Shown: one piece after another, positions 1 through 64,000 of the stretch
Position numbering within the stretch: position 1 is the stretch's first letter
Layout: the number at the start of each line of letters is the position of its first letter
Origin: Physcomitrium patens
Taxonomy: Eukaryota > Streptophyta > Bryopsida > Funariales > Funariaceae
NCBI RefSeq assembly: GCF_000002425.4
Contig: NC_037263.1
Coordinates: forward strand, 5,146,959-5,210,958
DNA length: 64,000 nt
Direction of reading: 5' to 3'
Position numbers and translations under genes: made by a program
The notes under the pieces: generated by a model
What the model was told of the DNA's origin: nothing
The model's database searches: none
The model's input: only the letters and a program-made list of their open reading frames with translations

Positions 1-1070
1 TGTTTGAAAATAATGATATCAAAATTTTTAAACTTCTTCTTTTGTGTGAACTTCATATGAATTATATTTCTAATTCTTTTTCCAAAATTTTTTTACTCAT
101 ATATATATATATATATATATATAGAATCAATAAAAGGACATTTTTGTGTACTTTCTTTATCTATAGAAAATAAGTTAGTGTCATCTCAAATCTGAGATAT
201 AAAATAATACCTTATTTAAACGTATGAACAAAAAAACTTTGTGTTATCAAAGTGGGTGGTGACTAAAAACTTCAAGATGGCATAATCTTTTCATTGAAAA
301 TGTTGATTGTTTAGAAGAGTGTATCGTTCCTCACAATATTCAAAATAAAACAATTGAATAGTTGATTATAAATGTTTGTATATTGGTGTGTGTATCTATA
401 TCTATATATATATATATATACATAATGTTGCTTGGGCCTTAAATAAATAAGAAGGTGCCATTAGAAATTTCATAGTAAAACATTACTGTTCTATTTATAA
501 AAAGGCCATTTATTTTATTTTATTTTACTTAAAAATAAAAAACAATGATAGTAATATAATTAAACATATACATATATAATTTTATAGATTAAATATTATA
601 AATCTCTTTCATAAAATTTACTCATACACTTGTAACACTACTATAAAATAGCTGTAATACAGTATTGCTGTGCAACCTCAAGGACAATATATACAAAAGC
701 ACATATCATGTGAACAAAATGAACACACATTATCTTATTTGAGTTAATAAAGATCCTAATTGAAACCAGCATGTAAAGAAAACATCCACATGGGACTCAC
801 ATTATGTTGCTAGCAACACTAAACTAAAGATTTCTGACTGTCAATTGCAAATTGGGCTTACACAAACCTCAGCGTTCGATCGTAATATATATCTTTAACC
901 TTGTTCATCAGGCACAGGGGTCCGAACCAGAAACCGTATCTTAGAATTATACGGAACCATATCCACGCGACTAGCCATCCCATTTGAGTGCATCCATCAG
1001 TCACGAATCGCATTCATCCATGACAAACCCTCTGCTAGTGAAGAAGACGAAGACTTGCTCCAGTAGCTTA
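1..1070. other. Upstream region of RPL11, no gene seen
   Basis: AT-rich non-coding sequence with dinucleotide (TA)n runs near 99-123 and 394-421. TGGGC-type 'site II' words, common upstream of plant ribosomal protein genes, occur near 424 and 853, but I cannot show that they act on RPL11. The bases just before 1130 are probably the promoter and 5' untranslated leader of RPL11. No open frame here looks like a protein. Confidence 0.5.
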
Positions 1071-1129
1071 CCCTTTGCTCTCCCCTGAGCTCGGTCCCCA
1101 TCGCCAGCGTCGTGCAAATTTCGGCCGCG

Positions 1130-2693
<1,564 letters not shown>

Positions 2694-4541
2694 ACCTTAG
2701 TATCTACTGCATGTCCAAGTCTTTCATCCTTAAGGAAGAGCAGGTGGACCTTGTTTTTTCACGCAGCTGATCCGAGAAAAATTCTAATTGATTCCCGTTT
2801 TTTTATTCGTGTGAACATGCATCCAGTTCAACTATGTTATGGTGAAATGCTTGAATTAAGTTTTAGGATATAATTTATTTAATGGTTTTGCGGTATATTT
2901 AGAACGCTACCAGACAAGTGATGGGCATTGCGCCAAGATTTCCCCTGATCTGGCTGTTTAGGCTTTTGATATCAAGAGCCGGAGTTCAACGGATTTGAAA
3001 TCAAGATGAAAGTGCTTCCGGAGCCAATTTTTTTCTCCGACTGTGTATCAGGATCTCAAAAGGTATTTGTCATGAGTCTTGGTGCTGGTTGTTTCACTAA
3101 CCCGAAAATTGGGATTTGATGTGGTTAGGATAAACCACCACAATGTCTAACGTACAAAGTGCTTCGCAAAACATGATTTTCAAAAGTGGCATGGCGTAAG
3201 AATGGAACACAAATTTTTCACTAGTAGTTGTTTTGATCCTTAATGTCTGCAGTGGAGCTTTCAATTCCTAAAAGAAGCTTCAAGCAATTTTTTTGGGGAC
3301 CTCTAACTAAGATCATGCTTACTTGTTTATATATTGAAATCTGGAACTTCTAATGACTCATCCTAGGAAAGATTTGTTTCAATTTTTAAGAGACCACACT
3401 TCCGAGCTTCAAAATCAAGAGAATCCAACTTTCTCACTTCACACAGGATTTTAGTCTTACCAATTTGGACAATACTTACAAGTAGATCAACTGTAATGTA
3501 TTCAAACAACCTTGATACATTGTATCCTCTATTCACTGATGATATAGGTTTATTTACCAGTTTCTTTCTTCTTTAGGATGCAATAAGTACGTCATAAACC
3601 AACATTCTAAAGTAGTTAATTCCTCAACAATTTGGTTTTGTTATATTTGAGTCAACACATTGATAATAATAATATTATCTTATTATATTTTGTTTATTTG
3701 CTTTTATTAATTTTGTTTTATTTGAGCCAACATATTGATAATAATGACTTTGTTTTATTATATCACATATGTATATGTATTTTTTTATTCTTAATTTTAT
3801 TTGACAATAATTGTTAAATGGATTATAGTTTTGTTAAAAATAAATAAATTGTATATTGAATCTTTGTTAAACAATGAACATTTATAAGAAATTCTTATTT
3901 ATCTATTTAATTTCAATTTTTTCCACAAATTCTTTCAAAATAACCAAAATTAAGTCTATTACTTCTTTAATTTTGACACAATTATTAGGCCAATTAAAAA
4001 ATATGTAATTAATTAATACGTCGATTTAAAACTAAATTCGGTGGTATTTTTCTAAAACATCAAAATTGTAAGTATGAATCTTCCTAAAAACTTGATATAT
4101 TTTGTTTTATTAATCTATTATGATTTATATGAATCCATTTTATAATACTAAACTAACCATAATTTTAGACACAAGATAAGAAACAAATCAACACTTAGAT
4201 TGTTCCAATTTTAAGTAGGTAGAATTAACATATCTCTTGTTTTGTTCCTATAATTATACTATAGCAATTAGGTCTTTAGAAATTTATAGAAGAGATTTTA
4301 AGAACAAAAGATTTTCTTAGAAGTTTGAAGAATTTGTTATAAAAACTTATATTGAAATACAAATAATTTTGGACAAATACAAACTTTTATAATAAGTTTT
4401 AAAAAAAAATAAAATAAAAAAGAATATCTTAAATCTTATAGAAGTTTTAAAGATTTGAAGTCTTTTAAAGGTTTAGATGAAGTGGTATAAATATCTAAGA
4501 AGTTTTAGAAGATTTTAGAAAGTTACTAAAATTGAGGTGTA
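2694..4541. other. Intergenic region after RPL11, no gene seen
   Basis: This holds the 3' untranslated region of RPL11 (its end is not determinable) and then very AT-rich DNA with stops in all frames. A short direct repeat of about 35 bp occurs near 3640-3675 and again near 3718-3755, both containing a word like TTGAGYCAACAYATTGATAA. Nothing else is supported. Confidence 0.5.
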
Positions 4542-5060
4542 TATCAAGGACATGAGTCTCGAAGAAAGAAAATCTTCAATACATTCTTATATTACTAGAG
4601 AGAACTAGAGAGTCACTCAAAAAGTGATGTAATATTAAACTAGAATGGCTATTGCCAAAAACAAAAAGACGAGAAAGACTTGAAACAAAACTAAGGACTA
4701 GAAAGCTATTGATAAGAGTGAAGAAGGCTTCACTCTTGCCTCTATATATACTCTTAACTAAGAGCTACATGGCGATGTCCTATAGGACCTCCAAAATGTG
4801 TTGACTTTGTTAGCCTTATGTCTTAACTTGAAAGGCAAGTTATCTATATATGTGCCACATGGTTAGCTTGTTCCACAAGCTACTATACGCAGTTAACTTG
4901 TTAGTCATGTTTCTAACCTACAAACACATTTAAAGTCAAAACCACGTCTATGAAACTTCTAAGAAGCATCTCTAGAAGACTCTATGAAATTAATTTATAT
5001 TTACCTACTTCTACCTAATCATATAAGTAATTATTGAGATAAATATATATGTGTGTGACA
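4542..5060 (-). repeat. Solo LTR of the chromovirus family, minus orientation
   Basis: About 519 bp. Read on the minus strand it begins TGTCACAC, as the young element's LTR begins TGTCACGG, and it carries the same landmarks: the AGAAGCTTCTTAGAAG-like segment, a TATATATAG box, the palindrome around AAGAGTGAAG, the GGCAATAGCCATTCTAG segment and a tail ending near GACATGAGTCTC on the plus strand. The flanks GTGTA (4537-4541) and ATGTA (5061-5065) could be a target duplication with one mismatch. No internal domain lies next to it, so it is probably a recombination-derived solo LTR. Confidence 0.8.
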
Positions 5061-5463
5061 ATGTATTATATATTATTTATATTACTTTTGTTTTAGCAAA
5101 AATTTCTTTTAAAAATTCTAATGTTGTGTAAACAAAGATTGTTACATACAATATATTGAGTGCTATCAATAAATGATAAAGTATGTAATTTAAATCAAAT
5201 ATAAATGCACATCTAACACACTCTCAAGGAAAGATTAGAAATTTACACCAAACTAAGATAAGATATCTTTTATACTACAAAGATACACTCTTAAATGCCT
5301 TTTCTTAATTGATTAGAAGCCCCTCCAATCAGCTAGGACTACAAAACATATATTGTTGAAGATGAATGTCACTATAATGTGAATGCCAAATTATACTCTT
5401 TCAAAGTTAGTGTTGTAGCAATTAGACCATTGAAGTGTATGACACAATCAATAGAAGAAATCT
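5061..5463. other. Probable 3' end of the old PHD-finger retroelement
   Basis: AT-rich, no open frame. It lies directly downstream, in minus-strand terms, of the PHD-coding relic, so it should hold that element's 3' untranslated region and perhaps its LTR. A stretch near 5220-5270 resembles 22974-23025 over about 48 bp, which may be what remains of an LTR pair. This is weak. Confidence 0.25.
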
Positions 5464-6128
5464 TCAATTCTTATCAAAAGATGAGGCATGGCTAAAAGAC
5501 TTCTTACAACGAGGACAACTCCAATTTCTTGATGAGAGAGTTACAAGAAGTAATGTCAAACATGCCATATGCCACCTATGTTGGCATTGATCACATAAAA
5601 GTATAATAGCAGTTCCTTTCTTCTCACTACATACAAAATAAAGAAGATTAATTGGCACAAGTGCCAATTTAGGATGTATAGAGTCATCAATAGAAAGATG
5701 ACAAGGAGTACAATTCTTTGAATAGTACCAACATTCTTATCCACCTTTATCTTTTAACAACAAAACACCACTGAGCGATACATTCTTTAGACATGGTATT
5801 GTGCAACATGTCTTAATATCAAGTATTGTTGGTACCTCACGTTGCAAATATATATAATTTCTTTTAGTAAATCTTCACAATTGGAGTCAATAAGCTTTAT
5901 TATAAATATGAAAATATTACAAAATATTACAATATTTAGCAATAGATAAGTTCTCCATAGCCATAGATATGGCTTGTTTAAAGAACTCTATCCAATCGTA
6001 TAGATATTGAGTCCAAATATCAAGATCATGTAACTCTACAATTAGAGCTAGCTTCTCACATACAGAGCTTAGTAGAATTGGCTCCCTTCTATACAACAAT
6101 TGATAAAGACTACAAGATTTCAAAGATG
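5464..6128 (-). pseudogene. Integrase C-terminus and PHD finger of an old Ty3 element
   Basis: On the minus strand, 6123-5917 encodes an integrase tail with YQLLY-REPIL, a leucine-rich EKLALIVEL segment and MAMENLSIA, as in Ty3 polyproteins of streptophytes. A degraded stretch follows, and then 5667-5464 encodes a PHD-type zinc finger with VC near its start, LLCDQCQHRWHMACL in the middle and NWSCPRC at the end. The spacing of C, C, H, C and CPRC fits C4HC3, but the first expected Cys reads Tyr (LLYFVC). Several stops and frame changes show decay. This is the 3' continuation of the relic at 15105-21100; the Athila/Tat-like element sits between the two halves. In such polyproteins the finger presumably reads chromatin marks or helps target integration, which is inferred. 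Confidence 0.75.
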
Positions 6129-6133
6129 CTTAT

Positions 6134-6910
6134 TGTGATTGTCGTTTTACTTATTCCAAAAGAAACCTCTCAAAATAAATTTGTATAGGAGAATTCGAAC
6201 ACAAGGAAAGACTAAGCGCATGAATTTTACTTGTTAGGGTCACACAATTAACTATATTCTAAACCACTAAAATACTAAGAAACACTACAATGCTTCCTTC
6301 TAGTAACAATACTCCTTCATCAACTGATAACCACAATGTGCAACCATGCACTCTCAAAAGACCGCTCAAAATTTAATAAATTCCATCCAACACCAAGAAT
6401 AACAGACTTCACTCCAACCTATCTGAATTCACAAAATTCCTGTAATCACAAACTTCTTCTATCGAAACACATACACACAACTTTCAATAAACAACAATCA
6501 TAATCTTCCATCCATATTCAATCTCCTAATAACTTCTCATATAATTCAATCACTCAGTACTCCAATTACATAATCAATAACTCATAAATCAATCTCTGAT
6601 TTATTCCACAGATTCACTTCTCAATATTTAGAAACTAACCATTATTCTTCAACAACAAATAAAACAAAAGAAACAAAGAGGAAGCACCAAGCTTAACCCC
6701 AGCTCATGACTATCACAGTCTGGCATTTTCTTCCTCCCTTCCATCTTCTTTATACTACCCCAAGATGCCAACTCCTATACTATGGATGATAACTACTTTT
6801 TTTGACTATTCATCCATTGTACCTGCTGAACCACCTTTTCAGCAGTCATCTATCCCTGTTTACACTATACACTAGGTATCTACATTTTGAAAATAACTAC
6901 TTATTCTACA
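6134..6910 (-). repeat. 3' LTR of the Athila/Tat-like element
   Basis: 777 bp, TGTGATTG...TTCTACA on the plus strand. It matches 14324-15099 along its length with many substitutions. The terminal CA is intact here, but the matching position in the other LTR reads TATA. Confidence 0.92.
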
Positions 6911-6925
6911 TAGTCCCACTCCTAA
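6911..6925 (-). other. Polypurine tract of the Athila/Tat-like element
   Basis: Minus-strand AGGAGTGGGACTA abuts the 3' LTR, the expected place and composition for the plus-strand DNA primer. Assigned from position. Confidence 0.5.
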
Positions 6926-7817
6926 CTGTGCACCATCCTCGCAAATATCTAATCTGAAGCTGAACTAGTTACTCCTCAGCATTATCCGTACTTGAATCCA
7001 CTGATTCCAATTCTAAAGGCACATCATCGTCCTCTTGGTCCAATATATTTATTGATACTATGATCAATCTGGCAGTTAAATCTTTGTTACGTGCACCCAA
7101 TTCTCGCGCTTGGCTTTCCAATTGCAGAATTCAGATATCTTTTGCCTGTAATTGGTGTTGCTGTTGCTTCACATTCTTTTCCAATTCGCCAATTGAACCT
7201 TCTATTCGAGTAGACCTTTGTGACTATCGAATGTTGGCCAATTGAACACCATACCCTCGAAAGAGTCTATTGTCGCAAATAATAATTGTTTGGCTATATA
7301 TGTCATATGTCTATTTAATCCCAACGGCTTCTGAATGAAGTGCATCCACTCCATCAATTCTAGTGTAAGTGCATCCGCCGTCTATCATCTTTTATTCCTT
7401 TCTAGCAACGTCATCCTCCTTTGAAGTAATTCCCTGGATTGAAGTCTGAGGACTCTTCGGTTCCAACCACAAGCTCTCCTATTAATAGATGCAATATCTT
7501 ATTGAAGGTATTCTCATCAATTCCAATAGTCTTCCCTTTCACGACACTCGAATCATCCTCAGGGTCATAGTTCATCAAGTATTCTTCCAATAATTCTACG
7601 TCGATTGATGGTAAATTATTGGCCGCTCGTAGAAAGGGATATAATTGTGTACTTCTAAAGTCCTTCTGCCGTGTTGCATTCCAGCAAATTTCTAACCACA
7701 TGGATTCCATGTTTGTAAGAATACATAGAGAGAGAGCTCGTCCGTATTACTCTTTGACCTCACCCTTCTACCATCTTCTTCCTTGTTTGAGGCTGTCTTC
7801 ACTTTTTTCCTCGACAT
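6926..7817 (-). pseudogene. Additional ORF between integrase and 3' LTR (aORF), broken
   Basis: On the minus strand an ATG at 7817 opens a lysine-rich stretch starting MSRKKVKTASNKEEDGRR. After a frame change, 7710-7411 is open for 99 codons with WLEICWNA, FLRAANNLPSIDVELLEEYL, IGIDENTFNKILHL and GELVVGTEESSDFNPGNYF. After another shift it continues with LELMEWMHFIQKPLGLNRH. The low-stop, protein-like composition in the sense strand shows a former coding region. I see no signal peptide or membrane segment, so it is not an envelope gene. The IDE-T-NKILHLP-G-L layout recalls the plant-mobile-domain-like ORFs found downstream of pol in some plant Ty3 elements. That resemblance is from memory and the function is unknown. 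Confidence 0.6.
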
Positions 7818-8099
7818 TATAAAATGCTATATGACACTGCTCAGTTGCACTAATACTACGTTTACAATTCGTCACAGATTTTTCACTACCGAAACTATGC
7901 TCCAAAAGCTCTAGAAAAAATACTGAAGACAGCTAAGACGGAGTGCCCCTCTCTTTACTGTTTACTTGGTTATGAATCAAGAATCCCTAATCTTGATTGC
8001 TGATGTTCTAATCCACTAATCCACTATCGCCTTCTCCTTCTGATTGTATACTTGTCATTGCAGACAAGTCATCATGAACGGGTATATCTTCTCCCTTCC

Positions 8100-8927
8100 A
8101 AAATTGATAAACCCGCCTCCGAGTTTATATATAGTATAGGCATAGTCCGTTTCTATATATACAGGTTGTGAATTTGGTTCCCGTGAAGTCTTCCAATTGG
8201 ATTGAACCATTGGGAAAGCCTACCAATATGCAATATGGTCCATGCCACCGAATTTGAAATTTTCTTGAAAAATTGTGAAAATGATTGTCGTACAGTAGTA
8301 TTAGATCATTTGGCATAAATGATTTTGGGCGAAGTTTACTATTGTAATAGCTCTTCCGGCATAAATGATTTTGGTAGTTACTTTATACGCAGTACGGTAC
8401 GCCCATAAAGTTGTAAATAATTTAGTGTCCCAATCGGTTCCCACTCTTGAAAGAGTCTTTATTAAGATCTTATATAAGATACCGTTGGTCTTTTCTGTGT
8501 GCCCATTGGCTCGTGGATGATAAGGTGTAGTTTTGCGGTGCTTGATCTCATACTTCGTTATTAATGCTTCAATTGTTGCATTAATAAAATGTGTTTCACG
8601 ATCACTAACTAATTCTTTCGGATAGCCAAAACGAGTGATAATGTTCTCATATAAAAATATTGCTACGATATTGACATTATCAGTTTTCGTTGCCATGACT
8701 TCCGCCCATTTGGTGACATAATCGATGGCTACTAGAATATAACATTTATGTCCATTTTGAGAGGTAGGTGCAATGGGTCCTACAAAGTCAATACCCCATT
8801 TTTGGAATGGTGCCTATGCCAAAATTGGTACCAATGGCATTGCAGAAGTTCCAGTAGAGCAACCAATTTATTGGCAAAGATCACAATGACGAACATATTG
8901 GTGTGCATCCGAAAACATTATTGGCCA
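8100..8927 (-). pseudogene. Integrase of the Athila/Tat-like element, broken
   Basis: Joins strand transfer of element DNA into the host genome. The zinc-binding HHCC part starts in the tail of the frame above (HCDLC near 8885). The catalytic core reads GIDFVGPIAP (first Asp) near 8780, VSDRETHFIN near 8600 (second Asp; usual form SDRGTHF) and HPRANGHTEKTN (catalytic Glu). In-frame stops separate the pieces: 8696-8301 is open for 131 codons and 8316-8125 for 63. No chromodomain or PHD finger follows. Confidence 0.85.
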
Positions 8928-10592
8928 TCAATATCCAGCCATTAAAGCCTTATGTGTAGTGCTATCACCCGCAAAATTTGCTCCACAATTGTCCAAATGA
9001 CATCCTTCCAAAATTGTACGAACTTCACTTTGAAAGATGTAGCGGCATAAAATTCCATCCCACCATTGTTTGTACAAGGCATCTCCAATCATGGTATATG
9101 GCGCACTTTTTAAAATCAGATGCTTCTTTAATTTTTTATTATAAGAAATTAAAAAAGTCTGAAACGTTAGATATTGGATCAATTCACCATATTGAGATGT
9201 AATGACATCCACAGCAAATAGTTGTGCATCCAAAAGAACATCGTTTATCAGCTCATTACCCAGTATATTAGATAAATGGGATAAGTGATACGCATTGGCA
9301 TATTTCTTGCTGAGTCGAACGTTAATCGTAAAGTTGAATTCTTGGAGAAGTAACACCCATCGAGTAATTTGTCTGCTCAATTGAGGTTTATTTATTATGT
9401 ACTTAAGTGCATCATGATCAACATGGAACACAAATGGGTATCCAAGTAGATAGTGGCAGAATTTTTGTATAGAGTAGATCATTCTGGGGGCTTTTTGCTT
9501 GGTAGTATTATAATTACGTTCTATAGCAACGAATTTTTGGCTCACATAATATATGGGATGATCTAATCTTTTTTCATCCTTTTGACTGAGAATGGATCCA
9601 GTAGCAACATTGGACATGTCCACATAGACATGAAACGGTTCTGTTCAACAAAGTGTTACAAAAATTGGGGCAGATACCAATTTTTGTTTCAATTCATCGA
9701 ATGCGAAAGTACAGTCTTCAGTCCATATTCGACTAGATCCGTCTGATGGAGGTTTCTTTAATAAGTTGATTAATGGTTGATAGATAACCGCAAAGGATTC
9801 AATAAAACGCCGATAGTAGCTGATATGGTCGATGAAATCACGTATGCCTGACACCAAATCTGGCTTTGGTAAACCCAATATACGAGTAACTTTATCGGGG
9901 TCTATAGCGATACCTTCAACAGAGACAATGTGTCCCAATAGCTTCCTCGATGGTATGCCAAATTGACACTTCTTCGAATTTAGAGATATCCCATACTTGT
10001 TGCATTGATTTAAACAGTGATCCAGACATGCTAGATGTTCAGCCATTGTGCTAAAGGTGCAGAAATCGTCCAAAAATATCTCCATTAATAAACGTAAGTA
10101 ATCTTGAAATGCTTGTGTCATTACTCGTTGAAAAGTAGTCGGGGCATTACATAACCCAAATGGCATTATTTTATAGGTGAATGTACTCCAATCTGTGATA
10201 AACATAGTCTTCAACTGGTTCTCTTTGGTAATTTTAATTTGATTATATCCCAAAATTCCGTCCAAAAATGAGTAACATTCATGTCTGGCCACTACGTCCA
10301 AAATATTTTTTATAAATGGTAACAAAAAATAGTCCTTAGTAGCCACATTTAACTTTCAAAAATCTTAACATATCCTGATTTTTCCATTCTTCTTCGGTAC
10401 CATCACGATTGGTGACACCCATGCACTATGCGGAACATGATAAATAAAATCCACGTTGAGAAGTTTATCCAATTCCTCTTTCACTAAAAGAAAATATTTT
10501 GGATTAAGTCGGTGTTGTCTTTGATGAAGTGGCGTAACACCCTCCTCCAAAATAATCTGGTGCTCACACACTTCGGCTGGAATCCCTTTCAA
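8928..10592 (-). pseudogene. Reverse transcriptase and RNase H of the Athila/Tat-like element
   Basis: 10592-10365 covers the RT fingers (HQRQHRLNPK, WVSPIVMVPKKNGKIRIC). 10346-9645 covers the palm, with the active site reading FLDDF where YVDD or FMDD is usual, MPFGLCNAPTTFQR before it and LLGHIVSVEGI after it. 9623-8928 covers RNase H (VDMSN near the start in place of the usual VDAS, HPIYYVSQ, FVFHVDHDALKYI). Stops after IRIC and after FVTLC break the frame. The palm is the least damaged part of the element. Confidence 0.9.
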
Positions 10593-10599
10593 ATCCGCA

Positions 10600-11480
10600 T
10601 ACGACCACGCAAAGGTAGATTTGTGATAGACGAAAAACTGTTTTCAAGCATCTAATTCTGTACCTATAATATCGGCATATACTTTAATTAGCTATGGCAT
10701 TTTGTTGGTGCCTAGGTTAATGGATTGACATACAGGATCTTCTACAACCTCTAATTTAATTGTCTTCTCCTGATCTGAATATCTTATATTATCCGACATA
10801 TGGGAACTATCTAATTCTAGTTTCAATGTGCTGACTCTATTGATTGCAGGATTCTTCATCCATTTGGCAATAGCATGATCGGAGTTTGCTGCATCCTCCA
10901 AATGAACAAAATAATCTCCGAGTCCTCGATATTGGTAGGATACTTCTTCCTTACATATGCAAATTGGATTATTGCCGACTTGCATTGCATTAGTAATTTC
11001 ATCATGGTTATCCTCAGATTGACCCTCCTCATCAGATGTCACTTCCGAGCCTGAAATTTGAGATTCCTCATGATATTGGACTGGGTACATTTGTAAAATA
11101 ATCATTTCTCTTTTCTTTTTGATAGTTAGCGTGCCACGGCCCCAGTCATTTTTAGCTTTAGCTTGGTATAACCATGGCCATCCCAATAAAATTGGATATG
11201 ATAATGTAGAACTTTATAACCTAAAAACAATATAATCAATTTTATATACAATCCATGCTATAACAGTGTCAATACTACGAAGAATATCCATAGGCTTGAC
11301 TCGACTGTGGTCAGCCATTCTTAATACCAACAATGTGGGTAACAATTCAGCTAAACCCAGATTTTCCATTGTTTCTGTCATCATTAAATTTACACTTGAG
11401 CCCCCATCTACTTGAACTCCAAAAATAAAGATTTCGTCGATGGATACATCAATAGTCGGTGCTCTTGGATCGGGGTTCAA
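10600..11480 (-). pseudogene. Protease and linker of the Athila/Tat-like element
   Basis: 11480-11214 encodes an aspartic protease core VQVDGGSSVNLM; the usual catalytic D-S/T-G reads DGG. After a stop, 11186-10692 continues as an acidic linker rich in E, D, S and N with no known domain. The pieces are contiguous with gag upstream and RT downstream. Confidence 0.75.
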
Positions 11481-11699
11481 ACTAACTTTTCAAACTTCTT
11501 TAGACCAATCTCTTCATCATATTAACGAAGAATTCAACATAGAACGACATTCTGGCGCAATCGCTAATAGTTGCTTTATTGAGATTGATGGTTTGATTTC
11601 ATCCAAATCCTTTAATATATCATACGGTTCCATATTTGTAGTGATTTCCAAAGCCTTTTTTTTTTCATGGGCTTCACTTTAAGCCCTATCAATAGCTTA

Positions 11700-14216
11700 T
11701 CTTGCTTCACAGAGTCTGATACCAAAATAGCTGAACAAACTATTTCGTATTGTTTCACCTTGAGAGGGTCTTTTAGTCAGTAAGGCCACTCTTTGTCCTT
11801 TGAGGGTAATAGAACTGGTTCATGTTGGATCAATAGTCTCGTGCCAGAACCATCATTGGGCTGTTTTGACGATCCAGGTCCCAATGTTGATGACGATCCA
11901 AGTATGATTATTGGATTTGAGTCTAATTGTTCATTAGAAATTGGTTCTTCCAGTTGTGGAATTGGATCTTTTCCTTTTTGTTGGGCCTTTGTAAGCATGG
12001 TATGCATGCATTCCACCCAGTTTACTGGTGAATCTTGTGGACCTCGATTTTTCTCCTCTGGTTTACTTTGCAATTGAACTTGCTGGTTTTGGTTATTGAA
12101 ATTAAATGGGGCATTGCATTGCTGATAAGTATGTCCTGATTGCTTATAATTTCCACATACGGGAGCATAGTCATCATTGCTCTTGGATTGGAACATTCAT
12201 TAGCATAATGTCTGATCTTTCTACAACGATAACATCGCAGTAGTCTCTTTTCAACACCATCAAGAATATTGGGGATATCTATTGGGATGTACCAGCTTGG
12301 TCTGTTCCAGGTCGGATGGGTAAATGATCCCAGTTCTCCAGTTGGTACTGCAGAATCCGAATTTGATTGCTGAAAGGGTTGATATTGGGAATACCCTTGC
12401 TGGTTTTGTACCATTCTTTGAGCATTGGTTTTGTATTCCTAATTGTATACCGAATTTTGAAATTTGAAAAAATTTCTATTTGGCTTATTGAAACGATTCC
12501 CGTTCTTGCCAAACCTATTTTCTGTCTGAATTTGATTAATGTCCTATGAAGTCAGTTGGGTCATTATCTGGTTACTGAGTTGTTGTTGCTTCCATAAATT
12601 CCAACAGTTGGTGGTAATATGCTTGCCCTGCAAATAGTACATTGTATAGTTATTTGGAGTGGTGAAGGACATTCTGTTTCTAAATGACCTTGCTCCTTAC
12701 AATTGCTACACTAGACATTGGGATGCATATTAGTTGGTTTATGCCTCTTTTCCTTGTCTTGTGCTAAGTTGACAGCCAGTTCCTCTATTTTCTTTGTCAA
12801 AGTTATCAACAAAGCCTCATTTGGATCCTTTGGTCCAGTTTCACTTGATAATTCTTTCGCAGGTACTACTTTTTGATATGGGGAGTATGAAAAATATAAG
12901 ATTGCAGTTGTTGGTGGTATGTTCTGTAATGGAACAGTATTCATTACTCCTTGCGGATTAATACTAAGGTTTGCACTGTAATCCAGTATTCTTGGGTAAC
13001 TGCTCCCAGTTTCACTCTAGGTTGATGTTGGATAACCTATTTGAGATGGAATCATTGTAGCTCCAGTGGTTAAGAATTGGTCATAGTGACATTCTTCTTA
13101 CACCTTTGTTCGTGCTAGTGAGGAAGCAACAGTGGTTAGTTGGGCCTCCTTCACGAATAACTTTAATTCTGTTGGATAAAGTCCGTTAATTAATATGGAC
13201 AAAATAAACGAATCAAGCATTTGGTTATTTGGCCATTTATTAAGAATATCTACTACTCGGCCATAATATGATTGTATCGCTTCTCCTGGTATCATTTTGC
13301 TATTCATCAATCTTTTCCTAAATCGCTCTTCAAATCCAATTGGTCAAAAATAGGTTAAAAATGCTATTTTTAATGCCTTCCAATTAGAAAATTGACTGAC
13401 AGGCTAGCGATTATATCATTCAAATGTTATGTCCTTTAATGTTGCTGACAGCCATCTTAACCAAATATCTTCAGTTCTGCCATTATTGGCTATACATGCA
13501 ATCAAGAATTGTGATAGATATTGATCCGGATCGACTCCTTGTAAACTTCTAAAAGTAGGTAATGGAGCCACGCTAGTTGTGCAATCTCCCGCCGCACCCA
13601 TTTGGACTGCAATTGAAAGTGTTGGTCCTCTGGACGCCATTAAAGATGCCGATGTTCCACTCAATTCTTTATTAAATTAAAAACTGTCCCCCACAAAAGT
13701 CTTTTTTGGACTTCTAGGCCTTCTCAATTGACTATTATTATCTCCAAATAATTTTATTAATTGAATATGAGGTAAAAACGATGGATTTTGATATATTCTG
13801 AATTGGTCTTTATTGGCAAGTGATTTATGTCGATCTTGAGAACCAATCTTGTTAGAATTGGACGTATCTCTAATTGAAAAAATATCCAATGGGGTACCTA
13901 ATTCCTCTGTGCCTTCTTTGCTTTCCGTTAATGGCTTTGAGAGGTATGTTGGACTATTAGTAGCGCTCTCCGCAAGTGCTCTTGGCAATTTCTTTAACGG
14001 TATGTACTTTTGAAATATTAGAGGTCGATCGTCTTCTGGATATGATCGAATATGCCGACAAACATGCAACCATGGCTTAATCCAACTTTGTCGATGCTTC
14101 TTTTTTAATTTTTGATCTTGCTCGTTATACAACAAATTTCTTGCTTGCGATCTCTCTGTTCTTTCCTTTGATTGCTTTATTCTCTTTGTTGTTAAATTTT
14201 CATTCTTAATAACCAT
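11700..14216 (-). pseudogene. Gag of the Athila/Tat-like element, broken
   Basis: A frame opens with ATG at 14216 and runs 179 codons, very basic at its N-terminus, to a TAA near 13677. The same frame continues to 13416, with the capsid-like sequence LQGVDPDQYLSQFL and WLRWLSATLKD, and the capsid resumes at 13310-13098. Zinc knuckles follow: CSNCKEQGHLETEC just below 12711, CYRCRKIRHYANEC near 12230 and CGNYKQSGHTYQQC near 12140, where the second Cys has become Tyr. Multiple stops and shifts break it. It would bind and package element RNA. Confidence 0.8.
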
Positions 14217-14302
14217 ACTCTTTCATTATTTCTACTGAGTTTGCTTCCTCATCTCCTTTACTGTTTCGGCAGTTAATTCCTAACACTGAATAATGTTGTC
14301 AA

Positions 14303-14320
14303 TCCCCGACAGCGACGCCA
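14303..14320 (-). other. tRNA-Asp-like primer binding site
   Basis: Minus-strand TGGCGTCGCTGTCGGGGA starts three bases inside the 5' LTR. It differs by three transitions from TGGCGCCGTTGCCGGGGA, the complement of the 3' end of plant tRNA-Asp as I recall it. tRNA-Asp priming is typical of Athila/Tat/Ogre elements. Confidence 0.8.
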
Positions 14321-14323
14321 AAA

Positions 14324-15099
14324 TGTGATTGTCATTTTACTTATTCTGGAAGAAACCTCCTAGAATAAACCTATATAGGGGAATTTGAACACAGGGAAAG
14401 ACTAAGCACATGAGTTCACTTCTTAGGATCACACAATTAACTGTATTCCGAACCACTAAAATACTAAAAAATACTATAATGCTTTCTTCTAGTAACAATA
14501 TTTCTTCATCAACTGATAACCACAATATGCAACCCTACACTCTCAAAAGACCGCTCAAAACTGAATAAATTCTATCCAACACCAAGAATAACAAACTTCG
14601 TATCAACCAATCTGAATTCACAGAATTCCTGTAATCACAAACTTCTTCTGTCGAAACACACACACACAACTCTCAATAAACAACAATCATAATCTTCCAT
14701 CCATAATCAATCTTCCAATAACTTCTCATATAATTCAATCACTCAGTACTCCAATTACATAATCAATAATTCATAAATCAATCTCTAATTTATTCCACAG
14801 ACTCACTTTTCAATATTCAGAAACTATCCATTATTCTTCAACAACAAAGAAAACAAAAGAAACAAAGAAGAAGCACCAAGCTTAATCTCGGCTCATGACT
14901 ATCACAATCTGATATTTTCTTCCTCTCTCCCATCCTCCTTATACTACCCCAAGATACCAACTCCTATACTATGGATGATAATTACTTTTCTTGACTATTC
15001 ATCCATTCTACCTACTGAACCACCTTTTCAGCAGTCATCTATTCCTGTTTATATTATACACTAGGTATATACATTCTGAAAATAACTACTTATTCTATA
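14324..15099 (-). repeat. 5' LTR of the Athila/Tat-like element
   Basis: 776 bp, the partner of 6134-6910, next to the primer site. The outer end reads ...TTCTATA, where the other copy reads TTCTACA, so the terminal CA has decayed. Confidence 0.92.
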
Positions 15100-15104
15100 C
15101 TTAT

Positions 15105-15880
15105 CTATTGAAGTGATTATCTATTGTAATCTACAGTAACATCAACTTTCAATCACAATGGTTGCTATGAAGTAATCCATACTTCCATAATCCAAGTTTG
15201 ATAATCTGAATAATCCGCTTAGCTAGACTATCTGGTTCAAGATGATTTCTAGAAGTAGTACAATAATCTATCAAAGCTTTAGTATATAAAACTTCAAAAC
15301 TTCTAAGAAATTGTCTTTCTTGATCCGTTAAGATTTTAGCAAGTCTTTCAAAATATGCCAATACTTGAACAAAAAAATCCATAGCTACTAATTCTAAAGA
15401 ATTTTGTCGTAAAGCCACAAGTTCAATCTACTTACTAAAATGGTCTTCCATTACTAACATGTATTTAGTTCCATATGAAGTAATAATAAATAATCCAACA
15501 AAGTCCAAAGACTAATTATAACATAAATCCATAATAGGTAGTAACTTCAACTGAGGTCATAAAGTATTAAAGCTTGATTTAACTCTATCACATACTTCAT
15601 ACTAAAAAATATATGTGGCCACTTATTGATACATATCACTCTACCAATATTGATTATCTAACATATAATATGTCTTGCACGTCTCAAAATGTCCAAGTTT
15701 TTGATGTACTTATTGTATTAAGGAGTCTTTTTGATTTGGCCTTGAAACTATGCACCTAACTTGATCAGGCCATATATAAATAATAAATTATTCTTTCAAC
15801 AAAATTTTATTGTTTTGTAATTAATTTAATTTATTTTTATATTAAAGATAGTTAAAAGAAATGTTCTTTATTAAAGCTTG
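15105..15880 (-). pseudogene. Integrase core of the old PHD-finger element, cut by the insertion
   Basis: Minus-strand 15418-15149 reads an integrase core with YFERLAKILTDQERQFLRSF (second catalytic Asp; G of DQGREF lost) and LEPDSLAKRIIQIIK, where the usual EADGLAERVVQT holds the catalytic Glu, ending in KYGLLHSNHCD. The next expected residues (YQLLY-REPIL) lie at 6123 on the far side of the Athila/Tat-like element, so the insertion split the integrase. Upstream to about 15880 are degraded zinc-binding and early-core remnants. Confidence 0.8.
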
Positions 15881-17650
15881 TGCAAGACTACAAGATCTTG
15901 TCACACATCTCTAATTACTTGATTTTTTTTTAATTCTTCATCTAAATTTTGATCAAGAACTATGGTTGCAGAACTTGATATTAAAGTCTAGTATATGATT
16001 GCATGGTATCTAGAGACTACCTCTTCATTTTAATTTCTATACCACCAAGCTCCAGTTAATTCTTCTTTTAAAGGACATGAATTATAAGAAAGTCGATCAA
16101 TATCCAAATTCATAATGCTTAGCTAATACACAACTTCAAAATCGTAATCTTGAAGCAACAAAGTCCATCTTGCAATCGTACTAGTAAGATTATTTGATTC
16201 CATAAGCTACTTCAAAGGTTAATGGTCAATTACCAATATAAAATGTTGATCATACAAATAAAGTCAAAAGTGAGCAATGGCCCAAACTACTGCTAAAGCT
16301 TTTCATTTATAAGGTGAGTAATCTAACTTTATATTGTTATTATTTCTAGAAGCAAATATAATGATATATTCTTGTCTTATATCATCTTTTTGTCTTAAGA
16401 CTACTTCCAATCTTACTATACTCCAATCTGGGAGTAATTAGAAAGTTCTATTGGCATTTGAATGTCAAAGCACTAGAATTGAATTGAACTTTTGCTTCAA
16501 TATGTTGAATGTATGTTATTATTCATAATTCCAAGTCTATGGTTGATCTTTATCTATGAGAATAGTTAAAGGCTTAGCAATGATGCTAATTTTTTTTTAA
16601 CAAACCTTTAATAGTAGTTTGTCAATTCTAAGAAAGTCCAAAATTATGAAACATTACTTGGTGTCGAGATTTTTTCTAAGGCATCTATCTTTGCTTGTTG
16701 TATACCAAGACCTCCTAGAATAATCATGTAATGCAAGTATAGTAATCTTTTATAGAAGAATTTATACTTTCTATAATGCAAGTGTAATTTCTATTATCAT
16801 AATTATTCAAAGACTACTTGTAAATGCTTCACATGATCTTGTAGGTTGCTACTAAAAATGATAACATCATCAATATAGCATCTAATAAATGACAAGTCAA
16901 ATAAAATTTGGTCCAATACCTGTTGAAACTTAGCTTGTGCATTCTTAAGATCAAATAGAGGGATTTTTTAATGATAGAGTTGATCTTTGTCATCTTAATT
17001 AATTCTCCAAAATACTATCTTTATCCAATCTTCAACAAGTAATGGTAATTGGTGATAATTAAATCTTAAATCTAAAGTGCTAAATATTTTAGAGAATCCT
17101 ACTGCATCGAATAATTCTTCTAATATTGATATTGGATATTGATCAAACTTAATCTTATAATTAATTATACATTAGTCTCTATACATCTACTTCTCTGTCC
17201 AATTGCCAAAAACATCCTTTTTTGAAGGCATGAATATAGCATTAGCATATTCACTATTAGAAAGTTCATTCAAGCTTGTAGCTAATAATTCTTGGCAATA
17301 AACTTAGATAACAGGTCTCTCTAAGGCGCTAAACCTATAAGGTCATCAAGAGATTATGTGATCATCTTCTAATTAGATGTAAATAGATTTGCCTTATAAC
17401 CTTTAAGATCTTCAAAACTAAAAGCAAAACAATTTCAATATAAGCTGATAAAAGCTTGTATCTTTTGTACTTCAGCATCAATAAGATGTGGCCTTCATCC
17501 CAATGGCCAATTATTAAACTTTGTGATCTTCTTCTTCACCAATAGAGCACCAATATATGTTGGCACGGCCTTTAATTACTAATCTATTGAAGAAATAATT
17601 CCTATGCCTTCAATGTCCTCAATTCTAATAAAATGAGGTCCTTCATTACA
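15881..17650 (-). pseudogene. Reverse transcriptase and RNase H remnants of the old PHD-finger element
   Basis: No long frame survives, but minus-strand fragments are recognisable: DDVIIFSSNLQDHVKHLQ near 16860 (RT active-site loop, first residues decayed), HMIILGGLGIQQAKIDALEK near 16690, ALAVVWAIAHFRLYLY near 16280 and SNNLTSTIARWTLLLQDYDF near 16170 (RNase H and connection). The order agrees with a Ty3 pol read on the minus strand. It is very decayed and AT-shifted. Confidence 0.7.
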
Positions 17651-19145
17651 ACAATATTTGTAAGAATTAGTAATGCTAGTAGAACATGAAGTATCTTCCA
17701 AAAACAAATTCTTTTAAAGAATCTCTTGAATATTTTTTTTCTAAGTCTTTAGCTAAAATTGCAAAGATACCCTGAGCTTGTAGCTCATTCATTGCATATC
17801 TCTGTAAATATTGAGATTCATTGCTGGCCAAGAAAAAAAAAAAACAACCTTATCTTTTAGAAAGATCATAAGTAAATATGGTGCCAATTAAAAAGTCTAT
17901 AGCACACTATCTTTCATTGTCATTAGATTCTCTATATGTTTATAAATTCACATCTCAAACTATACCAAGTTTACATGCTCAAAATACAAATGATGTTAAA
18001 AATATTACAAATATAGAAAAGGTACTACAAAGTGCCTCTATCTTACTAACCAAGATAAGAAGAGATTCATTAATCTTAGTTGCAACCAAAAAAATTTGGT
18101 TATTATATAAGATATCATTAACATAGCATCCAAAAGATTGTTTAATTTTAAAAAGTACTTTTGTAAATAGGTGAGACAATGCCAAATTGGCCTAAATCAA
18201 ACGAGGCCAATAAACATAGGAGTCCAAAGCCGCAGCAACCACAAAAGTTGGAAGATCAAAGAATTGATTGATATATTGATAAATCTTCAATACTTGTATT
18301 TAAATGTCATCCAATGGTGGTACATTTAAAAAAATATACATATGTGATATAATATTTGATGCATAAACCACTATTATATAAGCTACATCAAATTTATAAA
18401 TAGATTGAATTGACGATCATCTAATCCATAATTTATTTCAGCATGTGAATGATCTTAACAAAGCCATCGAGCAATCAATAAGTCTATTGCCTAATTTCTT
18501 CAAATCCTCATCACTAATGAGGGTGATATGACAGGGAAGTTGGCTAAAATAATAAAAAATGGAGAGAAGTTGTAATTATTTGAAATATATAACCAACAAA
18601 CTTTGGAGATAATATTGGACTGCTAGATCACGTGAATGTACTGTCAAATAATAAGTCCAGCTTCTAACACTATTGCTAAACTTGTATCAATTCTTGCAAA
18701 GAGCTCGACAAGAATAATTCCCTCATTTGATGGATGCTAATGAATAGATTGGGCAAAGGCAAGTAAGAAAGAAGATTTTGATATCTTCAATATATCCAAT
18801 GAAGATACAATTTCTTCACATTGGCAAAAAAGTTCTACACATATTTTTTAGGAAAGAAATGGATCCTTCCAATATTTGGTATGAATTTTCAAAGCAGGTA
18901 GATTAGTTAGTCTTATAGAATGGAACATAAATGCTAATGTTTCTTTCAATAGAACTGCTCTGTAAGGCAAATTAAAATGCCAATGTATTACAATTATATA
19001 ATGTTTCTTTTAACATAATGATAATAGTAGCTATAAATGTGATTAGAATAAATTCTTTTCTTCCATCAATAGTAGATTATCTTGGTCAAATCCATGCTTC
19101 TTCAGTCCAATTATCTAGGCCAAAACTAAATAGATAAAGGCCCTA
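17651..19145 (-). pseudogene. Pol linker region of the old PHD-finger element, unrecognisable
   Basis: Lies between protease and RT of the minus-strand relic. There are stops in all frames and no domain I recognise. It is assigned to the element only because recognised parts flank it. Confidence 0.4.
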
Positions 19146-19451
19146 TTACTCTACTAAAAGATCATAGTTGGTGATACTAGCCACTACATACTTTAAAGAT
19201 AAGTGTGAATAAAGTGGACTAAGTATAGTACAAAATAATAATTGCAAAGGTTGCTTGATATAGCCAGTAGCTTGCTCTATGCCTCTTACTAAAATAATAA
19301 TGATAAAAAGGTAAGATTTCAAGTTTATAAGAATAAGACCTAATTTTTTAGCAAGGCACTTATCAATCATAATTAAATGAGCACCAAAATCTAACATAAC
19401 ATACAAGAGTATAGTATAAGTGGTATTGCTATTAGTATGGCTAATAACCAC
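19146..19451 (-). pseudogene. Protease remnant of the old PHD-finger element
   Basis: A 101-codon minus-strand frame contains LLYVMLDFGAHLIMIDKCLA and KKLGL. The DFGA position corresponds to the D-S/T-G-A catalytic motif of retroviral-type aspartic proteases, with the middle residue changed to Phe. Confidence 0.6.
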
Positions 19452-19863
19452 TGGACTATTATTGTTAATTAATTGAATAAATTCCTAAGTATAAATTTTG
19501 ATATTTTTGAATAGATTTAGTTATAATATCAGATAGAAATGCTATCTCTATAGCCAATAGCACCTCACTTGAAGGATTTATATTTATAGCCTTCAAATAA
19601 CCTTCTTCAAATATTACAATAACTTTAGTCACAAGTTTTGCTTATAACTTAGCTAAATCAACTTATTTTGAAGGTTTTATTATTGCTTGAATTTTTTCTA
19701 ATGATGGCATTGGCACTTTTCTTTCCAAAATTTTATTAGCCAATTAAAAGATCCTTGCTAGTTTAAATTTTGAAGCCAATAAATCAACACTGAAAAATAT
19801 AGGTATGGTCAATATTTTTTAAGCCAAAGTATGTACTATGTTTTTAATACTAATATCTTCATC

Positions 19864-20739
19864 TTATGTTGAAGTTAAAATTAAAGGGTTGATTGTAGAA
19901 TTAACATTCACAAGGCCAAAAAATAAAGAAAATTTTATATGAATATTAGAATCTCCACAATTCTTTGGACGGCCAAATAAAGATTCTAATACCTTACTTA
20001 TCATAGGTGTCATATTCTTAGCTATTGCTTGGGTACATATGGCAGCTATAACCACCATTTGTTGCAATGCACCAAATATATAATGTTTTGAAAAAGAATA
20101 ACTTATTCTACTTCTATAAGCAATATGAGATCTAATGACTTGGCCTAATGAAGCCGCATTATTGAATTTCTTCTCTAGCTTAGAAATTTTAGTTTTTAAA
20201 GCCTTTTTTTTATACAAAGTAGGCTCTTTGTATGGATGTAATATAAAGCAATTATCTTTATTGTAGCTAAGCTTACCACAATAAGTACTTTTCAATTTCT
20301 TCTTTTTAAATTTATCTCTTATTTTAGCCATCTTAATTTTGGTCTTAGACTTGTCTATATGTAAATCTTTTTTCTTTTTAAAACAATTAGAATTATTTTT
20401 GGTGTGATCAAATTTACCACACCTCCAATAATACATAGTCTTTTCAGATTGAGTTTTTGCAAAGCTACTTGTAGTAGTTGCCATCTTCTTAGACTTAGAT
20501 ACATCTATCATCCAAGTTATCGTGTCAATAGTATCATATTAAAAAAGTATCTTATCGTATTTTTCAACTTTAATAAATAGTTGTGCTAATGTGACTTTTC
20601 TATCATAATTTAAAATAATTCTTAGTGTCACTAAATCCAAGATTTTCTTATCAACCTTAGACAAGAAAATCTTAACAAGTTGATTTTTTAAAAATACACC
20701 TCGCAACTCTATTATGAATTGAGCTAAATAAATATACAT
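19864..20739 (-). pseudogene. Gag C-terminus with two zinc knuckles, old PHD-finger element
   Basis: 20511-19864 is open for 215 codons on the minus strand. It contains a knuckle-like YYWRCGKFDHTKNNSNC (first Cys lost) and a second CGKLSYNKDNC, in a lysine-rich, RNA-binding-like context. 20739-20539 is a further piece of the capsid region (FIIELRGVFLKNQLVKIFLS). The intervening stop and the missing Cys show decay. Confidence 0.6.
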
Positions 20740-22169
20740 TGTATAAGAAGTATCTTTTTTTTTATAACAAAAGTCTTAAATGCGTTGCATTTGATCATAC
20801 CTAAAATCTCAATATCCATGTTCTAAGTATTTAATAAATATTTGGAGGGATTCAAATGATATTGGCTCTTCTATTGCAAATAAAGTTACCTTCATTGCTT
20901 ACATTATGTAAAAAAATAGTAATTAAATTACTGATTAAAGAAGTAGCTATTCATTTTTTTTTGGTATCTTTTCAAGATGTACCAACTTTTCCTTGGATTG
21001 AAGCTTCTTCCTTCATCATAGGCATGAAGCTTGAGATAGCACCCTCTTTAAGAGGTGAAATAAGTTCTATATATATCTTTCAATAATGTTCTACTTCATG
21101 CAACTTAAGTGAGTATTCTTCACTCCATTTTCTATAGGTTTGGAGCACCTTGTGCTCCAAGTGTTGTGATAAGAGCTCAAAAGCATACCTCTAATTCAAA
21201 GAGGGAGATCTTTGACACTTCTTTTTTATTCATATTTAAAACCTAAGTTTTTAATCTAGCAAAGAACGGCCTTCAACTCTTCTTGAGAATCGTCTTCTAT
21301 CTTGTAAAATGTGTCCACTTATGGGATCTAAAATCTCCAAGTAATATCCAATACTAAAATAAGCTAAAAAACCTTGTTAGTATCCACCTCTAGCTTGAAG
21401 TCCTTGGTGTGGACACTATGTGAGTAGCATGGTAAAGGAGATCAATAATATCAACTACTTATATATACCATAAAAAGACTAATTACATACTTGTAACTAT
21501 CTAAAGGCTAAAAGGGCAATCTACGCCTACAAAATCACTAATCTTTGTAGTTCACTAGTAATCACTTCCGGATCACTGCAAGTCTAACATATCCACAAAC
21601 AAAAAGATCTTATTGGCTATCAATCCAACCTCATCTCTATAGTATGACTATCAACACAAATTAGTATAAATATAAAATAAAATAACCACAAAAAATCTCT
21701 AGAAATAATATCTATAATTAAAAAAATGTATCAAATATAAAATTCAAAAATCCACACTAGATCCTTGTTCTCAACAACACATAACTAAAATTCAATGTGA
21801 ACCAAAGCAACCTACATCCGCCTATAATTGATGGTTACAGATTACAAAACTTATGACAATAAAAGACAATTATAATAAAATAAAATGTGGAGAAGTGAGA
21901 AAATCAAAAATTCACTTAGAAAGCAATTGGCATTTAGTAATGCTACTTCAATACTCCAAATAACCTCTATTCTAAAAATTGAGCATACTAATGAATTTTT
22001 TGGGGCCTCTTCTATATAAAATTGACCCAAAAATAATCAAATTTGGATTCCATATGAACTTGGAGTAAGCTTCCAACCTTGACATTTAAAAGTTTTAGAT
22101 ATATCTATATATATATATATATATTAATGCTTTATAATTGAGCAATGAGGCCATGACCATAGAATTCTT
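20740..22169. other. 5' end of the old minus-strand element and AT-rich relic DNA
   Basis: From 20740 to about 21200 the minus strand has gag-like traces (for example MPMMKEEASIQGKVGTS near 21000). Beyond that I find no protein, LTR boundary or primer site. A (TA)n run lies near 22103-22124. Confidence 0.3.
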
Positions 22170-22893
22170 GTCACCATGGACCTTTTGATTGTAGAAGGTT
22201 CCGTCATCATGGGTCCTATGATAGTGAGACCCTTTGATCATGCCCACCTAAGGTCGTGGCCTGACTTCTTGAGCCACAGGAGGATGCTCCCTTGTCACAG
22301 CGTCCTACCGTCAGCTGCTGCTAGGCATTGCAGGACGTTGATTTTCATAAGTGCGAATGCCTTGCACCAAGCACCCCACACCAAGAGGTGTCGCACCTAA
22401 ATCTTCCTGCGTTGAGCAACACTTGTGACCAAAATCCTACGTCGCAATATTTTTACGTCGCCTTGCAAGCCGAGTCAGTAGTTTGTCACAGCACCCCCGC
22501 AACGCAACCTCGCCTTAAGATTTTGTACTTCTTGATCGTGACTTGTGATCGTCTAGTGCCGCGACCCAAGTTCCTCAGTTGCGCAGCATTGTGACCCCGC
22601 CTTGTGATCACTCAGCATTCCAACTCGAGCTCCTATCCTGCATAACACTATGACCTCGCCTTGATGCACTCTGCTCGGCGACTCCAATGTCGCAACCCCG
22701 TAGTCCCAGTCTAGTACCCCCTACTGCACAATACCTACGACGACTAATACGACTGTATGCAACAGTACAGTAGTACAACCCAGCTACGACGACTAATACG
22801 ACTGTATGCAACAGTGCGGCAGTACAACCCAGCTGGGTTTCGGCGCCTAACACAATGGTGACCAAAATCGAGCAGCAAAACACATCCAAGTTG

Positions 22894-22896
<3 letters not shown>
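22170..22896. other. GC-richer island of unknown origin
   Basis: About 730 bp is near half GC, in sharp contrast to its surroundings. It has many CG dinucleotides and repeated words such as CTTGTGAYC, and it includes the tandem duplication below. No long protein-like frame or RNA gene is recognisable. It may be a fragment of another repeat or of a foreign segment. Confidence 0.4.
22735..22832 (+). repeat. Two tandem copies of a 49-bp unit
   Basis: Units 22735-22783 and 22784-22832 both begin CTACGACGACTAATACGAC. They differ at three positions near their 3' ends (ACAGTACAGTAG versus ACAGTGCGGCAG). Confidence 0.9.
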
Positions 22897-22897
<1 letters not shown>

Positions 22898-22924
<27 letters not shown>

Positions 22925-23585
22925 CCTACTTCATTCTAACTTGCTACACCACAAATTGAAGAGAAGGAGAGATTCTTGTCAAGTGAAAGATTAGGAATCT
23001 ACAATAAATTAAATCAAGCTATCTCTCATTTGGCAAAGGGGGAATCCAAGAGTACAAGTGTGAAAATAAGAAAAATCTTAAAGCTTTATTAAAATGGCTA
23101 AAACACCATAGCCAAACAAACCCTTACAATAAGTTCTTTCACTCTCAAAATCACTCACAAGACTTGACTTGACAAGAATGTCAAATCAAGGGTACTCAAA
23201 TCCTAATTGACATGAATAAGTCAATTAATAGAAAAACTACCAATGGATGAAAAACCAATAACTAAACTAAATTACATACATCCAATAAGATTTGGTACTC
23301 AAAATCATATCACGTAATATTAATAATTTATTTTTTATATTTCTAAATATACATATTTAATAAAAATTATTATTTTTTAATATTTAATAATAAATAAAAA
23401 TTCTATTTAATATAAAAATATATATATATAATTATTTAATGTCAATAAAAATAGAATAATGTTACTACAACCACAATTTGCCATCTACTATATTTTATTA
23501 CATTTTTTGCTATTGTCATCCATCAATAACAAAAAATTCAAACAATATAAACAAACAATTGAAACATATATCAAAGAGAGTTGTC

Positions 23586-23634
<49 letters not shown>

Positions 23635-23639
23635 TTAAA
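22898..23639. other. Poly-T run and AT-rich region, no gene seen
   Basis: A T run from about 22898 to 22924 is followed by AT-rich DNA and an A run plus (TA)n at about 23587-23628. There is no coding signal. Confidence 0.5.
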
Positions 23640-24110
23640 AAGGAATTAGAATGGCTATTACCAAAGATTAATAAACTAGAGACTCTTAAAACAAAAATAG
23701 AAGCAAGAAAAAAATTGAAAAGAACATAGAAGGCCTTACTCTTGCATCTATATATACTATCTAATTAGAACTATGTAGCAATATTTTGTAGGACCTACAA
23801 TACATGTTCAATTTGCAAGACATATGTCTAAATTACAAGATAAGTTTTTTATATGTGTGCCACATGGCCAACTTGTATCATAAGTAGCAAACATATGCAA
23901 TATATGGCTAACTTGTTGGCTAAATTTTAACCAACCAATTACCTATAAATACATATAAAGTCAAATCAAAATCTATGAAGCTTCTTAAAAGCTTCTTTTA
24001 AAGATATTATAAAATTTACTTACTTCTACTTACTTTTATCTATTTCTTTTAATTTAAATAAATAAATAAAAAATATATATATATATATTTATAATATTAT
24101 GTCATGAATA
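23640..24110 (-). repeat. Chromovirus LTR relic, minus orientation
   Basis: It contains, on the minus strand, the AGAAGCTTCATAGAT-like segment, TATATATAGA box, AAGAGTAAGG remnant of the palindrome and GGTAATAGCCATTCTAATT segment in the order of the family LTR. The 3' tail of the LTR is missing, replaced by the A/TA run at its left side. Confidence 0.7.
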
Positions 24111-24162
24111 TACATAAGTAATCTAATAAATATCTATTCTTTTTTCTAGTCTTTTTTTTTTT

Positions 24163-24290
24163 TAGCAATAGCCATTTTAGTTTAATATTATATCACATTT
24201 GAGTAACTTTCTAGTTCTCTTCAGTAATACAAGAGGGTAATGAGGATTTTCTTTCTTCGAGATTCATGTCTTTGATAGTTTGACAAAAAT
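24163..24290 (+). repeat. Chromovirus LTR 3' tail, plus orientation
   Basis: Matches the end of the older LTR subfamily (GCAATAGCCATTTTAGTTTAA, then TTCGAGATTCATGTCTTTGATA). It is followed by TTTGACAAAAATGTT, which corresponds to the proposed self-primer site. It lies opposite in orientation to the relic on its left. Confidence 0.7.
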
Positions 24291-25330
24291 GTTAACCTAT
24301 TGTTTTTGTCTTGTATTAGAAGTGAGTGAATTACTGTACTTCTTTTGTTGTATTTTGAAGGTTGTAGACTACCCACCTTTAAATAAAAAAATCTTATTTT
24401 CTAATACTGATTTTTCTTTAAAGAGAGTAGATTATCCTTCTTTGTAGAAATTTTTATTAAAGGTTAGGGATTATCCTCCTCTAATTTAAATAAATGATAT
24501 AGAAATCTTTAGGAGGAAGTTAAGAGTAAATTCTAGCAAAAATTACCTAGAAAAACTAGATATTGATACCCGAGGAGGACTAGTTATCAACTTGGGTCGA
24601 AATCAGACCTTGAGGCACAAAACTAAGTATCTACAGCAACTCGGGGGACTCTTTTGAAGATCAAAGAGTGGGATTAGAGAACAGACTTAATAAAGTTTCA
24701 ATGAGCATTGGTTTTGGATGATTTGGATCTATGTTGACTTTGTAAGAGCTTTGCAAAGTCAAGATTGTTTTCGGGTGACTTGGGATTTGTGAAATAAAAT
24801 AGGATTGATGTTTTTAGTGATTTCAAGAGTTTTGTAACAGATCTACAAGTGAAATTTTGTGGGTTAATGGTCATAGTTGTAATTAATATGCATTGTGAAT
24901 ATTAGCTTGATCTAACAGTTGAATTCAGGATTATTGAGGTTTAAGTAGATCAAGGTCTCAGAAAGTAGAATTTTAGGTCTAGTGAGGATTTTTAAGATTT
25001 CTTACAATCTACTAATTGGATTAGATAGGAATTTATGTGAGAGGATATTAGACTTATTTTTCTATATATAGGAGAATTTTGAAATCAATCGAATGGTGAA
25101 AATGAGAGATATTGGCTTTGGGAGATTGGCATGAAGGATGGAGAAGGAGGCCGACCAATACTTGAGCACGTTTTTGAAGTTATCGTCTATTTGGTAATTT
25201 CGATCATTTTCAAATTTTTTGTGCTTATTTTTGACTTGGTTTTTAAGAATTTTGAAAATTTTGAATTAAAATCAACGGTTCATTCATTAGTTATTGAGGT
25301 TTAAAACTGTTATAGAAATTTCTAGGATTT
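24291..25330 (+). other. Relic leader followed by unassigned AT-rich DNA
   Basis: To about 24490 the sequence resembles the untranslated leader of the chromovirus (compare 29718-29918). Beyond that I recognise nothing. Scattered runs of GGATTT appear towards 25330. Confidence 0.4.
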
Positions 25331-25610
25331 AGTTTAGGATTTAAGATTTGGCTAGGGTTTGATTTAGGATTTGATTAGGGTTTGATTTAGGGTTAGAGTT
25401 TGGTTAGGATTTGATTTAGGATTAGGATTTGATTAAGATTTGGTTAAGGATTTAGGATTTGATTTAGGATTTAAGGTTTGGTTAGGATTTGATTTAGAGT
25501 TTAGGATTTAATTAGGATTTGATTTAGGGTTTGATTAGGATTTGGTTAGAATTTAGGATTTTATTAGGATTTTTTTAGGATTTAAGATTTAGTTAATTTT
25601 TGGCCTAAAA
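25331..25610 (+). repeat. Degenerate TTTAGGG-like minisatellite
   Basis: About 280 bp of imperfect repeats of words such as GATTTAGGGTTTGATTAGG and GATTTAGGATTTGGTTAGG. It resembles the plant telomere repeat TTTAGGG with inserted GA and G-to-A changes. It could be a decayed interstitial telomeric tract or a simple GGTTTGATTTA minisatellite. Confidence 0.7.
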
Positions 25611-25877
25611 TTTGAATGAAGTCTAATAGGATTTTAACTGAGTTTAAATTAAAATTGAATTGAGATGTATTTGACATATATTTGTGATTATTCTAATATT
25701 TCTTTAATATTTCTTATTATTTCTTTTTAATTCCTTTGAGGTTTTTTTGAATTTGATTAAAGCTTGCTTAGCATTGTTATTGTCTAATTAGAGTTTAGTT
25801 AGTATTCTATTAGAATTAGGATTTTGTTGTTACAATTACTATTCTACCTTCCATAGCTAGGTACCTACAGCATTCTC
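25611..25877 (+). other. AT-rich spacer, nothing recognised
   Basis: No open frame and no repeat beyond short TTAGGATTT words trailing from the array on the left. Confidence 0.3.
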
Positions 25878-27062
25878 AAGCAAGACTTCACGTATTACGA
25901 CAACGTGGACTAGAATGACAAAGCCCTTATCAATCAATTTTGATATGGGTTGAAGAATAATATCAAAGACTTGTTATCAATAATTCCAAATGCAAAATCT
26001 TTGGAACAATTTATTGCTCAAGCCATTGCATGTCATAATTAATTATTTAAAAGGTGCCAAAATCAAAGATTTAACTAAAGAAGAATAAATCAAATTATAA
26101 TGGCAACTCCTAAGTTTTTGGAAACTTACTCATCAAGGCTAGAAAAAATACAAATTAATATGATATGTTTTAAATCCCTCACAAAGCAAAAAAAGAGTCG
26201 ACAATGTTAAGAAGCTTATGCTTATATTATGGAGAAACTAAGAATACTGTTGAAAATTGTCTAAAGAAATAATACAATTACAAAATGAGAAGCATGGTTG
26301 CCAAAGAAGACAAGGTATTAAAAAATAAGTTTCTCTAACCACAATAGGGACCATGTGGCTAAAATCTAATAAAACTCTTAGTAGAGATTCTATTCTTTCC
26401 TCAAATCCTTCACCTTGTTTTATAATAGAAGTTTATCTATGACCAAAAAATCATAAAGTCTTAGCTTTGTTAGATTCAAGAGCCTCAATCTGTTTCATAG
26501 ACAAATATTTTGTCAAAAAATAAGAAATATTGTTAATCAAAAAAACTAACTGTAAACATGTAGAAATCATAGATGATTATTTGCTATCTTCTAGAGATGT
26601 TATGCATGAGACTATTCCTTTAAATGTAGCAATTAAAAATCATAATAGTATAATGATATATAATGTAATAAGATCTCTACCTAATTTGATTATTTTAGGA
26701 TTATCTTGATTAGAAAAATATAATCTTTACATAGATTGAATTTCTTGTAACCTTAATTTTTTGATAGTTTAACTTAAAATCTCATTAGACAAGTAAAAAT
26801 ACATAAATCTAATATATCTAAACTCTTACTAGTAGGTGCAAAAGCTTTTATGCATGTTGCGAAAGAAGGATTATCTTTTGTTTTATATGCCACACCCATT
26901 TTTGATAGTGAAAAGATGTCAAGTGGTATTCCTAACTAATATCAAGATTTTTAAGATGTTTTTGAAAAAAAAATTAGAGATATTCTTCCAAAGTATCTTC
27001 TTATGATTGTTCCATCGATCTCCGCAAAGGTGTTCAAGTACCATTTGGACCAATCTATAGCC
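25878..27062 (+). pseudogene. Chromovirus relic 1: gag, protease and start of RT
   Basis: Gag traces (aligned with 30540-30990), a zinc knuckle near 26210-26260, a gag stop TAG at 26345-26347 and a pol ATG at 26353-26355 five bases later. The protease region has LLDSRASICFIDKYF-like sequence near 26460. An integrated stretch up to PFGPIYSLLP-like sequence at 27050 ends abruptly at the LTR of the next copy. Many stops. It belongs to the same subfamily as relic 3. Confidence 0.75.
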
Positions 27063-27065
27063 TAT

Positions 27066-27611
27066 TGCCACAAATATATACATGTAAACTAATAATTACC
27101 TATATGATTAGATAAAAGTAGATAAAAGTAGATTAATTCCATAATATTTTCTATAGAAGCTTCTTAAAAGCTTTGCAGATACTACTTTGACTTTATAGAT
27201 ATCTATAATTGAATTTTTAGATTAGAATCATGGTCAACAAATTAGCCATATACCACACATATTGGTAGCTTAAAGAACAAGTTAATTATGTGGCTTATAT
27301 ATAAAAAAATTATCTTGTAAGCTAAGGCATGTATCTTGCCAAGTCAACACATATTAGAGGTCTTATAGAACATCACCACATAGTTCTTAGCTAGATAGTA
27401 TATATAGAGGCAAGAGTGAAGCCCTCTTCACTCTTATCAATTCCTTTCTTGCTTCTAGTCTAGATTTAAGGGTCTCTAGTTTTCTTGTCTTTTGGCAATA
27501 GCCATTCTAGTTTACTTTTAATATACATACTACTATATTACTATTTTGTCACTTTTTTTTTATACAAATTTTCCAGATTTATGTATCTTCTTCTAGTGCA
27601 TGTCTTTGACA
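27066..27611 (+). repeat. 5' LTR of chromovirus relic 2
   Basis: Has the full family pattern: TAATTACCTATATGATTAG near the start, the AGAAGCTTCTTAAAAGC segment, TATATATAG, the palindrome CAAGAGTGAAG-CCCT-CTTCACTCTT, the GGCAATAGCCATTCTAG segment and an end at TCTTTGACA. The start is approximate. Confidence 0.85.
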
Positions 27612-29157
27612 AATTGAGAAGAGTATACTTATAATATTAGAGCTTTGTCTTGTCTTGATTAAGAATAGATTATTCCTTTTTTTTGATAAGACATAAGCAT
27701 ATTAGAAGTTACAGATTATCTTCTTTTAAACTAATATTATTTTTAATATCTTCTTTATTTTTAAGTCTTTTTTTTTTTTTTTGTCTTGAGTGATATTAGA
27801 TATTTATTTTTCAAGTATTATCATGGCAGAGCTTATTGAAATGAAGAGTGCAATGGCACAAATATAAGAGCAATTGAAGGAGTTAATGCTTTTGATGCAT
27901 CAACTTAATTTACTACCACAAAAAATAACAAAAATGGTAGAAAGTGAAGATATAGATATGATTGGAGCTGCTTCAACATCTACATCCAATCATGTCCTTT
28001 TTCTTATTGTGGAACATCTTTTCAATACTAAAGAATCAAGAGTTATCCTACCTAAGAAGTTTGATGGTAGAAGATCCAAGTTTTGAGAATTTATCAATAA
28101 AGTACAACTTGTGATTGAACTTCTACTCCAAAGCTATTCAATTCAGGGATCATCAGTTAGATTCATTAATATACTTCTTTTAGATTCAGCATTATTATAG
28201 TTTTTATCTTTTTTTGAATGACAAGATCTAATATCAGATAATTTAGAGGCTTTTTTTAGCAAAGTTTTAATCCATGTATAGAAAGAATGATGCAACTTGT
28301 GTTGCAACCAACAAGATTTGTATTTTACAATAAAGCAATCGATTTGTAATATTATATGCTTCACAATTTTGACAACTTATAATTGATATCAAGTGGAATG
28401 ATGCTACATTTATTAGCCAATTTTTTTGTAGATTACTATATGAAGTAAAATAATTGATGCTTAACGTACCTAATCTTCAAACATTAAGTCAAGCAATGAC
28501 TTTATTGTAAAGTGTGACAATCAATTTTTTGAATTTCGATTTGAGAGTCTAGTAAAGTGAGCTTCAACATTACTATAATTCAATGTCAATACCAATGCCT
28601 CTTCAATACATACATTCAGAAGTAGAGGATACATAAATTGATGCGGTATGTTTCAAACCTCTTATTGAGCAAGAAAAAACTTATTGCCATCAGGAAGGTT
28701 TGTACTTATATTGTGGAAAATCTAAATACACTCCTTAACATTGTCCAAAGAAGCAATGCAATTATAAAATAGAGAGTATGAATTTCAAAAAAAATAATAT
28801 ATCAAAAAATAAGTTTTTCTAGTTATAATAGAGATCGTGTGGCTGGAACCTTCTACAATATCTAATGAAGCTCTTATTCTATCCTTAGAACCCTCTCCTT
28901 ATTTTATATTAAATATTATTTTAAGACCTATATATTATAAAGCCTCTGCCTTATTAGATTCAAGAGCCTCAACGTGTTTTTTACATGAAGAATTTGCTAA
29001 AAGTCTTAGCATATCTTTAGTAATGAATGCTAAACTTATTCATGTAGAAGTCATAGATAGTCGTTCGTTGTCTTTTAAAGATGTTACTTATAAAATCTTT
29101 CCTATAGAAGTAATAACTAATGGTCATAATAGCTTTGTAATATTTAATATCATTTGA
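27612..29157 (+). pseudogene. Chromovirus relic 2: leader, gag and protease
   Basis: The site after the LTR reads TTGAGAAGAGT, one base from TTGACAAGAGT of the young element. Gag begins at about 27823 (MAELIEMKSAMAQ) and follows the young gag closely, including a TGA at 28219-28221 at the same place as the young copy's stop. The knuckle LYCGKSKYTP is decayed near 28695. The pol frame (28837-29157) holds LLDSRASTCFLHEEFA, the protease site with DSG changed to DSR. The next copy's LTR interrupts it at about 29158. Confidence 0.85.
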
Positions 29158-29706
29158 TATCATTGACATATACAATTATTCCAATAGTTACTTATATGAT
29201 TAGGTAGAAGTAGGTAAATATAAATTAATTTCATGAAGTCTTCTAGAAAAGCTTCCTAGAAGCTTTATAAATATAATTTTTACTTTAGATGTATTTATAG
29301 GATAGAAACTTGGCCAACAAGTTAATCATGTATTGATAGCTTGTGGAACAAGTTAACTCCATGTAATAGCTTTTGGAACAAGCTAAATATGTAGTGCATA
29401 TATAGATAACTTGCCTTGTAAGTTAAGACATGTGGCTAGCAAAGTCAATTCGTTTTGAAAGTCCTATAGGACATTGCCACAAAGCTCGTAGTTAAGAATA
29501 TATATGGAGGCAAGAGTAAAGCCTTCTTCACTCTTGTCAACGTCTTTCTAGTCCTTAGTATTGTTCCAAGACTTTCTAGTCTTCTTGTTTTTGACAATAG
29601 TCATTCTAGTTCAATATTATATCATCTTTGAATGACTTTCTAGCTCCTTTTAATGATACATGTGTGTATTAAGGATTTTCTTTTGTTGAGATTCATGTCC
29701 TTGAAA
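29158..29706 (+). repeat. 5' LTR of chromovirus relic 3
   Basis: Begins near TGATATCATTGACATATAC and holds the family segments, with TATATATGGAGGCAAGAG at the TATA-palindrome position, and ends near CATGTCCTTGA. The old subfamily tail (ATATCATCTTTGAATGACTT) is present. Confidence 0.8.
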
Positions 29707-30993
29707 GTTTTATAATAGTGCTAACATACTATTTCTATCTGGTTTTAAAAGTAAGTGGATTATATCACTTCTATTATTATATTTTGAAGGTTACGGACTA
29801 TCCACCTTTAAATAAAAAATCTTATTTTTTTAATATTGATATTTTTCTTAAAGAAAGTGGATTACCAATCTTTGTGGAATTTTTTATTAGAGATTATAGA
29901 TTACCTTCTTCTAATTAAACTTTTTGAATTTTTTTGAATTATCTATAAAAGGAAAGATTATAGATGCTACTCTTAGCGGAAGTGAAAATAGATTTATAAC
30001 TATTACAAGTCTTCATGAACTTGTCAACACTCTAAGAGTATAAATTTCATGTATTTCCAATGTGAATCATGGAAGTACTATACTTATGCCTATAAAAAAA
30101 GTTTAGAGTTTACGGCAAAAAGTTATAAAGTCAAAGGAAGCAAGTAGATCGACCTCACAACCAAATTCAAAGAGTTTTGCTTCTACAAGTATGATAGGGG
30201 CAAGGATTAGTATGCCTAAGAAGTTTGAAGGAACAAGAACAAAATTTTGAGGATTTTTGTAACAAGTCAAGCTCTATCTAAGATTGCATTTTTTCTAATA
30301 TCTCAATGGATTTACTCAAGTCAAATTCATAAGCCTACTTCTATCAGGAAATACTTTCTCTTGGTTTGCACCTTTAATGAAAAAATATTTGCGACTCTTT
30401 TATGATTTGAATTCATTCTTAGAAGTGTTTATGATTACATTTACAGAAAGTGATCAAGAAGAAGTAGTAGAGACCAAACTCTTATCTATATAATAAGGAT
30501 CACAATCATCCACTATATATGGTGCTGAATTCTAAAACCTCACTTGTAATGTGGATTGAAATGACAATGCACTTATCAATCAATTTTGATATGGATTGAA
30601 GGATAGTGTCAAAGATTTGTTATTAACAATGTCAAAAGTAAAATCTTTAGAAAAATTATTACTCAAGCCATTGCATGTGATAATCAATTATTTGAAAGGC
30701 ATCAAGAATAAAGACTTGGCTAGAGAGGAAGAAGTGAAGTAATGGAAGTAGCTCCTAAGTTTTTTGAAACACATTCATCAAGGCTGAAAAAAATGTAAAT
30801 TGATATGATACATTTTAAACTTTTCATAAAGTAAGAAAAGACTCGACGTTGCCAAGAAGGTTTGTGTTTATATTGTAAAGAAGCTAAGTATACTACTCAA
30901 CATTGTCCAAAGAAGCAACACAATTATAAAATGAGGAGTTTAATTATCAAAGAAGATAAGGTGTAAGAAAACAAGTTTTTCCACCTACAATAG
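29707..30993 (+). pseudogene. Chromovirus relic 3: leader and gag
   Basis: Leader to about 29940, then a gag-like region to the TAG at 30991-30993. The capsid has LLSGNTFSWFAPLMKKY near 30345, where the young element has its in-frame TGA; here the codon is sense. The knuckle LYCKEAKYTTQHCPKK lies near 30875. Frame breaks are frequent. The N-terminal half differs from the young element's gag, so this is a separate subfamily. Confidence 0.7.
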
Positions 30994-30998
30994 AGTCC

Positions 30999-33900
30999 AT
31001 GCAACTAGAATTATGTGCAATACCTAGTAAAGGTGCTATTCTCTCCTCAAACCGCTTACCTTATTTTATAATAGATGTATATTTAGGATCTAAAAATCAC
31101 AAAGTCTTTATCTTATTAGATTCAAGAGCCTCAGCCTATTTTATAGATGAAGATTTTGTTAAAAATCAAAAAATACCTTTAGTAAAGAAAACTAAATCCA
31201 TACATGTTGAAGTCATAGATGGTTGTTTGTTGTCTTTTGAAAATGTTATTCATGAGAGTGTTCCTTTAGATGTAATATTTAAAAATTATAATAGCATAAT
31301 AATATTTAATATAATAAAATCTTCTTTTAATTTGGTTATTTTTGGATTATTGTAGCTAGAAAAATATAACCTTCAAATAGTTTGGATTTCTTATAAAATT
31401 AACTTTTTTAGTAGTATAATCCAAGATTGGATTAATGAAATAAAAATACATAAGTCTAATATATCCAAACCTTTACTAGTAGGTACAAGAATTTTCATAC
31501 ATGCTGCAAAAGAAGTATCATCTTTTGCTATATATACTACGCCCATTTCTAATGATGAAAAAATGTTAAGTAGTATTCTTAGCCAATATCAAGAATTCTA
31601 AGACATTTTTGAAGAGCAAAATATAGATATTCTTTTAAAATATCAACCTTATAATTGTTCATTTGATTTATAAGAAGGAGCTCAACCACCATTCAAACCA
31701 ATCTATAGATTATCACAAAATGAATCGGCTGCATTAAAAGAATATATTGATGAAAATTTGGTAAAGAACTTCATATGCCATTTTAAATCCCTAGCCAGGG
31801 CTCTTATCTTATTTGTAAAGAAGAAAGATGGATCTTTGCGGATGTGTATGAATTATCAAGGATTCAATAAGATCACCATAAAAAATAGGTATCCTTTGCA
31901 TTTGATTTTAGGACTTCTTGACCAACTCAATCCAGCAAAGATCTATACCAAAATAGATCTACAAAGATCATACAACTTAGTTTGTATCAAAGAAGGAGAT
32001 GAATAAAAGACTACTTTTTGAACTAGGTATAGACATTTTGAATATAATGTCATATCTTTTGGACTCACGAATGTAACAGTCACTTTTCAACATCTTATGA
32101 ATGATATTTTTTGTGAATTTTTGAATGATTTTTCATTTGCTATTTAAAATGTGATATTTTTTGTAGTTTTTGAATGATTTTTTATTTGATATTTACATTC
32201 TAATCTATTTTAAAAATATAAAAAAATATGAAGTTCATGTTCATTGTATATTATAGAAACTTAAAGATGCAGGATTATATGCCAAATTGAAAAAAGTATG
32301 TATTCTATAGTACTCAAGTTGATTTTTTAAGATACATCATTTCCAACAAAGATCTTATGATGGATCCCAAGAAGGTCCAAATTATCATAGATTGAAAGAT
32401 TCTACGAACAGTACAAAATATGTAATACTTTTTGGACTTTGCTAATTATTACCAAATCTTCATCAAGAATTTTTTTCAATTTGTAGCTCCATTTATACGT
32501 TTTACTTGTAAAAACAAACTTGAGTGGAATAAAGAAGTACAAGCATCATTTGATATTATAAAAAAAGAATTTATTTTTGTACCAATCTTGCATTGCATTG
32601 ACTTTTTTAAAGTATTTTTTATCAAAATAGATGCATTAGACTTTGCTATGGATGTCATATTGTCACAAATAGGAACAGATGATAAACTCCACCTAGTAGC
32701 TTTCTATTCCAAGAAATTTTTAGCAACCGAGATTAATTATGAGATCTATGATAAAGAGCTCTTTGCAATCATTGATTCATTTTAAGAATGACATCATTAT
32801 TTGGAAGGCGCCTCAAGTCTAGTCACCATGTATACAGATCATAAGAACCTCAAGTATTTCATGTCAATATATGTTTTGAATTGTCATCAAGCTTGTTGGA
32901 GCATGTCTTTATTCAGATTGAATTTCAAAATCATTTGTCAATCCAAAAAATAATAAGATCTATCAGATATTCTTTCTAGATGTTCTTATCTTGCACAAAA
33001 AGAAGGAGATGCATCTTTTAATCAACAAAGTACAATTCTCTTGAAATCCAAGTATTTTCATCTTTGAGCAATAAAATCAACATTGATTATTGATTCAACT
33101 TTTGACAAACAAATTCAATCAAGTATGTCCTCTGATTCTCTTATTCATGATATCAAAAATACTTCTTTTAAGTCCTATGACACTTCAAAGTTTGAGTTTA
33201 AGAACAACCTACTATATTTCAAAGATCATCTATATATTCTAGAAGGCAAGATATGATTATATGTCCTTCAAGTTCATCATGATTTTTTAGTAGCCGAATA
33301 TTTTGGATACAATAAGACTTTGGAGCTAATATTAAGAGATTTTTGGTGGCTTCAAATGTGGAAGGCAGTCAAAAACTTTGTACAATCATGTGATACTTTT
33401 TAAAGATCCAAAATTCCTCACTATCGACCTTATGGACTTCTTCAACTATTACTAATTCCAAAAAAATCATGATCTTTTGTTTCTATGGATTTTATCATAG
33501 ATCTTCTAGTTTCACATTCATATGGCTCCATGTTTGTAATTGTAGATTGCTTCACCAAAATAGCACATTTTGTATTATATGCAAAATTTATTTCAGGTGA
33601 AGAAACAATTAAGCTTTTTATTGACAATATCTATTGCTATCATGGATTGATAAATAATATTATATTGGATAGAAGAACTCAATTTGTATCAAGATTTTAG
33701 AAATCCTATTTAAGATTCTAAAGGTGGATATAAAGTATTTTTGAGTTTTTCATTCTCAAACTGATGGACAAATAGAATAGATGAATCAAGTTTTGGAGCA
33801 ATATTTGAGGTGTATCATCAACTATCATCAAGATGATTGAACAACTCTTTTGCCATGGATAGAGTTTACATATATAAATTTGATACATTCTTCTATTCAA

Positions 33901-34510
33901 AAAATATTTTTTTTTGGCAATTATGGTTATCATCCACATCTTAATATTTTTGACTTTTCAAAAGTTGATAATCCTGTGGTAAAAGATTTAGTAAATCATT
34001 TGTCAGATTTATATGCAACAATGAAGATACAATCAAAAGAATGGCAAAAGATCAACATGGATGCTTATCGCAAGGATCAACCACAATTCAACATAGGTGA
34101 CAAGATATGATTACTTTGTCGCAATATCAAGACTACTCGTCTTGATGATAAGTTATACTATTGTAGGCTTAGATCTTTTTTTATTTGTGAAAAAAATCAA
34201 TTATCTTGTTTATCGATTACATCTACCAAAGTCTATGAAGATCTATCTTACATTTCACATGTCCTTTCTTGAGCCATATAAAATAGTGAATATCTTGGAA
34301 AAAAGTCAAATGCCATCCCCTCTTATAGAAGTGAATAACAATCAAGAGTTTGAGGTGGAAGAACTTTTAGACTCAAGGTGGCTCTAAAATATGTTGGAAT
34401 ATCTTGTTCATTAGCGCGGATATGATACTAGTGAACACACATGGGAGCTATCAAAGAATCTTATGAATGTAACAAAGAAAATTGAAGCTTCTCATCAATG
34501 AAATCCATCA
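30999..34510 (+). pseudogene. Chromovirus relic 3: pol, protease to chromodomain
   Basis: Starts with ATG five bases after the gag stop. Protease LLDSRASAYFIDEDF near 31110; RT fingers [20 protein letters not shown] at 31815; RNase H with LHCIDFFKVFFIKIDALDFA near 32590; integrase with VIVDCFTKIAHF near 33540 and LDRRTQFVSRF near 33665; GPY/F-like segment near 34160; and EFEVEELLDSRWL near 34345 as the start of the chromodomain. Stops, frameshifts and a damaged RT palm (32100-32300) make it inactive. Confidence 0.85.
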
Positions 34511-34589
34511 AAATCAAGATGAAGAATAACAAATCTTTGGTATAAAAGAAACAAGCTGAAAAGAAGATAACATTCTACATTCTATCTTT

Positions 34590-34888
34590 TTTTGTAGCTT
34601 CTATGTATTTGTGATGTTAAAGAAATAGAGAACCAACAACCAATAGATTTGACTCAAGACTCTTTATTTGCTGACTTACCAAATGAAACATTACAATTGT
34701 CACAACCTTCAAGATGACCCAATCAAGATGAAGATCCTTAAGAACGATATGTACTTCTTCAAATAGATGGTGAGATACAACGTATTTGGTATCATGATCT
34801 TAGAAGAGACTCCTATTGTTTGATGATTTTATTAGAGGTAGGAACAATTCTTGACAATGTTTCAAATGTTTTATTTGAAGGAAGTTAC
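34590..34888 (+). pseudogene. Conserved ORF downstream of the chromodomain in an old copy
   Basis: Between pol and the 3' LTR an open-like frame reads DLTQDSLFADLPNETLQLSQ, then after a stop DGEIQRIWYHDLRRDS and LLEVGTILDNVSNVLFEGSY. The same protein-level sequence, with other nucleotide changes, occurs at 41465-41781 and on the minus strand at 54170-54430, so it was coding. The young element lacks it. I do not recognise the domain. Confidence 0.6.
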
Positions 34889-35066
34889 AAAGGGCTTATT
34901 AATGCCTTTCTAGTCATTAGTCTTATTTTAAGACTTTTTAGTCTTCTTATTTTTGGCAATAGCTATTCTAGTTCAATATTATATCATCTTTGAGTAACTT
35001 TCTAGCTCCTTTCAATGATACATGACTGTATTAAGGATTTTCTTTCTTTGAGATTCATGTTCTTGA
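34889..35066 (+). repeat. Partial 3' LTR (tail only) after relic 3
   Basis: Has the GGCAATAGCTATTCTAG segment and the tail to ATTCATGTTCTTGAT. The U3 half, TATA box and palindrome are missing. It joins directly to protease-region sequence of relic 4. Confidence 0.75.
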
Positions 35067-37305
35067 TATTAGATCTTCCTCTAATCCAATCATTTTAGAT
35101 TTATCATGGTTAAAAAAATCTAATCTTCAAGTAGATTAGATTTCTTGTACTCTTGACTTTTTTAAAAGTATAACTAAGAATATATTTAATCAAGTAAAAA
35201 ATCACAAGTCTAGTATAATTAAACCTATGTTTATAGGTAGAAGAGCTATCTTGCATGCTACATAAGAAAGATCACTTTCTATCATTTATGCCACATCCAT
35301 TTTTAATGATACAAAGACTTCAAGTGGTATTTTAAGCTAATATCAAGAATTTAAAGATATATTTGAGAAAAAAAATGTGGATACTCTTTTAGAACATTAT
35401 CTCTATGATTTCTTAGTTGACCTTCAAGAAGGAGCACAACTGTTGTTTAAACCAATCTACAATTTCTCGCAAAATGAATTGGCTGAATTCAATGAGTATA
35501 TTAAAGAAAATCTAGCCAAGAACTTCATATGCTATTTCAAATCTTTGACATGAGTCCCAATTCTATTTAAGAAAAAAAAAAGATGGATCATTGTAGATGT
35601 GTGTTGATTATCAAAGACTTAATAAGGTTACCATCAAGAATAGATACCCACTATCTTTAATATTTAGAGATTTTAATCAGTTGAATCAAACTAAGATCTA
35701 TACAAAAATAGATCTTCAAAGAGCATACAACCTAATATGTATCAAAGAAGGAGATGAATGGAAGATTGTATTTCAAATTGAAGTATGGACATTTTGAATA
35801 TAATGTCATATCTTTTGGACTTAAAAATGTACTAGTAGCTTTTCAACATTTAATAAATGATGTTTTTTGAGAATTTTTAGATAATTTTATTGAGTATCAT
35901 ATGAGACGTCATCTTGATCTATTCTAAGAACATAAAAGAATATGAATTTCATATTCATTATGTATTACAAAAATTAAGAAATGCGAGATTTTATACCAAG
36001 ATAAAAAAGTATGTATTTCATATTACTCAAGTTGACTTTTTAGATGACTTTTCTAAGGCATTCTTTATAGAAAGAGATGCATCAGACTTTGCTTTAAGTG
36101 TCATATTATCACAAATAGAAATAGATGATAAAATTCACCTAGTATCTTTTCATTTGAAGAAATTTTTAGCAGTCAAGATTAACTATGAGATCTATGACAA
36201 AGAGCTCTGTAATTGTAGATTCTTTTGAAGAATAGAGTCATTATTTAGATGGTACTTCCAATCTACTCAATATATATATAGATCACAAAAATCTCAAGTA
36301 TTTTATGTCAATTCATATTTTGAATTGTCGCCAAGCTTATTGGAGTATGTCCTTATTAAGATTTGAATTCAATACCATTTATTGGCTAGGAAAACAACAA
36401 GGTTTCTTTGATGCTCTTTTCACATATTTTTATTTTGGACTTGAAGAAAGAGATGCAACTTTTGATCAACAATGGAAAATTTTATTGAAGCCAAAAAAAT
36501 TCCATCTTTGAATAGTAAAATCAATATTGATTGTTGATTCAACTTTTTTCAAACAAATTCAATCAAGTATGTCCTCTGATCCTCTAGTTTACGTATGTTC
36601 ATGATATCAAGAATATTTCTTCTAAGTCTTGTAATATTTCTAATTTTGAGTTCAATTACAATCTACTTTATTTTGAAGGACACCTACATATACTAGAAGG
36701 AGAAGTATGTTTACATGTTCTTTAAGCTCGTCATGACTTTTCAACAGTAGGATATTTATGATATAATAAGACTTTGGAGCTAATATCCAGAGATTTTTGG
36801 TGGCCGCAAATGTGGTAGGTTATAAAAAACTTTTTTCAATCATGTGACATTTGTTCAAGGTCAAAAACTCCTTCTCAACAATCTTATAGAATTCTTCAGC
36901 CATTACCTATTTCAAAACAACCATGGTCTTCTATTTCTATAGATTTTATTATAGATCTTCTAATCTTGGGTTTGTGTGTTTTTATATTTGTGATAGTAGA
37001 TCGTTTTATTAAAATAGCACATTTTGTACCATGCACAAAATCTATCATAAGTGAAGAAACTACCAAGCTTTTTTTTGATAATATCTTTTAATATTATAAA
37101 TTGCTAATAGATATTATATTGGATAAAAAAACTCAATTTGTATTAAGTTTTAGAAAACTTTTTTTAAGATTCTAAAAGTGGACATAAAGCATCCATCTTC
37201 AAAGAGAATAAAGTTCAGAGTATGTGGTAAATATAATTCGTTGGATCTTGAATTTTTTCAACATATGATGACTGCTCGTTAAAAAACTCGTCTCTAGAAG
37301 GTATG
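35067..37305 (+). pseudogene. Chromovirus relic 4: fragmentary pol
   Basis: Begins inside the protease-RT linker (SNPIILDLSWLKKSNLQVD-like at 35090). It has an RT core at 35597-35797 ([34 protein letters not shown]); RNase H at 36050-36230 with ERDASDFALSVILSQ; and integrase zinc-binding and core pieces to about 37170. Integrase then jumps to 3' untranslated sequence at about 37200, so the core C-terminus and chromodomain are deleted. Confidence 0.75.
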
Positions 37306-38605
37306 ATAATATTATGGATATACATACATAAACTAATAATTATCTATATGATTACATAAAAGTATATAAAAATAAGTTAATTCCATAATATCTTCTATAG
37401 AAGCTTCTTAAAAGCTTCATAGATACTACTTTGACTTTGTAGGTATCTATAATTGATTTTTTAGGTTAAAATTGTAGTCAATAAGTTGGCCATATGCCAC
37501 ACATGTTGGTAGCTTGAAAAAAAGCTAATTATATGGCCCATGTATAAAAAACTTATCTTATAGGCTAAAGCATGTGTCCTATTAAGTCAACACATATTAG
37601 AGGTCCCATAGAATATTATCACATAGCTCCTAGTTAGATAGTATATATAGAGGCAAGAGTGAAGTTCTCTTCACTCTTATCAACTCCTTTCTTGTTTGTA
37701 GTCTAAATTTAAGAGTCTCTAGTTTCCTTATCTTTTGACAATAACCATTCCAGTTTCTTTTTAATGTGCATACTACTTTATTGTTATTTTGTCACTTTTC
37801 TTTTGAGATAGATTTCTTAGATTTATGCATCTTTGTGGTTGTCGTTTTACTTATTCTATAATTCTTTTTAGAATAAACCTATATACGAGAATTTGAATAC
37901 AAGGAAAGACTAAGTGTATGAGTTTTGCTTGTTAGGGTCACATAATTAAGTGTATTTTGAACTACTAAAACACTAAAAAATACTACGATGCTTTCTCCTA
38001 GTAACAATACTCCTTCATCAACTGATAACAACAGTGTGCAATCTTGCACTCTCAAAAAACCGCTCAAAATACATAATTTCCATCCAATACCAGAAATAAC
38101 ACACTTCACTCCAACCAATCTGAATTCACAGAATTTCTATAATCACCAACTTCATTTGTCCAAAATACACATAGCTCTCAATAAACAACTATCATAATCC
38201 TCTAATAACTCCTCATATAATTCAATCACTCAGTGCTCCAATTACATAATCAATAACTCATAAATCAATCTCTGATTTATTCCACAGACTCACTTTTTAG
38301 TATTCAGAAACTATCCATTACTTTTCAACAACAAAGAAAACAAAGAAACAAAGAAGTAGCACCAAAGTTACCTCGGCTCATAACTATCATAGTCTGGCAC
38401 CTCAACAATTTTCTACAACTCCTATATACCTACTCCATATTCCTAGATTTTAACCATAATCCTATAATTAACGGCTTTTAATAACTAAATCAATCATCCG
38501 TCCTCCTGAAGTGACTATTCTATGGACTATTAGTCCATTTTACCAATATCTTATAGAAACGAACTAATATCTATTCTACAATCTTCTTTCAATTCATGTT
38601 GTTGA
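37306..38605 (+). repeat. Chromovirus LTR interrupted by a solo Athila/Tat-like LTR
   Basis: The LTR runs 37306-37833 and resumes at about 38586-38605. It is the 3' LTR of relic 4. A 747-bp foreign LTR sits inside it. Confidence 0.75.
37834..38580 (-). repeat. Solo LTR of the Athila/Tat-like family
   Basis: 747 bp, TGTGGTTG...TTCTACA on the plus strand, matching both LTRs of the 6134-15099 element along most of its length but with a different 3' third. Perfect 5-bp flanks ATCTT (37829-37833 and 38581-38585) show it is an insertion that later lost its interior by LTR-LTR recombination. Confidence 0.9.
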
Positions 38606-41464
38606 TACCTATCACAAAACAAGTTGGTTGTACTTAAAGAATACATTGATGAAAATCTAACTAAGAATTTTATACGAAATTCATAATCTTCAAGTAGGAC
38701 TCCTATCTTATTTGTGAAGAAAAAAGATGGATCTTTGTAGATGTGTGTGGACAATCGATGACTCAACAAGATGACGATCAAGAATAGATATCCTCTACTT
38801 TTGATTTCAGGACTTCTTGATGAATTAAATTAAACAAAGATCTATACAAAAATAGATCTAAAAGATGTATATAGTCTAATATGTATTAAAGAAAGAGATA
38901 TATAAAAAATTACGTTTTAAACAAAGTGTGGGCATTTTGAATATGCTTTTTGGACTCATAAATACACCAACTACTTTTTAACATCTAATGAATGATGTCT
39001 TTTTTGAGTTTTTTGATGATTTTTTCATTTTTTATTTGAATAACATCTTAATCTACTCTAAAAACATAGAAGAGCATGAATTCCATGTCTGTCGTGTGTT
39101 ACAAAAACTTAGAGATGTAAGATTATATGCTAAGTTAAAAAATTGTGTATTTAACACTACTTCAGCTGACTTCTTAGGATACATCATTTCCAATGAAGGA
39201 CTAAAGATAGATCTGATGGAGGTCCAAAATATCATGAATTGGAAGATTCTAAGAACAATAAAGGATGTGCAATGATTTTTGGGCTTTACAAATTACTATC
39301 AAATTTTCATCAAGATTTTTTTTCAAATTACAACTCCACTTATACATTTGACTTGTAAAGACAAACTTGAGTGGAATAAAGAAGCCAAAGCATCATTTGA
39401 TGCTTTAAAAAAGGAATTTATTTCAACACCAATCTTATATTGTGTTGACTTTTTTAAGGCATTTTTTATGGAATCAGATGCATTAGACTTTGTCTTAAGT
39501 GCAGTATTATCAAAAATGAGAGCAGATGTCAAACTCCATCTAGTAGCTTTTTATTCCATAAAATTTTCAATAAGCAAGATTAATTATGAGATCCACAATA
39601 AGAACTTCTTGCAATTATAGATTCATTTCAAGAATGATGTTATTATTTAGAAGGTACCTTAAGTCCAATCGTTGTATATATAAATCATAGAAATCTTGAG
39701 TATTTCATGTCATGATGTATTTTGAATTATTACCAAGCTCATTGGAGAATGTCTTTATCAAGATTTGATTTCAATATTATTTTATTGACTTGAAAAATAA
39801 CAAGTTTGGTCAGATGTCCTTTGTAGATATTTTTATCTTACACCAAAAGAAAAAAAATGTATCTTTTAATCAAAAAAGAATATTTTTCTTGAAGTTAGAA
39901 TATTTTCACCTTTGAACAAAAAAATCAATATTAATGATTGATTCAATATTTACCAAGAAAATTCAATCAAATATGTCTTTTGATCGTCTTGTCTATGATA
40001 TGAAGAATGATTTTTTTTAAAATTTGAAGATATTTCTAAGTATGAGTTCAAGAACAACCTACTCTATTTCAAGGAATAATTATACATTCCAAAAGGTGGA
40101 GCACCATTATATGTTTTTTAAACTTGTCATGAATTTCCAATAGCCAGATATTCTGGATACAACAAGACGTTGGAGCTAATATTGAAAGATTTTGGTGGCC
40201 TCAAATGTGGAAGGTAGTCAAAGACTTTGTACAATCATGTGATATTTATTGACATATAAAATTCCTTGCCATAAATCTTATGGACTTTTTTAGCCTTCAC
40301 TTATTCTAAAACAATTGTAGTCTTTTATTTCTATAGATTTTATTACAAATCTTATAGTCTCAAGTTTGTATGATTTTATATTCGTAGTAGTAGATCATTT
40401 TACTAAGATGGCATATTTTGTACCATATATAAAATCTATCACATATGAAAAAATGGCTTAGCTTTTTTTTAATAATATCTATCGCTATCACAAATTATCT
40501 AAAGATATTATATCAGATAGGGAGACTCAATTTATATCAAGATTTTAGACAATCTTTTTCAAGATATTAAATGTAGATATAAAACTCTCTTTGATTTTTT
40601 ATTTACAAATTAATGGATAAATAGAACAAATGAATCAAGTTTTGGAGCAGTTCTTGAGGTGTACCATCAACTATCATCAAGATGATTGGACAATTCTTTT
40701 AATATTGGTAAAATTTGTGTACAATAATTTGGTACTTTCTTCCACTTAACAAACATCTTTTTTTACTAATTATCATCTATGACTTAATACTTTTGACTTT
40801 TCAAAAGTCGATAATCCTGCCACAAAAGATTTGGCAAATAGTTTGATAGAGCTACATATAACAATAAAGGCGCAATTATTGGAAGCTCAAGAATGACAAA
40901 AAAGTAATGCAGATACCTATCACAAGAAACAACCATAATTCAATGTAGGTGACAAGGTATGGCTACTTTGTCACAATATTAAGACTATTCATCCTAGTAA
41001 CAAGTTGAACTATTATAGACTTGGATCTTTTTTTATTAGAAAACAAGTCAATCCCATTGCTTATTAATTATATGTATTGGAGTCTATTAAGTTCTACCTC
41101 ATATTTCACATGTCTCTTCTAAAGCCATATAAGACAGTAAATATCTTAGGAAGAAGACAAATGACACTTCCTCTTATAGAAATAGATAATAATCAAGAAT
41201 TTGAGGTGGAAGAAGTCTTAGATTTAAGGTGGCACCAAAATAGGATAAAATATCTTTTTCATTAGCTTGGATATGATATTAGTGAATGCACATGAAAGCT
41301 ACCAAAGAATCTTACAAATACAGTAAAGAAAGTTGAAGCTTTTCATCGATGATATCTATCAAAAGTAAGATGAAGAATAGAAAATATTTATTATAAAAGA
41401 AATAAGATCAAAGGAAGATAACATTCTATCTTCTATTTTTCTTTATAACTTTTGTATATTTGTA
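38606..41464 (+). pseudogene. Chromovirus relic 5: pol from RT to chromodomain
   Basis: Starts abruptly in RT (SLSQ-then-YIDENL homologue near 38610-38660), so gag and protease are absent. RT palm at 38988-39275 has FYLNNILIYSKNIEEHEF, where YLDD has become YLNN. RNase H at 39279-39620 has ESDALDFVLSAVLS. Integrase lies at 40080-40770 and a decayed chromodomain at 41180-41370 (EFEVEEVLDLRWHQNR). Many stops. Confidence 0.8.
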
Positions 41465-41781
41465 ATGCTAAAGAGATGAAGAACCAATAAGCACCAGATT
41501 TAACTCAAGAACTTTCATTTGTAGACTCACTAGATAAGACATTACAATTGTCACAACCTTCAAGATGAAAATATTAAAATAAAGATCCTCAAGAATAACT
41601 TGTCATTCTTCAAATAGATGGTAAGATACAATATGTTTGATATCACGACCTTAGAAGAGATTCTCAATATTTGGTGATTTTATTAGAGGTATGAATAATT
41701 CTTAACAGTGTTATAAATGTTTTATTTGAAGGAAGTTATGAAGGCATCAACATCGAACAAATAATAGATTGGTCTTCTTAT
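41465..41781 (+). pseudogene. Downstream conserved ORF of relic 5
   Basis: Second copy of the post-chromodomain ORF: DLTQELSFVDSLDKTLQLSQ, then ILQIDGKIQYV, YHDLRRDSQYLVILLEV and VLFEGSYEGINIEQIIDWSS. Changes from relic 3 often keep the amino acid. The young chromovirus is inserted at the end of this segment. Confidence 0.6.
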
Positions 41782-42104
41782 TGTCACGGACATACATATA
41801 ATTACCTATATGAATAGATAAAAGTATGTAAAAGTAGGTTAATTATGTAATATCTTCTAGAGAAGCTTCTTAGAAGCTTCATAGACGCTGCTTTGACTTT
41901 ATAGGAGTCTATAGTTGACTTTTAGGTTAGAAACTTGGTCAACAAGTTAGCCATGTGCCACGCATGTTGGAAGCTTAAAGAACAAGCTAACTACGTGGTC
42001 CATCCATTGGAAAACTTGCCTTGCAAGCAAAGGCATGTAGCCTAGAAAGTCAACATATATTGGAGGTCTTATAGAACATCGCCACGTGGCTTCTAGTTAG
42101 ATAG

Positions 42105-42136
42105 TATATATAGAGGCAAGAGTGAAGCCCTCTTCA
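42105..42136 (+). promoter_or_regulatory. TATA box and predicted transcription start
   Basis: TATATATA at 42105-42112, followed 31 bases after its first base by a CA step (42135-42136). A TATA-to-start distance near 32 and a pyrimidine-A start are the plant norm, so A42136 is the best predicted 5' end of the element RNA. This is not measured. Confidence 0.55.
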
Positions 42137-42142
42137 CTCTTG
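42117..42142 (+). promoter_or_regulatory. Perfect 11-bp palindrome next to the TATA box
   Basis: Arms CAAGAGTGAAG (42117-42127) and CTTCACTCTTG (42132-42142) flank the 4-base spacer CCCT. The same feature is kept in almost every decayed LTR of the family, including the minus copy at 4542-5060, although flanking sequence has drifted. It could be a dimeric protein-binding site in DNA or, if transcribed, a 5' hairpin. Confidence 0.75.
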
Positions 42143-42314
42143 TCAACTCCTTTCTTGCTTCTAGTCTAGTTTCAAGGGTCTCTAGTTTTCTTGTATTTTG
42201 GCAATAGCCATTCCAGTTTCTTTCTTAATATACATATTTCTATTTTTTCCTATTTCTTTTTGAGAAAAGTCTCACTTACTCTTTAGCTTTCATCGAGTTC
42301 TTGTCCCTGACAGA

Positions 42315-42325
42315 TTGACAAGAGT
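42315..42325 (+). other. Proposed self-primer binding site
   Basis: TTGACAAGAGT starts two bases after the 5' LTR, the usual primer-site position, but lacks the TGG complementary to a tRNA CCA end. It is the exact reverse complement of ACTCTTGTCAA at 42136-42146, the predicted first 11 bases of the RNA. Tf1 of fission yeast primes reverse transcription from the first 11 bases of its own RNA in this way. Confidence 0.7.
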
Positions 42326-42524
42326 ACACTTACAATATTAGAGCTTTGTCTTTTCTTGATTAAGAGTGGATTACCCCTTTTTCTTGATAAGACATAAGCG
42401 CATTAGAAGTTGCGGATTACCCTCTTTTAAACTGATATTGTTCTTAGTATTTTCTTTGTTATCAATTCCTCTCTTCTATTTGTTTTGAGCGTTGTTAGAC
42501 ATCTTCTCTTTTCTAAGTGCTACT

Positions 42525-43532
42525 ATGACAGAGCTTGTTGAAATGAAGAGTGCAATGGCACAGATGCAAGAACAATTGAGGGAGTTAATGCTTGCGATGC
42601 ATCAACTCAATTTACCACCACAAGGAGCAAAAAGAATGGTAGGAAGTGAAGATATAGAGATGATTGGGGCTGCTTCAACATCTGCACCAAACCATGTCCC
42701 TTCTCCCAGAATGGAACACCCTTCGAGTGTTAGAGAACCGAGAGTTGCCTTGCCCGAGAAGTTTGATGGTACCAGATCCAAGTTTCGAGGATTCATCAAT
42801 CAGGTCCAACTAGTGATTGAACTTCAACCCCAGAGCTATCCAACTCCAGGGTCACAAGTAAGATTCATTGATACACTTCTTTCAGGTTCAGCATTGTCAT
42901 GGTTTTCATCTTTTCTTGAATGACGAGATCCAATATTGGATAATCTGGAGGCTTTTTTGGCGGAGTTTCGATCCATGTTTGGAGAACATGATGCAATTCA
43001 TGTTGCAACCAACAAGATCCGTATTTTGCGACAAGGCAATCGATCAGTAACATTATATGCTTCGCAATTTCGACAACTTGCAACTGATATCAAGTGGGAT
43101 GATGCCGCACTTGTGAGTCAATTTCTCTACGGATTACAATATGAGGTAAAGAAATTGATGCTTAATTTACCTGATCCTCAAACATTGAGTCAAGCAATTG
43201 ACTTTGCTGTGAAGTACGACAATCGACTTTTTGAATTTCGATCCGAGAGTCGCACAAGTGGGCCTCAACGTTACTACAATTCAATGGCAACACCGACGTC
43301 TCCTCAACACATACCTTTGGAAGTAGAGGATATGCAAATTGATGAGGTACGTTTCAAACCTCTTACTGAGCAAGAAAAGTCTCGTCGTCGACAAGAAGGA
43401 TTGTGCTTATATTGTGGAGAACCTAAGCACACTGCTCAACATTGTCCAAAGAAGCAACGTAACTACAAAATGAGGAGTACGGCTGTCAAAGAAGACAGTA
43501 TGTCGGAAAACGAGTACGTCCAGCTACAATAG
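42525..43532 (+). CDS. Gag of the young chromovirus, with one in-frame TGA
   Basis: Structural protein that packages element RNA. The start is ATG 42525 (MTELVEMKSAMAQMQEQL), the site kept in relic 2; an upstream ATG at 42492 is in the same frame. The capsid region follows (PEKFDGTRSKFRGF, LLSGSALSWFSSFLE), then TGA at 42921-42923, and the frame continues without shift from 42924 (RDPILDNLEAFLAEF, SQFLYGLQYEVKKLML) to TAG at 43530-43532. A CCHC knuckle CLYCGEPKHTAQHC lies near 43410-43450. The full frame would be 335 codons with the TGA read through. The stop could be a nonsense mutation (TGG to TGA) or a leaky UGA-C. Confidence is for gag identity. Confidence 0.85.
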
Positions 43533-43537
43533 GGACC

Positions 43538-46500
43538 GTGCGGCTGGAATCTTGTACAACTTCTAATAAAGGTCCTATCCTCTCCTCAAAACCATCTCCT
43601 TGTTTTATAATAGATGTGCGTTTAAGACCTAATAATTACAAAGCCTCTGCCTTGGTAGATTCAGGAGCCTCATCTTGTTTTTTAGATGAAGAATTTGCTA
43701 GATGTCATAGAATATCATTAATACAAAAAACTAAACCTGTACACGTAGAAGTCATAGATGGTCGTCCGTTGTCTTCTGGAGATGTAACTCACGAAACACT
43801 TCTTGTAGATGTAGTAATAAATGGTCATAGTAGTTGCGTAATTTTTAATATAATTAGATCTCCCTCTAATCCAGTAATTTTAGGCTTATCATGGTTAGAA
43901 AAGTATAATCCTCGAATAGATTGGATTTCTCGTAAACTTGATTTTCCTCAGAGCATTTGTAACAGTTCTATTAACCAAGTAAAAAACCATGAGTCTAGTA
44001 TAGTAAAATTCACACCTATAGGTGCAAAAGCATTTATACACGCAGCAAAAGAAGGATCAACTTTTGCTATTTATGCTGCACCTATTTCTGAAAGCGTAAA
44101 GACTTCAAGTGGCATTCCAAGTCAATATCAGGATTATCAAGACGTTTTTGAGAAAAAGAATGCAGATATTCTTCCTGAGCATCGCCCATACGATTGTTCA
44201 ATCGATCTCAAGGAAGGAACTCAGCCACCATTTGGACCAATTTACAGTTTATCGCAAGATGAGTTGGCTGAACTCAAGACATATATTGACGAGAATTTAG
44301 CGAAGAATTTCATACGCCATTCAAAATCTCCAGCAGGAGCTCCAATTTTATTCGTAAAGAAAAAAGATGGATCTTTACGAATGTGTGTTGACTATCGAGG
44401 ACTCAACAAGATCACAATCAAGAACAGGTATCCATTACCTTTGATATCAGGACTCCTTGACCAGTTAAATCAAGCTAAGATCTATACAAAAATAGATCTA
44501 AGAGGAGCATATAATCTAGTACGGATCAAAGAAGGAGATGAATGGAAGACTGCGTTTCGAACCAGGTACGGGCATTTTGAATATAATGTCATGCCTTTTG
44601 GACTCACGAATGCACCAGCTACTTTTCAACATCTCATGAATGATGTATTTTGTGAATTCTTAGACAATTTTGTCGTCTGCTACCTAGACGATATCCTGAT
44701 TTATTCTAAGAATGTTGAAGAACATGAAATACATGTTCGTCAAGTATTACAAAAACTCAGAGATGCAGGATTGTACGCCAAGATGGAAAAGTGTGTATTT
44801 CACACTACTCAAGTTGACTTTTTAGGATACATCATTTCAAATGATGGTCTTATGATGGATTCTAAGAAAGTCCAAACAATCATGGATTGGAAGATTCCAA
44901 AGACTGTAAGAGATGTCCAATGTTTCTTGGGATTTGCCAATTACTATCGGATCTTCATCAAAGACTTCTCACGAGTTGCAGCTCCACTTACACGCTTGAC
45001 TAGTAAAGATAAATTCCAATGGAATCAAGAAGCGGAAGCAGCATTTGAAGCCTTGAAGACATCGTTTGTCTCTGCACCAGTCTTATATCGTGTTGACTTT
45101 TCCAAGGCATTTTTTATAGAAACAAACGCATCGGATTTTGCCTTGGGTGCAGTTCTATCACAAATGGGAACAGATGACAAACTCCATCCGATAGCTTTTC
45201 ATTCAAGAAAATTCTCAGCAGCCGAGATCAATTATGAGATCCACGATAAAGAACTTCTTGCAATCGTGGATTCTTTTCAAGAATGGCGTCATTATCTAGA
45301 AGGTGCTTCTAGTCAAGTCATTGTGTATACAGATCACAAGAACCTCGAGTATTTCATGTCAACACGCGTGTTGAATCGTCGTCAAGCTCGTTGGAGTATG
45401 TCTTTGTCAAGATTCGACTTCATTATCACTTATCGGCCAGGAAAACAACAAGGTTTGTCCGATGCCCTGTCTAGACGTTCTTATTTTGTACCAAAAGAAG
45501 GAGATGCAGCTTTTGAGCAACAAAGAACGGTCCTCTTGAAACCGGAGCAATTTCATCTCCGAGCAGTGAAATCAACATTGACTGTTGATTCAACTTTTCT
45601 CAAGCAAATCCAGTCCAGTATGTCCTCAGACCCTCTTGTTCATGATATCGAGAATAATTCTTCCAAGTCTCATGATTCTTCTAAGTTCGAGTTCAAGAAT
45701 AATCTATTATATTTTGAAGGACGCCTATATGTTCCAGAAGGAAAAGCACGTTTGCGTGTTCTTCAAGCACGTCATGACTTTCCAGCAGCAGGGCACTTTG
45801 GATATAATAAGACTTTGGAACTCATATCAAGAGATTTTTGGTGGCCACAAATGTGGAAGTCAGTCAAAGACTTTGTACAATCATGTGATATTTGTTCAAG
45901 ATCAAAAATTCCTCGACATCCACCTTACGGACTTCTTCAGCCATTACCTATACTAGAACAACCATGGTCTTCTGTTTCTATGGATTTCATCACAGATCTT
46001 CCAAACTCAAGATCTTATGATTCTATATTTGTGATAGTAGATCGTTTCACCAAGATGGCACATTTTATGCCATGTACAAAATCTATCACAGGTGAAGAAA
46101 CAGCTAAGCTTTTCATTGATAATATCTATCGCTATCATGGATTGCCTAAAGATATCATATCGGATAGGGGAACTCAATTTGTGTCGAGATTTTGGAGGAC
46201 TCTTTTCAAGATTTTAAAAGTGGACATAAAGCTATCTTCAGCTTTCCATCCTCAAACTGATGGACAAACAGAGCGCGTAAACCAAGTCTTGGAACAGTAT
46301 TTAAGGTGTACCATCAACTACCAACAAGATGATTGGACAAACCTTCTGCCATTGGCAGAGTTTGCTTATAATAATACGGTACATTCCTCCACGCAACAAA
46401 CACCTTTCTTTGCCAATTATGGCTATCATCCACGACTTGATACTTTTGATTTTTCAAAAGTTGATAATCCTGCAGCAGAAGATATGGCAAATCGGTTGTT

Positions 46501-47026
46501 AGAGTTACATGCAATAATGAAGGCGCAGTTGAAGAAAGCTCAAGAACGACAAAAGATAAATGCAGATGTATATCGTAAAGAGCAACCACAACTCAACGTG
46601 GGTGATAAGGTATGGCTACTTCGTCGCAATATCAAGACCACTCGACCTTGTGACAAATTGGACTATCGTAGGCTTGGCCCTTTTTCTGTTTCTGAACAGA
46701 TCAACCCAGTTGCATATCGGTTACATCTACCGGAGTCAATGAAGATCCATCCTGTATTCCACGTGTCTCTTCTTGAACCATATAAGACAGTGGATATACA
46801 AGGAAGAAGACAAATGCCACCGCCTCCTATAGAAGTAGATAATAATGAAGAATTTGAGGTGGAAGAGATATTAGACTCAAGGCGGCGCCGAAATAAGCTG
46901 GAATATCTTGTTCATTGGTGCGGATATGATATTAGTGAGCGCACATGGGAGCCATCCAGGAATCTAGCAAATGCATCAGCTAAAGTCAAAGTTTTTCATC
47001 AACGACATCCATCAAAACCAAGATGA
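43538..47026 (+). CDS. Pol of the young chromovirus: PR-RT-RH-IN-chromodomain
   Basis: 1162 codons without a stop. Rough residues: protease ALVDSGASSCF at 39-49; RT with [20 protein letters not shown] and active site YLDD at 382-385; RNase H, whose first catalytic Asp is Asn at 530 (ETNASDF); integrase zinc finger starting near 745 (H-H-C-C, ending CDICSRSK), core SMDFITDLP near 815, SDRGTQFVSRFW and HPQTDGQTERVNQ with the DDE residues present; GPY/F-like RRLGPFSV near 1045; chromodomain about 1104-1152 with EFEVEEILDSRR, YLVHWCGYD and RTWEPS. It lies in the -1 frame relative to gag. Its first codon is GTG at 43538, five bases after the gag stop; two relics have ATG there. The chromodomain presumably steers integration to marked chromatin. 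Confidence 0.95.
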   Translation: MRLESCTTSNKGPILSSKPSPCFIIDVRLRPNNYKASALVDSGASSCFLDEEFARCHRISLIQKTKPVHVEVIDGRPLSSGDVTHETLLVDVVINGHSSCVIFNIIRSPSNPVILGLSWLEKYNPRIDWISRKLDFPQSICNSSINQVKNHESSIVKFTPIGAKAFIHAAKEGSTFAIYAAPISESVKTSSGIPSQYQDYQDVFEKKNADILPEHRPYDCSIDLKEGTQPPFGPIYSLSQDELAELKTYIDENLAKNFIRHSKSPAGAPILFVKKKDGSLRMCVDYRGLNKITIKNRYPLPLISGLLDQLNQAKIYTKIDLRGAYNLVRIKEGDEWKTAFRTRYGHFEYNVMPFGLTNAPATFQHLMNDVFCEFLDNFVVCYLDDILIYSKNVEEHEIHVRQVLQKLRDAGLYAKMEKCVFHTTQVDFLGYIISNDGLMMDSKKVQTIMDWKIPKTVRDVQCFLGFANYYRIFIKDFSRVAAPLTRLTSKDKFQWNQEAEAAFEALKTSFVSAPVLYRVDFSKAFFIETNASDFALGAVLSQMGTDDKLHPIAFHSRKFSAAEINYEIHDKELLAIVDSFQEWRHYLEGASSQVIVYTDHKNLEYFMSTRVLNRRQARWSMSLSRFDFIITYRPGKQQGLSDALSRRSYFVPKEGDAAFEQQRTVLLKPEQFHLRAVKSTLTVDSTFLKQIQSSMSSDPLVHDIENNSSKSHDSSKFEFKNNLLYFEGRLYVPEGKARLRVLQARHDFPAAGHFGYNKTLELISRDFWWPQMWKSVKDFVQSCDICSRSKIPRHPPYGLLQPLPILEQPWSSVSMDFITDLPNSRSYDSIFVIVDRFTKMAHFMPCTKSITGEETAKLFIDNIYRYHGLPKDIISDRGTQFVSRFWRTLFKILKVDIKLSSAFHPQTDGQTERVNQVLEQYLRCTINYQQDDWTNLLPLAEFAYNNTVHSSTQQTPFFANYGYHPRLDTFDFSKVDNPAAEDMANRLLELHAIMKAQLKKAQERQKINADVYRKEQPQLNVGDKVWLLRRNIKTTRPCDKLDYRRLGPFSVSEQINPVAYRLHLPESMKIHPVFHVSLLEPYKTVDIQGRRQMPPPPIEVDNNEEFEVEEILDSRRRRNKLEYLVHWCGYDISERTWEPSRNLANASAKVKVFHQRHPSKPR

Positions 47027-47251
47027 AAACCTCTCTTATAAAAGAGACAAGATTGAGGAAGTTATGAAGGCCTCAACAGTGATCAAATAACAGGGTGGTC
47101 TTCTCGCCCTGGAATGGGACACTATCGATGGCTAAGAGGACCCATCAACTATCTTCGAAGAGAACAAAGATCAGAGTATGTAGCAAATACAATTCGCCGC
47201 ATATTAGATTTTCTCAATATATAATCACCGCTCCTCGTGGAACTCGTCCCT

Positions 47252-47262
47252 AGAAGGGGGGG
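47252..47262 (+). other. Polypurine tract of the young chromovirus
   Basis: AGAAGGGGGGG lies three bases before the 3' LTR, the normal site for plus-strand priming. Confidence 0.8.
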
Positions 47263-47265
47263 TAA

Positions 47266-47795
47266 TGTCACGGACATACATATAATTACCTATATGAATA
47301 GATAAAAGTATGTAAAAGTAGGTTAATTGTGTAATATCTTCTAGAGAAGCTTCTTAGAAGCTTCATAGACGCTGCTTTGACTTTATAGGAGTCTATAGTT
47401 GACTTTTAGGTTAGAAACTTGGTCAACAAGTTAGCCATGTGCCACGCATGTTGGAAGCTTAAAGAACAAGCTAACTACGTGGTCCATCCTTAGAAAACTT
47501 GCCTTGCAAGCAAAGGCATGTGGCCTAGAAAGTCAACATATATTGGAGGTCTTATAGAACATCGCCACGTGGCTTCTAGTTAGATAGTATATATAGAGGC
47601 AAGAGTGAAGCCCTCTTCACTCTTGTCAACTCCTTTCTTGCTTCTAGTCTAGTTTCAAGGGTCTCTAGTTTTCTTGTATTTTGGCAATAGCCATTCCAGT
47701 TTCTTTCTTAATATACATATTTCTATTTTGTCCTATTTCTTTTTGAGAAAAGTCTCACTTACTCTTTAGCTTTCATCGAGTTCTTGTCCCTGACA
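47266..47795 (+). repeat. 3' LTR of the young chromovirus
   Basis: 530 bp, partner of 41782-42312. The few differences include A/G at the TTAATTRTGTAAT position and a one-base length difference near 47489. Confidence 0.96.
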
Positions 47796-47813
47796 CTTAT
47801 CCTACTATGGAAC

Positions 47814-48225
47814 TGTTAAAGTACAAGTATAATAAGTTATCTTATAAGAGGATATTAACTTAGCTAAGTTGGTAGTGATCAAAGGTTTGACTCTTAGTAT
47901 ATGGTAAAGGCATCCAATGGATATAGGACGAAGTCATGGATTAAGAATCAAAGTCAAAAGGATAAAGTATTAACAAGGGAATATCCAAAGACTAAGTATG
48001 AATCATTAGTATGTGTCATAGGATACCTTCGAGGCTCGTGAAATGCCAAAAGGATCCTAAGGCCACGTGTGTAAAAGTCAAAGAGTAGAAGTTGTCTTTT
48101 AGAGCAGCAACCACTACCTATAAATAATGGGTATTGGAAGTGAGAGACATTTTATTCCATACTCTCTTTGTATGCAATCTTACTGATGTTAAGTGTTGTG
48201 TCTTCAAAGTACTTGTTTTTCAATA
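47814..48225 (+). repeat. 5' LTR of the copia element
   Basis: 412 bp, TGTTAAAGT...TTTTTCAATA. It contains CTATAAATAATGG (48118-48130), a likely TATA region. The end is set where the two LTRs stop matching and the target duplication begins; it reads TA, not the usual CA. Confidence 0.88.
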
Positions 48226-48239
48226 GGTTATGGGCCCAC
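48226..48239 (+). other. Half-tRNA-iMet primer binding site
   Basis: GGTTATGGGCCCAC abuts the LTR. It is the exact complement of GTGGGCCCATAACC, the anticodon stem-loop of plant initiator tRNA-Met as I recall it, so the primer would be a cleaved 5' half of that tRNA, as in Drosophila copia. Confidence 0.8.
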
Positions 48240-48800
48240 TCATCTTTATTTGTGAGTTTTGAAGTACTTTGAAGTCTTTCTTGTTGTGAAGAATAGATCT
48301 TATGGTTGTTGTTGAAGTTTGAGTTTGCTCTCTTCTAATCCTTCTTATGCATCTAGTTATTGATATAGTTTTTGCTCTTACTTGTTGTTAAGTGTATTGA
48401 TAGTCTTGGTTGTTGTTAGACTCCATTTAATGATATTTTAGAACTTGAATATTTTATTTCTTTGCTGAGTTTTATCATTGGTGCTCTAACTTTGTGCTTT
48501 TATATACTTAACTTCATAAGGGATTCTCCTATTTGTTATAAGAAGTGTTTTGTATTGTTAGAAGTATTTTGTGAAAGAGGGGTGATTGAAGAGTGGCAAA
48601 GCTTATGCAAGAGGTTTAGATAGAGTATAAGACTTGTGAGAAGTCTTATATGTGAAGTTGAGAGTGATACAAGAGTGAAATCACTTGTATAATTACAAAG
48701 AGGGCATTATGGGTTTCTAAGGCAGCAACACCTTCTTGTTGATTTTAAAAGTTCTATCTTATCTTTTCTTGATTTTCTTTCACACATCCCTTCCCTAGAC

Positions 48801-50180
48801 ATGGCTTCAAGTGGAGGTGAGAGCTTGAGAGTGATTAAAAAGTGTAGAGGTGACAAATTTTACCATTGGAAGAAGAAAATGGAGCTTTTGTTGGCTTCAT
48901 TGGACCTTTGAGACATTGTTGATGAAAGTGAAGACCCTCCAAATGACAATTCTGATATCAAAGTAAAGAAGGAGTATAAACATCATGAAAGAAAGGCTTT
49001 TGGGATGATTGCAATAAACCTTGATGATGCCAAATTTTCACATGTAATAGCTTATAATGGACCAGTGGAAGCATAGAATCTTTGCAACATCTATGAGAGT
49101 AGAAACCTTGCCAATATCCTTTGGACAAGGAGGAAGTTCTTGATAGTAAAGATGGAAGAAAGAAATGACCTCATGGTTCATGTTAATAAGGTAAAAGCAC
49201 TTGCCAATCAACTAGCAATTGTTGACAAACTAGTTGATGATAAGGACATTGTCTTGACATTGCTCATGAGCCTTCCTGAATCCTACAACTACGTCATTGT
49301 GGCATTGGAGTCCATCAATATGAAGGAGCTTACCATGAACTATATCACATCAAGACTTGCCCATGAAGTGACTAAGAGGAAAGAAAAGGAGCTTGCAAGT
49401 GATGATTCGGCTCTATTTTCAAGACAAAGCAAACGTAGCTATTCTCACCAATGTGATAATTCAAAAAATAATATGAAAAATTATTATATTTATAGTAAAC
49501 TAGGTCATTTTGCTAGAAATTGCTACAAGGCCAAGAAAGGAGATAGAGAGAATGCAAAGAATGCTAGTGATAGTTTTGGTGGAAATGATTATGCTTTCAT
49601 GGCAAAGAAAGGAGCCTCTATGGCTGCTATTTTGAAGTGGATTATAGATTTAGGTGCTACTAAACACATGATACCATACAAGTATTCATTTAACACTTAT
49701 GAAGAAATTCTAGCAACAAAAGTGTGGTTGGAAGACAATGGTTTGGTGCAAGCCATTGGAATTGGCTCCATTGTAGTGGAGATTGTTGTGAAGGACCAAA
49801 TCAAGAGGATCACATTGAAGGAAGTTTTACATGTTCCAAAAATGAAGAAGAACCTCTTTTCAGTGAGCAAACTTATATCACATGGTTATAAGGTTCAATT
49901 TGATATGAATGGATGTTTTGTCAAGATATTGGATAGCCAATATGTTGCCAAAGGCCTTAGAGATGGAAATCTCTTCTTCATCAATTGCAAGAAGGTGAAT
50001 GGAGTTGAAGTGGCGGTATTTGTTGATTTTCCACAAGATCAAGACAAGTTTGGAATTTGGCATCAACGACTTGGTTATTTGAATGCCAAATGCATGAAGG
50101 AACTCCAATCCATGGTAAGTGGCTTGGATCTTTGTCAATTCAGCCACAATGCCATGACACTTGCTTGTAAAGGATGTATA
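48801..50180 (+). pseudogene. Copia gag, protease and pre-integrase segment, broken
   Basis: ATG at 48801 (MASSGGESLRVIKKCRG), with stops near 48910 and 49075; the frame is then open 49140-50183. The zinc knuckle is damaged: YYIYSKLGHFARNCYKAK, with the first two Cys lost. The protease reads WIIDLGATKHMIPYKYSF, where DSG is expected. The pre-integrase motif WHQRLGYLN lies near 50058 and a CKGCI Cys pair ends the frame at a TAA. Confidence 0.85.
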
Positions 50181-50183
50181 TAA

Positions 50184-51397
50184 GGCAAATAACAAAGGGC
50201 TTCATTTCCAAGTGGAGTTGGAACACATGCAAGAAAATTGTTGGAGATTGTGTACTCTGATGTTTGTGGACCAATGAAGACACCATCAATTAGAGGAGCA
50301 AGGTACTTTGTCACATTCATAGATGACTTTTTAAGAAAGGTGTGGATTTACATCATTAAAGCTAAAATTGAATGTTTTTCAAGGTTTAAGGAGTTTAAGG
50401 CTCTTGTAGAGAAACAATGTGAGTGCAAGATCAAAGTGCTGAGAACGAACAATGGAGGTGAATACATGTCAAATTATTTTGATGAATTCATAAAGATTCA
50501 AGGTATTGTAAGACAAATCTCTACTCCTTACATTTCACAACAAAATAGAGTTGCTGAAAGAGCAAATCAATCCATTGCGGAGATGGCAAGGAGTATATTT
50601 CATACAAAAAATCTTGGGCATGAGTATTGGCCGAAAGCTATGATAAATGAGGTATACACAAGGAATAGGTGCCCTACAAGTGCACTTACATCAATGACTC
50701 GACAAGAAGCTTGGAGTGGGAAGAAACCTTGTGTTTTACACATGAGGATTTTTGGATGCATTGCTTATGCAAAGGTACCAAATTGTTTGAGGTCCAAACT
50801 TAATGCAAAAGGTACAAAATATGTATTTGTTGGATATTAGCTATATCCAACAATTAAGCATATAGGCTAATGTATTTAGAAACCAAGAAGATCATCAAAA
50901 GCCGTGATGTAGAGTTTTTGGAGCATAAGAGTGCTTTTGAATACTTGGAAGAGTGTCCAAGTAGGAGTAAAGATGTGTTTATGGACACATCTTCAAGTTC
51001 AGCAAAGAAAGAAGAAGAAGAAGAAGATGATGATGACAATGAAGATGGAGGAAATAGAAGTCAAGATCAAGTGCCAAAGAAGGTATTTCATAGTATGCCT
51101 TCAATTACTAGAACCAATAATGAAGAAAATAAATATATTGAAGATGATGATGATGATGAAGAATATCAACCTTTGAGTGAGAAAAGACAAGCATTGAGGA
51201 AGAAGAAGGATGGAATGCAAGAAGAAGGGTCTTCTTCAAATGAAAGGAGATATCTTTTGAGAGAAAGAAAATCACGTGGTGAATGGTGGAAGGACCACAT
51301 CTTTCTTCAAGTAAGTGAAGAATATGCCAATGTTGCACTTCTTGTTGATTCATTGAGTTTATGTGATGCAATGAAATCCATAGATGCGTTGAACTGA
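50184..51397 (+). pseudogene. Copia integrase and acidic linker, broken
   Basis: Integrase core: YSDVCGPMKTPS (first Asp), LRTNNGGEYMS, where the usual SDNGGEY Asp has become Asn, and NRVAERANQSIAEMAR (Glu). The frame stops at 50838 in the VGY* region. The linker 50870-51397 is acidic, with a run of Glu and Asp near 51010-51045 and another near 51140-51165, and ends with EEYANVALLVDSLS. Confidence 0.85.
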
Positions 51398-51406
51398 GAG
51401 AATGCT

Positions 51407-52910
51407 ATGAAAGAAGAGTACAAATCACTCATTGACAATGAAACATGGAAATTGACTCAATCTCCACCAAATCGATCTTCAATTGATTGTAAGTGGGTGT
51501 TTAGAACCAAAAAGGATGCAATAGGCAATATTGTGAGATACAAGTCTAGATTGGTTGCTAAAGGCTATTCACAAGTTGCTGGTGTGGATTTCAATGAGAC
51601 ATTTACTCTCGTGGCCAAATTCACCACGATTAGAATCATTGTCGCAATTGGAGTAGCATAAGATTTGGAGATGCATCAAATAGATGTGAAGACGGCTTTC
51701 TTAAATAGAAGTTTGGAAGAAGACATCTACATGGAACAATCTCAAGGATTTGTTGAAGAAGACAAACAATACCTTGTTTGTAAATTGAAGAAATCCTTGT
51801 ATGGACTAAAGCAATCACCAAGGGCATGGTACCAACACATTGATACATTCTTTGTGAGTGAAGGATTTGTAAGGAGTGAGGTTGATCATTCCTTATATGT
51901 GATGCAATCACATAGGTACATAATGATTGTCATCCTCTATGCTGATGATTTGATCATCTTAACCAATATATTGAAGATGATAGATTGGTTGAAGATAAAG
52001 TTAGAAAATGAGTATGAAATGAGTGAATTGGGAGAGCTTCACTATTGTTTAGGAGTGGAGTTTGTAAGAAATCGTTACAATGAGCCAAAGCAAGTACATT
52101 GAAGAAGTGTTAAAACGATTCAATATGGAGGAGTGTAAGCCTATTAGAACACCATTGGAGACAAACTTGAAGTTGATGAAGCTCACGGATGAAGAGTTTG
52201 CTAAAGTTGAAGGTCAAATACAAGGTGTTCTATACAAGGGAGCAATGGACTCACTTATGTATGCAATGGTTGGCACAAAGGTGGATCTTGCATATGCGGT
52301 GAGTGTTGTGAGCCAACACATGTCAAAGGCTGGACCAATCCATTGGTCAACCATCAAAAGGATTATGAGGTACTTAAAAGATACTTAGAACTTCAAATTA
52401 TGTCTTGGAGGTGATAACATTAGTTTGCATGGTTATTGTGATGCAGATTGGACTAAAGATGCAAATGATAGAAGATCAACAATGGACTATGTATTCTTTG
52501 TTGGAGTGGGAGCAATTTTATGGAACTGCAAGAGACAACCAACAATTGCAAGGTCAACAATGGAGGCAGAGTACATGGCAGCAAGCCATGGTGCAATGGA
52601 GGCAATATGGTTGAGACAACTTTTGGAGGACATTAGAGATGTGAAAATGGAAGCAACTCCAATAGAGTGTGGTAATTAAGGATGTCTTCCATTTACAAAG
52701 AATCCAAAGCATCATTCAAGGACCAAACACATTGACATTCAATATCACTTTATAAGAGAGAAGATTGAAATAGGAGTGATTGATATGAAGTATTGTGCAA
52801 CAAAGGAAATGCTTGCTGATTTGTTGACAAAGGCATTAGTAAAAGATAGACACCACATGTTAATAAAGGCATTAGGATTAAAAGTCATTTGACCAATAGC
52901 AAAGTAGGAG
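51407..52910 (+). pseudogene. Copia reverse transcriptase and RNase H, broken
   Basis: RT: KWVFRTKKDAIGNIVRYKSR, LVAKGYSQVAGVDFNETF, a stop at 51659-51661, then QIDVKTAFLNRSLEEDIYM, SLYGLKQSPRAWYQ and the active site YADDLII. A frameshift falls near 52085; 52080-52388 continues with SKYIEEVLKRFNMEECK. RNase H: YCDADWTKDANDRRST, STMEAEYMA, then after a stop KNPKHHSRTKHIDIQYHFIRE and the C-terminus near 52890. Confidence 0.9.
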
Positions 52911-53322
52911 TGTTAAAGTAAAAGTAGAATAAGTTACCTTATAAGAGGATATTAACTTAGATAAGTTGGTAGTGGTCAAAGGTTTGACTCTTGGTATATG
53001 GTAAGGGCATCCAATGGATATAGGACAAAATCATGGACTAAGAGTCAAAGTCAAAAGGATAAAGTATTAACAAGGAAATATTCAAAGACTAAGTATGAGT
53101 CATTAGTATGTGTCATAGGATATCTTCGAGGCTTGTGAGATGCCAAAAGGATCCTAAGACCACGTGTGTAAAAATCAAAGAGTGGACGTTGTCTTTTAGG
53201 GCAACAACCACTACCTATAAGTAATGGGTATTGGAAGTGAGAGACATTTTATTCCATACTCTCTTTGTGTGCAACCTTGCTGATGCTAAGTGTTGTATCT
53301 TCAAAGTGCTTGTTCTTCAATA
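52911..53322 (+). repeat. 3' LTR of the copia element
   Basis: 412 bp, partner of 47814-48225; the differences are mostly transitions. Confidence 0.9.
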
Positions 53323-53935
53323 GGGACACTATCAATGGCTGAAAGGACCTATCAACCATCTTCAAAGAGAACAAAGATCAGAATATGTGACAAATATAAT
53401 TTGTTGCATCTTAAATTTTCTCAATATATAAAGGCCTCTCTTTGTGGACTTCATTCCTAGGAAGGGGGGGGGGAGGATAATATCATGGATATGTATAAGT
53501 ATTCTATTAAATACCTATATAATTAGATAGAAGTAAGTATAAAAAAGATAAAAATAAATTAATTACATAAGACCTTCTAGAGAAGCTTTCTAAAAGCTTC
53601 ATAGATGCTTCTTTAACTTTACATATATTTGTAATTGATTGATAGGTTAAAAAACTAATCAACAAATTAATCACATGTTAATAGCTTGTAGAACAAGCTA
53701 ACTATATAGCGCATATATAAAAAACTTGCCTAGTAAGTTAAGATATGTATCTTGCAAAGTCAACATATTTTGGAGGTCCTATAGGACATTGTGACTTAGC
53801 TCTTAATTAAGAATATATAAGGACGCAAGAGTGAAGTCTTCTTCACTCTTGTGAATATCTTTTTAGTCCTAAATCTTGTTTGAAGATTATCTATTCTTTT
53901 TATTTTTGGCAATAGCTATTGTTGCAAATGTAATT
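53323..53935 (+). repeat. 3' untranslated region and LTR of chromovirus relic 5
   Basis: 53323-53480 matches the young element's 3' region (GACACTATCRATGGCT, then a purine tract AGGAAGGGGGGGG). An LTR follows from about 53483 with AGAAGCTTTCTAAAAGC, the palindrome remnant GCAAGAGTGAAG-TCTT-CTTCACTCTTG and GGCAATAGCTATTG at its end. It is the continuation of relic 5 after the two inserted elements. Confidence 0.8.
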
Positions 53936-53989
53936 TATCACATCTTAGACTTCTTCAACATGTGCTCACTACTCTTTGTAGAATTTTTT

Positions 53990-55390
53990 CTTTATAAGAA
54001 AGGATAATATATCAAAGACATGAATCTCAAAGAAAAAAAATCATCAATACACTCTTGTGTCAGTGGAAAGAACTAGAATGTCACTCAAAGATGATATAAC
54101 ATTAAACTTATTTATTATTTGATAATTTTTGATTTCGTCTTAACTTCCTTTAATGAAAATATTTGGAACACTATAAGAAGTGGTTTTTACATTCAATAAT
54201 ATCACCAAACTTTAAAATTCTTCTCTAAGGTCATGATACCAAATGAATTGTATCTTGCCATTTATTTGAAAGAATATGTTATTTTTGAAGGTCCTTATCT
54301 CAATTATATTATCTTGAAGACTATAAAAATTTCAATGCCTTATTTAATAATTCATCAAACAATTGTTCTTGAATTAAATTTAGTAGTTGTTGATTCTTCA
54401 TTTCTTTAATGCTACAATACAAAAAAAACCACAAACAAAGATAGAAGATAAAATGTGATTTTTATTAAACCTTTTTTTATTTTATAGCATATAATTCCTT
54501 GACTTTTCATCATGATTTTTATGGATATTATCGATGAAAACCATTGACCTTTTATACTAAGTTTGTAAGATTTATGGATGGCTTTTACGTATAATCATTG
54601 ATATCATATCTATATCAATGTACAAGATATTTCAATCTATTTTGGTGCCACCTTGAATCTAAAATCTCTTCCACTTTTAATTTTTTATTGTAATTTATTT
54701 CTATATGACAAGGTAGAATGTATCTTTTTTTTGATATATTCACTATCTTTTATAATTCAAAAAGAGACATATACAATATATGATGGATCGTTATAAAATC
54801 CAACAGATATAATTATTATGTAATTAGATTGATTTATTTAGAAATAAAAGTTATATTAATTCCATGGTAATTTAATTTATGACCAAGCTAATAGTCTTAA
54901 TATTATGACAAAATAACTATACCTTGTTGCCAATATATGATTGAGGTTGTTTCTTGTAATAGATATTTAAAATGATCTTTTATTATTCATGAGTTTTTTT
55001 TAATTGTGCTTTCATTATTGCATATAGCTTTGATAAATAATTTTTTAAAACTTTTGTTATAAGATTATTAATTTTTGAAAAGTAAAAAGTATCAAATTAT
55101 AGATGATAACCATAGTTAACATAAAAATGTGATTATTGAATAGAAGAATGTACCATATTATTGTAAGAAAACTTTGCTAATAGCAAAAGAATTGTCCAAT
55201 CATCTTAATGATAGTTGATAGTGCATCTTAGATATTGCTTTAATACTTAATTTACTTATCTTGTTTATCCATCCATTTGAAGATGGAGAGCCAAAGATAA
55301 CTTTATGTCTACCTTCAATATCTTAAAAAGAGTTTTTTAAAACCTTGATACAAATTGAATTCCTCTATCTAATATTATATGCTTCACCTT
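53990..55390 (-). pseudogene. Chromovirus relic 6, minus strand: integrase to LTR tail
   Basis: Read on the minus strand: integrase LDRGIQFVSRF near 55365, FKILKVDIKLSLALH and YLRCTINYH near 55230; then a decayed chromodomain near 54640-54690; the downstream conserved ORF at about 54430-54170; and the older-type LTR tail at 54115-53990. Stops are everywhere. It lies tail to tail with relic 5. Confidence 0.7.
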
Positions 55391-55692
55391 TCAAAAAATA
55401 TAAGTTTCTTTGAAAATAAGATAGATTATTTTTAAATTTAAACATACAAGTATGATGAGATTTAAAAGGATTATTTTTAATATCATGAAAGTAAAGATAT
55501 GAAGACATAAATGAATTTGATTAAGAGAGGTTGAATCAAAAGTTAAAGATGGAATTATTAATATTTTTTAAAAAGATAAAATATACTTATTTCTACTTAT
55601 TTCTATCTTACTCCCTATATCTAATTAAATATATATGCTCATGACACTACCACAACTTGGCACCTACTTAACATGTTTTTATAGTTTTTTCA

Positions 55693-55734
<42 letters not shown>

Positions 55735-57134
55735 AATATTTTAATATACTTCTTTATATTATATAGATTATATCTTTAATTTTTTTAAAAAAATTAAAAA
55801 TTGAATAAAAATAAGATATGGTGGCAATAGTAAAAACTATGGTGGCATATGATAAATGGCAAATTAAAATAAAAATAGAAATGATTGTAGTGACATTAAC
55901 AACATCTTAAAAATATTTTATTAAAATTTCTAATTTTATGCTTTTAAATTAATATTTAAAATAATATTTTAGTTATCAAGTTTAATGCTATTGACTTGCT
56001 TTTAATAATATAAATTTACACAAACATAATAAGAGATAATATACTTTTGTACAACTAAGACAAAAGAAATCTCTTCTTGTTAATAAGTATAATTTTTTAA
56101 AGAGTTTTGTATGTAAATTGGAGTACAAAAAATGTATTAAGGTAACCTTTGTTATCATCCACTTGTACTATCTTTTGCATCAACTCAAAGTTAAATATAT
56201 ATTTTTTAATAAATTAACTAATTACAAAAGTATTTGTTGTGAATTTGGTCTTCTTAGTTCATGTTTTAAAGATAAATCATATTATGATAAAAATAAGAAA
56301 AATGATGCATATAAGTAACTAATTAGATTATAAGATTGTAAAAATATTATTTTTATATTATGATATAAGTCAATTTAGACATGGTTGATACCATAATTAA
56401 ATAAAATCTGAAGATTGTGTAAGAATAATAATAAAGAAGATTTTTGAAATGTTACTTTTTGAATGTATAAGTAAATTTTATCACTAATGAAAACACATCC
56501 ATTTCTTTTAAGAAACACTTTAAAATTTGAATACAAAAAAGTTGTTAAATTCAATGGAAAATGTCAATTTTTTTGGTGTACCATCAGAGAAATAAAGAAA
56601 TAAAGAAAAAATATATATATATATATATATATATGCACATACATGAAATAGATACGTATTTGAATTTTGAATTTTTTTAAAGTATAATTATGTGCTTTTG
56701 AAGAGGATTAATTTTTTGTACTATGTAAAGTCTCCAAACCATTACAAGTCTTCTGAAGCAACTTATGCAAAGAATTTAAATTGAAGTCAAATATGTTGAG
56801 GTCTGGACCATAAATAAAAGCATCCAAAATAATCATCAATCTCATACAAATATTTTTTACAAAGCATAAAGTCGCGTCCTTCAAGAAAAGCTGTTCTTCT
56901 GGAATTCTCTGCATAAAACAAAGGAAAATTGACTTCTATTTTTTTGTAACAAAGGCTTGCCAGGTCTTATCAGTCTCAAGCTCAGAACGAGTTAACTGTC
57001 TGCGTTTGATAAATGTCTTGAGATTTGACCTTTCTGTCAAGTTAATTCAAATCAGTTAAAGCAAGACTAGAGTATTATCCAGTATCTTCTCTAGTCTTGT
57101 TGACGGAATGAGAAATCATGTCAATGCCTCTTAT
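55391..57134. other. AT-rich region with (TA)n runs between the pile and the kinesin gene
   Basis: Contains (TA)n at about 55697-55731 and 56607-56632 and very AT-rich DNA. To about 55600 it may still be chromovirus relic. A possible exon at 56708-56932 is listed separately. Confidence 0.5.
56708..56932 (-). CDS. Possible downstream exon, uncertain
   Basis: On the minus strand a strong acceptor (TTTTCCTTTGTTTTATGCAG) ends at about 56933. The frame after it is open for about 70 codons: RIPEEQLFLKDATLCFVKN, LDAFIYGPDLNIFDF, NGLETLHSTKN, stop. It lies 220 bp beyond the kinesin stop on the same strand, so it could be an alternative last exon of that gene or belong to another transcript. Chance cannot be excluded. 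Confidence 0.25.
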   Translation of the reverse strand, partial: SIFLCFMQRIPEEQLFLKDATLCFVKNICMRLMIILDAFIYGPDLNIFDFNLNSLHKLLQKTCNGLETLHSTKN

Positions 57135-60100
57135 TTAATCGAGCCTTTGAAGGTCAAAGAAATACAAGGTGCTGGTGGATCTCTGAATTTGGAGGTTTTG
57201 TAGTGACAGCTGATCTCCATTGTGAAGTTCCATGGGATGCAACATTTCATTACCATTCAGCTGAGCTTGTGCCATGGAGAGCATTTTGATCACAACAAAC
57301 CCCTTCTCATCCACGCATTTGTTGGCTGGCATGTAGACGATCATGGATTGCGGCTCAATGCAATCCTCGGTTAGACACTGTATATCATCCCCGAATCCAA
57401 AGCTGTTGACGCCAGCCTTCAGGAAGTGTACCCTCCATTTTCCAGGAGTCTGACTTGTTACTCTGCAGGTACCTGTGGGAGTGCCATATGTCAACCGCAC
57501 CCTCAGGCTATACTTGGCCATCTGAATCTCTATAAAGAAAGGAGTGGCGCTTTCAAACGAGATCGACTCCACCCCAGAGTGTGTCAACTCTCTCAAAGAA
57601 ATTACAGGACTGTCCAGGTGAGTCTCGCCTTTCAAGTCGATCGTCCTTCTCGGTTTAATTGCCTTCCGTACATTTAAGTTCGGTAGTGTTTCTTGTGCTG
57701 GAATTCTCTTGATTAGTTTTGAGAATAGCCACCAGGAACAAAATACGCTGGCCAGTGTGGTGAACATCTTCTGGTGAAGTAGCTTGCTCTCGATGTGTTT
57801 GAAATTCCAGCCCTGGTTTACTCCAGTAGTTGAAGGTTCAACTTTGGACCCTCTTTTTGGTCCTTTTATAGGTTCTGATTGTACAAGTTGAAGCGTCTCG
57901 TCGAATCCTTGACCCTTGTAGCTCTCCTGTTCCTGATAGAGAAGTTAAATTTATACTGTAAAGTTGCAGTGCCTCTTGCGATGATTTTGTTATTAATAAC
58001 AATCTACATATCAGGGAAGACCTACTCTCATTTTGCAAGCAGCAGGATGATGAGTTCAATATTTAAAGCTTTGCTCACCTCATCTCTGGAGAAAGTGATC
58101 TTAGGCGTTTGCGTGTCAACATCGAGACGTTTTGGAAGAAGGGGCGCTTTCTGTCCTGCGAATGGTGGTCCTTGGTCAGGCTCAGAATAGCCTCCATTAA
58201 TGTAAGTGTTCTCCTAGGACCTTGTTAATGCTTTAAGAGCCCAATTAAAATTTCAAAAAAAGTTGTAATTTGTTCTCAAAATACGCCCTCAAATGAACAG
58301 GTAAAGCTGGGATAACAAAATAAATGCAGAAATCGAAAATGCTAGATGTGTGCAGTAGCAGAGTTATAAACTATTCCGCTATCATAATACGTATTGCTGT
58401 GAAGTATCCCTTGCAGTTGAGAATCCGTTTCATTGAAATTTAGTAAGAGAATTTCGTGCAGACTGAAGGCCCAAACCCAATTGGACTTTCAAATGACCAC
58501 AAAAATTTCTTCTGCAGCGCAAATATGTAAGATGGAAAACAATAGACGCTCAAAGTTATTAGAGGGAGTGCATCAATTATTTTAGGTGTGAGTTTTTATA
58601 AAAGTGTAACCGTTTATGCACTGGGTTTCGATAGGTTGCGAACTTTACGGTATCAGGTTTTCAGATAATTTCTCCTTGTCATATTGGACAAATTTGTCAA
58701 TAACTAATGTCTCTTTGAGAAATAAAGGGTGCAGTTTTACCTGGACACCCCAGCTTATTGAGGCTTCTTGAGCTCTGTCGGATAATGCAGTCGTGGTAGC
58801 TCTGCGAAGTAGAATAAGTTCTTGTTTCAGTTTGTAAATGAGATTGTTTCTAGGGTCACGATCACCTCCTTGTGTATCGCCTTGAATTGTGGTCGCTTGG
58901 ACAGCGTATCTCAGAGTACTGAGGGTTTCTCGCAAATCCTGATTCAATCACGGATGGGTAGGTTGGTTAATACTCTTCAAACTCAATTGTCAAACCTTTT
59001 GCTCCCTTGAGTCTGAGTTTCAGGGAATACATGTTCAGTAGCTGATATATTTGCAACCATGAACGTTTTGTTGTTGCCGCCTAAAGAATCTCTTAATAAC
59101 CAAGTTAGTACTGAGCTGCGGTATGACGGGTGGGTTCCCTTTGAGAGGCTCAAAATGACCTGTCTTGCCCAAGAAACACAGCAAGGGTGAGATGTCTTTA
59201 AGGAAATCCTGTTTCATGTTTGATGGAAATCCTCTATTATCAGACTGAAATTAATAGTTCCAGCAACAAAGAGGTATTCACCTCTAACCTCATTTAGCAT
59301 CGTTAGTGATAAATTTATAGCTCGAGATTCCTCCCCTCGAGTAGCTGTCTCTACCGTCAGCAAGTCAGATGGCCTCTCACTTCCTGCATCCACACATTCT
59401 AGCAGATCATACGTATGTAGATTCATTATAAAATCATGAGGAATTGTAAGAAATGTGAAGCCATGACTACAATGCTCATGTACCGTGACCAAGTCGTGGT
59501 GAAAAAAATATGACACAGTAATAATGCCACAAGTAACTAAAGCTAGTTGGTTGAATAACCTGCAAGGTCCACGAGATTAATATTACATGTATCCGTTATT
59601 GTGATTTCTGAAGTTCTTTCTGTCTGTATCAGACACAATTGCTTGTTAGGTGAGGCATCATTTTAAAGAAGGATGGTAAATACATGCTTTGGTCTAGGAA
59701 TAATAATAATAATAATACTTAAAAGGATGAGACCGGAAACCTTGGTGATTCTGATAGTAAACAAGGCATGGCTTCGACTAGAGTGTGCATTTGCATCTGT
59801 AGTGTGTGTTGTGCGTAAAGCAGAGCCATATTTTAAAAACGTCTTAATGTCCATCCAAGTTTCGACGTTCTTCCACATTAAGCCTTCCACATAAGGCCCA
59901 TTCACTGGATGTTCTCGCACTTTCAGGTATTGCTGTTCCTTGGCGAAGTCAGTCTGTGCTGCTTGAAATGATTTCCAGTTGGGCATGCGCTTTGACCCTC
60001 TTTGTACTCCTAGAACCTCCTTAGGAGGGGACTGTTGAACTAGCTGTGTTGGGGAACCGCGTTTAAAGTCACTCAAGGACCCTGAAGAAGGAACGTGTTT

Positions 60101-62411
60101 CAAGCCCAAGCCTTGCTTTGAACCACGAGCTTGCTTCAAATCACCCAGAGACCCCGTTCTGGTCATACTAGTTCTGCCCTTCACACTTATTTCTGGTTCA
60201 GACTGTTTTTCTTCAGGCGATTTATCTGCTACTAAAAGGTCACGGATTCTCTCATTATAAATTTCGAAGTAACATACCTGCACTGCCAAATTTCAAGTTC
60301 GATAGTCTGGAAATTCATTGCTTGATTGTCGGAATGACTCAGAGTGGGAAACTTGACATGTGAACTGAAATTCAGACTAGGAATGCGTGTAAAGCAGCTT
60401 GTGGAGGAAGCAATTCATTACCTCCGCCTTGATGTCCTCTCCTTGTTCCCGTTTTTCTGCTATGCGAGTCATTAATTCGCTGCTTAGTCTTGGCATCTAC
60501 CAAGCGACAGCAATTGACTTGTTATACATATACTCGAACTAAAACTGCACTATCTACAAGCTAAATGGCTGACTTTGAAGGTCACATGCAAGATTCTGGC
60601 GTGAAATTTTATTTTGATTCTGACAAGTTTGGCTTTATTAAATCTGGGAATTTTTTTGTAGGTTTGGCATGAATTGAATTGAATTGAATTGAAATGGAGT
60701 CCTCCGAGGATGCTATTATATCTATAAGAGCATGCAGAAGATGAGAAAAGCAGAATTGGTAAGATCCCACACGTAGTATTGTTATGACACTCTTAGTACA
60801 GCAGTTGAGCTTACAATGCCTCGTCCTTGATAGGAACTGTCTCCCAACATAGTATATGTTTTGCCAGAGCCCGTATGTCCGTAAGCAAGGATCTGTTGAT
60901 ACAAAAATAATCGGGTGTATATACAACAAATATTAGTTGAAACATCTTCGATAAGATAGCATGGACCTGATGAAGTAGCGTAGACAGTTTATAGGGAGTC
61001 AGACATCACTCACGGTTGTATTCAAGCCGTCCAGGGCATGTTCAATACACGGAACGCCTAACACCTCAAACATTGCATTCTGAGAGTCATTTTTGTCGGA
61101 ATTAGTCTGCTCAATTGCCAAGCTGTCATCCTGCTCACGAAAGTTGACAAAGTGGTTCAAATGATTTCCATGTCCACTTGATCATTCTAAAAGGGCCACG
61201 ATATAACTCTTTAGTTCAAAATGAGGTGATAAGGTTCACAACATAGATAATTCTATTCGAATCGAGGCACCTCCAAGTATTGTCGAAATTAAAAGTGAGA
61301 TGAGGCACCTGCACGTAGTGTGCGGTGAATTTGAGCGACTCCTGGCGTTGGCCATGCTCGTTATCACGAACAATCACAGTCCTGTCATCCACCGTTTCGA
61401 TCACCTGTTGCATGCCGTGATAGCTCAGAGATATTGAAAAATGTCTTCCGTAGAACTTATCTTCCTCTGTCATCTTAAGTGTCAAATGGTATGTGGAATG
61501 CCATCTTCTGTTAGTCAATTTGAAAATTTCCTGCCAAGGCTTACAATAGAAGCAATTGGTAATCTATCAATCCACGAGCGTGTCAAGTCTTTGTACCGGT
61601 GGCAGAGGTCTCTCTTCATCAGCGGTGAAGGGGCGGATTCGCACCACCACTTTGACCTGCAAAAGCCACCAACCGCCACCCAAGATTTCATCTCTCACGC
61701 TCTCTCATGTAAATCTTGTGGAGAGATATGGATAAGGGTAGGAGAAACATTGGTCTTTGCAATCTAAATTAGGTTTGGATTATCGCAACACTCAGCAGAT
61801 GTTTAACTATGCTTCTAATTTGCCGCGTTAAGAGTAGATTACCACCTTATTAAGGTCGCCAGGAAGTATAGATTTGTATGTATCTGCAACCTTCAAATGC
61901 GGAGATGCGTCTTGGGATGGGCTACGCTCCTCCGAACCTCCGCATCCAACTCACCGGTTACTCTCATTTCAGTTTACGGACTAAAAAGACGACCTCAAGG
62001 CCGTCTAGACTAAAGATTCCGATGGATGTCCATAACACAGAGCACATATTCCAACTTCGTGCAGAGAGACGTAGCGGAAATACTCTCAACAGTGTGTTAA
62101 TTGCCCAATTAGGTCGTTTATCGCTGATTGGGAGTTAAATCAGGAAAGTATGGAGTAAGTCTTTAGGGCATACTTAAATAGTAGTGTCTACTTTGCCCCA
62201 GGTTTAGCTTCGTTCGAAGCGGATCATTCGGGGTGTACATGTGCTTCCTGACATCAGGAATCGCTGGTGCGAGACCATTGATTTTAGACCCGGGCGGCCT
62301 AGCATCGTGAATCCTTGGCGGCAGGCTTCTTCTCTGATCCGATGTACACCCTGCATCATCATATGAACCCTTGTCTGCAACTCGAGAAAACACCCCGAAA
62401 CGTTTAGCCAT
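57135..62411 (-). CDS. Kinesin-3-like motor protein, about 13 exons
   Basis: A microtubule motor of about 865 residues. Exons (minus strand, high to low): 62411-62192 (N-terminal extension), 61656-61597 ([15 protein letters not shown]), 61404-61271 (junction to the next exon unresolved), 61130-61014, 60892-60815 (P-loop [13 protein letters not shown]), 60496-60422, 60277-59741 ([15 protein letters not shown], a Ser/Gly-rich insert, [13 protein letters not shown]), 59623-59560 plus 59383-59289 (switch II LVDLAG joined to SER across a phase-1 intron, then INLSLT), 59159-59031 ([20 protein letters not shown]), 58938-58741 ([23 protein letters not shown]), 58180-58079 and 57932-57135. From 61130 on the phases agree exactly. 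[11 protein letters not shown] with [11 protein letters not shown] fits kinesin-3. No FHA domain is seen; the last 265 residues form an unrecognised, probably globular domain. The motor lies at the N-terminus, so movement is probably plus-end directed. Confidence 0.88.
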
Positions 62412-63784
62412 AATTTGAGACTCACAATCTCGATGGGTCGGGACCTCTTTGTCTTACTCCATGTAAATTGTCACGAACCCTAAAACACCTTGAGAAGTTG
62501 CATTGCCACTCAAAGATGGTCAACTCGTTCATCACGACGATGCAGAAACTTTTGAGAATCTCAAATCATTTAAAATTTTAAACCATGTTAAATTCAATAG
62601 CTCTCATTGTTGTGGCCCTAAATCAACTCATAAATCACCCTCTGGCGTTCTGATAAGCATGCACACGAATGCTTCAGTATCTCCAATTTGAGCCAACTGG
62701 GCCTCATGGAGCAATTCATCAACGCAGGCTTGGCTCTCTCAAAGACCCTATCGACGCTAATCAAAACAACCCAATGCGCTTACATTCAAAGGAATTCTCA
62801 TACTCAAGGGATTCAACCTCAATGCTGACTTCAACATTCTGCGACGAACCCAAACCACCAATGAGAATTCTATCGAAAGCACGCTACATCTGCATGGTCG
62901 TAGCTTAATCTAAAAGATCAACGCCCGAAGGGTCACCAGAAGCTCATTTCACCTAAATATGCATGACAAACCCTAACCAGGGTCTGGTGGACTAAACTCC
63001 TCAGACTAAACCTCCTCCTCTTCATCACAAGGAAAAGATTTAACAAAAATTAAACATTTTTGTGGATGTTAGAGTAGGAGAATGGTGGAGAAAAAATGTT
63101 CAAATGCAACTCAAATTTACTTTCATTACCCTCTCTTTTATCCATGCTAAATTTTTCTATTGTCAAAAAAAAAAGAAAAAAAGAAAAAGATAAAAAAAAA
63201 AAAAGGTGATTTTAGGAGAAACTTGATTTTTGGACTCATTTATTATATTCTTAATTAATTTTTTCTATAAATATGCTTTATTTTCTTCTTATCTTGATTG
63301 ACTGGAACATCCTTAAACTGATGTTTGGTAATTTTTAGTTTCACTTTGCTATAGAAGCAATTCTAAATTAGTATTGATTTGATTTTAATCTCATTCTTTG
63401 TCCCTGCTCCTAGTTGTAAGAACTTAGTGCATTTTAAAAGAGTAGAATATCTTACTCCAAAGTTCTTAAGGAAAAGAAGTTTTAAAAGAGATAAAAAGAC
63501 CATGAAGTGAGAAGAAGGAGAAGAAGGAGAAGAAGGTCCAAATAAGGTCAAAACATCACCCATGAGCACAATTGTCACTATATTAATTCTTCATTACCAA
63601 GATTTGAACCCAACATAAAGTTGTTATATATGACCTTTCATACCACCTACACCAACTTACTTCATTATTCTCATGGTCAATAAACATTATTAGATTTATT
63701 AAAAAAATATATATTTTGCTTAGTTCATTGTTTGTCTTTTGCCCTAGAAGAATGAATGGGTAGTAGAAAGGATATCTACATTCA
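62412..63784. other. Upstream region of the kinesin gene, no gene seen
   Basis: 62412-63000 is less AT-rich than average and probably holds the kinesin promoter and 5' leader. Short plus-strand frames here have no recognisable protein. An A-rich run lies at 63166-63204. Confidence 0.45.
63480..63680 (-). repeat. Possible tRNA-derived SINE fragment
   Basis: The minus strand reads AAGTTGGTGTAGGTGGTATG (63658-63639), resembling a pol III A box, and about 25 bases later GTTGGGTTCAAATCTTGG, resembling a B box (GGTTCRANNC). Tail and target duplication were not identified. Confidence 0.3.
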
Positions 63785-64000
63785 CTAGTATATTTACTTT
63801 CATAAGTAGAACTAGGTACAAATAGAAGTAGGTTAAATTGTCGAAATCTTGTTGACAAGCTTTTTAGAAGCTTTATAGACTTTACACATATTTAGAAGTG
63901 ATTAGTAGCTTGAAAAATTGGACAACAAATTGGCTACATGTTGCACATTTAGCTACTTGTGTTACATGTTGGCCATATGATATACATGTCAAAAACTTGC
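63785..64000 (+). repeat. Chromovirus LTR fragment at the window end
   Basis: From about 63785 the sequence follows the first 200 bp of the family LTR (AGAAGTAGGTTAA, the GACAAGCTTTTTAGAAGC segment, TTGGCCATATGATATACATG, CAAAAACTTGC) and runs out of the window. Confidence 0.75.

Follow-up and report, generated by a model that had tools for sequence, protein, structure and literature searches.

A recently active moss chromovirus that likely primes its reverse transcription with the 11 bases at the 5' end of its RNA

In the fission yeast elements Tf1, Tf2, Tj1 and Tosmo, which carry a chromodomain, the 5' end of the element's RNA pairs with a primer binding site (PBS) beside the LTR, according to the accessible text of two sources (PMC10085805, PMC4600332), and Tf1 RNA is described in the first of these as requiring three duplexes. 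Among plants, self-priming has been predicted for 12% of the LTR elements analysed by Neumann (2019, PMC6317226), comprising moss and clubmoss chromoviruses of the Tcn1 clade and copia elements of the TAR lineage; the accessible part of that paper gives the prediction for the majority of Tcn1 elements and for no other plant chromovirus group. In the portions of the literature available, Physcomitrium patens elements with group I chromodomains (PpatensLTR) are placed in the Tcn1 clade (Novikova 2010, PMC2864245; Novikov 2012), and neither tRNA priming nor self-priming evidence is reported for the clubmoss element SM-Tcn1 (PMC2864245). The evidence in print for plant self-priming, as far as the accessible text of PMC6317226 goes, consists of prediction from matches within single elements.

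The window, by which we mean the whole 64,000-nucleotide stretch of P. patens DNA analysed here, contains an LTR element at 41782-47795 that resembles the Tcn1 clade in its moss host, its group I chromodomain, its fungal/vertebrate-like reverse transcriptase (RT) and its predicted self-priming, but differs in a hairpin across the U3/R border that is not mentioned in the accessible text of PMC2864245 and PMC6317226. With the Tf1-type elements it shares the chromodomain and the predicted pairing of the RNA 5' end with a PBS beside the LTR, whereas the full three-duplex pretzel is unsupported. With the TAR lineage (Houba and Osr-1, as covered in the accessible part of PMC6317226) it shares a plant host and predicted self-priming, but that lineage belongs to another superfamily, Ty1/copia. 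The parts of the element, in window coordinates, are as follows.

41777..41781, no strand assigned: target site duplication CTTAT, read from the sequence, with its second copy at 47796-47800
41782..42312, plus strand: 5' LTR (TGTCA...TGACA), with 99.1% identity to the 3' LTR across 530 aligned bases
42105..42112, plus strand: TATA box TATATATA, from whose start the primer begins 31 bases on
42115..42127, plus strand: U3 arm of the hairpin, GGCAAGAGTGAAG, from the fold (0/300 shuffles equally stable) and covariation
42132..42144, plus strand: right hairpin arm, CTTCACTCTTGTC, within which the RNA is predicted to start, from the fold and covariation
42136..42146, plus strand: predicted RNA 5' end and self-primer ACTCTTGTCAA, the exact complement of the PBS, with covariation
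42313..42314, plus strand: spacer GA, two bases long as in all nine elements compared
42315..42325, plus strand: predicted PBS TTGACAAGAGT, from the self-match and covariation
42525..43532, plus strand: gag reading frame, with a stop at 42921-42923 in the window copy
43463..47026, plus strand: pol frame (RT, RNase H, integrase, chromodomain), from the frame and from Pfam on three pieces
46802..47023, plus strand: chromodomain piece (PF00385, E 2.7e-16)
47252..47262, plus strand: purine tract AGAAGGGGGGG preceding the 3' LTR, read from the sequence
47266..47795, plus strand: 3' LTR, from the LTR-LTR comparison
47598..47627, plus strand: complete U3/R hairpin of the 3' LTR, from the fold, with the second primer copy at 47619-47629

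The gag stop was present in one of the 28 readable close copies (30 fetched), consistent with that one being the window's own; as the stop is private to the window copy, copies open at 42921-42923 exist. The gag and pol frames overlap at 43463-43532, pol lying in the -1 frame relative to gag.

On sequence grounds, the element appears to be a Tf1/sushi-type, Tcn1-like chromovirus. Pfam identified RVT_1, RNase H, integrase and chromodomain in three pieces of pol, and the chromodomain, aligned to that of CDYL, has F, W and Y at what we take to be the places of the aromatic cage, as expected of group I. A 425-residue RT-RNase H piece had 7,964 protein matches; the organisms named among the 120 listed were frogs, a fish, a lizard, fungi and one bacterial-labelled metagenome bin, with most of the 120 lacking an organism name and none naming a seed plant. 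In an RT tree built without a named Tcn1 element or a seed-plant chromovirus, the window element grouped with eight related loci (L001-L008, described below) and Absidia (support 96/95). The RT appears to group with Tf1/sushi-type elements, as an earlier note made from the sequence alone had proposed. That note knew of no described self-priming plant element, a claim of novelty that does not hold, since self-priming has already been predicted for Tcn1 elements of mosses and clubmosses, a kind that this moss element resembles, as well as for TAR copia (PMC6317226, accessible text).

The PBS at 42315-42325, offset by two bases from the LTR, is the exact reverse complement of the 11 bases at 42136-42146; these letters and coordinates, and the distance of 31 bases from the start of TATATATA, had been correctly recorded. 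Within the window, TTGACAAGAGT is present only at 42315, and ACTCTTGTCAA occurs at 42136, at 47619 in the 3' LTR and at 29530 in an older LTR. With the LTR dinucleotide-shuffled, 27 of 20,000 trials gave a complement of at least 11 bases located 0-5 bases past the LTR; with random adjacent segments taken from the repeat-rich window, 88 of 20,000 did. The coincidence of the self-match with the RNA start predicted from the TATA box should lower the chance odds further. The element shows the feature from which self-priming has been predicted in print, a complement of at least 10 bases to the LTR positioned 0-5 bases past the 5' LTR (accessible text of PMC6317226). It does not have the TGG-type PBS, 0-5 bases past the LTR, of the tRNA-primed plant chromoviruses (Reina, Tekay, CRM and Galadriel); TGG is absent from the 54 bases past the 5' LTR, leaving the 3' end of a whole tRNA without its usual pairing place. 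Partial versions of the PBS that had been noted elsewhere in the window were also recovered, with 10 of 11 bases in relic 2 (TTGAGAAGAGT at 27614) and, by reading, 9 of 11 in the plus tail (TTGACAAAAAT near 24280) and 8 of 11 in relic 3 (TTTATAATAGT near 29712).

Comparative material came from bacterial and archaeal genome contigs scanned with an RT alignment (A1); the scan gave 40 loci that are evidently eukaryotic DNA in bins. Two cyanobacterial bins carry plant-type retroelements (L001-L008, L022 and L029), with 71 RT matches in one bin and 6 in the other, evidently as contamination and perhaps from moss hosts. These ten are the moss-like loci among the 40, and likely derive from mosses. 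Eight of them (L001, L003, L004, L005, L006, L008, L022 and L029) reach a presumed LTR end (...TGACA or TAACA) and, together with the window element, make up a nine-element set, to which a single bin contributes seven of the eight added loci; L002 and L007, which start inside the element, were dropped. Identity to the window element is 80% for L001 and 64-67% for L002-L008. Viral contigs, scanned with the RT piece as well as with alignment A1, yielded no relatives. Among the other loci, the more distant L016 has a self-complementary PBS of 14 bases (L016:59-72 and 7267-7280) at the LTR end and a palindrome at the primer copy, with no TATA box found; L009, with a full LTR pair, lacks both a TGG where the PBS should lie and a self-match of at least 10 bases; L035 does not reach an LTR, and chance-like inverted matches occur among the remaining non-moss-like loci.

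An exact LTR:PBS match of 11-12 bases is present in eight of the nine elements, a count in which the loci were recognised via the match itself, related rows are not independent, and the one failing element, L005, was found by inspection and is included. Five primer sequences occur among the eight: ACTCTTGTCAA, CAGTCTCGACAA, AAGGCGAACAA (in four loci), AAGGTGAACAA and ACTCTTGATCAA. L005 retains a match of only 7 of 11 bases, and its R start looks decayed. The spacer between LTR and PBS is two bases long and the TATA box starts 30-33 bases upstream of the primer in all nine elements, and in every one of the eight exact cases the match begins 31-33 bases past TATA and ends at ...CAA. In a count on the eight aligned elements, from which L005 is absent, pairing in the primer:PBS helix reaches 97.7%, and 8 of the 11 pairs have changes on both sides. 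For the structure composed of primer:PBS and the LTR-end duplex, none of 500 shuffles reached any of five measures, and sliding the structure by 1-3 columns dropped the pairing from 93.4% to 32-52%. The RT tree, in which L022 and L029 are absent, has three branches, and the primers differ between branches and within two of them. Covariation of the R start with the primer site, which had been suggested as a check on self-priming, is therefore borne out in eight of nine elements and across five sequences. Persistence of the match while 8 of 11 positions change provides strong comparative evidence for pairing.

We conclude that the window holds a recently active moss chromovirus that likely primes its reverse transcription with the 5'-terminal 11 bases of its RNA (probability about 0.9, from sequence comparison). 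Priming by the RNA 5' end appears well supported by the covariation of R start and PBS, the constant TATA spacing, the lack of a tRNA-type TGG and the apparent grouping of the RT with Tf1/sushi elements. In the proposed mechanism, pairing of the RNA 5' end with the PBS would be followed by a cut past ...CAA, presumably by the RNase H of the element, and the 11-mer would then be extended. If, as in the known retroviral cycle, the primer serves as template for the plus-strand copy of the PBS, each cycle would renew the PBS from the RNA 5' end, so that R start and PBS would stay matched while both change and the edges of the match would mark the primer.

Priming by a host tRNA, half-tRNA or tRNA fragment, with the likeness of LTR and PBS accidental, would accord with the use of tRNAs by most plant LTR elements and of half-tRNAs by about 2% of them (PMC6317226, accessible text), but is very improbable here, given the absence of TGG described above and the variation of the PBS among elements; each PBS fits its own LTR, which tRNA priming leaves unexplained. 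Even less credible is the reading that the match is a by-product of a promoter palindrome, a caveat raised in the earlier note because the first 7 primer bases lay within it. The overlap itself is confirmed and its extent is larger, since the palindrome covers primer bases 1-9. However, L004 has a 12/12 match without the palindrome, and elsewhere the match includes the final AA, two bases beyond it, which answers the caveat.

Self-priming by the RNA 5' end also agrees with the central duplex of the Tf1 type, primer:PBS, in the window element: for RNA modelled from 42136 onward, the MFE and the centroid structure both place the primer on the PBS. The two Tf1-like flanking duplexes were not found in this element (194 and 98 of 500 shuffles as good), and its whole 5' leader folds no better than shuffles (z -0.96, 36/200). 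Across the nine elements, a duplex between the LTR end and R is supported in six (at most 22/500 shuffles as good), L005 using a different part of R, is weak in L029 (57/500) and is absent in the window element (194/500) and L001 (482/500); support for the third Tf1-like duplex is limited to one of the nine. Of the Tf1-like leader fold that had been anticipated, the primer:PBS pairing stands, and the flanking duplexes and the stability of the whole leader do not. These models suggest that the window element is Tf1-like in its primer, with the full pretzel unsupported.

The palindrome forms a hairpin of 12-13 bp with a 4-base loop across the U3/R border. It is present in seven of the nine elements, with 0/300 shuffles equally stable in each; L004 is without it (48/300 as stable), and L005 no longer has it in its first LTR (51/300) and retains it in the LTR at the other contig end. 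In the seven elements 85 of 86 pairs are formed, four of them G-U, and two-sided changes occur at 9 of 13 positions, two of which are outside the primer, in the upper stem. A fixed-column hairpin count on A2, which is out of register for the window element and L001 and includes L004, gave 74.7% of cells paired versus 63.4% in shuffles, none of 500 being as high. Such folds and paired changes indicate that the hairpin is probably a selected RNA structure. A U3/R hairpin covarying with a self-primer appears to be new within the literature searched, as no description was found in titles and opening abstracts of the open-licence literature. The palindrome of L016 hints that the arrangement may be older than the moss group.

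Since transcription is predicted to start inside the right arm, only the 3' end of the RNA would contain the whole hairpin. The 5' end, lacking the left arm, would carry a free primer copy and the 3' end, with both arms, a folded one; the folded copy would be hidden, so that only the 5' copy would reach the PBS. The corresponding region of the 3' LTR (47560-47680) has a fold z of -3.73, with 0/200 shuffles equally stable. In two-piece folds joined by a poly-A linker, which may itself pair with the U-rich leader, the mean probability of pairing with the PBS was 0.61 for the 5' copy and 0.00 for the 3' copy when the U3 arm was present and the linker was 60 A, versus 0.20 and 0.39 without the arm. 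At a linker length of 200, the respective values for 5' and 3' copies were 0.31 and 0.00 with the arm and 0.12 and 0.04 without. In these models, the U3 arm abolishes pairing of the 3' copy with the PBS under both linkers, and the preference seen without the arm is linker-dependent.

We consider it possible, at somewhat less than even odds, that the hairpin masks the second, 3' primer copy. A different role, in first-strand transfer, in RNA 3'-end formation or as a promoter at the DNA level, has about an even chance: the hairpin lies between the TATA box and the start, and in the RNA it lies near the 3' R, the place where transfer and 3'-end formation would occur. The covariation of the hairpin with primer and PBS is what masking predicts, although the other roles are still compatible with it, and the G-U pairs suit RNA better than DNA. 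That the U3 arm instead arises repeatedly, and unselected, by faulty reverse transcription copying the PBS or primer would fit both the PBS sense of the arm and the situation in L005, where arm and PBS share a variant and R is decayed. This origin is unlikely, however, as the upper stem, which belongs to neither primer nor PBS, has two-sided changes at 2 of 4 positions.

Returning to masking, we tentatively propose that self-priming chromoviruses may carry their pairing code threefold, in the primer, in the PBS and in a covarying U3 arm that folds away the 3' primer copy, in which case the RNA could discriminate between the primer sequence at its 5' end and the identical one at its 3' end. Hiding of the 3' copy would answer a dilemma of every self-priming element, the presence of the primer sequence at both RNA ends when it is the 5' copy that has to be used. 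Masking is testable in a moss family with many near-identical copies, and the arrangement can be searched for in the Tf1-type elements of fungi and vertebrates.

A search of the P. patens genome with the LTR and leader gave 2,234 first-look candidates, the best 40 of which were scored and were all 99-100% identical. Spacer, PBS, primer and hairpin were letter-identical in all 30 fetched close copies, one of which is the window's own, and with these sites invariant covariation is not demonstrable within the close copies of P. patens. The family is probably RLG1, with which its abundance and chromodomain fit; RLG1 is described as an abundant P. patens family in the accessible text of PMC7466625. 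The PBS pattern of the L003/L006/L008 type had one match in the genome, indicating that this primer is not abundant in P. patens. A second, older LTR subfamily (B), 71-75% identical and with the same primer region, occurs in the window at the following places.

29184-29720: subfamily B LTR
4530-5034, minus strand: subfamily B LTR
53500-53920: subfamily B LTR
23620-24044, minus strand: subfamily B LTR

For the B family the genome search gave 8,214 first-look candidates, of which 40 were scored. Among 21 rows (20 fetched copies and the window's), the PBS was exact in 6, the primer in 7 and both in 2, and the differences among these older copies look like scattered decay and do not show covariation.

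Finally, the window contains a kinesin gene at 57135-61740 (minus strand) with a kinesin-3-like motor, which matches KIF16B, KIF13, KIF14 and KIF1 proteins. Its protein aligns along the full query length with one from Physcomitrium patens at 90% identity, against 35% for the next match, from Marchantia, which makes the host a moss, as the earlier note, working from the letters alone, had no way of knowing. The longest ungapped blocks between the kinesin protein and the window DNA were 99.6% identical over 266 residues and 98.5% over 67 residues; identities in the remaining blocks were 59-100%, with low values where a block apparently runs across an intron.
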